NCBI RefSeq assembly: GCF_009720385.1
Contig: NZ_WARX01000020.1
Coordinates: forward strand, 62,001 to 126,000
Length of the DNA: 64,000 bases
Source of the DNA: Catellatospora vulcania
GTDB taxonomy: Bacteria > Actinomycetota > Actinomycetes > Mycobacteriales > Micromonosporaceae
Reading direction: 5' to 3'
Shown in pieces: positions 1-64,000 of this stretch. The notes under the pieces are model-generated. The model searched no databases and was not told the origin of the DNA. It worked only from the letters and a program-made list of their open reading frames with translations. A program made the translations under genes and the position numbers. The number at the start of each line of letters is the position of its first letter. Within the stretch, counting starts at the first letter, position 1.

Positions 1-2817
1 GGTCCCGTCCCCGGACGCGATCCACGCCTCGCCCAGGCCCATGTCCATGGCGAGGTCGGCGTTCGGGTCCTTCTCATCGCCGCGGTGCACGATGAAGTTG
101 ACCGGCTTGGCAGCATCACCGACGGGCACACTCCAGTGTGCGCCGAAAGCGTCCGTGCCGTCCGGCTGGCGTGGGGCGGACCAATCGGTGCCCGCTCCGG
201 CGGCCAGGCCGTCGCCCCACAGGTGCAGGCCCCAGCCTGCGTAGTTCCCGTCGGTGCGGCGGTAGTGCATGTCGACCTTGCCGGTCGCCGCGGCACGGGA
301 GGTGTAGACCGCCGCGTCGCCGGACTTCAGCCAGATCTCGCCGACCCGGCTCGGGTCCACGCTGCGATCGGCGTCGACGTCCTTGTTCCCGGAGCCGTCG
401 ACCACCAGGAAGCCGACATTGGTCGCGCCCGGCTTGACCTTCACCCAGGCGAACCGGCCGTAGGAGTCCTGTCCGGCGAACGGCTGGCCCTGCGGCCACG
501 GGTGCTGCATCGAGCCGTCGATGTCGCCCCAGGTGTAGAGGCCCCACGGATCGTAGGCGCCGTCGCCGCGCTGGTAGTGCACCAGCACGTACTCGCGCTG
601 CGCGGCCTGGGCCGGCGAGGCCACCGTGATGGCGCTGGTCGTCGACGCGGTGCGGCCCGCGCCGTCGCGTGCGACGGCCTTGTAGGCGACGGTCGTGCCA
701 CCGGCCAGACCGGTCAGGTCGTGGTACACGGTGTGCTCGCCGACGGCATTCGACGTGCCGAGCAGCTTCCATGGTCCGTCGCCGACCTGCGCCGCGAAGG
801 TGACCGTGGCCAGGGGGTCACCGGTGACGCGCGCGGTGACGGCGGCCCGGGTGGCCACCTTCGCGCCCGCAGCCGGGGCGGTGATGGCGATCTGCGGGTC
901 ACCCGCGCTCGGCAGGGCCCGGTCGGCGCGCAGCACGACGCTGGACAGCGCGGGCACCGTGATGGTGGCCTTGCCGTCCGCGCCCGCCGTCGCACCCGTG
1001 CCCGCGGCCGGGTAGAGCTGCCCGAACGCAGCTCCCGCCGTCGCGGTGTCCACGGTGACGGTCTTCGGGCCGGTGCCGCTGTTCGACGCCACCAGGTATT
1101 CCGTGCGCTGCGCCGGGTCGATGCGGGAGAACGCGAACACGCCGTCACCGGCGTACCGGGTCACCTGCACGCCGTCGCGCAGCGCCGGGTGCGCCTGGCG
1201 CAGCGCGCCCAGCTCGGCGATCGCGCGGTACAGCGGGTGCGCGGTGTCGAATTGGTCGGACGCGTGGGTGCGGTCGGTGCCGAGCAGGTCGTCGTCGAGG
1301 TAGTCGGCGACCTGGCTGGCGAACATGTCCTGCCGGGAGTCCTTGTCCCCGCCGTTGCCCGTGAAGCCCTGCTCGTCACCGGAGTAGACGACGGGCTGCC
1401 CGCGGGTCAGGAACATCAGCTCGTGCGCGAGCTTGTCGCGCTGCAGCGCGGACTCGGCGTCGGCCCCGCTGTTCCTGATGAAGGTGCCGATACGGCCCAT
1501 GTCGTGGTTGCCGAGGAAGGTCGGCAGGGTGGACGCGTCGGTGCCGGGCGAGGTGTACATGCCGTCGGCGGCGTACAGGTCGGCCAGGCCCTGGCCGGAG
1601 CCGCCGGTGACGAAGCCCTGCGCGGCGGCCTGGAAGCCGAAGTCCAGCGTGGCCTGCAGGCGGCCCTGGCGCACGTAGCTCGACATGATGCTCGGGTCGG
1701 CCGAGTAGACCTCGCCGAACATGAAGAAGTCGGGCTTGCCGGCCTTGCGGGCGTTGACCGCGATGCCCTGGCTGAACTGCGGCCAGAACTCCATGTTCAC
1801 GTGCTTGGCGGTGTCCAGCCGGAAGCCGTCCACGCCGGTGGAGGAGATCCAGTCCGAGTACACCTTGGTCATGCCGCGGACCACCTCGGGCCGCTCGGTC
1901 CACAGGTCGTCCAGCCCGAAGAAGTCGCCGTAGGTGCTGTTCTCGCCGGAGAAGGTGGAGTCGCCCCGGTTGTGGTACATCGTCGGGTCGTTCAGCCACG
2001 CGGGCGTCTTCGCCTTCGCGTCGGCAGAACTCTTGAAGACCGGGGTGTACGGCATCGACGTGCCGTTCGTCTTCGGGAACCCGTTACGCCCGTCGGCATA
2101 GTTGACGTCCTCGAACGCCCGCCCCTGCGCGTCGGTGTACGGGCTGGTCTTCTTGTCCACGTACGAGTACTGGTTCTCCTCGTACGCGATGACGTCGGCG
2201 GTGTGGTTCACGATGACGTCGAGGTAGATCTTGATGCCGCGCTGGTGCGCGAGCTTGACCAGCTTCTTCAGCTCGGCGTTGGTGCCGAAGTGCGGGTCGA
2301 CCTGGGTGAAGTCGGTGATCCAGTAGCCGTGGTAGCCGGCCGACGCGTCCGCGCCCGTGCCCTGCACCGGGCGGTTCTGGAACACCGGCGCGAGCCAGAT
2401 CGCCGTGGTGCCCAGGCCTTCGACGTAGTCCAGCTTGTCGATCAGGCCGGCCAGGTCACCGCCGTGGTAGAAGCCCTTGTCGGTCTTGTCCAGGCCGGTC
2501 TTCAGCCGGTCGCCGGACAGGCCGCCCCGGTCGTTGCGGGAGTCGCCGTTGGCGAAGCGGTCCGGCAGCACGAAGTAGAACTGCTCCGCCCTGCGCCGCG
2601 ACGCCCCGGCCGCGGCCAGGGCCGCCTCCGCGGGCTCGTCGGCCCAGTAGGTGTCACCGGCCTCGACCCACTGCGCCGGCCCGCCGCCGGTCAGCGCACG
2701 GACCACCACGAACGGGGCCGCGGCCAGCACCACCGCCAGCAGTCCGATGAGGAGGGTCCGGGTGTTTCTCAAGTCTTTGCGAAGTGCCGTGCGCACGAGG
2801 GCGCGTAGGGCTGCCAT
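1..2817 (-). CDS. Secreted GH13 alpha-amylase/pullulanase-type enzyme (3' end outside window)
   Basis: Glycoside hydrolase of the alpha-amylase family (GH13), expected to cut starch, glycogen or pullulan outside the cell. The frame is open from ATG 2817 to the window edge (939 codons) without a stop. Residues 17-42 are a basic-then-hydrophobic export signal (or anchor). The four GH13 regions are visible: DVIVNH (200-205), GFRLDTAKH with nucleophile Asp335, acid/base Glu369 in FGEVY, and FLGNHD ending at Asp439. After a beta-sandwich stretch come two pullulanase-associated modules with DPWGLYTWGD near residue 757 and WGLHLWGDG near 865. Such modules before a missing C-terminus resemble the very large actinobacterial pullulanase-type enzymes that carry two catalytic domains; the second domain, if present, is outside the window. 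Upstream lies a MalR-like inverted repeat, suggesting maltodextrin induction. Confidence 0.93.
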   Translation of the reverse strand, partial: MAALRALVRTALRKDLRNTRTLLIGLLAVVLAAAPFVVVRALTGGGPAQWVEAGDTYWADEPAEAALAAAGASRRRAEQFYFVLPDRFANGDSRNDRGGLSGDRLKTGLDKTDKGFYHGGDLAGLIDKLDYVEGLGTTAIWLAPVFQNRPVQGTGADASAGYHGYWITDFTQVDPHFGTNAELKKLVKLAHQRGIKIYLDVIVNHTADVIAYEENQYSYVDKKTSPYTDAQGRAFEDVNYADGRNGFPKTNGTSMPYTPVFKSSADAKAKTPAWLNDPTMYHNRGDSTFSGENSTYGDFFGLDDLWTERPEVVRGMTKVYSDWISSTGVDGFRLDTAKHVNMEFWPQFSQGIAVNARKAGKPDFFMFGEVYSADPSIMSSYVRQGRLQATLDFGFQAAAQGFVTGGSGQGLADLYAADGMYTSPGTDASTLPTFLGNHDMGRIGTFIRNSGADAESALQRDKLAHELMFLTRGQPVVYSGDEQGFTGNGGDKDSRQDMFASQVADYLDDDLLGTDRTHASDQFDTAHPLYRAIAELGALRQAHPALRDGVQVTRYAGDGVFAFSRIDPAQRTEYLVASNSGTGPKTVTVDTATAGAAFGQLYPAAGTGATAGADGKATITVPALSSVVLRADRALPSAGDPQIAITAPAAGAKVATRAAVTARVTGDPLATVTFAAQVGDGPWKLLGTSNAVGEHTVYHDLTGLAGGTTVAYKAVARDGAGRTASTTSAITVASPAQAAQREYVLVHYQRGDGAYDPWGLYTWGDIDGSMQHPWPQGQPFAGQDSYGRFAWVKVKPGATNVGFLVVDGSGNKDVDADRSVDPSRVGEIWLKSGDAAVYTSRAAATGKVDMHYRRTDGNYAGWGLHLWGDGLAAGAGTDWSAPRQPDGTDAFGAHWSVPVGDAAKPVNFIVHRGDEKDPNADLAMDMGLGEAWIASGDGT

Positions 2818-2896
2818 GGGCCTTCTCCGGGAGGGTGAAGTGTCGGGGGCGTCACACGAGCAACAGCCGCAACATACGGGTAACTGAAATGTTTCC

Positions 2897-2908
2897 GCAA
2901 GCCCTTGC
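2897..2908. promoter_or_regulatory. MalR/LacI-like operator upstream of the amylase gene
   Basis: A perfect inverted repeat GCAAG-CC-CTTGC lies about 80 bp upstream of the amylase start, in an AT-richer promoter region. Actinobacterial MalR-type LacI repressors are known to bind GCAAG/CTTGC repeats in front of amylase and maltose genes. The match is by eye; regulation is inferred. Confidence 0.5.
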
Positions 2909-3072
2909 AATCCTTGACGTGTAGACAGCAGCGACCTGAAAGATCGCCGCTCGCCCCGCCCGTTCGTGGTCCTCCGGAAGCAGGGCCACCCTTGCCACAT
3001 GTCGGGTATTAGCTATCAAATGGTCCTAATCGGTCGCCACACCTCCGCGACCGCTTACGGAAGGTGGATCCC

Positions 3073-3246
3073 ATGGATGCCATCACCGAACTGCTGACCA
3101 GCATCAACGACCTGCTGGCCAGCCTGATCTCCATCGTGCTCGGCGGCGGCGCACCCGGCCTGCCTGTCGACCCGAGCCTCCCGCCCATCCCCGGCCTGCC
3201 CGAACTCCCCGTCCCCGGCCTTCCGCCCCTGCCCCCGGTCCCCTGA
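3073..3246 (+). CDS. Small proline-rich protein, 57 aa
   Basis: Unrecognised small protein. ATG 3073 is chosen over GTG 3064 because GGAAGG (3059-3064) then stands 8 bases upstream. Residues about 1-25 form an amphipathic to hydrophobic helix (ITELLTSINDLLASLISIVL) with no basic N-terminus, so it is not a standard signal peptide. The rest is a Pro/Gly/Leu run with repeats of the type PGLP (PGLPVDP, PGLPELP, PGLPPLP). It is transcribed divergently from the amylase gene and is followed within 15 bases by a strong hairpin, which supports it as a real transcript unit. Function unknown; membrane or cell-wall association is a guess. Confidence 0.55.
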   Translation: MDAITELLTSINDLLASLISIVLGGGAPGLPVDPSLPPIPGLPELPVPGLPPLPPVP

Positions 3247-3256
3247 ACCCGGGCAG

Positions 3257-3305
3257 AAGGAAGGGCACCTTCTAACGCTCCGCGTTAAAGAAGGGGCCCT
3301 TCCTT
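3257..3305. terminator. Hairpin terminator, dispersed palindrome family F copy 1
   Basis: AAGGAAGGGC (3257-3266) pairs with GCCCTTCCTT (3296-3305). It lies between the convergent small protein gene and the pirin gene, as expected of a bidirectional terminator. Related hairpins sharing AAGGGCACCTTCT occur at 10250 and 14365. Confidence 0.7.
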
Positions 3306-3370
3306 ACTCACTCGCCCTTTCGGGCCTGCTCAGCAGCCGTCAGACCACCGGGCCGGACACTGCCACGTCC

Positions 3371-4375
3371 TCAGAGGACGTCGTGGCCGGGGTGGTCGGC
3401 GTTGCCGACGTCGACCCGGCGCGGCTCGCTCGGGATGACGCCCAGCTTGCCGGCCTGATAGTCCTCGAACGCCTGGATCAGCTCGGCCTTGGTGTTCATC
3501 ACGAACGGGCCGTACGCCATCACCGGCTCGCGGATCGGCTGCCCGCCCAGGATCAGCACGTCCATGCCCGCCGCGTTGCGGCTCTCCTGCGACGCGTCAG
3601 CCTCGATGGTGATCACGTCACCGGCCCCGAACACGGCCAGGTTGCCCAGCTTCACCGGCCGCCTGTCCGCGCCGACCGAGCCCGATCCGGCCAGCGTGTA
3701 CACCAGCGCGTTGAAGTCCGGCCGCCACGGCAGCCGCAGCTGCGCCCCCGGCGCGAGGGTGGCGTGCACCAGCGCGATCGGGGTGTGCGTGACACCCGGC
3801 CCCGGGTGCCCGGCCACGTCACCGGCGATGACGCGCAGCAGCACGCCACCGTCCGGCGAGCTCAGCAGCGACACCTGGCCGGCCCGGATGTCCTGGTAGC
3901 GGGGCGCCGACATCTTCATCTTCGCGGGCAGGTTGACCCACAGCTGGAAGCCGTGGAACAGGCCGCCCGACATCACCAGCTCCTCCGGCGGAGCCTCGAT
4001 GTGCAGCAGACCACTGCCGGCGGTCATCCACTGGGTGTCGCCGTCCGAGATCAGGCCCCCGCCACCGTGCGAGTCCTGGTGCCGGAAGATGCCGTCGAGC
4101 AGGTAGGTGACGGTCTCGAAGCCCCGGTGCGGGTGCCACGGGGTGCCCTTCGGCTCACCCGGCGCGTACTCGACCTCGCCCATCTGGTCCATGTGAATGA
4201 ATGGGTCCAGGGCCTTCAGGTCCACGCCCGCGAACGCGCGGCGCACCGGGAACCCCTCCCCCTCGAACCCCGACGGCGCGGCGGTCACCGACGTGACCTT
4301 CCGCTCGACCGCGGCCTCACCCGGCGTGGGCACCCGGGGCAGCACCAACAGGTCATCGACGGTAACGGCAGGCAT
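3371..4375 (-). CDS. Pirin family protein, 334 aa
   Basis: Bicupin of the pirin family; members are cytosolic metal proteins, some with quercetin dioxygenase activity, most of unknown physiological role. The N-terminal cupin carries the family's metal ligands: HPH (His81, His83) in HPHRGFETVTYLLDG and His125/Glu127 in GSGLLHIEAP. The C-terminal pirin domain follows from about residue 190 and ends with a PVMAYGPFVMNT motif. GAGGAGG stands before ATG 4375. The gene stands alone, facing the small protein gene. A second, only distantly similar pirin lies at 14780. Family assignment is firm; the substrate is not known. Confidence 0.93.
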   Translation of the reverse strand: MPAVTVDDLLVLPRVPTPGEAAVERKVTSVTAAPSGFEGEGFPVRRAFAGVDLKALDPFIHMDQMGEVEYAPGEPKGTPWHPHRGFETVTYLLDGIFRHQDSHGGGGLISDGDTQWMTAGSGLLHIEAPPEELVMSGGLFHGFQLWVNLPAKMKMSAPRYQDIRAGQVSLLSSPDGGVLLRVIAGDVAGHPGPGVTHTPIALVHATLAPGAQLRLPWRPDFNALVYTLAGSGSVGADRRPVKLGNLAVFGAGDVITIEADASQESRNAAGMDVLILGGQPIREPVMAYGPFVMNTKAELIQAFEDYQAGKLGVIPSEPRRVDVGNADHPGHDVL

Positions 4376-4475
4376 GACGCCCTCCTCTGTACTGGCTCTT
4401 ACTCCCCTGACACGATAGTTGAACAGTCAACGATCCACCAACATTCCCCCGACCCGGCCGCCACCCCCTCCGCGT

Positions 4476-4532
4476 TGATCATGAACTTGTGGGCAGGTTC
4501 GACGGCGTGTCGCTGCCACAACTTCATGATCA
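4476..4532. repeat. Dispersed palindrome family A, copy 1
   Basis: A 57-bp imperfect palindrome bounded by TGATCATGAA and TTCATGATCA. Its interior (on the minus strand) shares the core GCGACACGCCGTCGA with copies at 11031 and 18744. This copy is in opposite orientation to the other two and sits directly at the point where the carbonic anhydrase homology at 4535 begins. Confidence 0.85.
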
Positions 4533-4980
4533 CCATCGCGGCCTGGGTGACCTGCTCGTGGTGCGCACTGCGGGTCACGTGACGGGCGCGGAGGTGCTGG
4601 GCACCATCGAGTACGGCGTGGACGTGCTGGACTGCCCGATGGTGGTGGTGCTCGGTCATGACTCGTGCGGCGCGGTGGGCGCGGCGTGCGCCGCGCTAGA
4701 GGACGGGATCGCGCCGACCGGCTACGTCCGCGACGTCATCGAGCGTGTGACGCCCAGCGTGCTCGCGGCCCGAGCCGCAGGCCGCGTAGAGCCCGACGAG
4801 ATCCTGGCTGAGCATATAAGGCACCCGGTCGATCTGCTTCTGGACCGCTCTTGGGTGCTCGCCGAACGGGTCGAAGCCGGCCAGGCAGCCGTCATGGGTA
4901 TGTGTTACCGGCTGGCCGACGGCAGTGCCCAGGTGGTAGCAGCCCGCGGCCTCGACGTCACGGCTGACTTCGCGCTGTGA
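4489..4980 (+). pseudogene. Beta-carbonic anhydrase, N-terminally truncated
   Basis: From about residue 17 the frame reads as the C-terminal two thirds of a beta-carbonic anhydrase: GLGDLLVVRTAGHV, then VVVLGHDSCGAV with the zinc ligands His and Cys. Intact members have about 70 more residues containing the first zinc-binding Cys and the Asp-Arg dyad (CxDSR); these are absent. In their place the open frame runs backwards through repeat A, which supplies the first 14 codons. The only available start is GTG 4489 inside the repeat, with no ribosome binding site. Loss of an essential zinc ligand makes CO2 hydration very unlikely, so I call it a pseudogene created at the repeat. Remaining codons are intact, so the event may be recent. 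Confidence 0.8.
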
Positions 4981-5546
4981 CCTGACCGGCCTGGTGAGGG
5001 CGGTTTGGTTGGGCCAAGCACGAGGTCGTGCAGTCGCACGCGCACCCCGTAAGCATGTGCCACGGCTCTCGACCGACCCCTGCCTTCGTCATCGGGCCGA
5101 GATCACCACTCATGGCGCCGAGGCGTGCCGCGCCGTCGAACAGGCCGACGACGAGGCTGAGCGGGGTAACCATCTCGCGTGACGGGTATCGGCGCACGCC
5201 GCCCAGGGTGAACGTCAGCCGCTGGCAGCGCTGAGTTCATCGAATACCCGCAGACTCGCAGCACCCGGTCCACCTGGCCGTGCCGGATGACGGCGGTCGC
5301 TTGGCTATGAAGCCGACGGATGCGAAGCGCTGCTTGAGTATCGGTACCGTGCGATCTGTGCCGCAGGGCACGCCTGACGGACCGGTCGGGGGCGCATCCC
5401 GGCGAGATCACTTCAACGGCTGGGCGGCGGCGGGTTTTGCGCATTGGTCGATCAAGGGAACGCCCGGCGTGAGATGGTGATCCCTGTCCGGGATCGTGGA
5501 CTGATCACGCTTGAGGTCCATGCCCGTCGAACGGGAAGAGACCGTT
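4981..5546. other. 566-bp stretch with no convincing gene
   Basis: Several open frames exist on both strands, but none has a ribosome binding site, actinobacterial codon periodicity or a recognisable domain. Base composition is less GC-rich and less periodic than in neighbouring genes, as in decayed coding DNA. I see no insertion-sequence ends. Confidence 0.5.
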
Positions 5547-6497
5547 GTGAAGATCGGCGTCCATCTGGGAAACTATGGGGCCTCGGCGTCCGCGGGCTCG
5601 ATCGCGGCCTTCGCCGTTCGGGCCGAGGAGCTCGGCTTCGACTCGGTCTGGGTCTCCGACCACATCGCAATCCCGCCCGAGATCGCCTCGGCGTATCCTT
5701 CCGCGCTGCCGACGGACTCGTTCACCTCGGACAATGCACGCAATTTTTGGGAGGCGTTCGCCGTGCTCGCGTTCGTGGCGGGCATGACCCGACGGGTCGA
5801 GCTCGGGACGTCGGTGATCGCCCTGCCATTGCGCCCGCCGCTGCTGATCGCCAAGCAGTGGGCGACGCTCGACGCCCTGTCGGGCGGACGGGCCATTCTG
5901 GGCGTCAGTGTGGGTTGGCTGCGTGAGGAGTTCGACGCCCTCGGCTTCGGCGCGCTGTTCGACCAGCGCGGCCCCGCCTCGGACGAGGCGATCAGGATCC
6001 TGAGGTCCGCCTGGACGGTGGAAGGTGCCGCCGGGTTCCAGGGTGAGGTGTACCGCTTCGAGCCGGTGCTGATGGAGCCGAAGCCCGCGCGTGCCGGCGG
6101 CGTGCCGATCTGGATCGGCGGCCAGGGCAGGCGTGCGATCCGGCGTGCCGCCGAACTCGGCGATGGGTGGCAGCCGTTCCGCGTCGCCGCTGCTGAGCTC
6201 GCCGGCCATCTCGCTTACCTGCGCGAGCAGCTCGACCGGTATGGGCGGCGCCGGGAGGACGTCACGGTGTCGGTGAACCTGGTGGCCTATCCGCCTGGCA
6301 GCGGCCCTGATGAGCAGGCCGCTGAGTGGGAGCTGGCCGGCGACGCGGAATTGTGCGCCGAGAAGCTTCGACGCTACGAGCGGGCCGGGGTCGGGCACTT
6401 TCTGGTCAACCACGCGCCGGGCCTGTCGACGGCGGCGACGCTGGAGGCATACGAGTTCGTCGCGCGCGATGTGCGGCCCCTGGTCGAGGCGCGATGA
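5547..6497 (+). CDS. LLM-class flavin/F420-dependent oxidoreductase, 316 aa
   Basis: Luciferase-like (LLM) TIM-barrel oxidoreductase, probably using coenzyme F420 as in most actinobacterial members; substrate unknown. GTG 5547 is taken as the start because GGGAAGAG stands 6 bases upstream and VKIGVHLGNYG is the usual beta-1 opening. Further family marks are ELGFDSVWVSDH, the conserved ELGTSVIALPLRPPLLIAKQ, GGRAILGVSVGWLREEFDALG, PIWIGGQGRRAIRRAAELGDGW, and a C-terminal helix. It stands alone between decayed sequence and the oppositely oriented SDR gene. The electron carrier is inferred from family membership, not from a diagnostic residue. Confidence 0.88.
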   Translation: MKIGVHLGNYGASASAGSIAAFAVRAEELGFDSVWVSDHIAIPPEIASAYPSALPTDSFTSDNARNFWEAFAVLAFVAGMTRRVELGTSVIALPLRPPLLIAKQWATLDALSGGRAILGVSVGWLREEFDALGFGALFDQRGPASDEAIRILRSAWTVEGAAGFQGEVYRFEPVLMEPKPARAGGVPIWIGGQGRRAIRRAAELGDGWQPFRVAAAELAGHLAYLREQLDRYGRRREDVTVSVNLVAYPPGSGPDEQAAEWELAGDAELCAEKLRRYERAGVGHFLVNHAPGLSTAATLEAYEFVARDVRPLVEAR

Positions 6498-6647
6498 CGC
6501 GGACGCCGCGGCGTATCACGGCGTTCACCAACGCAGCGTGCTCGAGGGCTCCGCGTAGGCGAAGCGGTTAGGGAGGTCATCCGGCGGGTCCGCCCGCGCT
6601 TTCGTGAGAAGGCGCGGGCGGGCCGGGTCGGGCTTGCTGGCGGTCGT

Positions 6648-7400
6648 TCAGATTTCGACGACGCCGCCGTCGGCGACGAGGTCGAAGCCTGTGGTGTAGC
6701 TGCTTTCGTCCGAGGCCAGATAGTAGATGGCACTGGCCATCTCCTCGGGCCGTCCCAGGCGGCCCATCGGGATGATCGACTTGAACAGGTCCAGGCCCGC
6801 TGCGAGTTCTGCCTCGCTGGCGAACTGGCTGTCCATGATCGGAGTTTCGATAACGCCGGGGCTCACCACGTTGACGCGGATGCCGCGACCCTTGAGTTCC
6901 GCCGCCCACGTGCGGGCGTAGGAGCGCATGGCGGCCTTCGTCGCGGCGTAGGCGCCGTAGCCCGGGAAGCCCTTGACGCTCATTCCCGACGACACCAGCA
7001 CGATGCTGCCGCCCTTGCCCATCAGCGGAAGGGCCTTCTGGACCGTGAAGTAGGTCCCGCGGGCGTTCACGTTGAAGATCTTGTCGAAGTGCTCCGGTGT
7101 GGCCTGGTCGGTCGGCTTCACTTCGACGATGCCGGCGTTGGCGACCACGATGTCGAGTTGTCCCTTCTCGGCCTTGACCGTCTGGTAGAGGCGGTCGAGG
7201 TCGTCGAGGTCGGCGATGTCTCCCTGTACGGTCGCGACGTTGCGCCCGATCTGGGCCTTCGCCTTCTCGAGTTCGGCCGGCCGGCGGCCCGTGATGAAGA
7301 CGAACGCGCCCTCTTCCACCAGGCGCTGGGCGGCCGCGAGGCCGATGCCGGTGCTGCCACCGGTGACCAGCGCGGTCTTTCCGTCGAGCTTGGCGCTCAT
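6648..7400 (-). CDS. Short-chain dehydrogenase/reductase, 250 aa
   Basis: Classical SDR oxidoreductase with NAD(P)-binding TGGSTGIG (13-20), the structural NAG (88-90), and the catalytic triad Ser138, Tyr151, Lys155 in the usual spacing. ITGRR after beta-2 with a basic Arg pair favours NADP(H). The C-terminal ending GFDLVADGG is typical for the family. The start at ATG 7400 has GGAGAT upstream. It is divergent from the TetR gene at 7609, across a 208-bp gap holding three tandem repeats that look like TetR operators, so it is probably the regulator's target. The substrate is unknown; such TetR-controlled SDRs often reduce quinones, aldehydes or ketones. Confidence 0.9.
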   Translation of the reverse strand: MSAKLDGKTALVTGGSTGIGLAAAQRLVEEGAFVFITGRRPAELEKAKAQIGRNVATVQGDIADLDDLDRLYQTVKAEKGQLDIVVANAGIVEVKPTDQATPEHFDKIFNVNARGTYFTVQKALPLMGKGGSIVLVSSGMSVKGFPGYGAYAATKAAMRSYARTWAAELKGRGIRVNVVSPGVIETPIMDSQFASEAELAAGLDLFKSIIPMGRLGRPEEMASAIYYLASDESSYTTGFDLVADGGVVEI

Positions 7401-7503
7401 GGACTATCTCCTTGCGGCTGAGACTTTCGCGTGCCCCGGGTCGCCTGTGCGGTGACGGGGTGGTCGCTGGTACCGGCGGCTGGGTCGCTCTCGCCGTCCG
7501 CCG

Positions 7504-7592
7504 TTCTGTACCGCTCCGTCAAAAACGCTACACGGTTCTGTACCGGTCTGCCAATAACTCGGTTACTAGTTCTGTAACGCTCGGTCAAAATG
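7504..7592. promoter_or_regulatory. Three tandem operator-like repeats between SDR and TetR genes
   Basis: The motif TTCTGTA(A/C)CG followed by a TCxGxCAA half starts at 7504, 7536 and 7570, in direct orientation 32 and 34 bp apart, close to three helical turns. Each copy is an imperfect palindrome; copy 3 pairs TTCTGTAACG with TCGGTCAAAA. They fill the divergent promoter region and are best explained as binding sites for the adjacent TetR protein. Confidence 0.65.
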
Positions 7593-7608
7593 ACGTAGGA
7601 TGGGCGCC

Positions 7609-8229
7609 ATGGCCAGGCCACGCAGCTTCGATGAGCAGGAGGTCCTCGACGCCGCCGTCCGGCAGTTCCGCAGGAGCGGCTTCGCGGGCACGAGCCTCGA
7701 AGACATCTCGACCGCGACCGGGCTGGGGCGCGGAAGCCTGTACGCCTCCTTCGGCGACAAGCACGCCCTGTTCATCAAGGCCCTCACCGAGTATGCGCGT
7801 CAGGCCCTCGCCCAGGTGAGTGATCTCCTCGCCGGGCCCGACGACACCGCCGCGGACCGGCTGCAGGCCTTTCTCGCCAGCGGCGCTCGGTTCGTGCTGG
7901 ACGACGCCGACCGGCTCGGCTGCATGGCCGGCAAGTTCGCCCACGAAGTCGGCAACCAGGACGACGAGGCACGAACGATCATTCGGGCAGTCTTCGTAGA
8001 TCAGCAGCGATTACTGCGCGACTGCGTCGCCGCCGCCCAACGCAATGGCGATCTCGACCCGAACACCGACCCCCACACCATCAGCGTAATGATCTTGACG
8101 CTGAACCGCGGTTTCGACGTAATGGCCAAGGGTGGCCTCGGCCGCGCGGACCTCGACGCTGCAGCGGCGCAGGCCTTTGCGGGCCTTCCGCTGACCACTT
8201 CCTACCGAACACGCCGCCAACGGCGCTAG
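7609..8229 (+). CDS. TetR/AcrR family repressor, 206 aa
   Basis: One-component repressor. The N-terminal DNA-binding domain is clear: FDEQEVLDAAVRQFRRSGF, then the helix-turn-helix TSLEDISTATGLGRGSLYASFGDK. The C-terminal ligand domain (about 70-195) resembles the subgroup that controls neighbouring oxidoreductases, with a conserved GCMAGKFAHEV stretch. ATG 7609 is preferred over ATG 7600 because AGGA lies 8 bases upstream of it. Divergent from the SDR gene; the three shared repeats imply autoregulation and control of that SDR. The inducer is unknown. Confidence 0.9.
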   Translation: MARPRSFDEQEVLDAAVRQFRRSGFAGTSLEDISTATGLGRGSLYASFGDKHALFIKALTEYARQALAQVSDLLAGPDDTAADRLQAFLASGARFVLDDADRLGCMAGKFAHEVGNQDDEARTIIRAVFVDQQRLLRDCVAAAQRNGDLDPNTDPHTISVMILTLNRGFDVMAKGGLGRADLDAAAAQAFAGLPLTTSYRTRRQRR

Positions 8230-8469
8230 CCGGTTAAGCACAACCCGCCGCACCGCGCTCATGCCCCGCAAGTCAACGGGTATGCGCAGGTCAACCCGGG
8301 TGTTACGGTGATCGGGTCCAGCGCCCGGGCCGAGTGCGAGCCGGGTTATCGGTTCGATCAGTGCCCGACCGGACCCTTCATCGCGTTCATCGCGCAGTTT
8401 CCAGCCGTCCGCCACATCAAGCCAGCCGGGACGCGGTCCGGGCCCGGCGCCAATCGCGGAGTGATCATC

Positions 8470-9216
8470 ATGGGCAAACTGACAGGGCGAGTAGCGGTCG
8501 TCACCGGCGCCTCGAAGGGCATCGGAGCCGCGATCGCGAAGTCGCTGGCGCGAGAAGGCGCTTCAGTGGTTGTCAACTACTCCTCCAGCAAAGCGGGAGC
8601 AGAAGCCACCGTCGCGGCGATCACCGACGCCGGCGGGCAGGCGATGGCCGTCGCCGCGGACGTCACCAGCGCCGAGCAGGCTGAGCACCTCATCGAGGTG
8701 GCGGTGGAGAAGTACGGCCGCTTGGACGTGCTCGTCAACAACTCCGGCGTATGGGAGTTCGGGCCGATCGAGGACATCACCGAGGAGAAGTTCCACTGGA
8801 TGTTCAACATCAACGTGCTGGGCAACCTGCTGACCACGCGGGCCGCGGTCAAGCATCTGAGCGAGGGCGGCAGCATCATCAACATCGGGTCGGGCGTCAG
8901 CCGCATCACTCCCGCCCAGAGCGCGATCTACAGCGCGACGAAGGCCGCAGTCGACGCGATCACCGGCGTGCTGTCCAAGGAACTGGGCTCCCGGCAGATC
9001 CGCGTCAACTCCGTCAATCCCGGCCTGGTTGAGACCGAGGGCTATCAGAGCACCGGAGTGCAGGGCTCGGACCTCGAGACCGATCTCGTCCGGCAGACGC
9101 CGTTGGGTCGGGCTGGGCGGCCCGAGGACATCGCGTCCATCGCGGTCTTCCTCGCCGGCGACGACTCGGCCTGGCTGACAGGCGAGCAGCTCATCGCCTC
9201 AGGTGGCCTGCGCTGA
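8470..9216 (+). CDS. Short-chain dehydrogenase/reductase, 248 aa
   Basis: Second classical SDR, similar to 3-oxoacyl-ACP reductase (FabG-like) proteins. Visible are TGASKGIG (12-19), NNSG in place of NNAG (90-93), the triad Ser141, Tyr154, Lys158, and the C-terminal PEDIASIAVFLAGDDSAWLTGE. An Asn-Tyr-Ser-Ser-Ser stretch after beta-2 suggests NADP(H). ATG 8470 is chosen because homology starts there; the frame is open further upstream but shows no protein-like sequence. It lies 240 bp downstream of the TetR gene in the same orientation and may belong to the same regulon. Substrate not inferable. Confidence 0.9.
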   Translation: MGKLTGRVAVVTGASKGIGAAIAKSLAREGASVVVNYSSSKAGAEATVAAITDAGGQAMAVAADVTSAEQAEHLIEVAVEKYGRLDVLVNNSGVWEFGPIEDITEEKFHWMFNINVLGNLLTTRAAVKHLSEGGSIINIGSGVSRITPAQSAIYSATKAAVDAITGVLSKELGSRQIRVNSVNPGLVETEGYQSTGVQGSDLETDLVRQTPLGRAGRPEDIASIAVFLAGDDSAWLTGEQLIASGGLR

Positions 9217-9344
9217 TCTTTTGTTACACCGGCACATCGAGTTTGCCAAACGCGGCGAGGCCACGTCTGGGAAGCAGCGCGAGCGGTTCCGCCTGCGGTC
9301 CGCCGACGGAGGCGACGTGTCCGAGCGCGAGCAGAGGGGCCGCC

Positions 9345-9876
9345 ATGACCGGCATTAACGAACTGACTGAGCGCAACGCCGAATTCGCGGCCAGCCGGTT
9401 CATCGCCGACCTGACCATCAACCCACCGGAATCCTGATGGTCATCGGTAGCGTCGACCCGCGCGTAGACCCGACCTACATCCTCGGGCTGCAGCAGGGTG
9501 AGGCTGCCGTCATCCGAAACGTGGGAGGCCGGATCACTCCGGCCACGCTGCGCACGATGGCTATGCTCGGCAAGGTCGGGCAGGCCAACGCCGGTAGCCG
9601 CCGCGCGGGCGACTGGAATCTGGCCATTGCATCACACCGACTGCGACATGACGGACCTGTCTGCGTTCCCGGACCTGCTCGCCGCATACTTCGAGATCCC
9701 GTTGGGCGAACTCGAGGGCAAAGCCGTCAGCGACCCCATCGCATCCGTAAACGTCGATGTTGACGTCGTCCGGCGCGCGATCCAGGCCCCCGCGTACCTG
9801 GTGACAGGGCTTGTATGACGTCCACACCGGAACAGTCGAGACTGCCGCCGGGCCCTTCACACTTCGCGCCGAGTAG
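9345..9876 (+). pseudogene. Beta-carbonic anhydrase-like gene broken by several frameshifts
   Basis: The remnant can be followed through three frames. It begins MTGINELTERNAEFAASRF, hits a stop at 9434-9436, and resumes at 9437 with MVIGSVDPRVDPTYILGLQ and EAAVIRNVGGRITPA. It shifts again near 9620-9640 into LHHTDCDMTDLSAFPDLL, DYFEIP-like and APAYLVTGL, and after a final shift near 9816 ends YDVHTGTVETAAGPF with TAG at 9876. The order matches a beta-carbonic anhydrase-like protein. Besides the frameshifts, the zinc-binding Cys of the CxDPR motif reads Ser, and the usual HTDCG reads HTDCD. Each is expected to destroy zinc binding. This is an old pseudogene of a different subgroup from the remnant at 4489. 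Confidence 0.78.
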
Positions 9877-10249
9877 ACGCCCAGGACCCCTTCGCCCAAC
9901 CCCGACAGGCCAGCCATCGTTGCTGGCGAGGGTCTCGCGGGTCGACCACGCGTCGGTGATGTCGCTTGCGACATCGGGGAGCAGTCGCGGGAAAGCACGG
10001 GACCATGGGCGTCGGGGCGTGGTCGGCGGACGTTCCGCGTACAGCTGGCGGGCCAGGCCCGACCCTCGAGACCGACTGATCCGCGCCCTGCCCTCATGGC
10101 TGCTACCCGAAGACCTGCAGCTGTTTACCTTGCGCCGTGCTCGCCCTGCCGTCCCACCGCGCGCAAGCGCCGCAAGCGCCGCAAGCACAACCACAAGCGG
10201 CCGGCGGGCAGCCGGCGGCCGGCTGTGCCGGTCGGCGCAGAGCCTTAAC
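9877..10249. other. 373-bp stretch with no convincing gene
   Basis: Open frames on both strands are short, arginine-rich and lack start signals. A 9-bp unit AAGCGCCGC is repeated in tandem around 10165-10190. It looks like the decayed end of the accessory block that starts near 4.5 kb. Confidence 0.45.
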
Positions 10250-10298
10250 AAGGAGGGCACCTTCTACATCGAAAAGCGATAAGAAGGTGCCCTTCCTT
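10250..10298. terminator. Hairpin terminator, family F copy 2
   Basis: AAGGAGGGCACCTTCT (10250-10265) pairs with AGAAGGTGCCCTTCCTT (10282-10298) around a short loop. It lies just downstream of the LysE gene's stop (minus strand), where a terminator is expected. The stem shares its sequence with the hairpins at 3257 and 14365. Confidence 0.75.
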
Positions 10299-10306
10299 CG
10301 GAGCGG

Positions 10307-10951
10307 TCAGGCGGAGGCGGGGCGGGTGTGGTCGGTGGCCATGCGGATGGCGAGGGCGCCGAGGACGGTGCCCATCAGGTAGCGCTGGGCGCGGAGCCAC
10401 ACCGGGCGGCCGGAGAGGAAGCCCGCGATCGTGCCCGCGGCCAGCGCGATCAGCCCGTTGACGGTGACGGCGACGATGATCTGCACCGCGCCGAGCAGGA
10501 ATCCCTGCGCCAGCACGTGCCCGGCCTCCGGCTGGATGAACTGGGGGATCAGCGAGAGGTACATGATGGCGATCTTCGGGTTGAGCAGGCTGGTGACCAG
10601 CCCCATCGTGAACAGCCGCCGGTTCGAATCCGGTGGCAGCACCGTCGGCTCGAACACCGACAGACCGCCCGGCCGCAGGGCTTTGAAAGCCAACCAGCCG
10701 AGGTATCCCGCACCGGCGAGCTTGACCGCGAGGTAGAGCGACGGCACTGCCACGAACAGCGCCGAGAGCCCCAGGTTCGTGGCGGTCAGGTAGACGAGGA
10801 AGCCCGCCGCGACCCCGGCCAGCGAGATCAGCCCCGCCCGCCGCCCCTGGGTGATGCTGCGCGACACCAGGTACATCATGTTCGGCCCCGGGGTGAGCAC
10901 CATGGCCAGCGCCACCGCGAACACCCCGAGAACCGCGCCCGAAGAGATCAT
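10307..10951 (-). CDS. LysE family amino-acid/metabolite exporter, 214 aa
   Basis: Inner-membrane exporter of the LysE/RhtB superfamily. It has about six hydrophobic segments and the family signature near the N-terminus, ALAMVLTPGPNMMYLVSRS, followed by GRRAGLISLAGVAAGF. SLLNPKIAIMYLSLIPQF in the middle is the second family mark. ATG 10951 is used because the signature follows at the normal distance; the frame is open 63 bases upstream without typical sequence. Monocistronic, ended by the family F hairpin. The exported compound cannot be read from sequence; homologues move basic or neutral amino acids such as threonine and homoserine lactone. Confidence 0.9.
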   Translation of the reverse strand: MISSGAVLGVFAVALAMVLTPGPNMMYLVSRSITQGRRAGLISLAGVAAGFLVYLTATNLGLSALFVAVPSLYLAVKLAGAGYLGWLAFKALRPGGLSVFEPTVLPPDSNRRLFTMGLVTSLLNPKIAIMYLSLIPQFIQPEAGHVLAQGFLLGAVQIIVAVTVNGLIALAAGTIAGFLSGRPVWLRAQRYLMGTVLGALAIRMATDHTRPASA

Positions 10952-11030
10952 GACCCGACCGTCCCACCCCCACCCGGCCACGGTGAAGCACCAATCCTCA
11001 CCATGTGGCCCCAACGGGTCAGCGCAGATC

Positions 11031-11086
11031 GATCATGAAGTCAGGGCAGCGACACGCCGTCGAACCTGCCCGTAAGTTCATGATCA
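11031..11086. repeat. Dispersed palindrome family A, copy 2
   Basis: GATCATGAAG to TTCATGATCA with the family core GCGACACGCCGTCGA. It lies between the LysE start and the VOC stop, 20 bp downstream of the VOC gene's stop codon. Confidence 0.85.
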
Positions 11087-11105
11087 ACGCGAACTGCGCT
11101 GGGCG

Positions 11106-11468
11106 TCAGGAGGCCTCGACCAGGACGAATTCGAGGCGGTTGGCGTGGGGGTCTTCGGTGTGGAAGCGGCGGATGCCGGGGACCTCGTCGTTGCCCCAGG
11201 TGACGGGATAGCCGGCGGCGCTGAGGCGGGCGGCGAGGGTGTCGAGGTCGGGGCGGAGGAGGGCGGGGTGGGCCTTGCGGGCGGGGTGGAAGTCGTCTTC
11301 GACGCCGAGGTGCAGCTCACTGCCGTACTCGTCGATGAACCAGCAGCCGCCGCGTACCGCGAGCGCCGGGGGTTTGGGTTTCTCGGTCATGCCGAGGACG
11401 CCGACGTAGAAGCCGCGCAGCACGTCCTCGCTGCCCCGCGGGCAGGCGACCTGTACGTGGTGAATCAC
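11106..11468 (-). CDS. VOC (glyoxalase/bleomycin-resistance fold) protein, 120 aa
   Basis: Small cytosolic protein of the vicinal-oxygen-chelate fold: two beta-alpha-beta-beta-beta units, with HHVQVACPRGSEDVLRGFYVGVLG at the start and a second unit ending DPHANRLEFV. Candidate metal residues are His3 or His4, His in SELHLG, and Glu in LEFVL. GTG 11468 is preferred because the fold starts there; the longer reading uses TTG 11504. The ending is like that of lactoylglutathione-lyase relatives, but the family includes dioxygenases and antibiotic-binding proteins, so no activity is assigned. It is divergent from acnA with a short shared promoter region. Confidence 0.82.
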   Translation of the reverse strand: MIHHVQVACPRGSEDVLRGFYVGVLGMTEKPKPPALAVRGGCWFIDEYGSELHLGVEDDFHPARKAHPALLRPDLDTLAARLSAAGYPVTWGNDEVPGIRRFHTEDPHANRLEFVLVEAS

Positions 11469-11540
11469 ATCCCGGAGTCTGGCACGGACTTGCGCGGCAA
11501 ACAAGACGGACGTACGGTTTGAGTGACGGCGACGTTGCCA

Positions 11541-11556
11541 GTAAGCCTTGCCTTAC
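11541..11556. promoter_or_regulatory. Inverted repeat in the acnA promoter, candidate AcnR site
   Basis: GTAAG-N6-CTTAC, extended by CCA and CTGG flanks, lies 66 bp upstream of the acnA start. AcnR-type repressors bind an inverted repeat with CAG and CTG ends in front of aconitase genes, and an acnR homologue lies at 21197. It also resembles a weak IdeR/DmdR iron box. Which protein binds is undecided. Confidence 0.4.
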
Positions 11557-11622
11557 CTGGTCGCGCGCCAGCCTCTGCGAAAGACTTCAGGTTGTAACAG
11601 ACCCGCTGTGAAGGAGTACGAC

Positions 11623-14346
<2,724 letters not shown>

Positions 14347-14364
14347 CGAGCCCCGTCTAGGGAC

Positions 14365-14415
14365 TAAGAAGGGCACCTTCTACATCGCGAAGCGATGTAG
14401 AAGGTGCCCTTCTTA
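14365..14415. terminator. acnA terminator, family F copy 3, perfect hairpin
   Basis: A perfect 24-bp stem (14365-14388 with 14392-14415) closes on a GAA loop, 18 bp after the acnA stop. The stem contains AAGAAGGGCACCTTCT and ends in TTAA. It is the best-preserved member of family F. Confidence 0.85.
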
Positions 14416-14779
14416 ACGCACAGCCGTCGCCTGCGCAGGCCGGGAGGCCGCGGCGCGGTCGGCGAGGTCGCCTCGGGCGGCGGCGATGAGCTGGTCGGTG
14501 ACGGTGTCCGTGTCGGTGACGTGCGGTGGCGGGCAGGCGGCTCGCTGTCCGGCGGACAGGGCGCGGCGACGACGGCGGGGCGCGGCCCTGGCGGCCTGGG
14601 GGGCGCCCTGGGCGGTTCGCGCGGTTCGTGGCGGTTCGAGGGGCGTGGAAAGCCGTGGTGATCGCTGTTTGGTGCCATGATCTGCGGTCCAGCCTGAGGA
14701 AGTGACACGAAACAGCGATCTTGGGAGCTCGCGGCGCAGCGTCTTGGGAGCCGCAACGCCGCGCGGTTAAGGTCGTTGC
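14416..14779. other. 364-bp spacer without a clear gene, containing palindrome D1
   Basis: GC-rich with weak codon periodicity on the minus strand: a frame ends DQLIAAARGDLADRAAASR just before 14416, but it has no start signal or recognisable domain. The right half holds the family D palindrome at 14660-14720. Confidence 0.4.
14660..14720. repeat. Dispersed palindrome family D, copy 1
   Basis: GATCGCTGTTT (14660-14670) and AAACAGCGATC (14710-14720) are perfect 11-bp arms around a 39-base interior. The copy at 47808 has the same arm core and the same 39-base interior length. Confidence 0.8.
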
Positions 14780-15739
14780 ATGAGCAACGTTGAGACGCGG
14801 CCGGTGGAGACTGCTTGCGGGCACGAGCCGGTGCCGGACGGGCCGACCCATGAGCTGCTCCCGGGACGCGAAGTCGTGCTCGGCGGCCCGCGCGGCATGA
14901 TGGTCAGCCGCACCCTGCCGCACAAGGACCGGCGCATGGTTGGCGCGTGGTGCTTCGTCGACCAGTACGGTCCCGCCGACCACGACATGCGTGTCGCGCC
15001 CCATCCGCACACCGGCCTGCAGACGGTCAGCTGGCTGGTGGCCGGCGAGGTATTGCACCGCGACAGCATCGGCAGCACCGCGCTCATCCGACCCGGCCAA
15101 CTCAACCTGATGACCGCCGGGCACGGCATCTCGCACTCCGAGGAATCGCCTGTCCCGCGCACCGAACTGCTGCACGGCGTGCAGTTGTGGGTCGCGCTGC
15201 CGGACGGGGCGCGGTCCGTCGCCCCGGCCTTCGAGCACCACCCCGACCTGCCCGTCGTCGAGCGGCCCGGCGTCACCGTGACGGTGATCATGGGCGAACT
15301 GGACGGGGTCGTGTCGCCTGCGACGGCGTACACCCCGCTGGTCGGCGCGGAAGCCGCACTCGCCGCAGGCGCGCAGGTCACGCTGCCGCTACGGCCCGAT
15401 TTCGAGTACGCGGCGCTGGTGCTCGACGGCGCGGCCCAGGTCGACGGCGTACCGCTGGAGCCGGGCACCCTGCTGTACCTCGGGCGCGAGCGGGCGTCGC
15501 TCGACCTGGCCGCGGACGCACCCGCGCGGGTGCTGCTGCTCGGCGGGGAGCCGTTCGAGGAGGAGATCGTGATGTGGTGGAACTTCGTCGGGCGCAGCCA
15601 CGACGACGTCGCCGCCGCGCGCGAGCAGTGGACGGCCGCCGACCCGCGCTTCGGCGAGGTGACCGGCTACGACGGGCCGCCGCTGCCCGCTCCGACGCTG
15701 CCGAACACCCCGCTCAAGCCGCGCGGCCGCCGCCGCTGA
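14780..15739 (+). CDS. Pirin family protein, 319 aa
   Basis: Second pirin, from the branch with an N-terminal HELLPGREVVLGG and a tryptophan-rich end (EEEIVMWWNFVGRSHDDV). Metal ligands are present: His75 and His77 in APHPHTGLQTV, and His119/Glu121 in GHGISHSEE. ATG 14780 opens the homology; weak AAGG lies upstream. The C-terminal WWNFVGRS motif is characteristic of this pirin branch (YhaK-like relatives lack it). It stands between palindrome D1 and the convergent epimerase gene. Some pirins oxidise quercetin or sense redox state; no role can be given here. It is not a recent duplicate of the pirin at 3371. Confidence 0.92.
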   Translation: MSNVETRPVETACGHEPVPDGPTHELLPGREVVLGGPRGMMVSRTLPHKDRRMVGAWCFVDQYGPADHDMRVAPHPHTGLQTVSWLVAGEVLHRDSIGSTALIRPGQLNLMTAGHGISHSEESPVPRTELLHGVQLWVALPDGARSVAPAFEHHPDLPVVERPGVTVTVIMGELDGVVSPATAYTPLVGAEAALAAGAQVTLPLRPDFEYAALVLDGAAQVDGVPLEPGTLLYLGRERASLDLAADAPARVLLLGGEPFEEEIVMWWNFVGRSHDDVAAAREQWTAADPRFGEVTGYDGPPLPAPTLPNTPLKPRGRRR

Positions 15740-15765
15740 CAGCAGGTGCCTCGTCGTGTTCACCG

Positions 15766-16704
15766 TCAGCAGGGGTACCGGTCGGACGCACCCCCGATCA
15801 CCCAGCGGTAGGTCTTCCTGACTCCCTCGCTTACATCAGCCACCGGGCGGTACGCGAGATCGCGACGGGCGGCCTCGATCGCCAGACAGCTTCGCCTGGC
15901 CTCGCCACGTCGTGCCGGCCGGAACACGGGCTTCACCGCCCGTCCCGCCAGGACCGAGAACGCCGACAGCAGGTCAAGCAGACTGCTCTCGATCCCGGTG
16001 CCGATGTTCCAGACACCGGGCATCTCCACCCGGCCGGCCTTGACCAGCGCCTCGACCACATCTGCCACATACACGAAATCCCGTGTCTGGAGCCCGTCCC
16101 CGAAGATTACGGGTCGCACGCCGGCGGCGACACTCCGTGCGAAGATCGAGACCACACCTGCCTCTCCCGACGGATCCTGCCGAGGTCCGTACACGTTGCC
16201 CAGTCGCAGAATCCGATGCCGGGTGCCGTACAGCAGGTTGAACTGCCGGACATACGCCTCAGCACACAGTTTGGCCGTACCGTACGGCGAAATCGGCTCA
16301 GGCGCGTCGTTTTCGCTGATCGGAATGGTGATCGACCCGCCGTGGATCGCCCCACCGCTGGAGGCGAACACCACCGGAGTTCCGGCCCGTGACGCGAGGT
16401 CGAGCAGGATGACCGTGCCCAGCACGTTGACGGACGCGTCGATCGCGGGCGCACTCATCGAGATGCGCACGTCTGCCTGCGCGGCGAGATGGTAGACGAG
16501 ATCGGGTCGCGCTTTGTCGAAGGCCTCCGCGACGAGGTCGGCGGCGACCACGCTGCCAACGATCAGATCGGTTCGCTCGTTCAAGCGCGCGGCCCGGCCC
16601 GCCGAGAGGTCGTCCAGAACCGTCACGTCGTCGCCTCGCTCGACGAGCGCGTCGACGAGATGGGAGCCGATGAAGCCGGCGCCACCCGTCACCATCACCC
16701 TCAT
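15766..16704 (-). CDS. NAD-dependent nucleotide-sugar epimerase/dehydratase, 312 aa
   Basis: Extended SDR of the GalE/RmlB type acting on nucleotide-sugars. The NAD-binding glycine motif GGAGFIG is at 7-13, an Asp pair (VLDDLSAG) selects NAD, YHLAAQADVR follows at 71-80, and the catalytic Ser115/116, Tyr141, Lys145 are in place (SPYGTAK). NVYGPRQDPSGEAGVVSIF and RDFVYVADVV are typical for UDP-glucose 4-epimerase-like proteins. ATG 16704 starts directly at beta-1. No glycosyltransferases are next to it, so the pathway (wall polysaccharide or a natural product sugar) is open. The slightly lower GC of this gene compared with neighbours may hint at separate origin. Confidence 0.9.
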   Translation of the reverse strand: MRVMVTGGAGFIGSHLVDALVERGDDVTVLDDLSAGRAARLNERTDLIVGSVVAADLVAEAFDKARPDLVYHLAAQADVRISMSAPAIDASVNVLGTVILLDLASRAGTPVVFASSGGAIHGGSITIPISENDAPEPISPYGTAKLCAEAYVRQFNLLYGTRHRILRLGNVYGPRQDPSGEAGVVSIFARSVAAGVRPVIFGDGLQTRDFVYVADVVEALVKAGRVEMPGVWNIGTGIESSLLDLLSAFSVLAGRAVKPVFRPARRGEARRSCLAIEAARRDLAYRPVADVSEGVRKTYRWVIGGASDRYPC

Positions 16705-16846
16705 ACTGCGTCACCTCACGAGGCTGCAAAGAACACGTTCCGATCGGTACGCGAAACGACACTGCCACCAATGATCGAAATCAGGCAATGCGTTTCGGCC
16801 CGCCGATGCCTCTGCCGCTCACACGGTGGGACGCAGCTCAGTCCGT

Positions 16847-17449
16847 TCAGGCCGACGGCGGGCCGAACGTCGGCGGCGTCTCGCGGAGCTGACGCTGCAT
16901 CGGGGCCGCCTCGGTCAGGTCCACCACCGGCACCCGGGACGCGAAGTAACCCACCGCCGTGGTCAGCGCCGCCTTGTCCAGTCGCCACCCGAACGCCGGC
17001 CGGCTCGCCAGCACGACCTCGGTCGGCACGTGCCAGAACGTGGCGGCGACGCTCGCGGGCATGGACGGCCGCAGCGGCGCGACGCCGTCGACCCCCTGCA
17101 CCCCGAGGTACGTGGTGACGAACAGGCCCTGGTGGATCCGGAACAGGTAGATCTCGCTGATCGCCGACCACGGCACGAACGCGCTGGTCCGGGCGTAGAT
17201 CAGGGGACGTCCGCCGAACATGATGCCGTCGGCGTCGACCCGCAGGCCCGGTTTGCCGCCCAGGATCAGCGGGAGGTACAGCGCGAGCAGGGTGCCCGGC
17301 AGCGCCACGCCGACGGCCAGCAGCACGACCGTGACGTCCTCGGGCAGGCCCGGCAGCAGGCCCGCGAGGAACGCGAGCACTCCCACGCCGAGCATGGTGA
17401 GGGTGAGCCGGCCGAACCGGAACGGGGCGACGTACGTGAACGACGACAT
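16847..17449 (-). CDS. Membrane protein with bacterial PH-like domain, 200 aa
   Basis: Protein of unknown function. Two hydrophobic segments (about residues 12-32 and 36-60) form a hairpin through the membrane. A beta-rich region follows: GLRVDADGIMFGGRPLIYAR, VPWSAISEIYLFRI and the later KAALTTAVGYFA. This order (two helices, then a strand containing a VPW motif) is typical of bacterial PH-domain membrane proteins. ATG 17449 is chosen; the frame continues upstream into palindrome B1, which is clearly not protein. The C-terminal 25 residues are Pro/Thr-rich and probably disordered. Confidence 0.75.
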   Translation of the reverse strand: MSSFTYVAPFRFGRLTLTMLGVGVLAFLAGLLPGLPEDVTVVLLAVGVALPGTLLALYLPLILGGKPGLRVDADGIMFGGRPLIYARTSAFVPWSAISEIYLFRIHQGLFVTTYLGVQGVDGVAPLRPSMPASVAATFWHVPTEVVLASRPAFGWRLDKAALTTAVGYFASRVPVVDLTEAAPMQRQLRETPPTFGPPSA

Positions 17450-17519
17450 CGGGTGATCATCGCGGCCCGCCCTCGCCGCCGCAAGACCCGCTTCCCGGCG
17501 TACCCAGGATGCGCCGACC

Positions 17520-17583
17520 TGCCTGGCAATCGGGCGTATGCTGCCCACTCTTTCGCCCGATTGCCAGGCAAACTCAATGATCA
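17520..17583. repeat. Dispersed palindrome family B, copy 1
   Basis: TGCCTGGCAATCGGGCG (17520-17536) and its exact complement (17554-17570) are 17-bp perfect arms with a 17-base loop, followed by TGATCA. A relative is at 25260. It lies 25 bp past the RIO kinase stop, so it may terminate that transcript. Confidence 0.85.
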
Positions 17584-17608
17584 CGGCCGTGCGCCGGGCC
17601 CGCGATCG

Positions 17609-18538
17609 TCAGGTCCGCATGCCGGCTTCGGCCAGTAGTTCGGCCGTCAGGGCCGCTTCGTCCAGCCCGGACAGGCCGCGGGCGGTGAACCAGGTCGCGA
17701 CGTTGTGCACGTCGCGGGCCAGGAATCGCTTGCCCTGCGGGTTGGCCACCACGTCCACGATCTGCGGCAGGTCGATGATGACCAGCCGCCCCTCGTGCAC
17801 GAGGATGTTGTACGGCGACAGGTCGCCGTGCGCGTACCCGGCTCGGGCCAGCACGGTCAGGCCCAGCACCAGTTGCGACCACAGGTCGGCCAGGCCGGCC
17901 TCGTCGGTGCGCACCTGTGCCAGCCGCGGGGCCGCGGTGCCGTCGGGTGCGCCGATGAACTCCTGCAGCACCTCGGTGCCCAGGATCTGCACCGGGTACG
18001 GCGTGAACGGCGGCACGTCGAGCTGCCGCGCGATCTCCCAGAGCCGGGCCAGCGCGCCGAACTCGGCGGCCGCCCACTGTCCGGCGATGGCCTCCTTGCC
18101 GAACGCGCTGCGGTTGGCCATGGCCCGGTTGACCCGGGATTCCTTGTCCCGGCGGCCTTCGAGGTAGCCGGAGTCGCGGTGGAACATGCGGTGGTCGTGG
18201 CTGCGGTAGCGCTTGGCCGCCAGCAGGCAGCCGCGTTCGGTGCCGGGCACGTGGCGGTGCAGCAGGAAGACGTCGGCTTCCTTGCCGGTTTTCAGCACTC
18301 CGCGTTCCACGTCGACCGCGGCCAGCTCGGTGACGAGCCAGTCGGGATGGGGCTGTGGCCCGCGCTCGGTGGGGGTCGACAGGTCCCAGGTGGACCAGCG
18401 GTCACCGAATTCGGGCTTGTCGGGGGTTTCGTCCCACTCGACTTCTTCGGCGTGCGACTTCTCGAAGGTCAGTTCGTCGTCGTCGAAACGGTTCCGGCGG
18501 TTGACGCGGCCGGCGCGCGGAAAGTCGTGCTCTCGCAC
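17609..18538 (-). CDS. RIO-type serine protein kinase, 309 aa
   Basis: Atypical protein kinase of the RIO family; bacterial members' targets are largely unknown, while archaeal and eukaryotic ones act in ribosome assembly. Seen are the nucleotide-binding GKEADVF (85-91), Lys109 in AAKRY, a flexible RDSGYLEGRRDKE loop, the catalytic loop HGDLSPYNIL (Asp239, Asn244) and the metal-binding IIDLPQ (Asp256). RIO kinases have this DxPQ instead of DFG. An acidic N-terminal extension of about 60 residues (FDDDELTFEKSHAEEVEWDE) precedes the domain. It is followed by palindrome B1. The autophosphorylation or substrate site cannot be predicted. Confidence 0.92.
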   Translation of the reverse strand: MREHDFPRAGRVNRRNRFDDDELTFEKSHAEEVEWDETPDKPEFGDRWSTWDLSTPTERGPQPHPDWLVTELAAVDVERGVLKTGKEADVFLLHRHVPGTERGCLLAAKRYRSHDHRMFHRDSGYLEGRRDKESRVNRAMANRSAFGKEAIAGQWAAAEFGALARLWEIARQLDVPPFTPYPVQILGTEVLQEFIGAPDGTAAPRLAQVRTDEAGLADLWSQLVLGLTVLARAGYAHGDLSPYNILVHEGRLVIIDLPQIVDVVANPQGKRFLARDVHNVATWFTARGLSGLDEAALTAELLAEAGMRT

Positions 18539-18743
18539 TGGAAAAGCTCCTCGGTCGGAGAGAAGAAGTAAGAGGCGGAATGCGCGCAGCGCACAGCGAC
18601 GGCAACCATTCGGCTCAACCCCCTTCTCTCCCGACCCGGATCAGTTCCGGGATCTCGCACAACGCCGACGAGTCTTCCTTCGACCCCCGACCTCTGTCAA
18701 CCGATTTTCTCCTGCGACCCGCGCCACACCCGCCCACCAGAAA

Positions 18744-18800
18744 TGATCATGAAGTTGTGGCCGCGACACGCCGTCGACCCGTGCCATAAGTTCATGATCA
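18744..18800. repeat. Dispersed palindrome family A, copy 3
   Basis: 57 bp from TGATCATGAA to TTCATGATCA with core GCGACACGCCGTCGA. It lies 15 bp after the stop of the HAD gene (minus strand), upstream of the RIO kinase promoter. Confidence 0.85.
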
Positions 18801-18815
18801 ACCCATAGAACCGGG

Positions 18816-19484
18816 TCAGCGGGCCATGCGGTGGGGTGGGTCGGCGGCGAGGACGGCGGCTACGGCTTGGATGGCGCCTTCGACTATGCGGGTGGGGCCG
18901 AAGCGGCGCTCGGTCCACTGGCGGCCGCGGTGGATCCAGACGCTGGGGATGCCGATGGTGGTCGCGCCGCCGATGTCGGCTTCGGGGCTGTCGCCGATCA
19001 TCCAGGCGCCGCGCAGCCGCATCCGGGCCCGTTCCGCGGCGATCTCGAAGATGCGCGGGTTGGGTTTGCGGCAGTCGACCTCCTGCGAGACCACCCAGTC
19101 GGCCACGAAGCGGTCCAGGCCGGTACGCCGGATCTTGGCTTCCTGCTGGCGGGTCTCGCCGTTGGTGACTATCACCGGCACCCAGCCGGCCTCGGCGGCG
19201 ATGCGCAGCGCGGCGCCCACCATCGGGTCCAGCCGGGTCGCCTCGATCTGCCCCTCGTGCAGCTCCTCGACCAGGTCGATCACGGAGTTGCGCAGTCGAT
19301 AGCGGTCACGGATCGCGTCGGCCAGGTCCCAGCGCGAGGTCAGGCCGTCCGCGTCGGCGTCCACCAGCCAGTCGATGTCGTACGGCGGGGCGCTGATCTC
19401 GGACAGGAACCGAGTACCCCACATCCGGAAGGCGCCCTCGCGGTCGACCAGTGTGTTGTCGAGGTCCAACAGCAACAGAGGCAC
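18816..19484 (-). CDS. HAD-family phosphatase, 222 aa
   Basis: Haloacid-dehalogenase superfamily hydrolase, probably a small-molecule phosphatase. Motif I is DLDNTLVD with nucleophile Asp7 and Asp9, motif II VIVTNG (Thr), motif III Lys in CRKPNPRIF, and motif IV GDSPEADIGGA. A helical cap (about 15-85) between motifs I and II marks subclass I, as in phosphoglycolate phosphatase-like and YjjG-like nucleotidases. ATG 19484 begins with the first strand. Substrate undetermined. It is transcribed toward repeat A3, and the DUF2637 gene lies upstream on the same strand, 84 bp away. Confidence 0.88.
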   Translation of the reverse strand: MPLLLLDLDNTLVDREGAFRMWGTRFLSEISAPPYDIDWLVDADADGLTSRWDLADAIRDRYRLRNSVIDLVEELHEGQIEATRLDPMVGAALRIAAEAGWVPVIVTNGETRQQEAKIRRTGLDRFVADWVVSQEVDCRKPNPRIFEIAAERARMRLRGAWMIGDSPEADIGGATTIGIPSVWIHRGRQWTERRFGPTRIVEGAIQAVAAVLAADPPHRMAR

Positions 19485-19567
19485 GCGGGCACCTTACGTG
19501 ACTCAGGACACGCTGGTGAAGCCCCCCTTTGTGCGGGAAACGCAGCGGTAACGAAATCGATGCCTGC

Positions 19568-20962
19568 TCACACCAGATCCGCGTCCACGCCGAAGGTGTC
19601 CCGCTGCCGAGCTGCCTTGATCTGGGTACGGGCCCAGGTCTCGCTCGGCGTGCGGCCGTACTCCCGGGTCGCCCACTCGCGCACGCCGCCCACGCTGACC
19701 TCCTCGCCACGGGCCAGGGCGTCGGCGATCATCCGCTGGACCGGCTCCTGGATGTGGTTGAGCATGCCGCGCGAGGTGATCTCGCTGGTGTCCGACAGCG
19801 GCCGGTGGCCCATCGGCTCGCGCCCGGTCGGCGCGCTCCACACCGACTCCAGGGTGGCGCGCAGATCCGGGCCCAGGATCGTGCCGCGCTCGTCGCGCTC
19901 GGGCACCAGCTCCTGGGACATCGCGACCGGCTCCGGCTGGCGGGGGGCCGGCGGCGGCTCGGGCACGGCTTCGGGCTGCGGCGTCGGCTGGTACACCGAC
20001 TGCGGCGGGAACGGCTGGTGCCCGTTGGCGTGCGCAATGGGCTGGTGCGGCATGGGCTGGTGCGGCATGGGCTGGTGGGAGACCTGCTGGTGCGGCGCCT
20101 GCGGGGCCGGCGCGGCCCCGGTGCGCCAGCTCGCCGAGCGGGCCCGGCGCACCTCGGCGCGGGCGTGCACCTCGACCAGCTTGGCCTGCTGCTCCTCGCG
20201 GACGAGCTGGGCGCCGTACAGGCGGCGCTGGCGCTTGGCCTCGCGGGTGTCCTCCAGGTGCGTCAGCGCGTTGCGCACGCTGGGCCGCAGGCCCTCGGTC
20301 GGCGGGTGCACGATCCAGGCCCGCCGGGCCGCGAACGTGGAGATCGGCGCGTAGAACCAGCGCTGGCCGAAGCGCGGGTAGCGGGTCTTGAGCGCCACCT
20401 CGTCGTCGTAGCCGGCCATGAACTGGTCGAGCAGCTCGTGGAACATCGCCATGCCCGCGAACGACAGGAACGCCAGGTAGAGGCCTGCCCAGATGGACCA
20501 CTTGTCGCGGCCGTGCACGAAGTTCAGGGTCGCCGACACCGTCGCGGCGGCGAGCACGATCTTGTATGCCCGGCCGGGGTGCCGCCCGCGCTTGACCGCG
20601 ACGAACGCCCACGCGCCGAATGAGATGCTGATGCCGTCGAGGCTCAGCGGGACCAGCACGTTGGTCCAGTGGTTCCAGCCCATGACGTCGTTGGCGAAGC
20701 CGGTGAGGCCGATGAAGGACACGCCCATCACGGCGAGCCAGACCAGCAGCGTCGGGATCAGCGCGGCCAGGAACAGGCCGGTGTCCTTGGCCTTGTCCGC
20801 GCGGGTGGCGTACGCCCCCGGGTTGGCCAGCCGGATGCCCCGCCGGCGCCCGGCCGAGCGGGCCAGCGGCACGCCGACCAGCAGGGAGATCGTCAGGATC
20901 GACACCACCAGCACCATCACCCACGTGTCGACGTAGGTCGTGGTCAACAGCTCCAGGTCCAC
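19568..20962 (-). CDS. DUF2637-type membrane protein with Pro/Gln-rich tail, 464 aa
   Basis: GTG 20962 is fixed by GGAGGA 8 bases upstream. The first 200 residues hold about five hydrophobic segments, with SFIGLTGFANDVMGWNHWTN and PLSLDGISISFGAWAFV, the pattern of DUF2637 proteins. Relatives of that family occur in actinobacterial transfer elements (SpdB-like) and in chromosomes. A charged helix (EDTREAKRQRRLYGAQLVREEQQAKLVEV broken by charged residues, about 245-285) leads into a low-complexity Pro/Gln/His stretch with HQPMP repeats (about 300-325). The last 90 residues fold again, ending in a helix-turn-helix-like REWATREYGRTPSETWARTQI. Such an end suggests a DNA- or partner-binding tail on a membrane anchor. 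Function unknown. Confidence 0.75.
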   Translation of the reverse strand: MDLELLTTTYVDTWVMVLVVSILTISLLVGVPLARSAGRRRGIRLANPGAYATRADKAKDTGLFLAALIPTLLVWLAVMGVSFIGLTGFANDVMGWNHWTNVLVPLSLDGISISFGAWAFVAVKRGRHPGRAYKIVLAAATVSATLNFVHGRDKWSIWAGLYLAFLSFAGMAMFHELLDQFMAGYDDEVALKTRYPRFGQRWFYAPISTFAARRAWIVHPPTEGLRPSVRNALTHLEDTREAKRQRRLYGAQLVREEQQAKLVEVHARAEVRRARSASWRTGAAPAPQAPHQQVSHQPMPHQPMPHQPIAHANGHQPFPPQSVYQPTPQPEAVPEPPPAPRQPEPVAMSQELVPERDERGTILGPDLRATLESVWSAPTGREPMGHRPLSDTSEITSRGMLNHIQEPVQRMIADALARGEEVSVGGVREWATREYGRTPSETWARTQIKAARQRDTFGVDADLV

Positions 20963-21196
20963 AGCTTGTATCCTCCCCGGCGGGCCGCAGACCCCTTGGC
21001 CTGCAACGTTTCGCACGGTGTCGCCTTACTGCCCCCGACGCTCAACGCACGCCGGCCGCGGAGGATTCTTCCATGCGGCGGTCACGCGCGCATTGCGTCG
21101 TAGATCTGCCACCGCGGCCTCACCCGCAGTCACCCGCCGGCCGCCAAGCCGTACGTACGGATTGCATGTGCGGGGCCGACCTGGGAAGATCGGCAT

Positions 21197-21769
21197 GTGC
21201 CCAGGGTGAGTCAGGATCAACTCGACGCGCGCCGCCACGAGATCCTCGCCGCGGCCCGCGCCTGTTTCGCCCGCTACGGCTACGAGGGTGCCACCGTGCG
21301 CCGCCTGGAGCAGGCTACCGGGCTGTCCCGGGGCGCCATCTTCCACCACTTCCGCGACAAGGACTCGCTGTTCCTGGCCGTCGCCGAGGACGACGCGGTC
21401 GAGATGGCCGCCACCGTCGCCGCGAACGGCCTGGTGCAGGTGATGCGGGAGCTGCTGGCCCACGCCCAGGACCCGGACGCGGCCGGCTGGCTCGGCACGC
21501 AGCTGGAGGTGGCCCGGCGGCTGCGCACGGACCCGGCGTTCGCCAAGCGGTGGGCCCAGCACAGCGAGGCGATCGACACCGCGACCCGCGAGCGCCTGCA
21601 GCGCCAGGCGAGCGCGGGCGTGCTGCGCGAGGACGTGCCGCTGGACGTGCTGGCGCACTTCCTGGAGCTGGCGTACGACGGGCTGGTCAAGCGGCTGGCG
21701 ATGGGCGGTTCGGCCGACGACTTCGGCCCGGTGCTGGACCTGATCGAGGAGACCGTGCGCCGCCGCTGA
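21197..21769 (+). CDS. acnR: AcnR-like TetR repressor of aconitase, 190 aa
   Basis: TetR regulator closely resembling corynebacterial AcnR, which represses acn. The DNA-binding domain reads RRHEILAAARACFARYGYEGA and TVRRLEQATGLSRGAIFHHF with the family's GAIFHHFRDKDSLF. The ligand domain keeps the AcnR-like LEVARRLRTDPAFAKRW, VPLDVLAHFLELAYDGLVKRLA and LDLIEETVRRR stretches. AcnR is known to bind citrate with magnesium. GTG 21197 has GGGAAG 8 bases upstream. In most actinobacteria acnR follows acnA directly; here about 6.8 kb of unrelated genes separate them. The assignment rests on remembered family sequence; strong but unchecked. Confidence 0.85.
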   Translation: MPRVSQDQLDARRHEILAAARACFARYGYEGATVRRLEQATGLSRGAIFHHFRDKDSLFLAVAEDDAVEMAATVAANGLVQVMRELLAHAQDPDAAGWLGTQLEVARRLRTDPAFAKRWAQHSEAIDTATRERLQRQASAGVLREDVPLDVLAHFLELAYDGLVKRLAMGGSADDFGPVLDLIEETVRRR

Positions 21770-21964
21770 TGCGGAAACGGATTTCCGGGCCGAAAAAATG
21801 CGAAACCCGGGGGTACCGCGCGGATGCGCGGGCCGGCTGGACAAACCGGACATTCCCCCGGGAATCGGGTGGCTCCCTTGGATTCGCCAGGGCCGCTGAC
21901 ACACGGCCTCGACGCTCCAGTCGAACCTTCAGGTATCGACAGAAGTGCAGTCGATGACAGCCGC

Positions 21965-22003
21965 CTAGCGGGCAGCCACCTCACGTGTCCTGTAGCTACT
22001 CAA
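21965..22003 (-). CDS. Orphan 12-residue mini-ORF with exceptional ribosome binding site
   Basis: TTG 22003 to TAG 21965 encodes MSSYRTREVAAR. The start is picked only because an 18-base Shine-Dalgarno tract ends one base before it, with GGAGG 10 bases away. No gene follows on this strand; acnR converges on it, so it is not an ordinary leader peptide of a downstream operon. It could be a translated small RNA, a decoy that holds ribosomes, or a chance ORF. Confidence 0.4.
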   Translation of the reverse strand: MSSYRTREVAAR

Positions 22004-22004
22004 A

Positions 22005-22022
22005 GCTGGACCACCTCCTTTC
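22005..22022 (-). promoter_or_regulatory. 18-nt Shine-Dalgarno tract complementary to the 16S rRNA 3' end
   Basis: The minus strand reads GAAAGGAGGTGGTCCAGC. Against the usual 16S 3' tail (GCTGGATCACCTCCTTTC) it can form 17 Watson-Crick pairs and one G-U pair without a break. Normal sites in this window pair over 4-7 bases. Confidence 0.65.
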
Positions 22023-22106
22023 CCGTGTACCGCCGACATTAGCCACGAGATCCAGGGATCGACAAGATATTTTCTTCCGGGCATCCGGGCGCTACAGTGC
22101 CGCGTC

Positions 22107-22211
22107 ATGGGCGCCCTCAAACCTTGGCATCTGCTCCTCGGCGGCACCGTCTGCTGCGTCACCGTAGTGGTCCTCGCGCTGGTGCTGTTCCTGGTATTAC
22201 GTAAGAAATGA
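22107..22211 (+). CDS. 34-aa single-span membrane peptide coupled to ddaH
   Basis: ATG 22107 to TGA 22211, too short for usual gene calling. The product starts MGALKPWHLLLGG, continues with one strongly hydrophobic helix (TVCCVTVVVLALVLFLVL) and ends RKK, giving a single membrane span with a cationic cytosolic tail. The stop overlaps the ddaH start as ATGA, so the two are probably translated together. The opening MGALKPWH resembles the N-terminus of actinobacterial TatA proteins, but the amphipathic helix of TatA is missing. Two adjacent cysteines lie in the span. No ribosome binding site is obvious (leaderless or weak). Function unknown. Confidence 0.6.
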   Translation: MGALKPWHLLLGGTVCCVTVVVLALVLFLVLRKK

Positions 22212-22966
22212 GAACCGCCCTGGTCCGCGAGCCGAGTTCCCGGCTGGCCGACGGCATCGTCACCCACATCAGCCGCAGCGACATCGACCTGTCCCTGGCC
22301 CGCGCCCAGCACATCGCGTACGCCGACGCGCTGGCCTCGGCGGGCTGGGAGGTCTACCCGGCCCCGGCCGCCGACGAGCACCCGGACTCGGTGTTCGTCG
22401 AGGACGCGGTGGTCGTCGTCGACGACCTGGCCGTGCTGACCCACCCCGGGGCCGAGTCCCGCCGGGGCGAGATCACCGGCGTCGAGCAGGCCGTGCTGGA
22501 ACTGGGCCTGCGCACCGCGCGCATCGAGGAACCGGGCACCCTGGAGGGCGGCGACGTGCTCCAGGTCGGCACGACCGTCTACGTCGGACGCGGCGGGCGC
22601 ACCAACGCCGAGGGCATCCGGCAGCTGCGCAACCTGCTGGCGCCGCTCGGGCGCACCGTCGTCCCGGTGCCGCTGGGCGAGGTGCTGCACCTGAAGTCCG
22701 CGGTCACCGCGCTGCCCGACGGCACCTTCCTCGCACTGCCCCACCTGGTGCCGACGGGGCTGTTCCCCGCGGTGCGGCCGGTCGAGGAGGAGGGCGGCTG
22801 CCACGTGATCCCGCTCGGCGGCGACCGGGTGCTGCTGGCCGCGTCGGCGCCGCGTACCGCGGAACTGCTGGCCGATCTGGGGTACACGCCGGTGGTGGTG
22901 GACATCGGCGAGTTCGAGAAGCTCGAAGGCTGCGTCACCTGCCTGAGCGTCCTGGTCTCCCGCTGA
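22208..22966 (+). CDS. ddaH: Dimethylarginine dimethylaminohydrolase, 252 aa
   Basis: Amidinotransferase-fold enzyme (DDAH) that hydrolyses N-omega-methylated arginines to citrulline and methylamines. The active-site residues are visible: Glu65-Asp66 in FVEDAVVV, LEGGDVLQVG (Asp116), His161 in EVLHLKSAVTALPDG and nucleophile Cys245 near the end in GCVTCLSVLV. The length equals known bacterial DDAH, and the start overlaps the upstream membrane peptide by ATGA. A 47-bp gap separates it from the TIGR04222-like gene, so all may be one transcript. Related amidinohydrolases (arginine deiminase) are longer; the LEGCVTCLS ending favours DDAH. Confidence 0.92.
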   Translation: MRTALVREPSSRLADGIVTHISRSDIDLSLARAQHIAYADALASAGWEVYPAPAADEHPDSVFVEDAVVVVDDLAVLTHPGAESRRGEITGVEQAVLELGLRTARIEEPGTLEGGDVLQVGTTVYVGRGGRTNAEGIRQLRNLLAPLGRTVVPVPLGEVLHLKSAVTALPDGTFLALPHLVPTGLFPAVRPVEEEGGCHVIPLGGDRVLLAASAPRTAELLADLGYTPVVVDIGEFEKLEGCVTCLSVLVSR

Positions 22967-23013
22967 TTGCGGCGATGGTCCATCATGAGGGCTCCCTCGT
23001 CGAAGGAGCTCCC

Positions 23014-23940
23014 GTGGCGGACACCTGGGGCATCCCTGGCCCCACTTTCCTGATGCTGTTCGCGGTCGCCGCGGCGGTCGTACTGGTGGGCACGCTGATC
23101 CACCGGTCCCGGCTGTTCTCCGGCCCCGCGCAGGTCCGCGTGGACCAGCTGTCACCCCAGCACACCGCGTACCTCAACGGCGGGGCGACGCTGGCGGTGT
23201 ACTCCTCGCTGACCTTCCTGCGCCAGGCCCACGTGATCGAGGCCGACCAGCAGGGGCGGCTCACCCGCACCGGCGGCCTGCCGGCCGGCGGCACGCCGCT
23301 CGACGCGGCGGTGCTGCACGCCGTGGGCAACGGCACGCGGCAGAGCGAGCTGCGCCAGGACCGCTCGGTCGCCGAAGCGCTGAACACCCTCGACGCCGAC
23401 CTGCGCCGTGCCGGGCTCACCCTCGACAGCGGCGTGCTCGCCCGCGCCCGCCGCGGACCGCTGCTGCTGCTCGCCCTGTTCGCGGTGGCCGTGGCCCGGG
23501 TCGTGGCCGGGCTGGGCAACGACAAGCCGGTGCTGTTCCTGGTCCTGCTGGCGATCCCGGTCGGCCTCGTCGGCCTGGTGATGTTCCTGCGCAAGCCGCG
23601 GCGCACCCGTGCCGCCGACCGCGCGCTGCTGGCCGCCAAGCGGCAGTTCAACCACCTGCGGCCCAGCTCCCACCCCGCCTGGAACACCTACGGCCCCACG
23701 CAGACCGCGCTGGCCGTGGGCCTGTTCGGCACGGCTGTGCTGTGGTCGGCCGACCCCGCCTTCGCCGACGGCTCGGACATCCCCAACCTCGACGAGAGTG
23801 TCTACGGCCCGCGCTGGAACAACTCCGGCAGCAGCACGACCGGCGGCGACGGCGGCTCCACCAGCTCGTCCTGCAGCAGTGGCGGCTCGTCCTGTGGTGG
23901 CGGGGGTGGCTGCGGCGGCGGAGGCGGGTGCGGCGGATGA
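23014..23940 (+). CDS. TIGR04222-type membrane protein with Gly/Cys tail, candidate RiPP precursor, 308 aa
   Basis: GTG 23014 follows GAAGGAG by 5 bases. One membrane span lies at about residues 9-30; a soluble region follows with the family-like LNGGATLAVYSSLTFLRQAHVIE. Two more spans (about 150-195) come next. A mainly extracytoplasmic or cytoplasmic C-terminal part ends in a low-complexity tail of Gly, Ser and Cys. The tail has four regularly spaced cysteines (287, 294, 300, 306) separated by SSGGSS and GGGGG. This architecture fits TIGR04222-domain proteins, which as I recall often stand beside DUF692 genes. Stop and next start overlap as ATGA. I infer that the tail cysteines are modified by the next gene's enzyme. 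Confidence 0.82.
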   Translation: MADTWGIPGPTFLMLFAVAAAVVLVGTLIHRSRLFSGPAQVRVDQLSPQHTAYLNGGATLAVYSSLTFLRQAHVIEADQQGRLTRTGGLPAGGTPLDAAVLHAVGNGTRQSELRQDRSVAEALNTLDADLRRAGLTLDSGVLARARRGPLLLLALFAVAVARVVAGLGNDKPVLFLVLLAIPVGLVGLVMFLRKPRRTRAADRALLAAKRQFNHLRPSSHPAWNTYGPTQTALAVGLFGTAVLWSADPAFADGSDIPNLDESVYGPRWNNSGSSTTGGDGGSTSSSCSSGGSSCGGGGGCGGGGGCGG

Positions 23941-24776
23941 CGCCGCTGGCCGGGCGGGGCGTCGGCATCGGCTGGCGCCCCGAGCTCTCCGGCTTCGTCG
24001 CCGAACTGCCCGGCCTGCGCTTCGTCGAGGTCATCGCCGAATCGCTGCCGCACTCCGGTGAGCCGCCCGAGGCGCTGGCCCGGCTGCTCGCCGCCGGGGT
24101 GGCGGTGGTGCCGCACGGCGTGAAACTGTCCCTCGGCGGAGCCGAGCCCGTCGACCCGCACCGGGTGGAGCACCTGGCGCAGGCCGCCCGCGCCGTCAAC
24201 GCGCCGCTGGTCAGCGAGCACATCGCGTACGTCCGGGCGGGCGGTGTCGAGGCCGGTCACCTGCTGCCGCTGCCGCGCAGCCGGGAGGCCGTCGACGCGG
24301 TGGTGGCCAACGTCGTACGCGCCACCGCCGAACTCGACGTGCCGCTGGCCCTGGAGCCGATCGCGGCACTGTTCGAGTGGCCCGACGACGAGCTGACCGA
24401 GGCCGAGTTCCTCACCGAGATCCTGGAACGCACCGACGCGGCCCTGCTGCTGGACATCGCCAACGTGTACGCCAACGCGCGCAACCGCGGCGAGGACCCG
24501 ATGGACCTGCTCGACCGGCTCCCGCTGGAGCGCATGGCGTACGTGCACGTCGCCGGCGGCCGGATCCACGAGGGCCGCTACCACGACACGCACACCGACC
24601 CGGTGCCCGGCGAGGTCCTCGAACTGCTCGGCGAGCTGTGCGCGCGGCAGCGCCCGCCCGCCGTCCTGCTGGAACGCGACGGCCACTACCCGCCCGCCGC
24701 GGCGCTGCGCGCCGAACTCGACGCCCTGTCCGCCGCGACCGGCTACCCCGTGATCACGGCGGCGGCGGGCCGATGA
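23937..24776 (+). CDS. DUF692 (MNIO) multinuclear iron enzyme, 279 aa
   Basis: Member of the DUF692/MNIO family, TIM-barrel enzymes with two or three irons. Characterised members (MbnB, TglH) oxidatively modify cysteines of ribosomal peptides. Likely iron ligands are all present: Glu31/Glu35 region in RFVEVIAES, His60 in VVPHGVKLSLGG, Glu94-His95 in VSEHIAYV, Glu140 in LALEPIA, Asp173 and Asn176 in LLDIANVYANARN, His204 in YVHVAGGRIHEG, His216-Asp217 and His219, and Glu246 in LLERDGHYP. Length is normal. It overlaps both neighbours by ATGA, giving a tightly coupled precursor-enzyme-partner order. The Gly/Cys tail of the preceding protein is the obvious candidate substrate. The reaction is unknown. 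Confidence 0.9.
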   Translation: MTPLAGRGVGIGWRPELSGFVAELPGLRFVEVIAESLPHSGEPPEALARLLAAGVAVVPHGVKLSLGGAEPVDPHRVEHLAQAARAVNAPLVSEHIAYVRAGGVEAGHLLPLPRSREAVDAVVANVVRATAELDVPLALEPIAALFEWPDDELTEAEFLTEILERTDAALLLDIANVYANARNRGEDPMDLLDRLPLERMAYVHVAGGRIHEGRYHDTHTDPVPGEVLELLGELCARQRPPAVLLERDGHYPPAAALRAELDALSAATGYPVITAAAGR

Positions 24777-25225
24777 CCGGCGGTGCCGTGACCGGCGGTG
24801 ACCTCGCGCGGCGGCAGGAGGAACTGGTGCTCGCCCTGGTGGCCGGGGCCGCCACGCCGCCGGGCTTCGACGCCGCGGCGGTGGCGGCGACGCAGACCGC
24901 GCTGCTGCGCAAGCGGGCCGACGACGTCGCGCGCAGCTGGCCGCGCCTGGCCGAGTCGGCGGGCCCCGGGCGGTGGCCGCGGATGTTCTCGGCCTGGGCC
25001 GCGGGCCGCGCGCCGCAGGGCTCGCTGCGCGACGGCTGGGACTACGCCCGCGCCAACCCGCCGCGCGACCCCGCGGCCGCACGCGAACTCGCCCTCCGCG
25101 ACCTGCTGTGGGCGTACGACGGCACGACGGCTCCCCGCCCGCGCCGCGGCCCCGCCGCCCGCCTGCACGCGGCTGAGCTGCTCCTGCGCTGGCGCGGCCG
25201 CGCCCTCACCTACCGCCTGCGCTGA
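24773..25225 (+). CDS. Partner protein of the DUF692 enzyme (SCO6045-like), 150 aa
   Basis: Helical protein beginning MTGGAVTGGDLARRQEELVLAL, with a middle DDVARSWPRLAESAGPGRWPRMFSAWA split by Gly/Pro and a C-terminal ARELALRDLLWAYDG followed by an Arg-rich end. The repeated pattern of a short N-terminal helix, an SWP-type helix and a final LLWAYDG resembles the proteins that accompany DUF692 in Streptomyces (SCO6045-like). Its role may match the MbnC/TglI-type partners that hold the substrate peptide, though it has no clear sequence likeness to those. ATG 24773 overlaps the DUF692 stop by four bases. Arginine content at the end is high (PRPRRGPAARLHAAELLLRW-like). No catalytic motif is seen. 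Confidence 0.7.
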   Translation: MTGGAVTGGDLARRQEELVLALVAGAATPPGFDAAAVAATQTALLRKRADDVARSWPRLAESAGPGRWPRMFSAWAAGRAPQGSLRDGWDYARANPPRDPAAARELALRDLLWAYDGTTAPRPRRGPAARLHAAELLLRWRGRALTYRLR

Positions 25226-25259
25226 CCGCCCACGGCTCGGCACGGCCCGGCCTGAAGCA

Positions 25260-25336
25260 TGATCATCCGACTTGCCTGGCAGTCGTGCGTATCTTGGGCG
25301 CGCTTTCGCCCGGTTGCCTGGCAAGTCGGGCGATCA
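25260..25336. repeat. Dispersed palindrome family B, copy 2
   Basis: TGATCATCCGACTTGCC at the left pairs with GGCAAGTCGGGCGATCA at the right. The interior shares TGCCTGGCA and TTTCGCCCG with the copy at 17520. It lies between the convergent DUF692 cassette and the ABC exporter, probably ending both transcripts. Confidence 0.82.
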
Positions 25337-25350
25337 GCGGACCGGCGCGG

Positions 25351-27309
25351 TCAGGCGGTGGTGTCCGCCAGCCGCGCTGATTCGGCGACGGCGCCCAGGC
25401 CTCGGGCTCGGGGGGAGTCCGTCGCCGCGAACTGGGTGCGGTAGAGGTCGGCGTAGAGGCCGCCGGAGGCGAGCAGCTGCTCGTGGGTGCCGCGCTGGAC
25501 GATGCGGCCGTCGTCGAGGACGAGGATCTGGTCGGCCTCGCGGACGGTGGACAGGCGGTGGGCGATGACCAGCGCGGTACGCCCGGCCAGCGCGGTGGAC
25601 AGGGCCTGCTGGACGGCGGCCTCGCTCTCGGAGTCCAGGTGGGCGGTGGCCTCGTCGAGGATGACGATCGACGGGGCCTTCAGCAGCAGCCGGGCGATGG
25701 CGATGCGCTGCTTCTCGCCGCCGGAGAAGCGGTAGCCCCGCTCGCCCACCACGGTGTCCAGCCCGTCGGGGGTGGCCCGGACCAGGGCGTCGATCTGCGC
25801 GGCCGCCAGCGCGGCCCACAGCTCGTCGTCGGTGGCGTCGGGCTTGGCGTAGCGCAGGTTCTCCGCGATGGTCTCGTGGAAGAGGTGGGCGTCCTGGGTG
25901 ACCACGCCGATGGTGTCGCGCAGCGACTGCAGGGTGGCGTCGCGTACGTCGACGTCGCCGACGAGGACCGTGCCGCTGGTGACGTCGTACATCCGGCTGA
26001 CCAGCATCGAGGTGGTCGACTTGCCCGCGCCGGAGCTGCCGACCAGCGCCACCATCTGGCCGGGCTCCACCGTGAACGAGACGCCGCGCAGCACCGGGGC
26101 CGTGGCGGTGCGCTCCAGCGTCGCCACGTCCTCCAGGGAGGCCAGGGAGATCTCGGCGGCGGTCGGGTAGCGGAAGGTCACGTCCCGGAACTCGATCTTC
26201 GAGGAGCCGCGGGGCAGGTCGACCGCGCCGGGCTTCTCCGCGATCGCGGGCGGCAGGTCGAGCACCTCGAAGACCCGGTCGAAGGAGACCAGCGCGCCCA
26301 TCACGTCGATGCGTACGTTGGACAGCGCGGTGATCGGCCCGTAGAGGCGGGTCAGCAGCAGCGCCAGGGCGACCACGTCGCCGGCGTCGAGCGTGCCCGC
26401 CACGGCATACCAGCCGCCCAGCCCGTAGACCAGGGCCTGGGCCAGCGAGGCGACCAGCATCATGGCGGCGAAGAAGGTGCGCGAGTACATGGCGCTCTGC
26501 ACGCCGATGTCGCGGACCCGCCCGGCCCGCTCGGCGAAGCGGCCCGACTCGGTCTCCGGACGGCCGAACAGCTTCACCAGCAGCGCCCCGGCCACCCCGA
26601 AGCGTTCGGTCATGGTGGCGTTCATCTTCGCGCCGAGGTCGTACGACTCCTTGGTGATCTCCGCCAGGCGGTGGCCCACCCGCCGCGCGGGCAGGATGAA
26701 CACCGGCAGCAGGATCAGCGACAGCACGGTGATCTGCCACGACAGCGTCAGCATGACGGCCACGGTCAGCACGAGCTGGATGATGTTGCCGACGACGCCG
26801 GACAGCGTCGAGGTGAAGGCGCGCTGCGCGCCCAGCACGTCGTTGTTGAGCCGGCTGACCAGCGCACCGGTCTGCGCCCGGGTGAAGAACTGCACCGGCA
26901 TGCGCTGCACGTGGTCGTAGACCTGGGTGCGCAGGTCGAAGATGAGCCCTTCGCCGATGCGCGCCGAGTAGAACCGCTCCGCCAGCGACAGCAGGGCGCT
27001 GAACAGGGCGAGCGCCGCGATCACGACCGCGATCGTGACGACGGTCCGGCCCGCGTCCGCGGCCATGACCCCGTCCTTCGGCGTGATCGCGGTGACGACC
27101 TTGCCCGCCAGCAGCGGGGTGGCCACGCCGATGACCGCGCCGACCACGATGGTGACCAGGAAGAAGATGATCTCCCGGCGGTACGGCCCGGCGAAGGAGA
27201 GGATGCGCTTCGCCGTGGGGCGCCCGATCTTGCGGTTCTCGACGCTCTGCCCCCGGCGCATGGACCGCATCAGCGACTCCATGCCCCCGCCCGCACCCGG
27301 ATAACTCAC
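25351..27309 (-). CDS. ABC exporter, fused membrane and ATPase domains, 652 aa
   Basis: Type IV (MsbA-like) half-transporter, acting as homodimer or with an unlinked partner. Residues about 30-340 carry six membrane spans with the coupling-helix region RMPVQFFTRAQTGALVSRL; the ATPase domain follows from about 370. Walker A is GSSGAGKST (Lys430), Q-loop VVTQDAHLF, signature YRFSGGEKQR, Walker B ILDEATAHLD (Asp552, Glu553) and the switch His in VIAHRLSTV. An extra 20-residue insert after FRYPTAAEISL, before VLRGVSF, is common in actinobacteria. GTG 27309 has GGGGAGG upstream. It converges on the RiPP-like cassette, so it is not in that operon. The cargo is unknown (lipid, drug or peptide). Confidence 0.93.
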   Translation of the reverse strand: MSYPGAGGGMESLMRSMRRGQSVENRKIGRPTAKRILSFAGPYRREIIFFLVTIVVGAVIGVATPLLAGKVVTAITPKDGVMAADAGRTVVTIAVVIAALALFSALLSLAERFYSARIGEGLIFDLRTQVYDHVQRMPVQFFTRAQTGALVSRLNNDVLGAQRAFTSTLSGVVGNIIQLVLTVAVMLTLSWQITVLSLILLPVFILPARRVGHRLAEITKESYDLGAKMNATMTERFGVAGALLVKLFGRPETESGRFAERAGRVRDIGVQSAMYSRTFFAAMMLVASLAQALVYGLGGWYAVAGTLDAGDVVALALLLTRLYGPITALSNVRIDVMGALVSFDRVFEVLDLPPAIAEKPGAVDLPRGSSKIEFRDVTFRYPTAAEISLASLEDVATLERTATAPVLRGVSFTVEPGQMVALVGSSGAGKSTTSMLVSRMYDVTSGTVLVGDVDVRDATLQSLRDTIGVVTQDAHLFHETIAENLRYAKPDATDDELWAALAAAQIDALVRATPDGLDTVVGERGYRFSGGEKQRIAIARLLLKAPSIVILDEATAHLDSESEAAVQQALSTALAGRTALVIAHRLSTVREADQILVLDDGRIVQRGTHEQLLASGGLYADLYRTQFAATDSPRARGLGAVAESARLADTTA

Positions 27310-27555
27310 CGGTGAACCTCCCCTGTGAAAGATCTGACGTGCCGCTTCAACGTGCCCGCCTCGACGGAAATTCCTTAGCCCGGCTCATTAACTATTCCGC
27401 TGGGCAGACAATGGCACGCGACCGGATACCGCCACTCACCGGAAAGGAGAGGACGGCCGCCTTTTCCACCATGACGAATCAGCCGCTGGTATGACGCCCG
27501 AAAGAGTGGCCCGGCACCGCGGAAAGAGGACGGCGGAACCGATACCGCCGGAAAG

Positions 27556-28317
27556 TCACTCGCCCAGACCGGCCAGATCGCGGATGCGGCGCGTCTGCGC
27601 CTCGCGCTCCGCGCGCTCCTGCTCGGGAAAACTCCGGCCGCTCGCGGCGGCCAGCAGGGCCTTGATCTCGACGACCGCGTCACGCGGGGCCGCCAGCACC
27701 GCATTGGCCAGATCGGCCGCGGCCGCGTCCAGCTCGTCGCGGCCCACCACGAGATTCACCAGGCCGATCCGGTCCGCCTCGGCGGCGTTGACGCGGCGCC
27801 CGGTCACGCACAGTTCCAGCGCGCGGGCATAACCGACGAGCTCGACCAGGCGCTTGGTGCCGGTGAGGTCCGGCACGAGCCCCAGCGTCACCTCCGCCAT
27901 GGCGAACAGGGCGTCGTCGGCGGCGATCCGCAGATCGCAGGCGAGCGCGAGCTGGAAGCCCGCGCCGATGGCGTGGCCCTGCACCGCGGCGATGGTGATC
28001 AGATCAGGTCGGCGGAGCCAGGAGAAGGCCTGCTGGAAACCGGCGATCCGGTCCGCGCACTCCTCCGGGCTGACGGTGGCGAGCTGCTGGAACTCGCCGC
28101 CCTGCACCACTTTCAGGTCGAGGCCCGCGGAGAAGGACCGCCCTTCCCCGCGTACGACCACGACGCGCACATCGCCGGCGAGCCCCCGTGCGGCATCGGC
28201 CAGACCTGCCCAGAGCTCGGGGGTCTGCGCGTTGCGCACCTCCGGGCGGTCCAATGTCACCGTCGCGACCGGACCGTCCTGGCTGATGCGAAAGCCGGCC
28301 GCTGCCATCTCAGACAT
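27556..28317 (-). CDS. Enoyl-CoA hydratase/isomerase family protein, 253 aa
   Basis: Crotonase-fold acyl-CoA enzyme. The oxyanion-hole motifs are present: FSAGLDLKVV after beta-3 and AVQGHAIGAGFQLALACDLRIA, where the HAIGAG Gly donates the backbone NH. In place of the hydratase Glu pair, the second site reads LGLVPDLTGTKRLVELVG: Asp replaces one Glu, which is seen in isomerases and in dienoyl-CoA isomerase-like members. So hydratase activity is uncertain. ATG 28317 has GGGGAG 7 bases upstream. The HTH gene lies upstream on the same strand, 36 bp away, and could share a transcript. It probably works in fatty-acid or aromatic acyl-CoA turnover. Confidence 0.88.
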   Translation of the reverse strand: MSEMAAAGFRISQDGPVATVTLDRPEVRNAQTPELWAGLADAARGLAGDVRVVVVRGEGRSFSAGLDLKVVQGGEFQQLATVSPEECADRIAGFQQAFSWLRRPDLITIAAVQGHAIGAGFQLALACDLRIAADDALFAMAEVTLGLVPDLTGTKRLVELVGYARALELCVTGRRVNAAEADRIGLVNLVVGRDELDAAAADLANAVLAAPRDAVVEIKALLAAASGRSFPEQERAEREAQTRRIRDLAGLGE

Positions 28318-28353
28318 CAACCGGCTCCCCAAGCTCAGCGTGGCGCGGGTGAA

Positions 28354-28581
28354 TCATGCCTTCTTGCGCCGACGGGCTCCGCCGCGCTGACGCAGCGCGA
28401 CTCCGGACTCGGTGAGCACGCGGTGGATGAATCCGTACGAACGGCCAGTCGACGCGGCCAGCGCGCGGATGGACTCACCCGACGTGTAGCGCTTCACGAG
28501 GTCCTTGGCGAGCGTCTGGCGTTCGGTCCCGACGATCCGGCGACCCTTCTCGGTGGTGGTAGCTGTGCCGGTGGCTGCCAT
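28354..28581 (-). CDS. Small conserved HTH DNA-binding protein, 75 aa
   Basis: A compact basic protein with one helix-turn-helix: TLAKDLVKRYTSGESIRALAA followed by TGRSYGFIHRVLTESGVALR, then an Arg/Lys-rich end (GGARRRKKA). GAGGA lies 8 bases before ATG 28581. I remember near-identical proteins across actinobacteria, annotated only as helix-turn-helix domain proteins. The HTH resembles resolvase/terminase-type DNA binding. It might be a nucleoid-associated or general regulator; nothing nearby defines a target. The Thr/Ala-rich first 12 residues are probably flexible. Confidence 0.85.
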   Translation of the reverse strand: MAATGTATTTEKGRRIVGTERQTLAKDLVKRYTSGESIRALAASTGRSYGFIHRVLTESGVALRQRGGARRRKKA

Positions 28582-28718
28582 GTTGAAATCCTCACGTCCC
28601 GGACGATGCGGTTTGCGGTCCAACCTATTAGACCGCCTCCGACGATCATGCGCTAGATATCAATTCCATGCCAACCGACACGCACGGTGCTGTCGGGTAC
28701 CCGATAGCGTGTCTCGCC

Positions 28719-30032
28719 GTGACCACCGTCGACCCCCTGAGCGCCCGAAACCGCGAACGCCGAGACCTGTTCGGCTGGTTCGTGCTGGTGAGCATCGGCC
28801 TGCTCGCGACCTGGCTGGCGGTGCGCGCGGGGGCCCGGCTGGGCACCGCGAGCGCGCCGTTCCTGGGCCGTTATCGTTTCGAACTCTCGCCGATGTCGCT
28901 GCTGGCGCCGATCGTCGCGGTGGCCGTGCTCGGCGCCGCCTGGCGCGGCTGGATCCATCGACTGCCGTGGTGGGCGGTCAGCGTCGGGGCGACGGTGGCG
29001 TTCTTCGCCTGGGCCGTCTCACTCGCGCTCGTCGACGGGGCGGACGGGCTCACCCGGTCGCTGACCCCGGACAGCTACCTCGGCGACGTGCAGGAGGTCG
29101 GCGACGACCCGCTGGGCTACCTGCGCAGCTTCACCGGCCGCTCGGCCGAGCACACCGCTGCCACCCGGGGACACCCGCCCGCGCCGGTGCTGGTGCTGTG
29201 GGCCGTGCAGCGCCTCGGTGTCACCGACCACCTGGCACTGGCGCTGCTGGTGACCGCCGTCGGGGCGCTGTCCGTGCCGATGGTGCTGGCCGCGGTGCGC
29301 GACATGGGCGGCGAGGCCGCCGCCCGGCCGTACGCGCCGGTGCTGGCGCTCGCGCCGTACGCGGTGTGGACCGCGGTGTCGATGGACGCCGTGGTGGCCA
29401 CCATCGGCGCGGCGATGACGCTGGCCGGGGTGCGGGCCACCCGCCGTCACGGCTGGCGCGCCGCGAGCTGGGCGGTGCTGGCCGGGCTGCTGCTGGGCAC
29501 GGCGGCGCTGTTCTCGTACGCGGTGGCGTGGCTCGGGCTGTCCGTGGTGTTCCTGAACTTCGCCCGCCGCCGGGCCGCCCTGAACATGTTCGCCGGGCTC
29601 GGGGTGCTGCTCCCGGTGCTCGGCGCGGCGAGACTGGGCTTCGCGTGGACCGACGGGCTCGGGACGGCGTACGCCGACTTCGCCCAGCGCATCGAGCCGC
29701 ATCGCTCCGCGCTGTGGTGGGGCCTGATCAGCGTGTGCGCGCTGCTGCTGGCGGTCGGCCCGCCCATCTACGCGAGCCTGCGCAAGGTGCGCAACACCCC
29801 CGGCTGGCCGTTCCTGGTGGGCGCGTCCGGGGCGGTGCTGTTCTCGGTCGGGGCCGGCCTGGCCCGGGGCGGCGTGGAGCACGCCTGGCTGCCGTACTTC
29901 CCGTGGCTCACCATCGCCGCCGTGGCCCCCGAACGCCCCGGCGGCGACCCGGTCCCCGCACCGCTGCTGCTGGTCGCCGTCGGCGCCCTCTCCGCAATGG
30001 TCATCGAAGCCGTCCTCTCCACGCCCTGGTGA
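28719..30032 (+). CDS. Polytopic membrane protein, GT-C glycosyltransferase-like, 437 aa
   Basis: At least ten hydrophobic segments. After the second or third span lies a loop with GYLRSFTGRSAEHTAATRGHPPAPVLVLWAVQRLG; the H-P-P-x-P pattern resembles the RxHPP loop of polyprenol-phosphate-dependent GT-C glycosyltransferases (PF02366/GT39-like). An aspartate in LTPDSYLGDVQEVGDDPLGY could be the usual acidic residue of the first outer loop. GTG 28719 has no ribosome binding site, but TAGCGT stands where a -10 box would make the message leaderless. The gene ends at palindrome C1. Donor and acceptor are unknown; lipid- or wall-glycan synthesis is plausible. Confidence 0.72.
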   Translation: MTTVDPLSARNRERRDLFGWFVLVSIGLLATWLAVRAGARLGTASAPFLGRYRFELSPMSLLAPIVAVAVLGAAWRGWIHRLPWWAVSVGATVAFFAWAVSLALVDGADGLTRSLTPDSYLGDVQEVGDDPLGYLRSFTGRSAEHTAATRGHPPAPVLVLWAVQRLGVTDHLALALLVTAVGALSVPMVLAAVRDMGGEAAARPYAPVLALAPYAVWTAVSMDAVVATIGAAMTLAGVRATRRHGWRAASWAVLAGLLLGTAALFSYAVAWLGLSVVFLNFARRRAALNMFAGLGVLLPVLGAARLGFAWTDGLGTAYADFAQRIEPHRSALWWGLISVCALLLAVGPPIYASLRKVRNTPGWPFLVGASGAVLFSVGAGLARGGVEHAWLPYFPWLTIAAVAPERPGGDPVPAPLLLVAVGALSAMVIEAVLSTPW

Positions 30033-30082
30033 CCCCACCCCGCGCCGGCGGGGCCGGGCCGCGGCCCGCGTCTCCAAGCGCC

Positions 30083-30143
30083 GCAACTCTTAAAGACTCG
30101 CGGCCATCGACATCAGTCGAGGCCGCGAGTCTTTGAGAGTTGC
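30083..30143. terminator. Bidirectional terminator-like palindrome family C, copy 1
   Basis: GCAACTCTTAAAGACTCGCG at the left pairs, with one mismatch, with CGCGAGTCTTTGAGAGTTGC at the right (23-bp arms in total). It lies between convergent genes. Sister copy at 32968. Confidence 0.82.
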
Positions 30144-30161
30144 GCAGGAGGGGCGGGTGGG

Positions 30162-31760
<1,599 letters not shown>

Positions 31761-31911
31761 GAATTGCTCCCAGGTCAGGGGTGGGCCACCGGGTGGCTTC
31801 GGAAGGAGCCTCCAGTCTACCGAGCGCCCCGACCCGCCTCGCCATGGCATTTACCCCGGGGACGACCTGATTTGGGTGTGATTCGCCACAAAACTGCCTA
31901 CGCTGGCGAAC

Positions 31912-32946
31912 GTGAGCATCAACGAGAACGCCGAACTCGACCCGTCACAGGTCGAGGACATGCGTGGCGCCGGGGGCGGGCGCGGCGGAGGCGGCGGCTT
32001 CAACTTCCCGCCCATGGGCGGTGGGGGCGGCGGAGGCGGCGGCATGGGCGGCGCGGGCTGCCTGGCCGGGCTGCTGCCGTTGCTCATGCGCAGCAAGATC
32101 GGCATGGCGGTGCTTCTCGTCGGCGCGCTCTGCGTCGGTTTCCTGATCTGCACCGGTGGCGGCGGTAGCCTGTTCAGCGGCGTCGGCGGGCTGACCCCCG
32201 AACAGCAGCAGGGCCAGCAGCCGGGCCCCAACGACGTCAACAGCAGCGCCCTGGCGCAGCAGTGCGACAAGTCGAACCCCAAGCGCTTCGACAACCCGGC
32301 CTGCCGCAACCTGCTGTACATCAACTCGATCCAGGCGTACTGGCGCTCGGCGATGCCGCAGTACCTGGGCCAGCAGTACCAGCCGGCGACCACCCGGTTC
32401 TTCACCGGCTCGGTCAACACCGCGTGCGGCCCGGCCACCGCCGGCGTCGGCCCGTTCTACTGCCCCGGCGACAACCACGTCTACATCGACCTGAGCTTCT
32501 ACGACGAGCTGGCCAGCCGGTTCGGCGCCAAGGGCCAGTTCGCCCAGGCGTACGTGCTGGCCCACGAGTACGGCCACCACATCCAGACCCTGCTCGGCAC
32601 CGAGGCGCAGGTGCGCCGGGCCCAGCAGCGTGACCCGGCCAACGCCAACAAGTACTCCGTCGCCATGGAACTGCAGGCCGACTGCTACGCCGGAGTCTGG
32701 GCCAACTCAGCCGCCAAGACCACCGACGCCACCGGCCAGCCCCTGTTCAAGTCCATCACCCAGCAGGACATCGACCAGGCCCTCGAAGCCGCCGCCGCCG
32801 TCGGCGACGACTCCATCCAGCAGAAGGCCACCGGCCGCATCAACCAGGAAGCCTTCACCCACGGCTCCTCCGCCCAACGCCAGCAATGGTTCAACCAGGG
32901 CTACACCACCGGCGACCCCCGCCAATGCAACACCTTCGCCAGCTGA
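31912..32946 (+). CDS. Membrane-anchored zinc metallopeptidase, YpfJ type, 344 aa
   Basis: Neutral zinc metallopeptidase family. A Gly-rich N-terminal stretch with GGGGGGGGGM (about 20-45) leads into a single membrane span (about 62-82, IGMAVLLVGALCVGFLI). The catalytic domain is outside, with FYCPGDNHVYIDLSFYDEL, the zinc motif HEYGHH (His218, Glu219, His222) and third ligand Glu253 in MELQADCYAGVWA. The end QCNTF pairs with conserved cysteines and may form disulfides. GTG 31912 has no ribosome binding site; TACGCT sits about 7 bases upstream as a possible leaderless -10. Palindrome C2 follows the stop. Physiological substrate unknown. Confidence 0.92.
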   Translation: MSINENAELDPSQVEDMRGAGGGRGGGGGFNFPPMGGGGGGGGGMGGAGCLAGLLPLLMRSKIGMAVLLVGALCVGFLICTGGGGSLFSGVGGLTPEQQQGQQPGPNDVNSSALAQQCDKSNPKRFDNPACRNLLYINSIQAYWRSAMPQYLGQQYQPATTRFFTGSVNTACGPATAGVGPFYCPGDNHVYIDLSFYDELASRFGAKGQFAQAYVLAHEYGHHIQTLLGTEAQVRRAQQRDPANANKYSVAMELQADCYAGVWANSAAKTTDATGQPLFKSITQQDIDQALEAAAAVGDDSIQQKATGRINQEAFTHGSSAQRQQWFNQGYTTGDPRQCNTFAS

Positions 32947-32967
32947 CGCCCCGCCGTCCACCCTGCG

Positions 32968-33028
32968 GCAACTCTTAAAGACTTGCGGCCTCACGCACCT
33001 GCTGAGGCCGCAAGTCTTTAAGAGTTGC
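32968..33028. terminator. Bidirectional terminator-like palindrome family C, copy 2
   Basis: Perfect 26-bp arms (32968-32993 with 33003-33028) around a 9-base loop; the stem contains GCAACTCTTAAAGACTTGCG. It lies between the convergent metallopeptidase and acVLRF1 genes. The same stem, with substitutions on both arms, is found at 30083. Confidence 0.88.
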
Positions 33029-33097
33029 GGCACGTGACGCGGGGCGCGGGGCGCGGGGCGCGGGGCTGGGCGGCGGTGGGGGTGGGGGTGGGGCGGG
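33029..33097. repeat. G-rich low-complexity spacer
   Basis: Four tandem GCGGGGC units (about 33039-33066), then runs of GGTGGGGGTGGGG. It may form quadruplex structures; no gene. Confidence 0.6.
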
Positions 33098-33727
33098 TCA
33101 GGGGACGAGGTGGATGCGGATGGCGTGGGCGGCTGTCACCGCGTCGACGAGGATGGCGTGGCGGGGTTCGGGGACGTCGAGCAGGCGCTCGTGGCGGAGC
33201 GGGAGAAGGGGGGCCAGGCGGCGGTCGGTGAGGATCTCGTCGACCGTGCCGCGGTCGCCGCCGCAGACCAGGGCCGCCATGCTGTCCGCGTACGGCAGCA
33301 GGATGCGCGCGGCGATGTCGGCGGCGTCGCGGGCCGCGCCGGACGCCTGGTTCTCCCGGCGGCGGGCGTAACGCTGCTGCGACCAGCCGCCGGCTGCGGT
33401 GCGGCCCTGCACGTAGAACGTGTCCACCTTGGAGCTGATCAGCTCGTCGCCGTCGGCGACTCCGACCGCGACCGCGTTGCGCCGGGCCAGCAGCAGCCCG
33501 AGCCGCCGCGGCACGGCCAGCGCCTCCAGCAGACCGTCGATGTCGGCGATCTCGCCCAGGCCCGGTGGCGGCAGCAGTTCGGCGGTGTCCCCGTTGGCCG
33601 CGACCAGCTTCAGGCCCTCCTCCTGCGCGCCGTCGTGGCGCGAGTAGAAGCCGTCCAGCCAGCGGCGCAGCCGCCGCGGCTCGACATCGGCCCAGCGGCC
33701 CCCGCCCGCGGCGGGTTTGGCGGGCAT
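33098..33727 (-). CDS. acVLRF1-type peptidyl-tRNA hydrolase (Vms1-like release factor), 209 aa
   Basis: Actinobacterial relative of the eukaryotic Vms1/ANKZF1 release-factor-like hydrolases, which free stalled nascent chains from tRNA on split ribosomes. The defining loop GGWSQQRYARRREN (about 113-126) gives the catalytic Gln in the place of the GGQ of eRF1. Around it are the strand VGVADGDELISSKVDTFYVQGRTAAG and the N-terminal WLDGFYSRHDG. ATG 33727 overlaps the upstream aminotransferase stop by one base (TGATG), so they are translated together. The gene ends at a G-rich spacer next to palindrome C2. A role in ribosome quality control is inferred from the family. Confidence 0.87.
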   Translation of the reverse strand: MPAKPAAGGGRWADVEPRRLRRWLDGFYSRHDGAQEEGLKLVAANGDTAELLPPPGLGEIADIDGLLEALAVPRRLGLLLARRNAVAVGVADGDELISSKVDTFYVQGRTAAGGWSQQRYARRRENQASGAARDAADIAARILLPYADSMAALVCGGDRGTVDEILTDRRLAPLLPLRHERLLDVPEPRHAILVDAVTAAHAIRIHLVP

Positions 33728-34773
33728 CAGCCCACCAGCGCGTTCAGCGCGGCGTCCACATCGGCCTGGGTGGTGTACGCGTGGAACGACGCCCGGATCC
33801 GGCCGTTGCGGACCGCGGTGCGGATGCCCGCGGCGGCGAGCTTGGCGTCCGCGCCGGGCACGTCCACGGTCACGATCGCGCTGTCCCCGGGCGGCAGTCC
33901 CAGGCCCGCCAGGAACCGGTTGGCCAGGCCGACGTCGTGCGCGTGGAGCGCGGGCACCCCGATCTCCTCGACAAGTTCCAGCGCGGGCGCGGTGCCGACC
34001 CAGGCGTGCCAGGCGGGCGAGATGTCGAACGCGCGGGCGTCCTTGGCCAGCCGCAGCGGCAGGCCGTAGTACGAGCTGTGCACGTCCTCACCGGCGTACC
34101 AGTTGGCCGCCAGCGGCCGGAAACGCTCGCGCACCGCCGGGTTCAGGTAGACGAAGCCCGTGCCGCGCGGCGACATCAGCCACTTGTAGGCGACGGTCAC
34201 CACCACGTCGGCGAGCGAGCCGTCGAACGGCAGCCAGCCGCAGGCCTGCGTCGCGTCGACCACGATCAGCGCACCGGCGGCCCGGGCCGCGGCGACGACC
34301 GCGGCGTAGTCGACGACCGCCCCGTCCGACGACTGCACCAGCCCGAACGAGACCACGTCCACACTCGCGTCGATGCGCTCGGCGAGCCGGTCGGCGGGGG
34401 CGGTGCGCACGGTCACGCCGCGGTCGGCGTGCACCGCCCACGGGAAGACCGCCGAGGTGAACTCCAGCTCGGGGACCAGCACCGTCGCGCCGTCGGGCAC
34501 GGCCGCGGCGACCGGGGCCAGCAGCTGCGACACCTGCGCGCCGACCGCGACGTCCGCGGCGTCGACCCCGATGATCCGGGCGTACGACTGGCGGGCCCGC
34601 TCGGTCGCGGTGCCCCACCCCTCCCACGAGGTGCGGCCCGCGCGCCAGTCCGCCTGCGCGGCCTGCAGGGCGTCCCACGCCCGGTCCGGGGGCAGCCCGA
34701 AGCTGGCCGTGTTCAGGTAGCCGGGCTCCGCGGACCACAGGGAGGCGAGGTCGATACTGTCCATGATTGGCAT
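33727..34773 (-). CDS. Class V aminotransferase (PLP), 348 aa
   Basis: Fold-type I PLP enzyme of the class V (cysteine desulfurase/EgtE-like) group. The cofactor lysine is Lys197 in VTVAYKWLMSPRGTG; VVDATQACGWLPFD carries the Asp that pairs with the pyridine nitrogen; GAQVSQLLAPV and SFGLVQSSDGAVVDYAA are typical. A cysteine of the desulfurase type is not evident in the C-terminal half, so a lyase or epimerase activity is as likely. ATG 34773 with GGTGGA 4 bases upstream is taken; ATG 34764 is an alternative. It is divergent from the alkylation-repair gene and overlaps acVLRF1. The link between the two products is not obvious. Confidence 0.87.
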   Translation of the reverse strand: MPIMDSIDLASLWSAEPGYLNTASFGLPPDRAWDALQAAQADWRAGRTSWEGWGTATERARQSYARIIGVDAADVAVGAQVSQLLAPVAAAVPDGATVLVPELEFTSAVFPWAVHADRGVTVRTAPADRLAERIDASVDVVSFGLVQSSDGAVVDYAAVVAAARAAGALIVVDATQACGWLPFDGSLADVVVTVAYKWLMSPRGTGFVYLNPAVRERFRPLAANWYAGEDVHSSYYGLPLRLAKDARAFDISPAWHAWVGTAPALELVEEIGVPALHAHDVGLANRFLAGLGLPPGDSAIVTVDVPGADAKLAAAGIRTAVRNGRIRASFHAYTTQADVDAALNALVG

Positions 34774-34823
34774 TATTCCACCGGCGGTGGGCGATCACCG
34801 CGGGCCAATACGCAGGAGGTGGC

Positions 34824-35531
34824 ATGGTGTCGGCGGTTCCGGCCGAGACCGGCGCGGCGGCCGCCCTGCTGATGGCGCGGGTGGACGAGCGGCTGACGGC
34901 CGTCGCCGACCCCGCGCGGGCCACGGCGATGCGGGCGTACATGCGTGACCAGTTCCCGTTCCTGGGCGTGCCCAGCCCGGCGGTGCAGCAGGTGCTCCGG
35001 GCGGCGCTGGCCGAGCTGCCCCGTCCTGATGCGCCGACGCTGCGCGAGGTCGCCCTGGCCTGCTGGGCGCGGCCGGAGCGGGAGTACCAGTACCTCGCCT
35101 GCGTGCTGCTGCGCCGGCAGGTCCGGGTGCTGGACAGCGGGTTCGTCGACACCGCGCGTTATCTGATCACCACGAAACCGTGGTGGGACACCGTCGACGC
35201 GCTCGCCGCGCACGTGGTCGGCCCGCTGGTGGCCCGGGACCCGGGTCTGGTCACGACGATGGACGCCTGGGCCGCCGGGCACGAGCTGTGGCTGATCCGC
35301 ACCGCGATCCTGCACCAGTTGACGTACAAGGCGGCCACCGACGCCCCGCGGCTGCTGCGCTACTGCGCGGCGCAGGCCGGGCACCCGGACTTCTTCATCC
35401 GCAAGGCGATCGGCTGGGCGCTGCGCGAGTACGGCAGGACCGACCCGGCGGCGGTACGCGCGTTCGTCGCCGACCACCACGGCGAGCTGTCCGGGCTGTC
35501 CCGGCGGGAAGCGCTCAAGCACCTGAGCTGA
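34824..35531 (+). CDS. DNA alkylation repair protein (AlkD-like HEAT repeats), 235 aa
   Basis: HEAT-repeat DNA glycosylase family that removes bulky or cationic alkylated bases. The protein is all helical. Family marks are MRAYMRDQFPFLGVPSPAVQQVLR at the start, YQYLACVLLRRQ, the catalytic-cleft ITTKPWWDTVDALAAHVVG with its Trp pair and Asp, and FIRKAIGWALREYGRTDP near the end. The final SRREALKHL is also typical. ATG 34824 has AGGAGG 5 bases before it. It is divergent from the aminotransferase, with about 50 bp between starts, so promoters must overlap. No adaptive-response regulator is near. Confidence 0.92.
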   Translation: MVSAVPAETGAAAALLMARVDERLTAVADPARATAMRAYMRDQFPFLGVPSPAVQQVLRAALAELPRPDAPTLREVALACWARPEREYQYLACVLLRRQVRVLDSGFVDTARYLITTKPWWDTVDALAAHVVGPLVARDPGLVTTMDAWAAGHELWLIRTAILHQLTYKAATDAPRLLRYCAAQAGHPDFFIRKAIGWALREYGRTDPAAVRAFVADHHGELSGLSRREALKHLS

Positions 35532-35558
35532 CCTGGGCGGGTGTGGTACCCACGAGGG

Positions 35559-36182
35559 GTGCAGGAGTCCCGCTCGCTGGAACGGCTGACGGCGTACACC
35601 GACGGGGTCGTCGCGATCGCGCTGACCCTGCTGGTCCTGCCGCTGGTCGACACCGCCCGCGACGCGCAGACCGAGACGGTCCGCGACCTCGTGCGCGAGC
35701 ACGCCGGGGACTTCGCCGCGTTCGTGATGTCGTTCGTGGTGGTGTCGCTGTTCTGGATGGTGCACCGGCGGGTCTTCGACAACCTGGTCGACGTCGGCGA
35801 GGGCATCATGCTGCTCAACAGCCTGTGGCTGCTCGGGGTGGTGTTCCTGCCGGTGCCGACGGCGGTGCTGACCTACGAGGTCGACCAGGGGCGCGGCGCG
35901 ACCCTGCTGTACCTGGCCAACCTGGTCTTCATCGCGTTCAGCGGCCTGCTGCTGTCGCTGCGCATCCGCGACCGGGTGCCCCTGCAGCGCCCCGGCCGGG
36001 CCGAGGCGGTGCAGCGGTCGGTACGCCGTGGCGTGATCGCGACCAGCGCCATGGTGGCCACCCTGATCGCCGCCCTGTTCATCGCGAACCTGGCGCTGCC
36101 GCTGCTGGCCTTCATGCCCGTGATGCAGGCCGTGGCGGAGCGGCGGGCCCGGCGCCACGGCCACCCCTCAGCCAGCCCCTGA
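35559..36182 (+). CDS. TMEM175-like (DUF1211) potassium channel family protein, 207 aa
   Basis: Integral membrane protein of the TMEM175 family, whose bacterial members form potassium-permeable tetramers. The first helix carries a variant of the family signature, RLTAYTDGVVAIALTLLVLPL (FSDG in most relatives). Five to six spans follow, including FVVVSLFWMVHRRVFDNL and LLNSLWLLGVVFLPVPTAVL. A basic tail ends the protein (ERRARRHGH). GTG 35559 places the signature at the usual distance from the N-terminus; GTG 35541 is possible. There is no clear ribosome binding site. It follows the alkylation-repair gene by 27 bp and may be co-transcribed. Confidence 0.85.
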   Translation: MQESRSLERLTAYTDGVVAIALTLLVLPLVDTARDAQTETVRDLVREHAGDFAAFVMSFVVVSLFWMVHRRVFDNLVDVGEGIMLLNSLWLLGVVFLPVPTAVLTYEVDQGRGATLLYLANLVFIAFSGLLLSLRIRDRVPLQRPGRAEAVQRSVRRGVIATSAMVATLIAALFIANLALPLLAFMPVMQAVAERRARRHGHPSASP

Positions 36183-36206
36183 CCCGGCGCGCCGGGGACC
36201 GTCCCC

Positions 36207-36956
36207 CTACAGCGCCTGGCGGAGCAGGGCGAGCAGCTCGGTGCCGTCCGCGACGACCGCGTCCGGCGTGTTCTCGCCGACCTCGCGCGGCTCGCCCTCG
36301 GGCATGAGGATGGCGGCGCCCACCCCGGCCCGGCGGGCGCAGACGACGTCGCGGTGCGGCTGGTCGCCGACGTACCAGCAGTCGGCGGCGGCCACGCCGA
36401 TGTCCCGGGCGGCGGCCCAGATCATGCTCGGATGCGGTTTGTACACGCCCAGCTCGTCGCTGTAGATCTGGGCGGCGATCGCGCCGGTCAGCCCGAACTC
36501 GTCGAGCGCCTCGCGGTGCGCCTGGCCGCAGGGCGTGTTGCTGACCACGGCGACCGGCATGCCCCGCCCGACGGTGAAGTCCAGCAGGTCGGCGATGCCG
36601 GGCCGGAGCCGCCAGTCCGCCCGCCGCGCCCACTGCCGGGTCAGGTCGCTGGCGTGCACCAGGACCGTGGCCCGCGCCACCGCCGGCCACTCCACGGCGA
36701 TCAGCTCCCCCCAGAGCTGCTCGTGGCTGATCTCCAGGCACTCCTCGGTGTTCTCGCGCATCCGCGCGCGGGCCTTCTTCGCCTCGTCCAGCGCGTGGCG
36801 GATCTCGTCCTCGCCGACCACGCCGCCGGTGAGCCGGTGGACGCGCCGGACGAGTTCGGCGTGGCGAGGAGCGGAGCCCTCCGGCAGGGGCGACCGTCCG
36901 GACTCGACGATCACCCCGCCGAAGTCGAGCAGCAGAGCGGAGGGGGTAGGCAGCAT
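36207..36956 (-). CDS. HAD-family hydrolase, 249 aa
   Basis: Haloacid-dehalogenase superfamily member. Motif I reads DFGGVIVESGRS: nucleophile Asp11 is kept, but the second acid (normally DxD) is Gly-Gly. This variant is found in epoxide-hydrolase-N-terminal-like and some dehalogenase-like HADs, so simple phosphatase chemistry is less certain. Motif II VVSNTP, motif III Lys in GVYKPHPSMIW and motif IV YVGDQPHRDVVCARRAG are present. The helical cap spans about 20-120. ATG 36956 lies 4 bp after the LysE stop (same strand), so the two form an operon. Substrate unknown. Confidence 0.87.
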   Translation of the reverse strand: MLPTPSALLLDFGGVIVESGRSPLPEGSAPRHAELVRRVHRLTGGVVGEDEIRHALDEAKKARARMRENTEECLEISHEQLWGELIAVEWPAVARATVLVHASDLTRQWARRADWRLRPGIADLLDFTVGRGMPVAVVSNTPCGQAHREALDEFGLTGAIAAQIYSDELGVYKPHPSMIWAAARDIGVAAADCWYVGDQPHRDVVCARRAGVGAAILMPEGEPREVGENTPDAVVADGTELLALLRQAL

Positions 36957-36960
36957 GCGC

Positions 36961-37590
36961 TTACTCTGCCACGACGAGCGCCACCGCGAGGATCGAGATC
37001 ACCAGGCTGGACACCAGGGCGGTTACCAGGCGTCCACGCGGTGTGGCGAGCACCCGGCCCACCAGCGCGCCGCCCGCCGCGACGGTGAGCTGCCAGCTGG
37101 CCGAGGCGAGGAAGGCGGCGGTCACGAAGACCGCGCCCTCCGGACCGGTCAGCCCGTCCATCGCCTGCCGCCCGCCGAGGACCAGCGCGCCGAAGTACAC
37201 GATGGTCATCGGGTTGAGCAGGGTCAGCCCGAGCAGTGCCAGGAAGGCCCGGCCCGGCGTGTCCAGCAGTTTGGTCTCGCGGGCCCGCGCCGGGTCGCGG
37301 TAGTGGCGCACCGCGCTCACCGCGGTGTGTCCCGCGATGTAGAGCAGCACGGCGACCGCGATCCAGCGCAGCGGCGTGGCGATCGGTTCGATCCAGCGGG
37401 CCAGGGCGGCCCCGCCGAGCACGGCGACCAGGGCGTAGATCCCATCGGCGGCCGCCACGCCCAGTGCAGCGGCGGCGCCGATCCGCAGCGAGGTGCGGGC
37501 GGTGAGGCTCATCAGCAGCAGGGCGATCGCGCCGACGGGCACGGCTACGCCGTACCCCGCCAGCAGACCCGCCACTCCGGCGGCGGTCAC
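36961..37590 (-). CDS. LysE family transporter, 209 aa
   Basis: Second LysE-superfamily membrane protein, only distantly related to the one at 10307. It has about six spans, an N-terminal YGVAVPVGAIALLLMS in which the usual TPGP motif is replaced by VPVG, and GLTLLNPMTIVYFGALVLGG, matching the conserved LNP of the family. A basic cytosolic loop (HYRDPARARETKLL) divides the halves. GTG 37590 starts the first span. It is the first gene of a two-gene operon with the HAD hydrolase. The VPVG variant is typical of a LysE branch that includes cadmium- and unknown-substrate exporters; the cargo here is open. Confidence 0.85.
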   Translation of the reverse strand: MTAAGVAGLLAGYGVAVPVGAIALLLMSLTARTSLRIGAAAALGVAAADGIYALVAVLGGAALARWIEPIATPLRWIAVAVLLYIAGHTAVSAVRHYRDPARARETKLLDTPGRAFLALLGLTLLNPMTIVYFGALVLGGRQAMDGLTGPEGAVFVTAAFLASASWQLTVAAGGALVGRVLATPRGRLVTALVSSLVISILAVALVVAE

Positions 37591-37746
37591 GACTGCGGGC
37601 GGCTCGTTCCGGCCAGGGACCGACGCTGCTGTCGCCGCCGTCCTTCCGCCGAGGCGGACAGGGGCGCGAGGCGCAGGCAGGTAGCGGTCATGCGGCCATT
37701 CTGGGATGCCGCCGGCCTGCCCGCGACCTATTTTCCGGTCGATGTC

Positions 37747-38487
37747 TCAGGCGCCGGTGCGGTGCCGGATCCACACGTTGGGCTCGACGTACACGGCCCA
37801 GTCGTGCTCGGCGTCGACGTGCACCGGGGTCAGCGCCTTCGGCACGTGGACCGGCCCGGTGGTGTCGAACGGCAGGCCGGTCCAGTCGCGCCATTCCGCG
37901 CAGGTGCCCGGGATGACCATCGAGCGCGGGGCGATCTTCTCGATGACGCCGCCCGCCCGGACGTGCACCCGCAGCCACGGGTCCACGGGCAGGCCGTCCT
38001 CGCGGGTCCGGTACGCGTACGACGTCATCGGCTCGGCCGGGTCCTTGGCCCCGTTGGGCCGCACCGGGGCGACCAGGTCCGCGAAGCCCCGCCGGGCCGC
38101 GTTGTCCCGCATCGCGGTCAGCATCAGCGCGGACAGGCCGGTGCCCTGCCGGTCGGGGCGCACCGCGATCTCGATCGCGGAGACGATGTTCGGCTTCTCC
38201 CCCGCCACCCGGGCGCGCAGGGCGCGGCGCAGCGCGCCGTCCCAGCCGTCAGTGGGCAGCTCGTCGCCCTCGGGCAGGAAGAACGGCACGCTGTGGCCCT
38301 TGGCGACGAGCCGGCCGGGCTCGTCGGGGTCCTCGGCCACCAGGATGTACTCCGGCCACTCCTGCACCGCGAGGCCGTAGTAGAGGTTCGAGATCGGGTC
38401 GTGGCGCATGAACTCCGGCCAGACCGTGGGCATGTCCCACAGGGCGTCGACGAGGTCGGGGCGTTGGTCGAGGGTGGCGATCTGCAT
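37747..38487 (-). CDS. GNAT-like acetyltransferase, 246 aa
   Basis: Protein with an N-acetyltransferase-like core. The acetyl-CoA site is seen as AIEIAVRPDRQGTGLSALMLTAMRDNAARRGF, with the Q-G-T-G-L loop in place of R/QxxGxG/A. Before it lie WPEYILVAEDPDEPGRLVAKGHSVPF, the strand pair of the fold. The C-terminal 90 residues, with DPWLRVHVRAGGVIEKIAPRSM and a WRDWTGLPFD motif, recall actinobacterial GNATs that lie beside biosynthetic genes, but no such genes are here. ATG 38487 has GGAGG upstream. Acceptor unknown. Confidence 0.82.
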   Translation of the reverse strand: MQIATLDQRPDLVDALWDMPTVWPEFMRHDPISNLYYGLAVQEWPEYILVAEDPDEPGRLVAKGHSVPFFLPEGDELPTDGWDGALRRALRARVAGEKPNIVSAIEIAVRPDRQGTGLSALMLTAMRDNAARRGFADLVAPVRPNGAKDPAEPMTSYAYRTREDGLPVDPWLRVHVRAGGVIEKIAPRSMVIPGTCAEWRDWTGLPFDTTGPVHVPKALTPVHVDAEHDWAVYVEPNVWIRHRTGA

Positions 38488-38529
38488 GAGCGCGAGCCTC
38501 CTCCGCCGGACGGGAGTCGATCAACCGCA

Positions 38530-38985
38530 TTATCTCGCGAGTTCGGTGGACATGACCCGGCGAACAGCGGCCACCACCGTCCGGCCCGGGAACCGCTCCC
38601 CCGCCACCTGCTCGGCCTGCGCCAGGGCGGCCCGCATCCGCTCCGGCTCGGTGGACCGCAGCACCGCCACGAACCAGGCCTCCAGCAGCGTGGGGTCGTC
38701 GGGCAGGGCGAGGTCGCGCGGATCGGGCGGCAACGGCCGCCGCGGCGGCAGCGGCGCGCCCGCGGAGGCGTACGCCCCCGGCGGCAGTCCCACCCGGTAC
38801 GGGTGCACGCAGGTGGGCGCTCTGGTGGACAGGTCCACGCGCCAGCCGGTCGCCGGTTCGTAGCGGCTGTCCGGGCCCGGCCGGGCGGCCACGTCGAACC
38901 GCCCCGGGGCCAGTTCCTGCGCCGGGCACACCGCACACGTCCACGCCTGCAACTCCGCCGACGGCCCCTCGGACGCATTCCCCAC
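38530..38985 (-). CDS. Conserved hypothetical protein with CxxC, 151 aa
   Basis: Unrecognised cytosolic protein. Near the N-terminus is WTCAVCPAQEL (Cys17, Cys20), a CxxC that could bind zinc, though no second Cys pair follows; a further Cys is in PTCVHPYRVGLPPG. A central Pro-rich piece (PLPPRRPLPPDPRD) separates it from a helical C-terminus: DPTLLEAWFVAVLRSTEPERM and VVAAVRRVMSTELAR. GTG 38985 is the likely start. It lies upstream of the GNAT gene on the same strand, 42 bp away, so the pair may be co-transcribed. Function unknown. Confidence 0.6.
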   Translation of the reverse strand: MGNASEGPSAELQAWTCAVCPAQELAPGRFDVAARPGPDSRYEPATGWRVDLSTRAPTCVHPYRVGLPPGAYASAGAPLPPRRPLPPDPRDLALPDDPTLLEAWFVAVLRSTEPERMRAALAQAEQVAGERFPGRTVVAAVRRVMSTELAR

Positions 38986-39022
38986 GCCCCGAGCCTAGGG
39001 CCTGCCGCACCGCCCCGGGATG

Positions 39023-39062
39023 CGCGAAGGGCGCCCACCCGGTGGGGTGGACGCCCTTCGCG
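39023..39062 (-). terminator. Terminator of the suf operon
   Basis: CGCGAAGGGCG (39023-39033) and CGCCCTTCGCG (39052-39062) are perfect arms, extended inward by CCACCC/GGGTGG with one mismatch. It lies 14 bp beyond the last suf stop codon on the minus strand. Confidence 0.82.
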
Positions 39063-39076
39063 AGACGTGCGGTGGG

Positions 39077-39487
39077 TCAGACGTTGAAGCCGAGGGAGCG
39101 GAGCTGGTCGCGGCCGTCGTCGCTGATCTTGTCGGGACCCCACGGCGGCAGCCACACCCAGTTGATGCGCATGTCGTTCACCAGGCCGCCACCGGGGCCG
39201 GTGGTCAGCGCGGCGCGGGTCTGCTCCTCGATGACGTCGGTCAGCGGGCAGGCCGCCGAGGTGAGCGTCATGTCGAGGGTCGCCACGTTCTCGTCGTCGA
39301 TGTGGACGCCGTACACCAGGCCCAGGTCGACCACGTTGATGCCCAGCTCGGGGTCGACGACGTCCTTCATGGCCTCGCGGACCTCGTCCACCTCGGCCTT
39401 CTTGACGGCCTTCGGCGCGGCGGCCTCGACCGGCGCGGCCTCGACGGGCGCGGTCTCCACGGCGTCGACGATGTCGGTCTCGCTCAT
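39077..39487 (-). CDS. sufT: SufT-like iron-sulfur cluster assembly factor (DUF59/MIP18), 136 aa
   Basis: Last gene of the suf operon. DUF59 proteins help deliver Fe-S clusters to target proteins. The domain is complete: VDPELGINVVDLGLVYGV (45-61) and LTSAACPLTDVIEEQ, whose Cys80 is the conserved reactive cysteine. A 30-residue Ala/Val/Pro/Glu-rich N-terminal extension (ETAPVEAAPVEAAAPKA) is a feature of actinobacterial versions. PPWGPDKISDDGRDQLRSLGF closes the protein. ATG 39487 overlaps the sufU stop by one base. A terminator hairpin follows. Confidence 0.92.
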   Translation of the reverse strand: MSETDIVDAVETAPVEAAPVEAAAPKAVKKAEVDEVREAMKDVVDPELGINVVDLGLVYGVHIDDENVATLDMTLTSAACPLTDVIEEQTRAALTTGPGGGLVNDMRINWVWLPPWGPDKISDDGRDQLRSLGFNV

Positions 39488-39939
39488 CACACTTCCTCCT
39501 TCTCGAGGGCGACGGCCTGAGCGACCGCGTCCTTCAACGCCATCCAGGACAGCAGCGCGCATTTGACCCGCGCGGGGTACTTGGCGACGCCGGCGAACGC
39601 GACCGCGTCCCCCAGCACCTCCTCGTCGGGCTCGACCTGGCCCTTGCCGCCCATCAGTTCGACGAACGCCGCGTGCACCGCGAACGCGTCGTCGACCTTG
39701 CGGCCGTTCAGCAGCTCGTAGAGCACGCTCGCGGACGCCTGGCTGATCGAGCAGCCCTGGCCGTCGTACGAGATGTCGCTGATGGTCTCCCCGTCCAGGG
39801 CGACCCGGAGGGTGATCTCGTCGCCGCATGTCGGGTTGACGTGGTGCACGCCGGCCGCGAAGGGCTCGCGCAACCCGCGCCCCTTGGGGCGCTTGTAATG
39901 GTCCAGGATGATCTCCTGGTAGAGCTGGTCGAGCTGCAT
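39487..39939 (-). CDS. sufU: Fe-S assembly/sulfur-transfer protein SufU, 150 aa
   Basis: IscU-fold protein of the zinc-containing SufU type, which accepts persulfide sulfur from SufS. Conserved ligands: Cys38 and Asp40 in NPTCGDEI, Cys63 in GQGCSISQASASVL, and Cys127 in RVKCALLSW. The 18-20 residue insertion between the second and third Cys region that separates SufU from IscU is present. ATG 39939 lies 2 bp after sufS. Gram-positive SufS depends on SufU instead of SufE, and no sufE is in this operon, which agrees. Confidence 0.95.
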   Translation of the reverse strand: MQLDQLYQEIILDHYKRPKGRGLREPFAAGVHHVNPTCGDEITLRVALDGETISDISYDGQGCSISQASASVLYELLNGRKVDDAFAVHAAFVELMGGKGQVEPDEEVLGDAVAFAGVAKYPARVKCALLSWMALKDAVAQAVALEKEEV

Positions 39940-39941
39940 GG

Positions 39942-41234
39942 CTAAGCGAAGACCTTCCGCACCTGATCCAGACCGCGCACGAGCGCGTCGACCTCGTCGG
40001 TCGTCGTGTAGAGGTAGAACGAGGCCCGGGTGAGCGCGGGCACCGCGAAACGGTCGCAGATCGGCTTGGCGCAGTGGTGGCCGACCCGCACCTGCACACC
40101 GAGCGAGTCGAGCACCTGGCCCACGTCGTGCGGGTGGATCCCGTCGAGCGTGAACGAGATGGTCGCGCCGCGTCCCACCGGCACCCGGGGGCCGTAGATA
40201 CGCAGGCCCGGCACCGTGTCAAGGGCGTCCAGCGCGTACGCCGTCAGCTCCTTGTCGTGCCACGCCACCGCGTCCATGCCGATCGCGGTCAGGTAGTCGA
40301 TCGCGGCGCCCAGCCCGACCGCCTGCGCGATCGGCGGGGTGCCCGCCTCGAACCGGGCCGGGGCCGGGGCGAAGGTCGAGCCGGTCATCTTCACCGTCTC
40401 GATCATCGACCCGCCGCCCAGGAACGGCGGCATGGCGTTGAGCAGCTCGCCGCGCCCCCACAGCACGCCGATGCCGGTCGGGGCCAGCATCTTGTGCCCG
40501 GTGAACGCGATGAAGTCGGCGTCGTAGTCGACGACGTCCATCGGCAGGTGCGGCACCGACTGCGAGCAGTCGAGCATCAGCAGCGCACCGACCTCGCGCA
40601 CCCGGGCGGTGATGCGCGCGGTGGCGTTGACGGTGCCGAGCACGTTCGACATGTGCACGATCGAGACGATCTTGGTGCGCTCGTTGACCAGCTCGTCGAG
40701 GTTCGACTCGTCGAGGCGGCCGGTCTCGGTGAGGCCGAACCACCGCAGCGTCGCGCCGGTGCGCTGGCAGAGCAGCTGCCACGGCACGATGTTGGAGTGG
40801 TGCTCCATCTCCGAGATCACGATCTCGTCGCCGGGGCCGAGCCGGAAGCGCGGGTCCTGCGCGTGCGGGCCGAACGCGTGCGCGACCAGGTTCAGCGCCT
40901 CGGTGGCGTTCTTGGTGAACACCACCTCGTCCACGCTGGGCGCGCCGATGAACGCGGCGACCTTGGCCCGCGCGCCCTCGTACGCCTCGGTCGACTCGGT
41001 GCCCAGCGTGTGCACCGAGCGCGCCACGTTCGCGTTGTGCTCGGCGTAGTAGCGGGCCACCGCGTCGATGACCTGGCGCGGCTTCTGCGAGGTGTTGCCG
41101 CTGTCGAGGTAGACGAGCGGATGACCGTTGACCTCCCGGCCCAGGATCGGGAAGTCGGCGCGCACGCGCTCCACGTCGAAGCGCGGCTTGTCGTCGTACT
41201 GCGGCATCCCGGCCGGGATGGTCAAGGCGGTCAT
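39942..41234 (-). CDS. sufS: Cysteine desulfurase SufS, 430 aa
   Basis: PLP enzyme that takes sulfur from cysteine for Fe-S cluster building. PLP lysine is Lys248 in FTGHKMLAPTGIG; the sulfur-carrying Cys388 lies in VGHHCAKPICDRF, the group II (SufS) type active-site loop. LDCSQSVPHLPMDV supplies the cofactor Asp, and EMEHHSNIVPWQ is diagnostic. The N-terminal 20 residues (TIPAGMPQYDDKPRFDVERV) are longer than in E. coli SufS, as usual in actinobacteria. ATG 41234 follows sufC by 16 bp. Confidence 0.97.
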   Translation of the reverse strand: MTALTIPAGMPQYDDKPRFDVERVRADFPILGREVNGHPLVYLDSGNTSQKPRQVIDAVARYYAEHNANVARSVHTLGTESTEAYEGARAKVAAFIGAPSVDEVVFTKNATEALNLVAHAFGPHAQDPRFRLGPGDEIVISEMEHHSNIVPWQLLCQRTGATLRWFGLTETGRLDESNLDELVNERTKIVSIVHMSNVLGTVNATARITARVREVGALLMLDCSQSVPHLPMDVVDYDADFIAFTGHKMLAPTGIGVLWGRGELLNAMPPFLGGGSMIETVKMTGSTFAPAPARFEAGTPPIAQAVGLGAAIDYLTAIGMDAVAWHDKELTAYALDALDTVPGLRIYGPRVPVGRGATISFTLDGIHPHDVGQVLDSLGVQVRVGHHCAKPICDRFAVPALTRASFYLYTTTDEVDALVRGLDQVRKVFA

Positions 41235-41250
41235 CGTCAGCTCAGCTCCC

Positions 41251-42030
41251 TCAGGCGGCCACGGCAGCCGTGCCGGCGCCGGCCGCGTAACGCTCGTAAC
41301 CCTCGGCCTCGAGCTTGTCGGCCAGCTCCGGGCCGCCCTCTTCGACGATCTTGCCGGCGACGAAGACGTGCACGAAGTCGGGCCGGATGTAGCGCAGGAT
41401 CCGGGTGTAGTGGGTGATCAGCAGCACGCCGGTGTCGTTGTTCTCCTTGACCCGGTTCACGCCCTCGGAGACGACCCGCAGCGCGTCGACGTCCAGGCCG
41501 GAGTCGGTCTCGTCGAGGATCGCGATCTTCGGCTTGAGCAGCTCCAGCTGCACGATCTCGTGCCGCTTCTTCTCACCGCCGGAGAAGCCCTCGTTCACGT
41601 TGCGCTGGGCGAAGGCGGGGTCCATGCCCATCTTCTCCATCGAGCCCTTGAGCTCGCCGGCCCAGGTGCGCAGCTTCGGGGCCTCGCCGTCGATCGCGGT
41701 CTTCGCGGTGCGCAGGAAGTTCGCCACCGACACGCCGGGGACCTCGACCGGGTACTGCATGGCCAGGAACAGGCCCGCGCGGGCGCGCTCGTCCACGGTC
41801 ATGGCCAGCACGTCCTGGCCGTCCAGGGTCACCGTGCCGCCGGTGATCTCGTACTTCGGGTGGCCCGCGATCGAGTAGGCCAGGGTCGACTTGCCGGACC
41901 CGTTCGGGCCCATGATGGCGTGCGTCTGGCCCGACTCCACGGTCAGCGTGACCCCGTGCAGGATCGGCTTCAGCTCGCCCTCGGGCAGCTTCACCGACAC
42001 CTGAAGGTCGCGGATCTCCAACTTGCTCAT
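41251..42030 (-). CDS. sufC: SufBCD complex ATPase SufC, 259 aa
   Basis: ABC-type ATPase without membrane partner that drives SufB-SufD conformational change in cluster assembly. Walker A GPNGSGKST (Lys47), Q-loop LAMQYPVEVPGVSVANFLR (the SufC-specific form), signature FSGGEKKR, Walker B IAILDETDSGLD and the switch HYTRIL are all seen. The usual SufC Asp in D-E-T-D-S-G-L-D is intact. ATG 42030 overlaps the Rieske gene stop (ATGA). A basic-to-Ala tail (YAAGAGTAAVAA) ends the protein. Confidence 0.97.
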   Translation of the reverse strand: MSKLEIRDLQVSVKLPEGELKPILHGVTLTVESGQTHAIMGPNGSGKSTLAYSIAGHPKYEITGGTVTLDGQDVLAMTVDERARAGLFLAMQYPVEVPGVSVANFLRTAKTAIDGEAPKLRTWAGELKGSMEKMGMDPAFAQRNVNEGFSGGEKKRHEIVQLELLKPKIAILDETDSGLDVDALRVVSEGVNRVKENNDTGVLLITHYTRILRYIRPDFVHVFVAGKIVEEGGPELADKLEAEGYERYAAGAGTAAVAA

Positions 42031-42362
42031 CGGGTCACTCCATTGCTTGGCGTCAGACTGACGTAGACATCACCGTCACGGACTTCGACGGGAAAGACGG
42101 GAACGGGTTCGGTGGCGGGCAGGCCGGTCGGCGCACCGGTACGAAGATCGAAACGCGAGCCGTGCAGCCAGCATTCCAGCGTGCAGCCGTCGACCTCGCC
42201 CTCCGACAGCGCCACCGCGGCGTGCGAGCACTCGTCGTACGCGGCGTAGAAGCCGTCGTCCTCCGTGTGCACCACGACCACCGGCGTGCCGGCGAGGTCC
42301 ACCGCGAGCGCCGCACCCTTGGCGACGTCGTCGGCAGCACAGGCCCTGACGAAGTCGGTCAC
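42027..42362 (-). CDS. Rieske [2Fe-2S] ferredoxin in the suf operon, 111 aa
   Basis: Small soluble Rieske-type ferredoxin. Cluster ligands are Cys45/His47 (CSHAAVALSEG) and Cys64/His67 (CWLHGSRFDLRTG). The linker Cys pair that stabilises bc1-type Rieske centres is absent, as in ferredoxins of dioxygenase systems and NirD-like proteins. Position between sufD and sufC is conserved in actinobacteria, and it may pass electrons during cluster assembly. GTG 42362 overlaps the sufD stop (GTGA) and its own stop overlaps sufC. No partner reductase is nearby. Confidence 0.93.
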   Translation of the reverse strand: MTDFVRACAADDVAKGAALAVDLAGTPVVVVHTEDDGFYAAYDECSHAAVALSEGEVDGCTLECWLHGSRFDLRTGAPTGLPATEPVPVFPVEVRDGDVYVSLTPSNGVTR

Positions 42363-43501
42363 GATCCCGCCTTCTCCAGCCGCTCCTCAATGGCCGTGCC
42401 GAGGCGCTCGCGCAGGTCCTCGGCCGGGATCTTGCCCAGCAGCTCGGCGAAGAAGCCACGGACCACGAGCTTGCGCGCCTCGGCCTCCGGGATGCCCCGG
42501 GCCATCAGGTAGAACAGCTGCTCGTCGTCGAAGCGGCCGGTCGCCGAGGCGTGGCCCGCGCCGACGATCTCGCCGGTCTCGATCTCCAGGTTCGGCACCG
42601 AGTCGGCCCGCGCCCCGTCGGACAGCAGCAGGTTGCGGTTGACCTCGTAGGTGCTGGTGCCGGTGGCCTGGTCCTGGATCAGCACGTCGCCGACCCAGAC
42701 CGTGTGCGCGCCCTCGCCCTGCAGCGCGCCCCGGTAGCCCACGTACGAGCGGCAGTCCGGCACCGAGTGGTCCACCAGCAGGCGGTGCTCGATGTGCTGC
42801 GCGCCGTCGGCGAAGTACAGGCCGTACAGCTCCGCCTCGCCGCCGCGGCCGGTGTAGTCGACGCTGGTGAACTGGCGCACCAGGTCACCGCCGAGCGACA
42901 CCTGCACGTGCAGGATCTTCGCGTCGCGGCCGAGCTTGACCTTGACGTGCTGCGCCTGCACCGCGTCGGCGGCCCAGTCGGCGACCGTGACCAGGGTCAG
43001 CTTCGCGCCGTCGGCGACCGCGATCTCGACGTTGTCGGCCAGCGTGACGCTGCCCGTCTGCTCCAGCACGATCGTCGCCTCGGCGTACGCCCCCACCGAC
43101 AGGTAGGTGTGCGCCGCCGCGGCGCCCTCGGCGCCGTGCCCGGCCAGCCGCAGCGTGAACGGCTCGGCCAGCACGGTCTCCTTGGCGATCTCGACCACCA
43201 GCGCGTCGGCCGCGTTCTCGAAGGCCCAGGCGCTGATCCGGTCGAACGGGGTCAGCACCCCGCCGATCCGGGCGTCCGAGGTGGACACCGTGGCGACGGT
43301 GACCCCCTCGGGCAGCGTGCCGTACTCGTGCTTGGGCGCGGCCGAGGCCGCGAGGTCGCCGGCCGCCAGGCCCCGCAGCCGCTTGAGCGGCGTGAAGCGC
43401 CACTCCTCCTCGCGACCGGTGAGCGCCGGGAAGTCGGCGACGTGGAACGAGCGCAACGCCTGCGACTTCGTCTTGGGCGGTGCGATAACTTCGGTGCTCA
43501 T
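42359..43501 (-). CDS. sufD: Fe-S assembly scaffold subunit SufD, 380 aa
   Basis: Beta-helix protein of the SufBC2D complex. The N-terminal part binds partners (FHVADFPALTGREEEWRFTPLKRL), followed by a right-handed beta helix with LIQDQATGTSTYEVNRNLLLSDGARADSVPNLEIE. The C-terminal SufC-binding helices have HASATGRFDDEQLFYLMARGIPEAEARKLVVRGFF. The conserved His of SufD (in GEIVGAGHASATG) is present. ATG 43501 overlaps the sufB stop by one base. It is shorter than SufB and lacks its Cys-rich ligands. Confidence 0.96.
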   Translation of the reverse strand: MSTEVIAPPKTKSQALRSFHVADFPALTGREEEWRFTPLKRLRGLAAGDLAASAAPKHEYGTLPEGVTVATVSTSDARIGGVLTPFDRISAWAFENAADALVVEIAKETVLAEPFTLRLAGHGAEGAAAAHTYLSVGAYAEATIVLEQTGSVTLADNVEIAVADGAKLTLVTVADWAADAVQAQHVKVKLGRDAKILHVQVSLGGDLVRQFTSVDYTGRGGEAELYGLYFADGAQHIEHRLLVDHSVPDCRSYVGYRGALQGEGAHTVWVGDVLIQDQATGTSTYEVNRNLLLSDGARADSVPNLEIETGEIVGAGHASATGRFDDEQLFYLMARGIPEAEARKLVVRGFFAELLGKIPAEDLRERLGTAIEERLEKAGS

Positions 43502-44922
43502 CAGCCGACGGCGCCTTCCATCTGCAGTTCGATCAGTCGGTTCAGTTCCAGGGCGTACTCCATCGGGAGCTCCTTGGCGATGGGCTCGATGAAGCCGCGC
43601 ACGATCATCGCCATCGCCTCGTCCTCGGACAGGCCCCGGCTCATCAGGTAGAAGAGCTGGTCGTCGCTCACCTTGGAGACGGTCGCCTCGTGCCCCATGG
43701 ACACGTCGTCCTCGCGGATGTCGACGTAGGGGTAGGTGTCCGAGCGGGAGATGGTGTCCACCAGCAGCGCGTCGCACTTGACCGTGCTCTTGCTGTGGTG
43801 CGAGCCCTCCATCACCTGGACCAGGCCGCGGTACGAGGTGCGGCCGCCGCCCCGGGCGATCGACTTGCTGATGATCGTCGACGAGGTGTGCGGAGCCGCG
43901 TGCACCATCTTGGCGCCGGCGTCCTGGTGCTGGCCCTCGCCGGCCATGGCCACCGAGAGCACCTCGCCCTTGGCGTGCTCGCCGACCATGAACACGGCCG
44001 GGTACTTCATGGTGACCTTGGAACCGATGTTGCCGTCGACCCACTCCATGGTCGCGCCCTCGTGGCACACGGCGCGCTTGGTGACCAGGTTGTAGACGTT
44101 GTTCGACCAGTTCTGGATCGTGGTGTACCGGCAGCGCGCGTTCTTCTTCACGATGATCTCGACGACCGCGCTGTGCAGCGAGTCGGACGAGTAGATCGGC
44201 GCGGTGCAGCCCTCGACGTAGTGCACGTACGCGCCCTCGTCGACGATGATCAGGGTCCGCTCGAACTGGCCCATGTTCTCGGTGTTGATCCGGAAGTAGG
44301 CCTGCAGCGGGATCTCCACGTTGACGCCCGGCGGCACGTAGATGAACGAGCCACCCGACCAGACCGCCGTGTTCAGCGCGGCGAACTTGTTGTCGCCGAC
44401 CGGGATGACGGTGCCGAAGTACTCCTTGAACAGCTCCGGGTGCTCCTTGAGCGCCGTGTCGGTGTCCAGGAACAGCACACCCTGCTGCTCCAGGTCCTCA
44501 CGGATCGCGTGGTAGACGACCTCGGACTCGTACTGCGCGGCGACACCGGCCACGAGGCGCTGCTTCTCCGCCTCGGGGATGCCGAGCTTGTCGTACGTGT
44601 TCTTGATGTCCTCGGGGAGGTCCTCCCAGCTCGCCGCCTGCTTCTCGGTCGAGCGCACGAAGTACTTGATGTTGTCGAAGTCGATGCCCGACAGGTCCGC
44701 GCCCCAGTTCGGCATGGGCTTGCGGCCGAACAGGCGCAGGCCCTTGAGCCGCAGCTCGAGCATCCAGTCGGCTTCGCTCTTCTTGCCCGAGATGTCGCGC
44801 ACCACGGCCTCGTTGAGACCGCGCCGCGCGTTGACCCCGGCCAGGTCCGGGTCGGCCCAGCCGTACTCGTACTTGCCCAGGCCAGCGAGCTGGTCCTCGG
44901 TCGTGGTGATCTGCTCGGTCAT
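43501..44922 (-). CDS. sufB: Fe-S assembly scaffold subunit SufB, 473 aa
   Basis: Core scaffold on which the new cluster is made. Family marks: [23 protein letters not shown] split by the usual charged loop, [61 protein letters not shown] (the conserved Cys), [22 protein letters not shown] and [28 protein letters not shown], with Glu and His of the cluster site. The length equals other bacterial SufB. No intein is present, unlike in Mycobacterium tuberculosis SufB. ATG 44922 overlaps the sufR stop (ATGA) and has GAGGA upstream. Confidence 0.97.
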
Positions 44923-45695
44923 GATCCCGTCCTCATCGTGACGCCATCGTTGATCTGAATAAGCTCGGTTCGTCCCGCCGGAGCCGGCGCGCCACCAGGC
45001 GGCGCTCCGGGACGGGCCAGTTTCGGAGGTATGTGGGTCGTGCACACCCCGTCGCCGTGCGCGATCGTCGCGAGCCGCTGCACGTGCGTGCCGACCAGGC
45101 GACCGATCACCTCGGTCTCGGCCTCGCACAGCTGCGGGAACTCGGCGGCGACGTGCGCGACGGGGCAGTGGTGCTGGCACAGCTGCCCGCCGGTGGCGAT
45201 CGTGGACGCGCTCGCAGCGTATCCCTGAGCGGTCAGCGCCTCCGCGAGCGCCTCCGCGCGAGCGAGAGGATCGTCACCCGAGTCGCGTACGGCGGCCTCG
45301 CAGCGCTGCTCGAGCACCGAGATCTGCGCCGCCGCGAAGGCGGCCACCTCGCGCTCGCCGCCTCGCTCGGCGATCCAGCGCAGGGCTGCCGTGGCCAGGC
45401 CGTCGTAGGCATGCCGGCCGAGCCCGTCACGGGCGGTGTCGGTCAGCGAGAAGACCTTGGCGGGGCGTCCCCGGCCACGCGGGCCGCGGATCACCTGCTC
45501 GCGGGCGCTGACCAGGCCCTCGGCGTACATCGCGTCGAGGTGGCGGCGCACGCCGGCCGGGCTCAGGCCCAGCTCGACTCCCAGCGCCGCCGCGGTCGCG
45601 GGGCCCTGGGCAAGCAGCTCTATCACCCGGCCGCGCGTGGCAGGATGACCCACGCGGCGATCGGATGCCTCTGTGATCACCCCGCCCTTTTTCAC
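44919..45695 (-). CDS. sufR: [Fe-S] repressor SufR of the suf operon, 258 aa
   Basis: DeoR/ArsR-like winged-helix repressor that senses Fe-S status and represses the suf operon while it holds a cluster. The DNA-binding part reads [21 protein letters not shown] and [26 protein letters not shown], then the wing [15 protein letters not shown]. The cluster-binding cysteines of SufR are Cys173 and Cys177 in [10 protein letters not shown] with Cys190 in FPQLCEAE; Cys218 also is conserved in actinobacteria. GTG 45695 has no ribosome binding site and overlaps an operator, suggesting a leaderless, autoregulated message; GTG 45680 is an alternative. First gene of an eight-gene overlapping operon. Confidence 0.94.
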
Positions 45696-45706
45696 TACAC
45701 CAGTGT
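45692..45706. promoter_or_regulatory. SufR operator overlapping the sufR start
   Basis: The minus strand reads ACACT-GGTGT-AGTGA, an inverted repeat with 5-bp spacing (4 of 5 outer pairs) plus an inner ACAC-TG-GTGT. Published SufR sites in actinobacteria have, as I recall, the form ACACT-N5-TGTGA. The right half contains the sufR GTG start itself, so bound SufR would block the leaderless transcript. Confidence 0.6.
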
Positions 45707-45807
45707 TACTTATTTAGTTCGACGTGCGCAAACCGCCCCCGGCGTGACCCGTGACACCCAGCCTGCCCTAACTCGGCGCGCCCGGAACGCGCGCCTACCA
45801 TCGGTTC

Positions 45808-46824
45808 GTGCGTGATGTCGACACCGCCGATGCGGCCGGATTTGTCCCCCGGGTCACCCGGATCCTGGAACGCGTGCCGGTGTGGCCGGTGCCGCAGCTG
45901 CTCGACGCGGACGCGACGACCCGGCGGAGGCTGGCCCTGGCCGGTCTCGCGGGCAACATCGGCATCGTGATCACCGGTGGCGCGGTCCGGCTCACCGGTT
46001 CCGGCCTGGGCTGCCCCACCTGGCCCAAGTGCACCGAGGACTCGTACACCGCCACCGAGGCGATGGGCGTCAACGGGGCCATCGAGTTCGGCAACCGGCT
46101 GCTGACCTTCGTACTGTCGGCCATCGCCATCGCGCTCGTGGTGGCCGTGTGGCGGCACGCCCGGCTGCGCCGCCCCGCGGTGATCCTCGCGCTGGGCATC
46201 CCAGGGCAGGGCGTGGTGGGCGGCATCACGGTCCTCACCGACCTCAACCCGTACGTGGTCGGACTGCACTTCCTGCTCTCCGCCGCGATGATCGGCGGCT
46301 CGTACCTGCTCTGGCAGCGAACCGTGCGCCGCCCCGCGGTCACCGGCGCGGCCACCCGGCTCCGGCCGCTCACCTGGGCGCTGACCGCCGCCTCCGCCGC
46401 CGTGGTGGTGATAGGCGTCGTGGTGACCGGCAGCGGCCCGCACGCGGGTGACGAGAAGGCCCACCGCACCGGCCTGAACCCCGAGATGATCTCCCAGCTG
46501 CACGTGGACGCCGTGTTCCTCATGCTGGGCCTGGCCGTCGCGTGCTGGTTCGCCGCCCGCGCCGTCACCGCCGCCCCGATGGTCCGTGCCTCGGCGATCC
46601 TGCTGGGGGTGCTGCTGGCCCAGGGCGCGATCGGCTTCGTGCAGTACTTCACCCATCTGCCCGCCCTGCTGGTCGGCGCGCACATGGCCGGAGCCTGCGC
46701 GGTGTGGGTCGCCACCCTGGCCGTGGTCTGGGCCACCGGGTTCGACGACGCCCCCGAGGCCGGTGGGAGCGCGTCCAGCCTGACCAGCGACGAAACGAAC
46801 CGGACATTGGTCACCGTCCGGTAA
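45808..46824 (+). CDS. ctaA: Heme A synthase CtaA (COX15), 338 aa
   Basis: Polytopic membrane enzyme that oxidises heme O to heme A for cytochrome aa3 oxidase. Eight spans are visible. GGAVRLTGSGLGCPTWPKC carries the conserved extracytoplasmic loop with its Cys pair, EFGNRLLTFVLS and VGLHFLLSAAMIG hold the first two heme-ligating His positions (the first replaced within ENRLL-type motif by Glu-Asn-Arg), and DAVFLMLG and VGAHMAGAC belong to the second half. GTG 45808 is preceded by TACCAT at leaderless spacing. Divergent from sufR, as in other actinobacteria; its partner ctaB lies at 49464 on the other strand. Confidence 0.95.
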   Translation: MRDVDTADAAGFVPRVTRILERVPVWPVPQLLDADATTRRRLALAGLAGNIGIVITGGAVRLTGSGLGCPTWPKCTEDSYTATEAMGVNGAIEFGNRLLTFVLSAIAIALVVAVWRHARLRRPAVILALGIPGQGVVGGITVLTDLNPYVVGLHFLLSAAMIGGSYLLWQRTVRRPAVTGAATRLRPLTWALTAASAAVVVIGVVVTGSGPHAGDEKAHRTGLNPEMISQLHVDAVFLMLGLAVACWFAARAVTAAPMVRASAILLGVLLAQGAIGFVQYFTHLPALLVGAHMAGACAVWVATLAVVWATGFDDAPEAGGSASSLTSDETNRTLVTVR

Positions 46825-46900
46825 CCGCCAGATTCCGATCCGGTCGTCAACCGGTCGCGCAAGCCCCTCACGGACCGCCCGTCGGAGCGATGATGACGGG

Positions 46901-47623
46901 GTGCCCACCTCACTGCGCCGCGCGCCGCAGGCCCACCCCGAGGACTCCCTCCCGGGCGTGGTGACCCGGACCTTCACCACCACCGGCGCCCTCGACTACT
47001 GGGCCAGCGTCCGGCACGCCGAGAGCGCCGCGCAGGTCGCCGAGGAACTGGCCACCCTGGTGCGCACCGGCCGGGCCGCGGTCGCCCGGGAGCCCCTCGC
47101 GCACGCCGTCGAGCTGCTGCTGAGCACCCTCGACCACGCCGACGACGCCTCCGGCGCGCTGGACAACCTGCTGAACCGCCTGCTGGCCACCCACGCCGAA
47201 TCCTGCCGCCAGGACGCCCCCGACCCGGTGGAACTGGCCGACTGGCTGGTCACCGTGCAGTTCGACACCGGCCGCTGGTGCCCCGTCGACATCTGGGCGT
47301 ACGGCCCCGCCCTAGGTCCCGACGGCCTGGACCACTACCGGGCCGTGGTGCGCCGGCGCTGGGCCGCCGACCCCGGCGACCTCAGCGCCCGCGACGCCGT
47401 CGAGCGCCTGGCCCGCTGGGAACGCGACACCGCCACCCTGATCGAGGTCATCGGCGGCGACCTCAAACACGCCGCCCAGTACGGCCGGCTGGCCCGCGCC
47501 CTGGCCGACATCGGCGACCCCGCCGCCGCCCGCTCCTGGGCCGAACGCGGCCTCGCCGCCCACCCCGACGACCCGCCCGGCGCCGGCCTCCGCGACTTCC
47601 TCTCCCGCACCCCCGCCCCCTAA
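46901..47623 (+). CDS. Conserved hypothetical helical-repeat protein, 240 aa
   Basis: Cytosolic all-helical protein. The piece EPLAHAVELLLSTLDHADDASGALDNLLNRLLATHAESCRQD followed by DPVELADWLVTVQFD resembles the helical repeats that follow SWIM zinc fingers in actinobacterial proteins (DUF6880-like), but here no SWIM domain precedes it. The C-terminal third (KHAAQYGRLARALADIGDPAAARSWAERGLA) is one tetratricopeptide-like pair. GTG 46901 is the likely start, with no clear ribosome binding site. The region before residue 20 is proline-rich. Protein-protein interaction is the only inference I would draw. Confidence 0.65.
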   Translation: MPTSLRRAPQAHPEDSLPGVVTRTFTTTGALDYWASVRHAESAAQVAEELATLVRTGRAAVAREPLAHAVELLLSTLDHADDASGALDNLLNRLLATHAESCRQDAPDPVELADWLVTVQFDTGRWCPVDIWAYGPALGPDGLDHYRAVVRRRWAADPGDLSARDAVERLARWERDTATLIEVIGGDLKHAAQYGRLARALADIGDPAAARSWAERGLAAHPDDPPGAGLRDFLSRTPAP

Positions 47624-47633
47624 CCCCCGCCCT

Positions 47634-47683
47634 GCGGCACCCCGCCCCGCGGCACCCCGCCCCGCGGCACCCCGCCCCGCGGC
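47634..47683. repeat. 15-bp tandem repeat
   Basis: Three full copies of GCGGCACCCCGCCCC (47634-47678) and a partial fourth, directly after the helical-repeat gene's stop. Non-coding. Confidence 0.85.
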
Positions 47684-47711
47684 GACGCTGCGCGCCGCGC
47701 CGCGCCGCGGA

Positions 47712-47777
47712 GATCTTGCGCGAGCTGCGGGCACGAAGCGGGCATTTCGGCGAACGGACAACCCTCCGCGCAAGATC
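47712..47777. repeat. Palindrome with GATCTTGCGCG arms
   Basis: GATCTTGCGCG (47712-47722) and CGCGCAAGATC (47767-47777), perfect 11-bp arms around 44 bases. Similar in build to families A-D but single in this window. Confidence 0.65.
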
Positions 47778-47807
47778 GTCGCGATCTTGGCGGCTTCCGT
47801 GAGGTCG

Positions 47808-47886
47808 CGCGGTGAAGATCGCTGTTTCGGGTCAGGAAGTGGGGTCAGACCCGAGGTTTTGACACCAAACAGCGATCTTCACCGCG
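47808..47886. repeat. Dispersed palindrome family D, copy 2
   Basis: Perfect 20-bp arms: CGCGGTGAAGATCGCTGTTT (47808-47827) and its complement (47867-47886), 39-base interior. It lies between convergent genes, 27 bp past the ATP-grasp stop, so it can terminate that gene. Confidence 0.85.
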
Positions 47887-47913
47887 GCGCGACGGCCCGA
47901 GGGGCGGCGGCGG

Positions 47914-48891
47914 TCAGAGGGCCCAGGTGATGGCGGTGGCGAGGCGGGCTGCGGCGCCCTCGTCGTGGAGCATGAAGACCGAGGGTTCGGTCAGTTCCAG
48001 CTCGACCAGGAGCGGGTTTCCCCGCTCGTCGGGGATCAGGTCCACGCGGGCGTAGACGAGGCCGTCGGGCAGGGTGGCCACCACGGCCTCGCCCACGGCC
48101 CGCTCGGCGGTCGTGGGCACCCTGGGCGTGATCTCCTCGGGCTTGTACAGCGTCTCCAGGCCCTCGTCGGGGCCGGTCAGCATCGGGCCCTTGCGGATGG
48201 CGTGGCTGTAGGCCAGCCGACCGGTGGCCGGGTCGGCGAAGTAGAGCAGCGCGGTCTCGCCGTAGGAGTCCACCGCGGGCAGGTACGGCTGGACCATGGT
48301 GATCCGGCCGGCCGCCTGGAGGCGGCGCACGTGGGCGACGGCCTGGGCCGCGTCACCGGGGCCGTAGCGGCCGGTGTCGCGGCTGCCGGCGCTCACCACG
48401 GGCTTGAGGACGTACTCGCCGCCGCCGGCCGGGGGCGTCCACTCGTCGCCGGGGGCCAGGAAGGTGGTCGGGGTGACCGGGAGCCCGGCGGCGGCCAGCT
48501 CGGCGAGGTAGCGCTTGTCGGTGTTCCAGGCCACCGTCTCGACCGGGTTGACCAGGCGGGGCACGGTGGCCGCCCAGGCCAGGAACTCGTCGTGGCGCTG
48601 CGCGTAGTCCCACGGGGAGCGCAGCACGACCAGGTCGTAGGCGGACCAGTCAACCGATGCGTCGTCCCAGACGACGGGCGAGGCGTCGACGCCCAGGGCC
48701 GCCAGCGCGGGCAGCACCAGCTGGTCGTCGGCCTCCAGCAGCGGGATCTCGGCGCAGGTCACGATCGCGACCCGGGGACGGCCGCCGGAGGGGCGCGGCG
48801 ACGGGGCGGAACCTGCTTCGACGGAACCTTCTTCAAGAACCAGGGCGACCCGGGCCTGGGCCCGGGTCGCGTGGTCAAGGGATGTGCTCAC
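47914..48891 (-). CDS. ATP-grasp domain protein, 325 aa
   Basis: Carboxylate-amine ligase fold (RimK/glutathione-synthetase-like). After an N-terminal variable region come RVAIVTCAEIPLLEADDQLVLPAL and LVVLRSPWDYAQRHDEFLAW, the pre-ATP-grasp domain. The ATP-binding elements are YVLKPVVSAGSRDTGRY (Lys), TMVQPYLPAVDSYGETALLYF and YARVDLIPDERGNPLLVELELTEPSVF (metal-binding Glu and Asn/Thr). Similar stand-alone proteins are widespread in actinobacteria and annotated as putative glutathione synthetase-like. GTG 48891 follows TATATT at leaderless spacing. Acceptor and amine are unknown. Confidence 0.87.
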   Translation of the reverse strand: MSTSLDHATRAQARVALVLEEGSVEAGSAPSPRPSGGRPRVAIVTCAEIPLLEADDQLVLPALAALGVDASPVVWDDASVDWSAYDLVVLRSPWDYAQRHDEFLAWAATVPRLVNPVETVAWNTDKRYLAELAAAGLPVTPTTFLAPGDEWTPPAGGGEYVLKPVVSAGSRDTGRYGPGDAAQAVAHVRRLQAAGRITMVQPYLPAVDSYGETALLYFADPATGRLAYSHAIRKGPMLTGPDEGLETLYKPEEITPRVPTTAERAVGEAVVATLPDGLVYARVDLIPDERGNPLLVELELTEPSVFMLHDEGAAARLATAITWAL

Positions 48892-48925
48892 AAGATCCGA
48901 ATATAACGCGGGATCTGAAAGAACC

Positions 48926-49246
48926 TCAGCGCGCCAAAACTCGCTTGGACATGGAACGCCAGAGGTCGTTCGTGGGGCGCATGAGCTCGATCAGCTCGCG
49001 CTCCCACTCGTTCTCCACGGTGATGCCGGCCTTCTCGCAGGCGGCCCGGGCGATGTCGGTGCTGGCGGCCATGCGGTCGCCCCACGCTCCGTCATTGCCC
49101 ACCAGCACGATGCGCGAACCGCGCCGTCCGACGTATTCGACGACTGCCTTCGCTCCCCCGTGCTCGCTCGCGAAAGCGCGCAGGCCCGCCACAAGGCTGA
49201 CGGTGGGGGTCTCGATGGTCGTCGTCGTATCTGAACCTTCTGCCAT
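48926..49246 (-). CDS. Conserved hypothetical protein, 106 aa
   Basis: Small cytosolic protein. It has an N-terminal Thr-rich stretch (DTTTTIETP), then LVAGLRAFASEHGGAKAVVEYVGRRGSRIVLVG and RMAASTDIARAACEKAGITVENEWERELIELM. The alternating strand-helix pattern suggests a small alpha/beta fold. ATG 49246 starts a protein-like reading; the open frame extends 78 bases further but reads unlike protein. It lies 35 bp upstream of the ATP-grasp start on the same strand. No family recognised. Confidence 0.62.
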   Translation of the reverse strand: MAEGSDTTTTIETPTVSLVAGLRAFASEHGGAKAVVEYVGRRGSRIVLVGNDGAWGDRMAASTDIARAACEKAGITVENEWERELIELMRPTNDLWRSMSKRVLAR

Positions 49247-49463
49247 GCCAAGCACGATAAGCAGAACGGGTGTCCCGTGGAGGGATGGTGATGGGCTTTT
49301 GTGATTCCTGTTACGTGATCGCAACCCGGCGTACAGAGATCAGGTGTCCGGGTTCGCCCGGAAATAGCATCGTCAATGCGTAACAGAACGGACAGTTTTT
49401 AGTCAGCTGGCCGACACACCGTGCCGAAAAAGGGCGTGTCCGGCCGAAACAGGTAACAACCGC

Positions 49464-50456
49464 TCAGATGAACACGTCGACCGCGGCGGCCACGAACACG
49501 ATCGTGAGGTACGCCGTGGACCAGTGGAACAGCCGCATGGGTTTGACGTCCTCACCCTTGACCGTGCGGCTGTACAGGCCGTGGGCCTCCAGGATGAAGA
49601 AGCCGCCGCAGATCAGCGCGGGCAGGCCGTACACCGACGACATGCCCAGCGGCCACACCGCCAGCGACACGGCCACCGTGAGCCAGGAGTAGACCACGGA
49701 TTCGATCGCGACGCGACGCGGGGTCGCCACCACCGTCAGCATCGGGATGCCGGCCTTGGCGTAGTCGTCCTTGAACCGGATGGCCAGCGCGTAGAAGTGC
49801 GGCATCTGCCAGAAGAAGACGACGCCGAAGAGCAGCCAGGCCGCCGGGGCCAGCGAGCCGGTGACCGCGGCCCAGCCGATGAGCACGGGCATCGCCCCGC
49901 ACACGCCGCCCCAGAAGGTGTTGTGCGGCGTGGTGCGCTTCAGCCAGGCGGTGTAGATCACGTCGTAGTAGACGATCGCCGCCACGGTCAGCGCGGTGGC
50001 CAGCCAGTTGGTGAAGGCCGCCATCAGCAGGGTCGAGGAGACCGCCAGCGTCAGGCCGAACACGAGCGCGGCCTTCGGCGAGATCTTGTGGGTCACCAGT
50101 GGACGCCGCGAGGTGCGGCCCATCAGCGGGTCGATGTCGCGGTCGATGAAGCAGTTGATGGCGTTGGCAGCGCCGGCTGCGAACGAGCCGCCGACCAGCA
50201 CCACCAGCATCAGCCAGATCGACGGCAGGCCTTCGGCCGCCAGCATCATGGCCGGGATCGTGGTGATGAGCAGCAGCTCGACGATGCGCGGCTTGGTGAG
50301 CGACACGTATGCCCCCACCATCGCCCATCTGGCCTTGCGCTGTTGCAGCTGCGCGGCACGGGCCACCGCGCCCGGCTGGACCGGGATGACGGCGGTGCGG
50401 GGGGACGGGAGATCTACGGTGGCCGCCTCAGGCGACTCTGCGGCGAGCGTGCTCAC
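49464..50456 (-). CDS. ctaB: Protoheme IX farnesyltransferase CtaB, 330 aa
   Basis: Membrane prenyltransferase (UbiA superfamily) that adds farnesyl to heme b to give heme O, the substrate of CtaA. The two Asp-rich motifs are [20 protein letters not shown] (NxxxDxxxD) and the second around [31 protein letters not shown] is the usual opening of the first span; about nine spans follow. A 60-residue Pro/Ala-rich N-terminal tail is normal for actinobacteria. GTG 50456 follows TACCCT at leaderless spacing. Divergent from tkt across about 230 bp, the conserved actinobacterial order. Confidence 0.96.
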
Positions 50457-50684
50457 CCGCAACAGGGTACGGCAACGCTGGTCAACCCCTGCGGGCGCGC
50501 CACCACGCGCGGAATGGACGGGTTCGCACATGCGTCGTGCGCGGTATGAGTAGGGTCAACACCGACGCCTGGCGACACCGTGGCCGCCCGGACGACGATG
50601 CTTCATACCTGCCGGAGCCCCAGGGCGTGGCGAACCTTCCACGGCCTGGCGCGACGGAAACGAGTCGCTAGGAGTAGCACAGCT

Positions 50685-52763
50685 GTGACCGAGCAGTTGA
50701 TCTGGTCTGACATCGACCGCCGCGCGGTGGACACCGCCCGCGTCCTGGCCATGGACGCCGTCGAGAAGGCCGGCAACGGCCACCCGGGCACCGCGATGAG
50801 CCTCGCTCCACTGGCTTATCTGCTGTTCCAGCGGGCCATGCGGCTCGACCCCAACGACCCCGACTGGACCGGCCGCGACCGCTTCGTGCTCTCCGCCGGC
50901 CATTCCTCCCTCACCCAGTACGTCCAGCTGTTCCTCGCCGGCTACGGCCTGGAGTTGTCGGACCTGCAGGCGCTGCGCCAGTGGGGCTCGCTGACCCCGG
51001 GCCACCCGGAGCACGGGCACACCCGCGGCGTGGAGACCACCACCGGCCCGCTGGGCCAGGGCCTGGGCAACGCGGTCGGCATGGCCATGGCCGCCCGCCG
51101 CGAGCGCGGCCTGTTCGACCCGGACGCCGCACCCGGCACCAGCCCGTTCGACCACCACATCTTCGTGATCTGTTCGGACGGTGACATCGAGGAGGGCGTG
51201 ACCCACGAGGTCTCCTCGATCGCCGGCCACCAGAAGCTGGACAACCTCATCGTCTTCTACGACGACAACGAGATCTCGATCGAGGACAACACCTTGATCG
51301 CGAAGTCCGAGGACGTCTGCAAGCGCTACGAGGCGTACGGCTGGCACGTCGAGAAGGTCGACTGGACCGGCGGCAACACCGGCTACCACGAGGACGTGCC
51401 CGCGCTGTGGGCGGCGATCCAGCGCGCCAAGGCGGTCACCGACAAGCCCAGCTTCATCGCGCTGCGCACCATCATCGGCTGGCCGGCCCCGACCAAGCAG
51501 AACACCGGCAAGATCCACGGCTCGGCGGTCGGCCCGAACGAGGCCGCCGCGGTCAAGGAGCTGCTCGGCTTCGACCCGGCCGTCGCGTTCCCGGTCGAGG
51601 ACGAGGTCATCGCGCACACCCGCGCCGTGGCCGAGCGCGGCCGCCTGCTGCACGAGCAGTGGGAGGAGGCGTTCCACGACTGGGCGAAGACCAACCCGGA
51701 GCGGCTGGCGCTGTTCGACCGGATGAGCACCCGCACCCTGCCCGACGGCTGGGAGAAGGCGCTGCCGAGCTTCCCGGCCGACCCGAAGGGCCTGGCCACC
51801 CGCGCCGCGTCCGGCCAGGTGCTCAACGCGCTCGCGCCGGTGCTGCCGGAGCTGTGGGGCGGTTCGGCCGACCTGGCCGAGAGCAACAACACCACGATGA
51901 AGGGCGAGCCCTCGTTCGTCCCGGCCGAGTTCGCCACCAAGGAGTTCCCCGGCGACGAGTATGGCCGCACGCTGCACTTCGGCATCCGCGAGCACGGCAT
52001 GGGCTCGATCATGAACGGCATCGCGCTGCACGGCGGCACCCGCGTGTACGGCGGCACGTTCCTGGTCTTCTCCGACTACATGCGCCCGCCCGTGCGGCTT
52101 GCCGCGCTGATGAAGCTGCCGGTGACGTACGTCTGGACGCACGACTCGATCGGCCTGGGCGAGGACGGCCCGACCCACCAGCCGGTGGAGCAGGTCACCG
52201 CGCTGCGGGCCATCCCCGGCCTGGACGTGGTGCGCCCGGCCGACGCCAACGAGACCGCACACGCCTGGCGGATGGCGCTCAAGCACACCGACCGGCCCAC
52301 GGCGCTCGCGCTGACCCGGCAGAACGTGCCCACGCTCGACCCGGCGAAGATCACCGGCTTCGAACGCGGCGGCTACATCCTGGAGGAGGCCTCCACCGGC
52401 ACCCCGCAGGTGATCCTCATCGGCACCGGCTCCGAGGTCGCGCTCTGCCTGAAGGCCCAGGAACTGCTGGAGGACGAGGACGTGCCCACGCGCGTCGTGT
52501 CCATGCCGTGCCAGGAATGGTTCCGCGCGCAGGATGCGGGGTACCGGGAGTCCGTGCTCCCCGCGAACGTCAAGGCCCGGGTCAGTGTCGAGGCCGGTAT
52601 CGCCATGTCCTGGCGGGACCTGGTCGGCGACGCCGGTGAGTCGGTGAGCCTGGAGCACTACGGCGCGTCGGCTCCGGCGGCCACCCTGTTCGAGAAGTTC
52701 GGTTTCACCCCGGAGGCGGTCGCGGAAGCGGCCCGCCGCTCCCTCTCCAAGGTAGGCGAGTGA
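50685..52763 (+). CDS. tkt: Transketolase, 692 aa
   Basis: Thiamine-diphosphate enzyme of the non-oxidative pentose-phosphate branch. [16 protein letters not shown] holds His33 of the substrate channel, [13 protein letters not shown] and [10 protein letters not shown] bind diphosphate and metal. The pyrimidine domain has the activating Glu in [20 protein letters not shown] and [25 protein letters not shown] 50685 has TAGGAG about 10 bases upstream. First gene of the tkt-tal-pgi-zwf-opcA-pgl operon; the next start is 3 bp after its stop. Length is normal. Confidence 0.98.
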
Positions 52764-52765
52764 CT

Positions 52766-53881
52766 ATGACTGATCCACTGGGCGAACTCTCCGCCGCGGG
52801 CGTGGCGGTGTGGCTCGACGACATCTCCCGTGAGCGGCTCACTGAAGGCGGCTCGCACACGGCGCTGCAGAAGCTGGTCGACGAGTCCCACGTCGTCGGC
52901 GTGACCAGCAACCCGACCATCTTCGCTGGTGCGATGGGCGGCAGCGACCTCTACGACACGCAGCTGCACGACCTGAAGGTGCGCGGCGTCACGGTCGACG
53001 AGGCCGTGCGCATGCTCACCACGTACGACATCCGGTGGGCCTGCGACGTGATGCGCCCGGCGTTCGACGCCTCCGACGGCGTCGACGGGCGGGTGTCGAT
53101 CGAGGTCGACCCGCGGCTGGCCGACAAGACCGAGCCGACCATCGCCGAGGCCAAGCAGCTGTGGTGGCTGGTCGACCGGCCCAACCTGTTCATCAAGATC
53201 CCGGCGACCCTGGCCGGCCTGCCCGCGATCACCGCCGCGCTGGCCGAGGGCATCAGCGTCAACGTGACGCTGATCTTCTCGCTGGAGCGCTACCGCGCGG
53301 TGATGGACGCCTGGCTGACCGGCCTGGAGCAGGCAAAGGCCAACGGGCACGACCTCTCGAAGATCGAGTCCGTGGCGTCGTTCTTCGTGTCGCGCTTCGA
53401 CACCGAGATCGACAAGCGGCTGGAGAAGATCGGCACCCCGGACGCACTCGCCCTGCGCGGGCAGGCCGCGGTCGCCAACGCGCGGCTGGCGTACGGCGCG
53501 CACCTGGACGTCGTGAACAGCCCGCGCTGGGCCGCCCTCAAGGCCGCCGGCGCCAAGCCGCAGCGTCCGTTGTGGGCCTCCACCGGCACCAAGAACGAGG
53601 CCTACCCGGACACGCTCTACGTCGAGCAGCTGATCGCGCCGAACACGGTCAACACCATGCCGGAGAAGACCATGAAGGCCTTCGCCGACCACGGCAAGGT
53701 GCCCGGCGACACGATCACCGGCAACCTGCAGTCGGCCGAGATGACGATGGACGCGCTGCGCGCGGCCGGCATCGACTACGACGACGTGGTGGAGTTCCTG
53801 GAGCGCGACGGCGTGGCGAAGTTCGACGCCAGCTGGACCGAGCTGCTCGAAGGCGTGCAGGCGAAGCTGGAGCAGGCGTGA
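52766..53881 (+). CDS. tal: Transaldolase, 371 aa
   Basis: Schiff-base aldolase linking sedoheptulose 7-phosphate and glyceraldehyde 3-phosphate to fructose 6-phosphate. The reactive lysine is Lys144 in [50 protein letters not shown]-type [21 protein letters not shown] and [22 protein letters not shown] are family marks of the long (about 370 aa) actinobacterial and plant-like form. ATG 52766 starts 3 bases after tkt; GTG 52760 would overlap it. Its stop overlaps the pgi start (GTGA). Confidence 0.97.
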
Positions 53882-55524
53882 GCGAGGATTTTCAGGAAGT
53901 CGTGTTCGGCGGCGGGCTGACCGTGCGGGTGTCCCGCGAGGTCGCCGCCGCGGCCGAGCCGGTGCTCGCCCAGCTGGTGCAGGACGGCGTGCCCGCGAAG
54001 CTGGCGGCCAAGGACAACACGCTGTGGGGCCCGGCCGCCGAGGCCGAGGCGGCCGTGCGGCTGGGCTGGGTGGACACCTTCCAGCGCAGCCGGGCGCTGC
54101 TGCCGCAGCTCGCCGAGCTGGGTGCGGAGCTGGGCGACCTGGACCACGTGGTGCTGGCCGGCATGGGCGGCTCGTCGCTGGCCCCCGAGGTGATCTCCCT
54201 CACCCTGGGCAAGCGGCTCACCGTGCTGGACACCACCGACCCGGGCCAGGTCGCGGCCGCGCTGCGCGACCGGCTGGACCGCACCGTGGTGGTGGTGTCG
54301 AGCAAGTCCGGCGGCACGGTGGAGACCGACAGCCACCGGCGGGCGTACCTGCAGGCGTTCCTCGACTCCGGGCTCAGCCCGGCCGAGGCGGGGCGGCACT
54401 TCGTCATCGTCACCGACCCCGGCTCGCCGCTGGAGGCGACCGCCCGCGAGATGGGGGCGTTCGTGCTGCTGGCCGACTCGGACGTGGGCGGCCGCTACTC
54501 GGCGCTGACCGCGTTCGGCATGGTGCCGACGGCGCTGGCCGGGGTGGACGTGGCCGAGCTGCTGGACCAGGCGGAGGAGTTCGCCGGCACGCTGACCGGC
54601 GACGTCGACAACCCGGCGTTCCTGCTCGGCGCGGTCATGGGCGCGGCGGCCCGCAACGGCCGTGACAAGCTCGCGCTGGTCGACGACGGCAGCGGCATCA
54701 CCGGCCTGGGCGACTGGGCCGAGCAGCTGATCGCCGAGTCCACCGGCAAGCAGGGCCTGGGCATCCTGCCGGTCGTGGTGGAGACCCCGATCAGCGCCGG
54801 CGCCACCGGCTCCGACGTGCTCACCGCCACCATCGGCGGCGCGCTGGGCGTCGGCGCGGTGCCGGGCAGCGGCGTGGTGCCGCACGTCTCGGTCAACGGG
54901 GCGCTCGGCGCGCAGTTCCTGTGCTGGGAGGCGGCGACCGCGGTGGCCGGGCGGGTGCTCGGCATCGACCCGTTCGACCAGCCCAACGTCACCGAGTCCA
55001 AGCAGAACACCAACAAGATCCTCGACGAGGGCCTGCCGGCGGCGACGCCGTCGTTCACCGAAGGCGCCGTCACCGGGTACGGCGACGCGAGCTCCCTGGA
55101 GGACGCGCTGCGCGCCCTGCTCGGGGCAGCCGGCGAGCACGGCTACATCGCCGTGATGGCGTACCTGGACCGGTTCGCCGACGCCGACACCGCCAAGCTG
55201 CGCGAGCTGCTGGCCGCGGCGTCCGGCCGCCCGGTGACGTTCGGCTGGGGCCCGCGCTTCCTGCACTCGACCGGCCAGTACCACAAGGGCGGGCCGCAGA
55301 GCGGGGCGTTCCTGCAGATCACCGGCGAGGTCGCCGACGACCTGGCCGTGCCGGGCAAGCCGTACACCTTCGGTCAGCTGCAGGCGGCACAGGCCGCGGG
55401 CGACCGGCAGGCGCTGGCCGGGCGTGACCGCCCGCTGCTGCACCTGCACCTGACCGACCGGGCCAAGGGCATCGCCCAGCTGCTGGACGCGGCGGCCCGA
55501 CTCCAGCCGCACAAGGAGAGGTGA
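53878..55524 (+). CDS. pgi: Glucose-6-phosphate isomerase, 548 aa
   Basis: Interconverts glucose 6-phosphate and fructose 6-phosphate, joining glycolysis to the pentose-phosphate genes around it. SIS-domain features: [16 protein letters not shown], phosphate-binding [19 protein letters not shown] and [19 protein letters not shown]. The C-terminal [10 protein letters not shown] and [20 protein letters not shown] with catalytic Lys/His candidates are of the actinobacterial type, which differs from the E. coli enzyme. GTG 53878 overlaps tal by four bases. The zwf start follows 6 bp after the stop. Confidence 0.95.
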
Positions 55525-55530
55525 CGTCAC

Positions 55531-57072
55531 GTGACCGTGTCGTCCGACCCGGAGCGGGTCAATCCGCTGCGGGACCCCCAGGACCGCCGACTGCCGCGGA
55601 TCCCGGAGCCATGCGCGCTCGTCATCTTCGGGGTCACCGGCGACCTCGCCCGCAAGAAACTCATCCCCGCCGTGTACGACCTGGCCAACCGGGGCCTGCT
55701 GCCGCCCGGCTTCGTGATCGCCGGGTTCGCCCGGCGTGACTGGGGCGACGGCGACTTCGAGAACGTGGCCCGCACCGCGGCCATGGAGCACGCGCGCACC
55801 CCGTGGCGCGAGGAGGTCTGGGCCCGGCTGGCGGGCAACTTCCGCTTCGTGGGCGGGGCGTTCGACGACGACGCCGCCTTCGACCGGCTGCACGACTGCC
55901 TGAACGAGCTGCGCGACACGCACGGCATCCAGGGCAACGCCGCGTTCTACTTCTCCATCCCCCCGGCCGCCTTCCCGACCGTGCTCAAGCAGCTGGAGCG
56001 CACCGGCATGGCCGACAACGCCAAGTCCGGCGGCTGGCGGCGGGTCGTGGTCGAGAAGCCGTTCGGCGAGGACCTGGAGTCGGCCAAGGCTCTCAACGAC
56101 CTGGTCGACGACGTGGTCAGCGCGGAGGACGTCTTCCGCATCGACCACTACCTGGGCAAGGAGACGGTCCAGAACATCCTGGCGCTGCGCTTCGCGAACT
56201 CGTTGTTCGAGCCCCTGTGGAACTCCAAGTACGTCGACTCGGTGCAGATCACCATGGCCGAGGACGTCGGCATCGGCACCCGGGCCGGCTTCTACGACGC
56301 CACCGGCGCGGCCCGCGACGTCATGCAGAACCACCTGATGCAGCTGCTGGCGCTGGTCGCCATGGAGGAGCCGACCACGTTCGACGCCTCCGAGATCCGC
56401 GCCGAGAAGCTCAAGGTGCTGCGGGCCACCGTGCCGCCGAAGGACGTCGCCACCGAGACGGTGCGCGGGCAGTACCTGACCGGCTGGGTCGCCGGTGCCC
56501 GGGTGCCGGGCTACCTGGAGGAGTCGGACGTCCCGCCGGACTCGAACACCGAGACGTACGCGGCGGTGCGGCTGACCATCCAGAACCGCCGCTGGGCGGG
56601 TGTGCCGTTCTACATCCGGGCCGGCAAGCGCTTGCCGCGGCGGGTCACCGAGGTCGCCGTGCTCTTCAAGAAGGCCCCGCACCTGCCGTTCTACCCCGAG
56701 GACGTGGAGCTGCTGGGCAACAACCAGCTGGTCATCCGGGTCCAGCCGGACGAGGGCGTGATGCTGAAGTTCGGCTCCAAGGTGCCCGGCACCCAGATGG
56801 AGCTGCGCGACATCACCATGGACTTCGCCTACGGCGAGGCGTTCACCGAGTCCAGCCCCGAGGCGTACGAGCGGCTCATCCTCGACGTGCTGCTGGGCGA
56901 CCGGACGCTGTTCCCGGACGCGGCCGAGGTCGAGGAGGGCTGGCGCATCATCGACCCGCTGGAGGACGCCTGGGTTGGCACCAAGCCCGCGACGTACCGG
57001 GCGGGCGAGTGGGGTCCGCGCGAGGCCGACGAGATGCTGGCCCGCGAGGGCCGCACCTGGCGGCGAGCATGA
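55531..57072 (+). CDS. zwf: Glucose-6-phosphate 1-dehydrogenase, 513 aa
   Basis: First enzyme of the oxidative pentose-phosphate path, making NADPH. The coenzyme motif [11 protein letters not shown] lies at about 34-44; the substrate/catalytic motif RIDHYLGKE includes His206 and Lys210. [21 protein letters not shown] and [16 protein letters not shown] are family-typical. GTG 55531 has GGAGAGG about 8 bases before it. It needs OpcA (next gene) for full assembly or activity in actinobacteria. Length is normal; no missing residue noticed. Confidence 0.98.
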
Positions 57073-57106
57073 GCGAGCTGTTGATCACGCTGGGAAGTGG
57101 GACGGA

Positions 57107-58102
57107 ATGCTAGCCCTGTGGGACACCACCGGTAACGAGGTGGTGCGCAAGCTCGCCTCGGAGCGGCGCAACGCGGGCGGCGTCGCCAGCGGCCTCGCCC
57201 TCAACCTGGTCGTCATCGTGGACGAGGGCCGGGTGCGCCAGGTCGAGGACGCGGCCACCATCGCCGCCGCGTCGCACCCCTGCCGCCTGCTCGTGGTCAG
57301 CCGCGGCCCGGTCGCGGGCGTCGACGCGGTGACCGCGAACGCCAAGAACCGGCTCGACGCCGAGATCGTCGTCGGCGGGCGGCTCGGGCCGTGCGAGGCC
57401 GTGATCATGCGGATGCACGGCCGGCTCGCCCTGCACAGCGAGTCGGTGGTCATGCCGCTACTGGCCCCGGACGTGCCGGTGGTCACCTGGTGGCACGGCT
57501 GCCCGCCCGAGCACATCGCGTACGACCCGCTGGGCGTCGTCGCGGAGCGCCGGGTCACCGACATCGCCCAGTGCGCCGACCCCGCCGCGGCGCTGCGGCA
57601 GCGGGCGGTGGACTACGCCCCCGGCGACACCGACCTTTCCTGGACCCGGCTGACCGGCTGGCGCTCGCTCATCGCGGGCGCCTTCGACACGGCGTCGGCG
57701 GGCGCGCTGTCCGCGACGGTGCACGCCGCGGCCGGCGACCCGCTGGGCGCGCTGCTGCGCGGCTGGCTCATGGCGCGGATGAACGTCCCGGTGCAGCTGG
57801 CCGAGGTCACCGGGCCGCTGCACGGGGTCGACTTCGCGCTCGCCGACGGCGGCTCGCTGAGCCTGCACGCCACGGGCGACGGGATGGCCCTGCTGCGCAA
57901 GTCCGGCTCGCTGGACCAGGTGCTGCCGCTGGTGGAACGCCGGCTGGGCGAGGTGCTGGCCGAGGAGCTGCAGCGCCTCGACGCCGACCAGCCGTACGCG
58001 GCGGCGCTCGCGCAGGCCACGGGCATCGCGAACCTCGGCGACCGGGCGTCGACCCGGAACCACATCTGGCAGGACCCGGCGTGGGAACCGGTGGCCGCAT
58101 GA
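57107..58102 (+). CDS. opcA: Glucose-6-phosphate dehydrogenase assembly protein OpcA, 331 aa
   Basis: Allosteric assembly partner of Zwf in actinobacteria and cyanobacteria. The N-terminus MLALWDTTGNEVVRKLASER and the following LNLVVIVDEGRVRQVEDAATIAAASHPCRLLVV are typical. VPVVTWWHGCPPEHIAYDPLG and YAPGDTDLSWTRLTGWRSLIAGAFD are strongly conserved family stretches. ATG 57107 is picked because homology begins there; GGGACGGA lies just upstream. Its stop overlaps a 21-codon ORF (ATGA) that bridges to pgl. Confidence 0.95.
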   Translation: MLALWDTTGNEVVRKLASERRNAGGVASGLALNLVVIVDEGRVRQVEDAATIAAASHPCRLLVVSRGPVAGVDAVTANAKNRLDAEIVVGGRLGPCEAVIMRMHGRLALHSESVVMPLLAPDVPVVTWWHGCPPEHIAYDPLGVVAERRVTDIAQCADPAAALRQRAVDYAPGDTDLSWTRLTGWRSLIAGAFDTASAGALSATVHAAAGDPLGALLRGWLMARMNVPVQLAEVTGPLHGVDFALADGGSLSLHATGDGMALLRKSGSLDQVLPLVERRLGEVLAEELQRLDADQPYAAALAQATGIANLGDRASTRNHIWQDPAWEPVAA

Positions 58103-58164
58103 GCGAGCGAAGCGTGAACCCGTCCTCTCGTGCCGCCGACGAGCGCAGCGAGGAGAAGGCATGA
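58099..58164 (+). CDS. 21-residue linker ORF between opcA and pgl
   Basis: ATG 58099 overlaps the opcA stop and its own TGA overlaps the pgl ATG, both as ATGA. The peptide MSERSVNPSSRAADERSEEKA is very polar. The DNA begins GAGCGAGCGAAGCG and ends GAGCGCAGCGAGGAG, an inverted-repeat style of sequence I recall as common filler between actinobacterial genes. The ORF may serve only to carry ribosomes from opcA to pgl. Confidence 0.45.
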   Translation: MSERSVNPSSRAADERSEEKA

Positions 58165-58925
58165 GCCAGCGCAGCGTGCTCGTGCACGCGGACGCGGCGG
58201 CGCTCGCCGAAGCGGTAGCCGGGCGGCTGCTCGGGCTGCTGCGGGACGCTCAGGCCGCGCGGGGCTCGGCAGGCGTCGTGCTGACCGGCGGCCGGGTCGC
58301 GGCCGCCGTGTACCGGGCGATGCTGGCCGACCCGGGGCGCGACGCGATCGACTGGTCACGCGTGGACGTGTGGTGGGGCGACGAGCGTTTCCTGCCGGCC
58401 GGTGACCCGGAGCGCAACGAGACCCAGGCGCGCGAGGCCCTGCTGGACGCGCTGCCGCTCGACCCGGCCCGGGTGCATCCGATGCCACCCTCGGACGGTC
58501 CGGACGGCTCTGATCCCGATCTGGCGGCCGCGCGCTACGCGGCGGAGCTGTCGGCGCACGCCGCGGGTCCGGGCGGGCTGCCGCGCTTCGACGTGCTGCT
58601 GCTCGGCGTCGGCGAGGACGGGCACGTCGCCTCGGTGTTCCCCGGCCACCCCAGCGCCGAGGAGAAGGGGGCGGTCGCCGGGGTCCGGAACAGCCCGAAG
58701 CCGCCGCCCGCCCGCACCACGCTCACCCTGCCCACGATCAACACGGCGGCCGAGGTGTGGCTGATCGCGGCCGGGCCGGACAAGGCCGACGCGGTCGGGG
58801 CAGCGCTGTCCGGGGCCGGGGACGTGCCGCTGCCCGCGGGCCGGGTGCACGGCGTCTCGCGGACCGTCTGGCTGCTCGACGAGGCCTCAGCGGACCGCGT
58901 GCCCCAGTCGTCGCGCCTGGGCTGA
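58161..58925 (+). CDS. pgl: 6-phosphogluconolactonase, 254 aa
   Basis: Hydrolyses 6-phosphogluconolactone made by Zwf. Family marks: GVVLTGGRVAAAVYRAML with the G-G-R variant of the G-G-S/T phosphate loop, WSRVDVWWGDERFLPAGDPERNETQAREALL, FDVLLLGVGEDGHVASVFPGHP with the catalytic Glu/His, and PPARTTLTLPTINTAAEVWLIAAG. ATG 58161 is preceded by GAGGAG at 8 bases. Last gene of the operon; a bidirectional terminator follows at 58942. Confidence 0.96.
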   Translation: MSQRSVLVHADAAALAEAVAGRLLGLLRDAQAARGSAGVVLTGGRVAAAVYRAMLADPGRDAIDWSRVDVWWGDERFLPAGDPERNETQAREALLDALPLDPARVHPMPPSDGPDGSDPDLAAARYAAELSAHAAGPGGLPRFDVLLLGVGEDGHVASVFPGHPSAEEKGAVAGVRNSPKPPPARTTLTLPTINTAAEVWLIAAGPDKADAVGAALSGAGDVPLPAGRVHGVSRTVWLLDEASADRVPQSSRLG

Positions 58926-58941
58926 ATCCTTCCGAACACGC

Positions 58942-58979
58942 CGAAAGGGCGGCCGACCCGAAGGTCGGCCGCCCTTTCG
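58942..58979. terminator. Bidirectional terminator between pgl and secG
   Basis: CGAAAGGGCGGCCGACC (58942-58958) pairs perfectly with its complement (58963-58979) around loop CGAA. The flanking genes converge on it. Confidence 0.9.
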
Positions 58980-58990
58980 CGTGCTCACGG

Positions 58991-59257
58991 TCAGCCGACG
59001 GTGCCGGCGGCCATCTCGAGCTTCAGCCAGAGGCCGAGCCCGACGATGCAGGCGAACCAGACGATGCCCACCAGAACGGTGTATCGGTCGAGGTTCTTCT
59101 CCGCCACCGACGACCCGGCCAGGCTCGACGACACACCGCCGCCGAACATGCTGGACAGGCCGCCGCCCTTGCCCCGGTGCAGCAGGACCAGCATCGTCAG
59201 CAGGGCGCTGGTGATGATCAGCAACACGATCAACGTGTAGGCGAACTGGATCGGCAT
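58991..59257 (-). CDS. secG: Preprotein translocase subunit SecG, 88 aa
   Basis: Small accessory subunit of the SecYEG channel. Two spans (about 5-25 and 58-80) flank a Gly/Ser cytosolic loop with LVLLHRGKGGGLSSMFGG, the SecG signature. The later SVAEKNLDRYTVLVGIVWF is also typical. ATG 59257 follows weak AGGAC. In Streptomyces and relatives secG directly follows gap-pgk-tpiA; here a binding-protein gene is inserted between tpiA and secG. Confidence 0.95.
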   Translation of the reverse strand: MPIQFAYTLIVLLIITSALLTMLVLLHRGKGGGLSSMFGGGVSSSLAGSSVAEKNLDRYTVLVGIVWFACIVGLGLWLKLEMAAGTVG

Positions 59258-59334
59258 GAACAGGTGTCCTTAGGCTCGGTCGCCGCTCTCGCGGCCGCGG
59301 GGCGTCGCTCAACAATAGCGGTACAGCTTACCGG

Positions 59335-61077
59335 CTAGGAGGCCGAGGAGGTCACATCCACCGGGATCGAGGGGTCCTTCAGGCCCAGCGACGCCAGGTC
59401 GGGCGCGCCGAACTGGGCGTGGATGAAGGCCCCCGCGACGTTCGAACCGTACATGCGGATCGACGTCGGGTACAGCACGGGGATGGTCACGGCCATCTCC
59501 TGCAGCTTGCTGTCGATCTCGCCCCACAGCTTGTACTGCCGGTTCAGGTCCTGCTCGGCCAGCGCGTCGGCGATCGCCTTGTTGATGTCGGCGTCGTCGA
59601 GGAACGAGTAGTTCGAGCCGCTCTGCTCACCGGTCGGCTTGACCAGCTTGCCGTCGAACAGCGGCGGGATGACCGCCGAGCCGTTCGCCCAGTCCGGGAT
59701 CCAGCCGGCGTAGACCAGGTGGTTGCCGTGGCCGACGTCGGCGATGCGGCCCCAGTACTCGGCCGCGGGCAGCCGCTTGAGGTCGACCTTGATGCCGATG
59801 CGCACGTAGGCGTCGACCATCGTCTTGACGTAGCGGGCGATGGTGTCGTTGTCCGGCAGCGAGACCGAGATCTTCTCGGGGCAGGGCTTGCCGTCCTGCT
59901 TCGCCTTGTCGATGAGCGCGAGCGCCTTGTCCTCGTCGCCGTCGCTGTCGGTGAGGGTCCCGTAGTGGTCGAACTTGGCGTGCGCCGCCAGGTTCGGCGG
60001 GATCATCGACGTGGCCAGCTCACCGATCACGGACCCGCCCATGGCCTGGCGGTACTTGCGCTTGTTGAACGCGTACGCCAGCGCCTTGCGGCAGTCCAGG
60101 TTCGGCACCTTGACGGTGTTGATGGCGAAGTAGCGCACCGAGCCGCTGGGGCCGGTGGCCACCCGCTGCGACAGCCTGGGGTCGTTGATGACCTGCTGCA
60201 GGAAGTTCGGCGCCACGTTGCTCTGCAGCATGATCGTGTTGCGATCCGCGCCCTGGTCCTGGATCAGCGCGTTGGTCACGGCCGGGTCGTTGGAGTCGAC
60301 CACGAAGACGATCTTGTCGGGGTGGCCCTTGCGGACCGAGTCGAGGCTCGCCGACCAGTGCTCGTTGCGGACCAGCGTGAAGGTGGTCTCGCCGGACCGC
60401 GCCTCCATCCGGTACGGGCCGTTGGACAGCGGGCGCTTGTCGTAGGCGTCCTTGTCACCGTCCGCGCCCTGCTTGGCGGGCGAGAAGATCGGCAGCGCCA
60501 CCGTGTAGTTGAAGTCGCCGGCGGGCTGCTTGAGGCGGAACTTGATGGTCCGGGTGTCCTCGCAGACCACCGAGTCCAGTCCCTTGCCGCTGTACGGGCC
60601 CTCGTACGGGGTGGCGTTGTCGGCCAGCATCAGCTCGGCGTAGGGCAGGCCCGAGTCGAACAGCGCCGCGAAGTTGCGCTCCACGCCGTACTTGACCTGC
60701 GAGCAGTTGACGGGCGTGCCGTCCTCCCACTTCACCCCCTCGCGCAGCTTGAACTCCCAGACCGTGTTCTTCTCGCTCGGCCGGCCCAGGTCGGTGGCCA
60801 GGTCGGGCACCAGCTCGCTGCTGGCCGCGCCCGGTTCGGCCTTGTAGGTGGTCAGGGTCCGCGACATCAGCCGGCTGATGTTGTTGTCCATCGCGGCCGC
60901 GATGCGCTGCGGATCGAGGTGCTCCGGTAGCTGCGGCAACACGACGCGCAGGGTGCCGCCCGCCGAGACCGTGTCGTTGGCGTCGGCCGCCGAGTCGCAG
61001 GCGGAGGCGGCGCCGAGCGCCATGACCGCGACGGCGACGGCGGTGATCCGGCGCATGCGGTGCTTGAGGTATGGCAT
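59335..61077 (-). CDS. Oligopeptide-type ABC substrate-binding lipoprotein, 580 aa
   Basis: Family 5 extracellular solute-binding protein. A lipoprotein signal (MRRITAVAVAVMALGAASAC) ends at the lipobox LGAASAC, lipid-bound Cys27. GGTLRVVLPQLPEHLDPQRIAAAMD, VWEFKLREGVKWEDGTPVNCSQVKYG, LSNGPYRM and YAGWIPDW are marks of DppA/OppA-like proteins. No permease or ATPase genes adjoin it, so it must work with unlinked transporter parts or as a stand-alone receptor. ATG 61077 has GGGAGGA 6 bases upstream. Ligand unknown; peptides are the default guess. Confidence 0.9.
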   Translation of the reverse strand: MPYLKHRMRRITAVAVAVMALGAASACDSAADANDTVSAGGTLRVVLPQLPEHLDPQRIAAAMDNNISRLMSRTLTTYKAEPGAASSELVPDLATDLGRPSEKNTVWEFKLREGVKWEDGTPVNCSQVKYGVERNFAALFDSGLPYAELMLADNATPYEGPYSGKGLDSVVCEDTRTIKFRLKQPAGDFNYTVALPIFSPAKQGADGDKDAYDKRPLSNGPYRMEARSGETTFTLVRNEHWSASLDSVRKGHPDKIVFVVDSNDPAVTNALIQDQGADRNTIMLQSNVAPNFLQQVINDPRLSQRVATGPSGSVRYFAINTVKVPNLDCRKALAYAFNKRKYRQAMGGSVIGELATSMIPPNLAAHAKFDHYGTLTDSDGDEDKALALIDKAKQDGKPCPEKISVSLPDNDTIARYVKTMVDAYVRIGIKVDLKRLPAAEYWGRIADVGHGNHLVYAGWIPDWANGSAVIPPLFDGKLVKPTGEQSGSNYSFLDDADINKAIADALAEQDLNRQYKLWGEIDSKLQEMAVTIPVLYPTSIRMYGSNVAGAFIHAQFGAPDLASLGLKDPSIPVDVTSSAS

Positions 61078-61361
61078 CGTCGTCCTCCCAGCGGGCGTGG
61101 GGGTGGCCCGCCAAGGATCTCAGGGGTGGTCAGGGGGTGATCCTGGAGCCGAGCGACATCACAGTCGCCCGGCCACGCGCACACTCTAGGCACTACCTCG
61201 GCCGCCGCGGCAGCCGGGAGTCAGATCGCAACAAAGCAGGACTGCGGGCATCCGAAAGATCACTTAGCGTGCACACGCGGTGCTGCCGCCGACGGACTCC
61301 GCCCCCGGAGCCGGAGCCACGGGGGCGGAGCAGTGTTCCTGCCGGCCGGACGCCCGACGAT

Positions 61362-62141
61362 TCAGAGGCCGAGACGGACCAGCCTGGTGAACTCGTCGGC
61401 GTCGAGGCTCGCCCCGCCGACCAGCGCACCGTCGATGTCGGGCTGCGCCATGATCGCGGCGACGTTGCCCGCCTTCACCGAGCCGCCGTAGAGCACCCGC
61501 ACCGCCTGCGCGGTGGCGTCGCCCTGGGTCTTGGCCAGCTGCGCGCGGATCGCCCCGATGACCTCCTGGGCGTCCTCGGGCGTGGCGGTCTTGCCGGTGC
61601 CGATCGCCCAGACCGGCTCGTACGCCACCACGACCTTCTCCACCTCGGCCGGGGTGAGCCCGGCCAGGCCGCCGTCGAGCTGTGCGAGCGTGTACTCGAC
61701 GTGCTCGCCCTTCTCGCGGATGTCCAGGCCCTCGCCCACGCACAGGATCGGTGTGATGTCGTTGGCCAGTGCCGCCTTCACCTTCGCGTTGACCAGCGCG
61801 TCGGACTCGTTGTGGTACTGCCGGCGCTCGGAGTGGCCGACCGTCACGAACGAGCAGCCCAGCTTGGCCAGCATCGCACCCGAGATCTCACCGGTGTACG
61901 CGCCGGAGGTGTGCGCCGAGACGTCCTGCGCGCCGTACTTGATGAGCAGCCGGTCGCCGTCCACCAGCGTCTGCACGCTGCGGATGTCGGTGAACGGCGG
62001 CAGCACCGCGGCCTCGACCGCCTCAAGCTGCTTCTCGTTCAGGCTGAAGGCCAGCTTCTGCACGAGCGCGATGGCCTCGAGGTGGTTGAGGTTCATCTTC
62101 CAGTTGCCGGCCATCAGGGGCCGGCGCTTCACGTCCGCCAT
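61362..62141 (-). CDS. tpiA: Triosephosphate isomerase, 259 aa
   Basis: Interconverts dihydroxyacetone phosphate and glyceraldehyde 3-phosphate. Active-site Lys15 in [10 protein letters not shown], the His in [12 protein letters not shown], and the catalytic Glu in [16 protein letters not shown] with the closing loop are intact; [11 protein letters not shown] binds phosphate. ATG 62141 is preferred because GGAGG stands 7 bases upstream; GTG 62147 would overlap the pgk stop (GTGA). Third gene of gap-pgk-tpiA. Length normal. Confidence 0.97.
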
Positions 62142-62143
62142 GC

Positions 62144-63339
62144 TCACGCCTCCAGCGCTTCGAGACCGGGCAGGGACTTGCCCTCCAGGTACTCCAGGGA
62201 GGCGCCGCCGCCCGTGGAGATGTGACCGAACGCGGCCTCGTCCAGGCCGAGGGCACGCACGGCCGCGGCCGAGTCGCCGCCGCCGACCACGGTGAACCCG
62301 TCGACCTTGGTGATGGCCTCGGCCACCCCGCGGGTGCCGTTGGCGAACGGGGCCAGCTCGAACACGCCCATCGGGCCGTTCCAGAAGACCGTCTTCGCGC
62401 CGGACAGCGCCTCGGTGAACAGGGCCACCGACTGCGGGCCGATGTCCAGGCCGAGCCAGCCGGCCGGGATCGCGGTCGCGGCCACGGTGTCGGTCTGCGC
62501 GTCACCGGCGAACTTGTCGGCGACCACCACGTCGGTGGGCAGCACGATCCGGTCGCCGGCCCGTGCCAGCAGGTCGCGGCAGGTGTCGAGCATCTCCTCC
62601 TGCAGCAGCGAGGCGCCGACCTCGTGGCCCTGGGCCTTGAGGAAGGTGAAGCACATGCCGCCGCCGATGAGCAGCTTGTCGGCCTTGCCCAGCAGCGCCT
62701 CGATCACGGCGAGCTTGTCGGAGACCTTCGAGCCGCCGAGGATGACCACGTACGGCGTGGCGGGGTCCTCAGTGAGGCGCTTGAGCACCTCGACCTCGCG
62801 CAGCACCAGGCCGCCCGCGTAGTGCGGCAGCCTGGAGGCGATGTCGTAGACACTGGCGTGCTTGCGGTGCACCGCGCCGAAGGCGTCGTCGACGTACACG
62901 TCGCCGAACGCCGCCAGCTGGTCGGCGAACGCGCCGCGCACGGCGTCGTCCTTGCTGGTCTCCCCCGCGTTGAAGCGCAGGTTCTCCAGCAGCACCACGC
63001 CGCCGCCGGTCAGCGCCGCCACCGCGGCCTGCGCCGAGTCGCCGACGGTGTCGGCGGCGAAGGCCACCGGCGAGCCGAGCAGCTCCTCGAACCGCGCCGC
63101 CACGGGTGCGAGCGAGAACTTCGGGTCGGGCTCACCCTTGGGGCGGCCCAGGTGCGACATGACGATCACCGAGGCGCCCGCGTCGCGCAGCGCCGTGATG
63201 GTCGGCAGCACCGCCCGGATCCGGCCGTCGTCGGCGATCTTCCCGGGGCTGTCCTTGACGAAGGGCACGTTCAGGTCGGCGCGCACGAGCACGCGCCGAC
63301 CCGATACGCCCTCGGCGAGCAAATCGTCGAGGCTGCGCA

Positions 63340-63340
<1 letters not shown>
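62144..63340 (-). CDS. pgk: Phosphoglycerate kinase, 398 aa
   Basis: Glycolytic ATP-forming kinase. [15 protein letters not shown] opens the N domain; [39 protein letters not shown], the hinge [33 protein letters not shown] and the nucleotide loop [15 protein letters not shown] are all seen. ATG 63340 overlaps the gap stop by one base (TAATG). The length matches bacterial Pgk. Confidence 0.98.

Positions 63341-64000
<660 letters not shown>

Follow-up and report, generated by a model that had tools for sequence, protein, structure and literature searches.

Clusters that combine a TIGR04222-domain protein with an MNIO (DUF692) enzyme and a PME-type 2 partner have been described in Actinomycetota (Antoine et al. 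2025; PMC12452194). They have three parts, i.e. a TIGR04222 protein with a Ser/Gly/Cys tail, the MNIO and a short PME-type 2 protein; examples from Micromonospora are WP_179806563 (300 aa) and WP_091237309 (158 aa). The tail was proposed there to be the MNIO substrate, and it was left unsettled whether or how TIGR04222 proteins are modified. More than one quarter of the TIGR04222 proteins are stated in that paper to be without a C-proximal Cys.

MbnB and TglH (of the pairs MbnB-MbnC and TglH-TglI) both require a partner protein, and their substrates are leader-recognised peptides (PMC10214503), whereas the candidate substrate treated here is a polytopic membrane protein. The nearest characterised MNIOs are those of the bufferins and captophorins (fontiphorin etc.; PMC12668002), where, as at the present locus, the MNIO is accompanied by a helper gene and there are Cys-Gly sites. 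FonB prefers Cys-Gly, FonB-Asp249 is its proposed catalytic base, and EGKCG sites are found in fontiphorin, oxazolin and gonophorin (PMC12668002). Thiooxazole products absorb light at around 305 nm. A TIGR04222 protein of a Pseudonocardia “bacteriocin” cluster was suggested in 2016 to be a processed ribosomal product; its neighbours are given there as nucleases and a sulfur transferase instead of an MNIO (PMC5183585).

The three-gene cassette

The window analysed is a 64,000-nt stretch of the Catellatospora vulcania genome (contig NZ_WARX01000020.1). Three linked genes are present on its + strand at positions 23014–25225. Gene 1 (23014–23940, GTG start) encodes a TIGR04222-domain membrane protein of 308 aa, the putative MNIO substrate; gene 2 (23937–24776) encodes the MNIO enzyme (DUF692, PF05114), 279 aa; and gene 3 (24773–25225) encodes a putative MNIO partner of 150 aa that is PME-type 2-like. 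Stop and start codons overlap by an exact ATGA at both junctions (positions 23937–23940 and 24773–24776, + strand). The sequence and its translations confirm the three overlapping genes of the original prediction. Promoter, terminator and RNA-family scans showed no element within the cassette.

The locus has the parts of the clusters of Antoine et al.: a TIGR04222 protein over the cut-off, a C-proximal Ser/Gly stretch with Cys, and an adjacent MNIO gene. The cassette type is not novel, since this class has already been published together with the idea that the tail is the substrate (PMC12452194). A scan of genome contigs returned a single relative.

Genomes and sequences compared

The Micromonosporaceae sample consists of 121 genomes, 82 with and 39 without an MNIO. 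In the TIGR04222 set 142 matches were kept, and 140 were analysed after removal of G113:C197 and of G104 (L075, which ran off its region). “Among the matches listed” refers to this set, which leaves out matches below the cut-off, two pieces of a single G101 copy (47 and 46.5 bits), and those fragments from G032 and G104 that reach the cut-off only when taken with their neighbours. In G281, G302 and G354 a second TIGR04222 match lies outside the counts, and the contig-end cases G019 and G116 were counted as non-adjacent. Cys spacing, hydropathy, charge and residues at −3/−1 were counted in 72 MNIO-adjacent proteins, and the association of tail Cys with MNIO in 78. Three alignments (A1–A3) hold 26, 26 and 25 chosen sequences out of 73 loci.

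The MNIO enzyme

The gene 2 product scores 268.5 bits against Pfam PF05114 (cut-off 25), in agreement with its original assignment to DUF692. Its best NCBIfam match is BufB (185.8 bits, under the cut-off of 310), and it is also under the cut-off of the HvfB equivalog (161.2 bits; cut-off 360). Similarity to the MbnB model is weak (24.7 bits; cut-off 325) and gene 3 has no MbnC match, which sets the locus apart from the methanobactin system.

Residues H60, H95, E140, D173, H204, D217, H219 and E246 align with the DUF692 structure 3BWW and are invariant in 103/103 aligned MNIOs. We take these residues to be iron ligands. The same positions are aligned with TglH as well, except for H60, which is one column off; ligand positions are thus largely aligned within the superfamily that gene 2 shares with MbnB and TglH. 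The alignments bear out the earlier claim that all likely DUF692 ligands are present, and the gene 2 product is a member of the MNIO superfamily with an intact predicted ligand set for several irons.

Asp248 is the alignment counterpart of FonB-Asp249 and is Asp in all 103 MNIOs. The column is Gln in TglH, thus this Asp is not universal across the superfamily. MNIOs that adjoin TIGR04222 have a WRP...ERDG signature in common. Site 249, by alignment the counterpart of FonB-Phe250, is Gly in 80/82 TIGR04222-side MNIOs and in 1/6 of the bufferin type. Of the 94 Micromonosporaceae MNIO match rows, in which a single G057 gene is counted as two pieces, 79 have a same-strand TIGR04222 gene at a distance of up to 6 kb, and the nearest one is always upstream.

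The partner gene

The gene 3 product has no NCBIfam match and no Pfam match at E-values up to 1, and no DUF2063 match was found in its own genome. A homologue nevertheless follows the MNIO gene in 70 of 73 loci, with its start at −4 nt in 59 of these 70. This differs from the published clusters, many of which seem to be partnerless (PMC12452194). With 79/94 MNIO rows near TIGR04222, the recurring co-occurrence of the three families that was originally expected is seen. The gene 3 profile is found in 81/82 Micromonosporaceae genomes with an MNIO vs 0/39 without; in a sample of the phylum the corresponding numbers are 11/14 and 0/232.

Likeness to a protein that accompanies DUF692 in streptomycetes had been pointed out, and it stands: gene 3 is fused to the MNIO in 6/6 MNIO-bearing genomes of the Streptomyces-like genus g48, and a counterpart is encoded right behind the MNIO in Streptomyces sp. 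BHT-5-2. Gene 3 pairs exclusively with MNIO and fuses with it. Such a fusion was not found in 12 of the 13 passages of PMC12452194 on fusions, chimaeras or Streptomyces.

The position and length of gene 3 fit a PME-type 2 partner. DUF2063 gave weak matches with 3/26 gene 3 relatives (best 0.0039), but profile comparisons of the two families were not significant, and gene 3 is at most a putative member of the DUF2063 kindred. The locus differs from the bufferin/captophorin systems in that gene 3 is not recognised as DUF2063 (PME-type 1) and the MNIO is under both the BufB and HvfB cut-offs. A structure model of gene 3 made from a two-sequence alignment was poor (mean pLDDT 52.7) and too weak for use.

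Family and topology of the membrane protein

The gene 1 product scores 139.9 bits against NCBIfam TIGR04222 (cut-off 43). It displays three strong hydrophobic segments, at residues 11–29 (positions 23044–23100, + strand; Kyte-Doolittle 2.60), 150–168 (23461–23517, +; 2.43) and 173–191 (23530–23586, +; 2.91). These fit the predicted three membrane spans, and there is in addition a weak fourth segment at residues 228–246 (23695–23751, +; 1.37, window from residue 233), with DPAFA directly behind it.

Segment 4 is uncharged in 55 of the 72 MNIO-adjacent TIGR04222 proteins, and the mean net charge around it is +2.24 before and −2.07 after. This pattern allows segment 4 as a possible fourth span. 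The charges would put the soluble domain inside the cell, whereas in PMC12452194 both the tail and the large domains are assigned to the non-cytoplasmic side. By inspection, the N-terminus of gene 1 has no Lys/Arg ahead of segment 1 and several behind it, and the TIGR04222 match begins at residue 15, so that it takes in segment 1. These properties speak against an N-terminal Sec signal peptide. A structure model from a two-sequence alignment (mean pLDDT 37.8) was too poor for use.

TIGR04222 aligns with the C-terminal module of DUF2207 at an hhalign probability of 95.65 (E-value = 1.1e-8, 195 columns), and by this profile comparison it is a relative of that membrane module. The window protein itself shows no match to PF20990 (DUF2207_C) at E-values up to 1, and 16/26 of its relatives match weakly, the best at 2e-4. 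DUF2207 proteins (PF09972, PF20990) share with TIGR04222 the membrane module and a Gly-rich C-terminal tail. The 18 DUF2207 proteins compared (from 20 below-cut-off loci, L153–L172, with L170 and L172 left out) differ by an extra N-terminal DUF2207 domain, and all are over both Pfam cut-offs. These 18 come from genomes without an MNIO match, and their Gly-rich tails have no Cys in 15 cases and one Cys in three. DUF2207 is absent from the main text of PMC12452194.

A minimal form is found in a Tsukamurella record, where the gene that separates the MNIO from a gene 3 homologue encodes a protein with a lone hydrophobic segment and a Ser/Gly/Cys tail. Arg follows the single segment, which predicts a cytoplasmic tail. 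This form, together with the charged DUF2207 counterpart, suggests that the tail of gene 1-type proteins may be inside. If the tail is finally outside the cell, modification would have to precede export. No relatives of the 89-aa Tsukamurella protein were found in a plasmid collection. A scan of part of the loci for free-standing tails gave mostly known tails relisted from internal starts.

Cysteines of the tail

The Ser/Gly-rich tail of gene 1 (positions 23812–23937, + strand) is the putative modified region. Its translation has Cys287, Cys294, Cys300 and Cys306 and ends in CGG. These are the sole Cys of the protein, all within the last 22 residues, and no other part of the three gene products is rich in Cys. 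The four-Cys spacing is identical in Catellatospora sichuanensis, the nearest named relative.

Tail Cys are associated with a neighbouring MNIO in Micromonosporaceae. Among the matches listed, they are present in 78/78 TIGR04222 proteins encoded directly before an MNIO gene (77 with at least two), in 11/12 other copies within 6 kb of an MNIO, and in 21/50 copies away from one. Where a genome has both adjacent and non-adjacent copies (27 genomes, among the matches listed), the adjacent copy is richer in Cys in 20, poorer in five and equal in two. In four TIGR04222 genomes that lack an MNIO, the five tails contain 0, 0, 1, 0 and 0 Cys (among the matches listed). The expected retention of Cys beside the MNIO is thus seen in all 78 proteins in the gene order of the window.

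The description of the Cys as evenly spaced holds for the window protein but does not extend to its relatives. In the 72 MNIO-adjacent proteins, the window one included, there are 1–9 Cys per tail (commonest 4), and 1–19 residues between them (commonest 5). This rules out a conserved, evenly spaced Cys motif, and as both number and spacing vary, no fixed recognition motif is seen in the tails. The residue after a tail Cys is Gly in 233 of 277 cases. Flanks of the tail Cys are GG and SS; gene 1 differs from bufferins and captophorins in these flanks, and has neither an EGKCG site nor a DUF2282 match.

The link between MNIO and Cys tail is also found in Nonomuraea and Tsukamurella records and in G170 and G354, which belong to a different family within the order. 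Streptomyces-like genomes show a different pattern. Their TIGR04222 proteins are encoded downstream of the MNIO gene, and three of the four sampled have no tail Cys, so that the expectation of Cys beside an intact DUF692 gene partly fails. Two further Streptomyces-like genomes have an MNIO and no TIGR04222 over the cut-off. No Cys-rich free peptides passing the filter were seen near five Streptomyces-like cassettes (L177, L178, L179, L183 and L184).

Proposed modification of the tail

The most likely reading is that gene 1 encodes a membrane-tethered substrate whose Cys would be converted to metal-binding, thiooxazole-type heterocycles, the cassette product being a post-translationally modified membrane protein (rough probability 0.6). 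On this view, gene 1 encodes a short protein related to the DUF2207 C-terminal module, and Cys would have been acquired in its Gly/Ser tail. The MNIO, complexed with the gene 3 product, would oxidise these Cys while the tail is cytoplasmic. The finished tail would remain tethered to the membrane and bind metal.

These steps differ in strength. That the tail is the MNIO substrate is quite probable. It is supported by the Cys in 78/78 tails directly before an MNIO and by the 20-to-5 comparison within genomes (among the matches listed), by Gly after 233/277 tail Cys, which matches the Cys-Gly preference of FonB, and by the nearly Cys-free DUF2207 tails and the Tsukamurella minimal protein. Counting against it are the three of four Streptomyces-like copies without tail Cys, the 21/50 non-adjacent copies with Cys, the five of 27 genomes in which a non-adjacent copy has more Cys, and the GG and SS flanks, which are unlike EGKCG. 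The likeliest outcome is that C-G sites become 5-thiooxazole, the product of the bufferin and captophorin enzymes, although we would put this chemistry at slightly below even odds. Copper would be the probable metal if one is bound, and copper binding as such is put forward tentatively.

The tail might instead be an unmodified, Cys-bearing low-complexity tether or a thiol metal site, with the MNIO acting on another substrate or on TIGR04222 outside the Cys. This is unlikely, but it would account for the Cys-less TIGR04222 proteins near the MNIO-gene 3 fusion in three Streptomyces-like genomes, for the tail Cys in 21/50 copies away from MNIO (among the matches listed), and for the loose Cys number, together with the Cys-less proteins counted in PMC12452194. 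It does not fit the 78/78 link in the gene order of the window (among the matches listed), the near absence of Cys from the Gly-rich tails of the 18 DUF2207 relatives in genomes without an MNIO match, or the tail being the only Cys-rich stretch of the three-gene unit.

Less probable still is that segment 4 acts as an internal signal peptide, by which the tail would be translocated and cut by signal peptidase after AFA, giving a secreted, bufferin-like Cys peptide of ~57 residues. The uncharged segment and its flanking charges (55/72; +2.24 before, −2.07 after) would suit such a role, as would small residues at −3/−1 in 58/72 adjacent copies vs 7/19 Cys-less and 10/18 Cys-bearing non-adjacent copies. 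However, the F-A pair is kept in Cys-less copies (F 18/19, A 17/19) and is thus ancestral and not a dedicated cleavage site; the candidate site behind segment 4 was downgraded for this reason. In addition, D, E, Q, L, K or R is at −3 in 14/72, and the Arg in the Tsukamurella minimal form predicts a cytoplasmic tail.

Common descent of gene order and Cys tails, with no functional link between tail and enzyme, is very improbable. The 121 genomes do belong to a single family, so that genome counts represent relatives and not independent events, but within genomes it is more often the copy beside the MNIO that has more Cys (20 vs 5, among the matches listed), the link recurs in Nonomuraea, Tsukamurella, G170 and G354, and gene 3 is fused with MNIO.

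If the tail is modified as in the preferred reading, this would be oxidative RiPP-type chemistry on an integral membrane protein, not on a short secreted peptide, and would be the usual MNIO setting in Micromonosporaceae (79/94 match rows). With a near-universal and partly fused partner, the modification of TIGR04222 proteins becomes directly testable. A more speculative extension, to which we give about one chance in three, is that a branch of Actinomycete MNIOs are dedicated membrane-protein oxidases: Cys added to a DUF2207-type Gly-rich tail would become a row of heterocycles, a metallophore brush set into the membrane, made by an obligate MNIO-partner unit that is fused in Streptomyces-like bacteria.

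In neighbourhood clustering most open reading frames fell into a single cluster, which is probably due to out-of-frame reading frames in GC-rich DNA. Apart from the cassette genes, the most frequent neighbours were a divergent HAD-like gene (52/73 loci) and an ABC transporter (34/73), both presumably ordinary neighbours.

The cassette and its class

Gene 1 (positions 23014–23940, + strand) encodes a 308-residue membrane protein with a Ser/Gly/Cys tail, which matches TIGR04222 at 139.9 bits (cut-off 43). It is followed on the same strand by gene 2 (23937–24776), which encodes a 279-residue MNIO (DUF692; PF05114, 268.5 bits, cut-off 25), and by gene 3 (24773–25225), a reading frame of 150 residues whose product has no family match in family-model searches. 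ATGA overlaps join all three. The 8.8-Mb host genome has a single MNIO match and a single TIGR04222 match over the cut-off. Of the named relatives, Catellatospora sichuanensis (Micromonosporaceae) was the closest that we found.

Most likely, the cassette product would be a membrane-tethered protein whose tail cysteines are oxidised by the MNIO and its partner. We put the probability that the tail is an MNIO substrate at about 0.75. Thiooxazole is a tentative choice of modification, at slightly less than even odds, and copper as the bound metal is less likely again.

TIGR04222 is named by two papers in the literature searched. A TIGR04222 protein is mentioned once in the available text of a 2016 Pseudonocardia genome paper (PMC5183585). 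The accessible part of Antoine et al. 2025 (PMC12452194) describes a set of more than 3,500 TIGR04222 proteins, for the most part from Actinomycetota, with Ser/Gly/Cys tails and frequent MNIO neighbours, and puts subsets of them forward as MNIO substrates; short MNIO partners are named PME-type 2 there, with Micromonospora examples. The TIGR04222–MNIO–PME-type 2 class is thus already in print, and the window cassette belongs to a described kind. The present analysis adds evidence about the partner gene, the origin of the membrane protein and a signature of the enzyme. No experimental study of any TIGR04222 protein was found in the literature searched, which had few subscription journals.

Linkage of tail cysteines to the MNIO gene

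In a family sample of 121 genomes, which we take to be Micromonosporaceae, MNIO is found in 82, TIGR04222 over the cut-off in 85, and both in 81. For 79 of 94 MNIO match rows a TIGR04222 gene lies within 6 kb on the same strand, the nearest one being upstream every time. A gene 3 homologue then comes after the MNIO gene in 70 of 73 loci, with an offset of −4 nt in 59 of the 70.

Tail cysteines were counted in the last 60 residues of 140 complete TIGR04222 proteins. They are present in all 78 proteins encoded directly before an MNIO gene (at least two in 77), in 11/12 other copies within 6 kb of an MNIO gene, and in 21/50 non-adjacent copies. Four genomes with TIGR04222 but without MNIO contribute five tails, with 0, 0, 1, 0 and 0 cysteines. 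Where both kinds of copy occur (27 genomes), the adjacent one has the higher cysteine count in 20, the lower in five and the same in two. Since the genomes counted are relatives within one family, p-values on such counts overstate the evidence. The cysteines vary loosely in number and spacing; the residue after them is Gly in 233/277, and 63 of 72 adjacent proteins end in CGG.

The third gene as MNIO partner

A gene 3 profile (built on alignment A1) matches 81 of the 82 Micromonosporaceae genomes with MNIO, the exception being G073, and none of the 39 without. Across 246 genomes of the phylum it matches 11/14 with MNIO and 0/232 without; the MNIOs of the three exceptions (G175, G212, G217) have very unlike scores of 137, 344 and 135 bits.

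In six of six MNIO-bearing genomes of a Streptomyces-like genus (g48), which we take to be Streptomyces, the gene 3 domain forms an in-frame C-terminal extension of the MNIO (loci L176, L177, L178, L179, L183, L184). The fusions measure 428–479 residues from the start of the MNIO match to the stop codon, and the gene 3 domain is detected at E = 2e-24 to 3e-22. Such a fusion is not among the fusion passages available from PMC12452194. It is strong evidence that the gene 3 product would work with the MNIO. Streptomyces sp. BHT-5-2 has the two unfused in overlapping frames, and three Micromonosporaceae MNIOs (G020, G058, G113) carry a shortened gene 3-type domain. The gene 3 product may be a relative of DUF2063.

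Residues of the MNIO

Eight positions, which we take to be the iron-binding residues, are unchanged in 103/103 aligned MNIOs. They align with those of the comparison structure 3BWW, and also with those of TglH except for H60, which is one column off. Asp248 is likewise Asp in 103/103. We infer the mapping of window sites onto FonB, a bufferin/captophorin-type MNIO, through the 3BWW alignment. Asp248 aligns with FonB-Asp249, the proposed catalytic base in the available text of PMC12668002, whereas TglH has Gln in this column.

Among 82 MNIOs encoded beside TIGR04222, Gly249 is found in 80 and Pro15 in 78; in contrast, six bufferin-type MNIOs compared have Gly249 in one and Pro15 in none. The FonB counterparts of these positions, Phe250 and Arg16, shape residue choice around the cysteine, according to the same part of PMC12668002. 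A testable reading is that the pocket of TIGR04222-linked MNIOs would be opened to Gly/Ser flanks. The six Streptomyces-like fusions keep Trp-Arg-Pro and have Asp or Glu at position 249.

Loci with other tails

In four Streptomyces-like genomes with TIGR04222 over the cut-off downstream of the MNIO, the tail has seven cysteines in one and none in three; two further Streptomyces-like genomes have the MNIO fusion without TIGR04222 over the cut-off. Micromonosporaceae loci L190 and L191 keep MNIO and gene 3 with just short Gly-rich stretches and no intact TIGR04222 gene in front. These results count against the substrate reading: enzymes of this group may also act on something other than the tail.

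At four Micromonosporaceae loci whose MNIO is not near TIGR04222 (L188, L189, L192, L194), short upstream open reading frames have Cys-rich C-termini (TCNCYGSC, TCNCFGSC or TNCGCSC). These are perhaps classical short precursors.

Ancestry and topology of the membrane protein

TIGR04222 aligns with the C-terminal module of DUF2207 proteins over 195 columns (hhalign probability 95.65, E = 1.1e-8), and 16 of 26 TIGR04222 relatives touch PF20990. By these profile matches the two are homologous. Antoine et al. (PMC12452194) do not use the term DUF2207 in their main text. Eighteen DUF2207 proteins matching both Pfam models, from genomes without an MNIO match, all end in Gly-rich tails, with no cysteine in 15 and one in three.

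In 72 MNIO-adjacent proteins, the soluble domain is flanked by net positive charge where it meets the membrane, a pattern that puts this domain in the cytoplasm. The weak fourth segment carries no charge in 55 of these proteins, compared with 2/19 Cys-less copies, and the mean net charge around it in the 72 is +2.24 before and −2.07 after. A fourth span with an outer tail would fit this pattern in the Cys-bearing group. The DUF2207 counterpart is charged in 12/12 proteins (of the 18) where the motif located the region.

Tsukamurella tyrosinosolvens (NZ_LR134459, L219:4904-5173) encodes a minimal version of 89 aa, flanked by genes for an MNIO and a gene 3 homologue. It consists of a single hydrophobic segment, a stretch rich in Arg and a tail of the Ser/Gly/Cys type. 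Its charges predict an inner tail. This protein has no match in the plasmid collection. A second T. tyrosinosolvens locus (NZ_LR134462, L216:2034-3965) is annotated as a 643-aa protein with two TIGR04222 stretches. The Cys tail of the first is in a different reading frame, with stops further up in that frame, and the annotated length may be misleading.

Surroundings of the cassette

Directly upstream of the cassette is a dimethylargininase gene (22208–22966, + strand; NCBIfam NF045660, 394.8 bits, cut-off 340); a near-identical open reading frame is also upstream in C. sichuanensis (L034:4195-4953). A stretch further upstream (21795–22028, − strand) scores 92.8 bits against the Rfam model of Ms_IGR-5, an actinobacterial sRNA (gathering 45). 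Two more genes recur around the 73 Micromonosporaceae TIGR04222–MNIO loci. In 52 of them a mostly divergent gene, called HAD-hydrolase-like from its sequence appearance alone, is found some 2.5 kb ahead of the MNIO start; in 34, a gene for an ABC transporter is located downstream.
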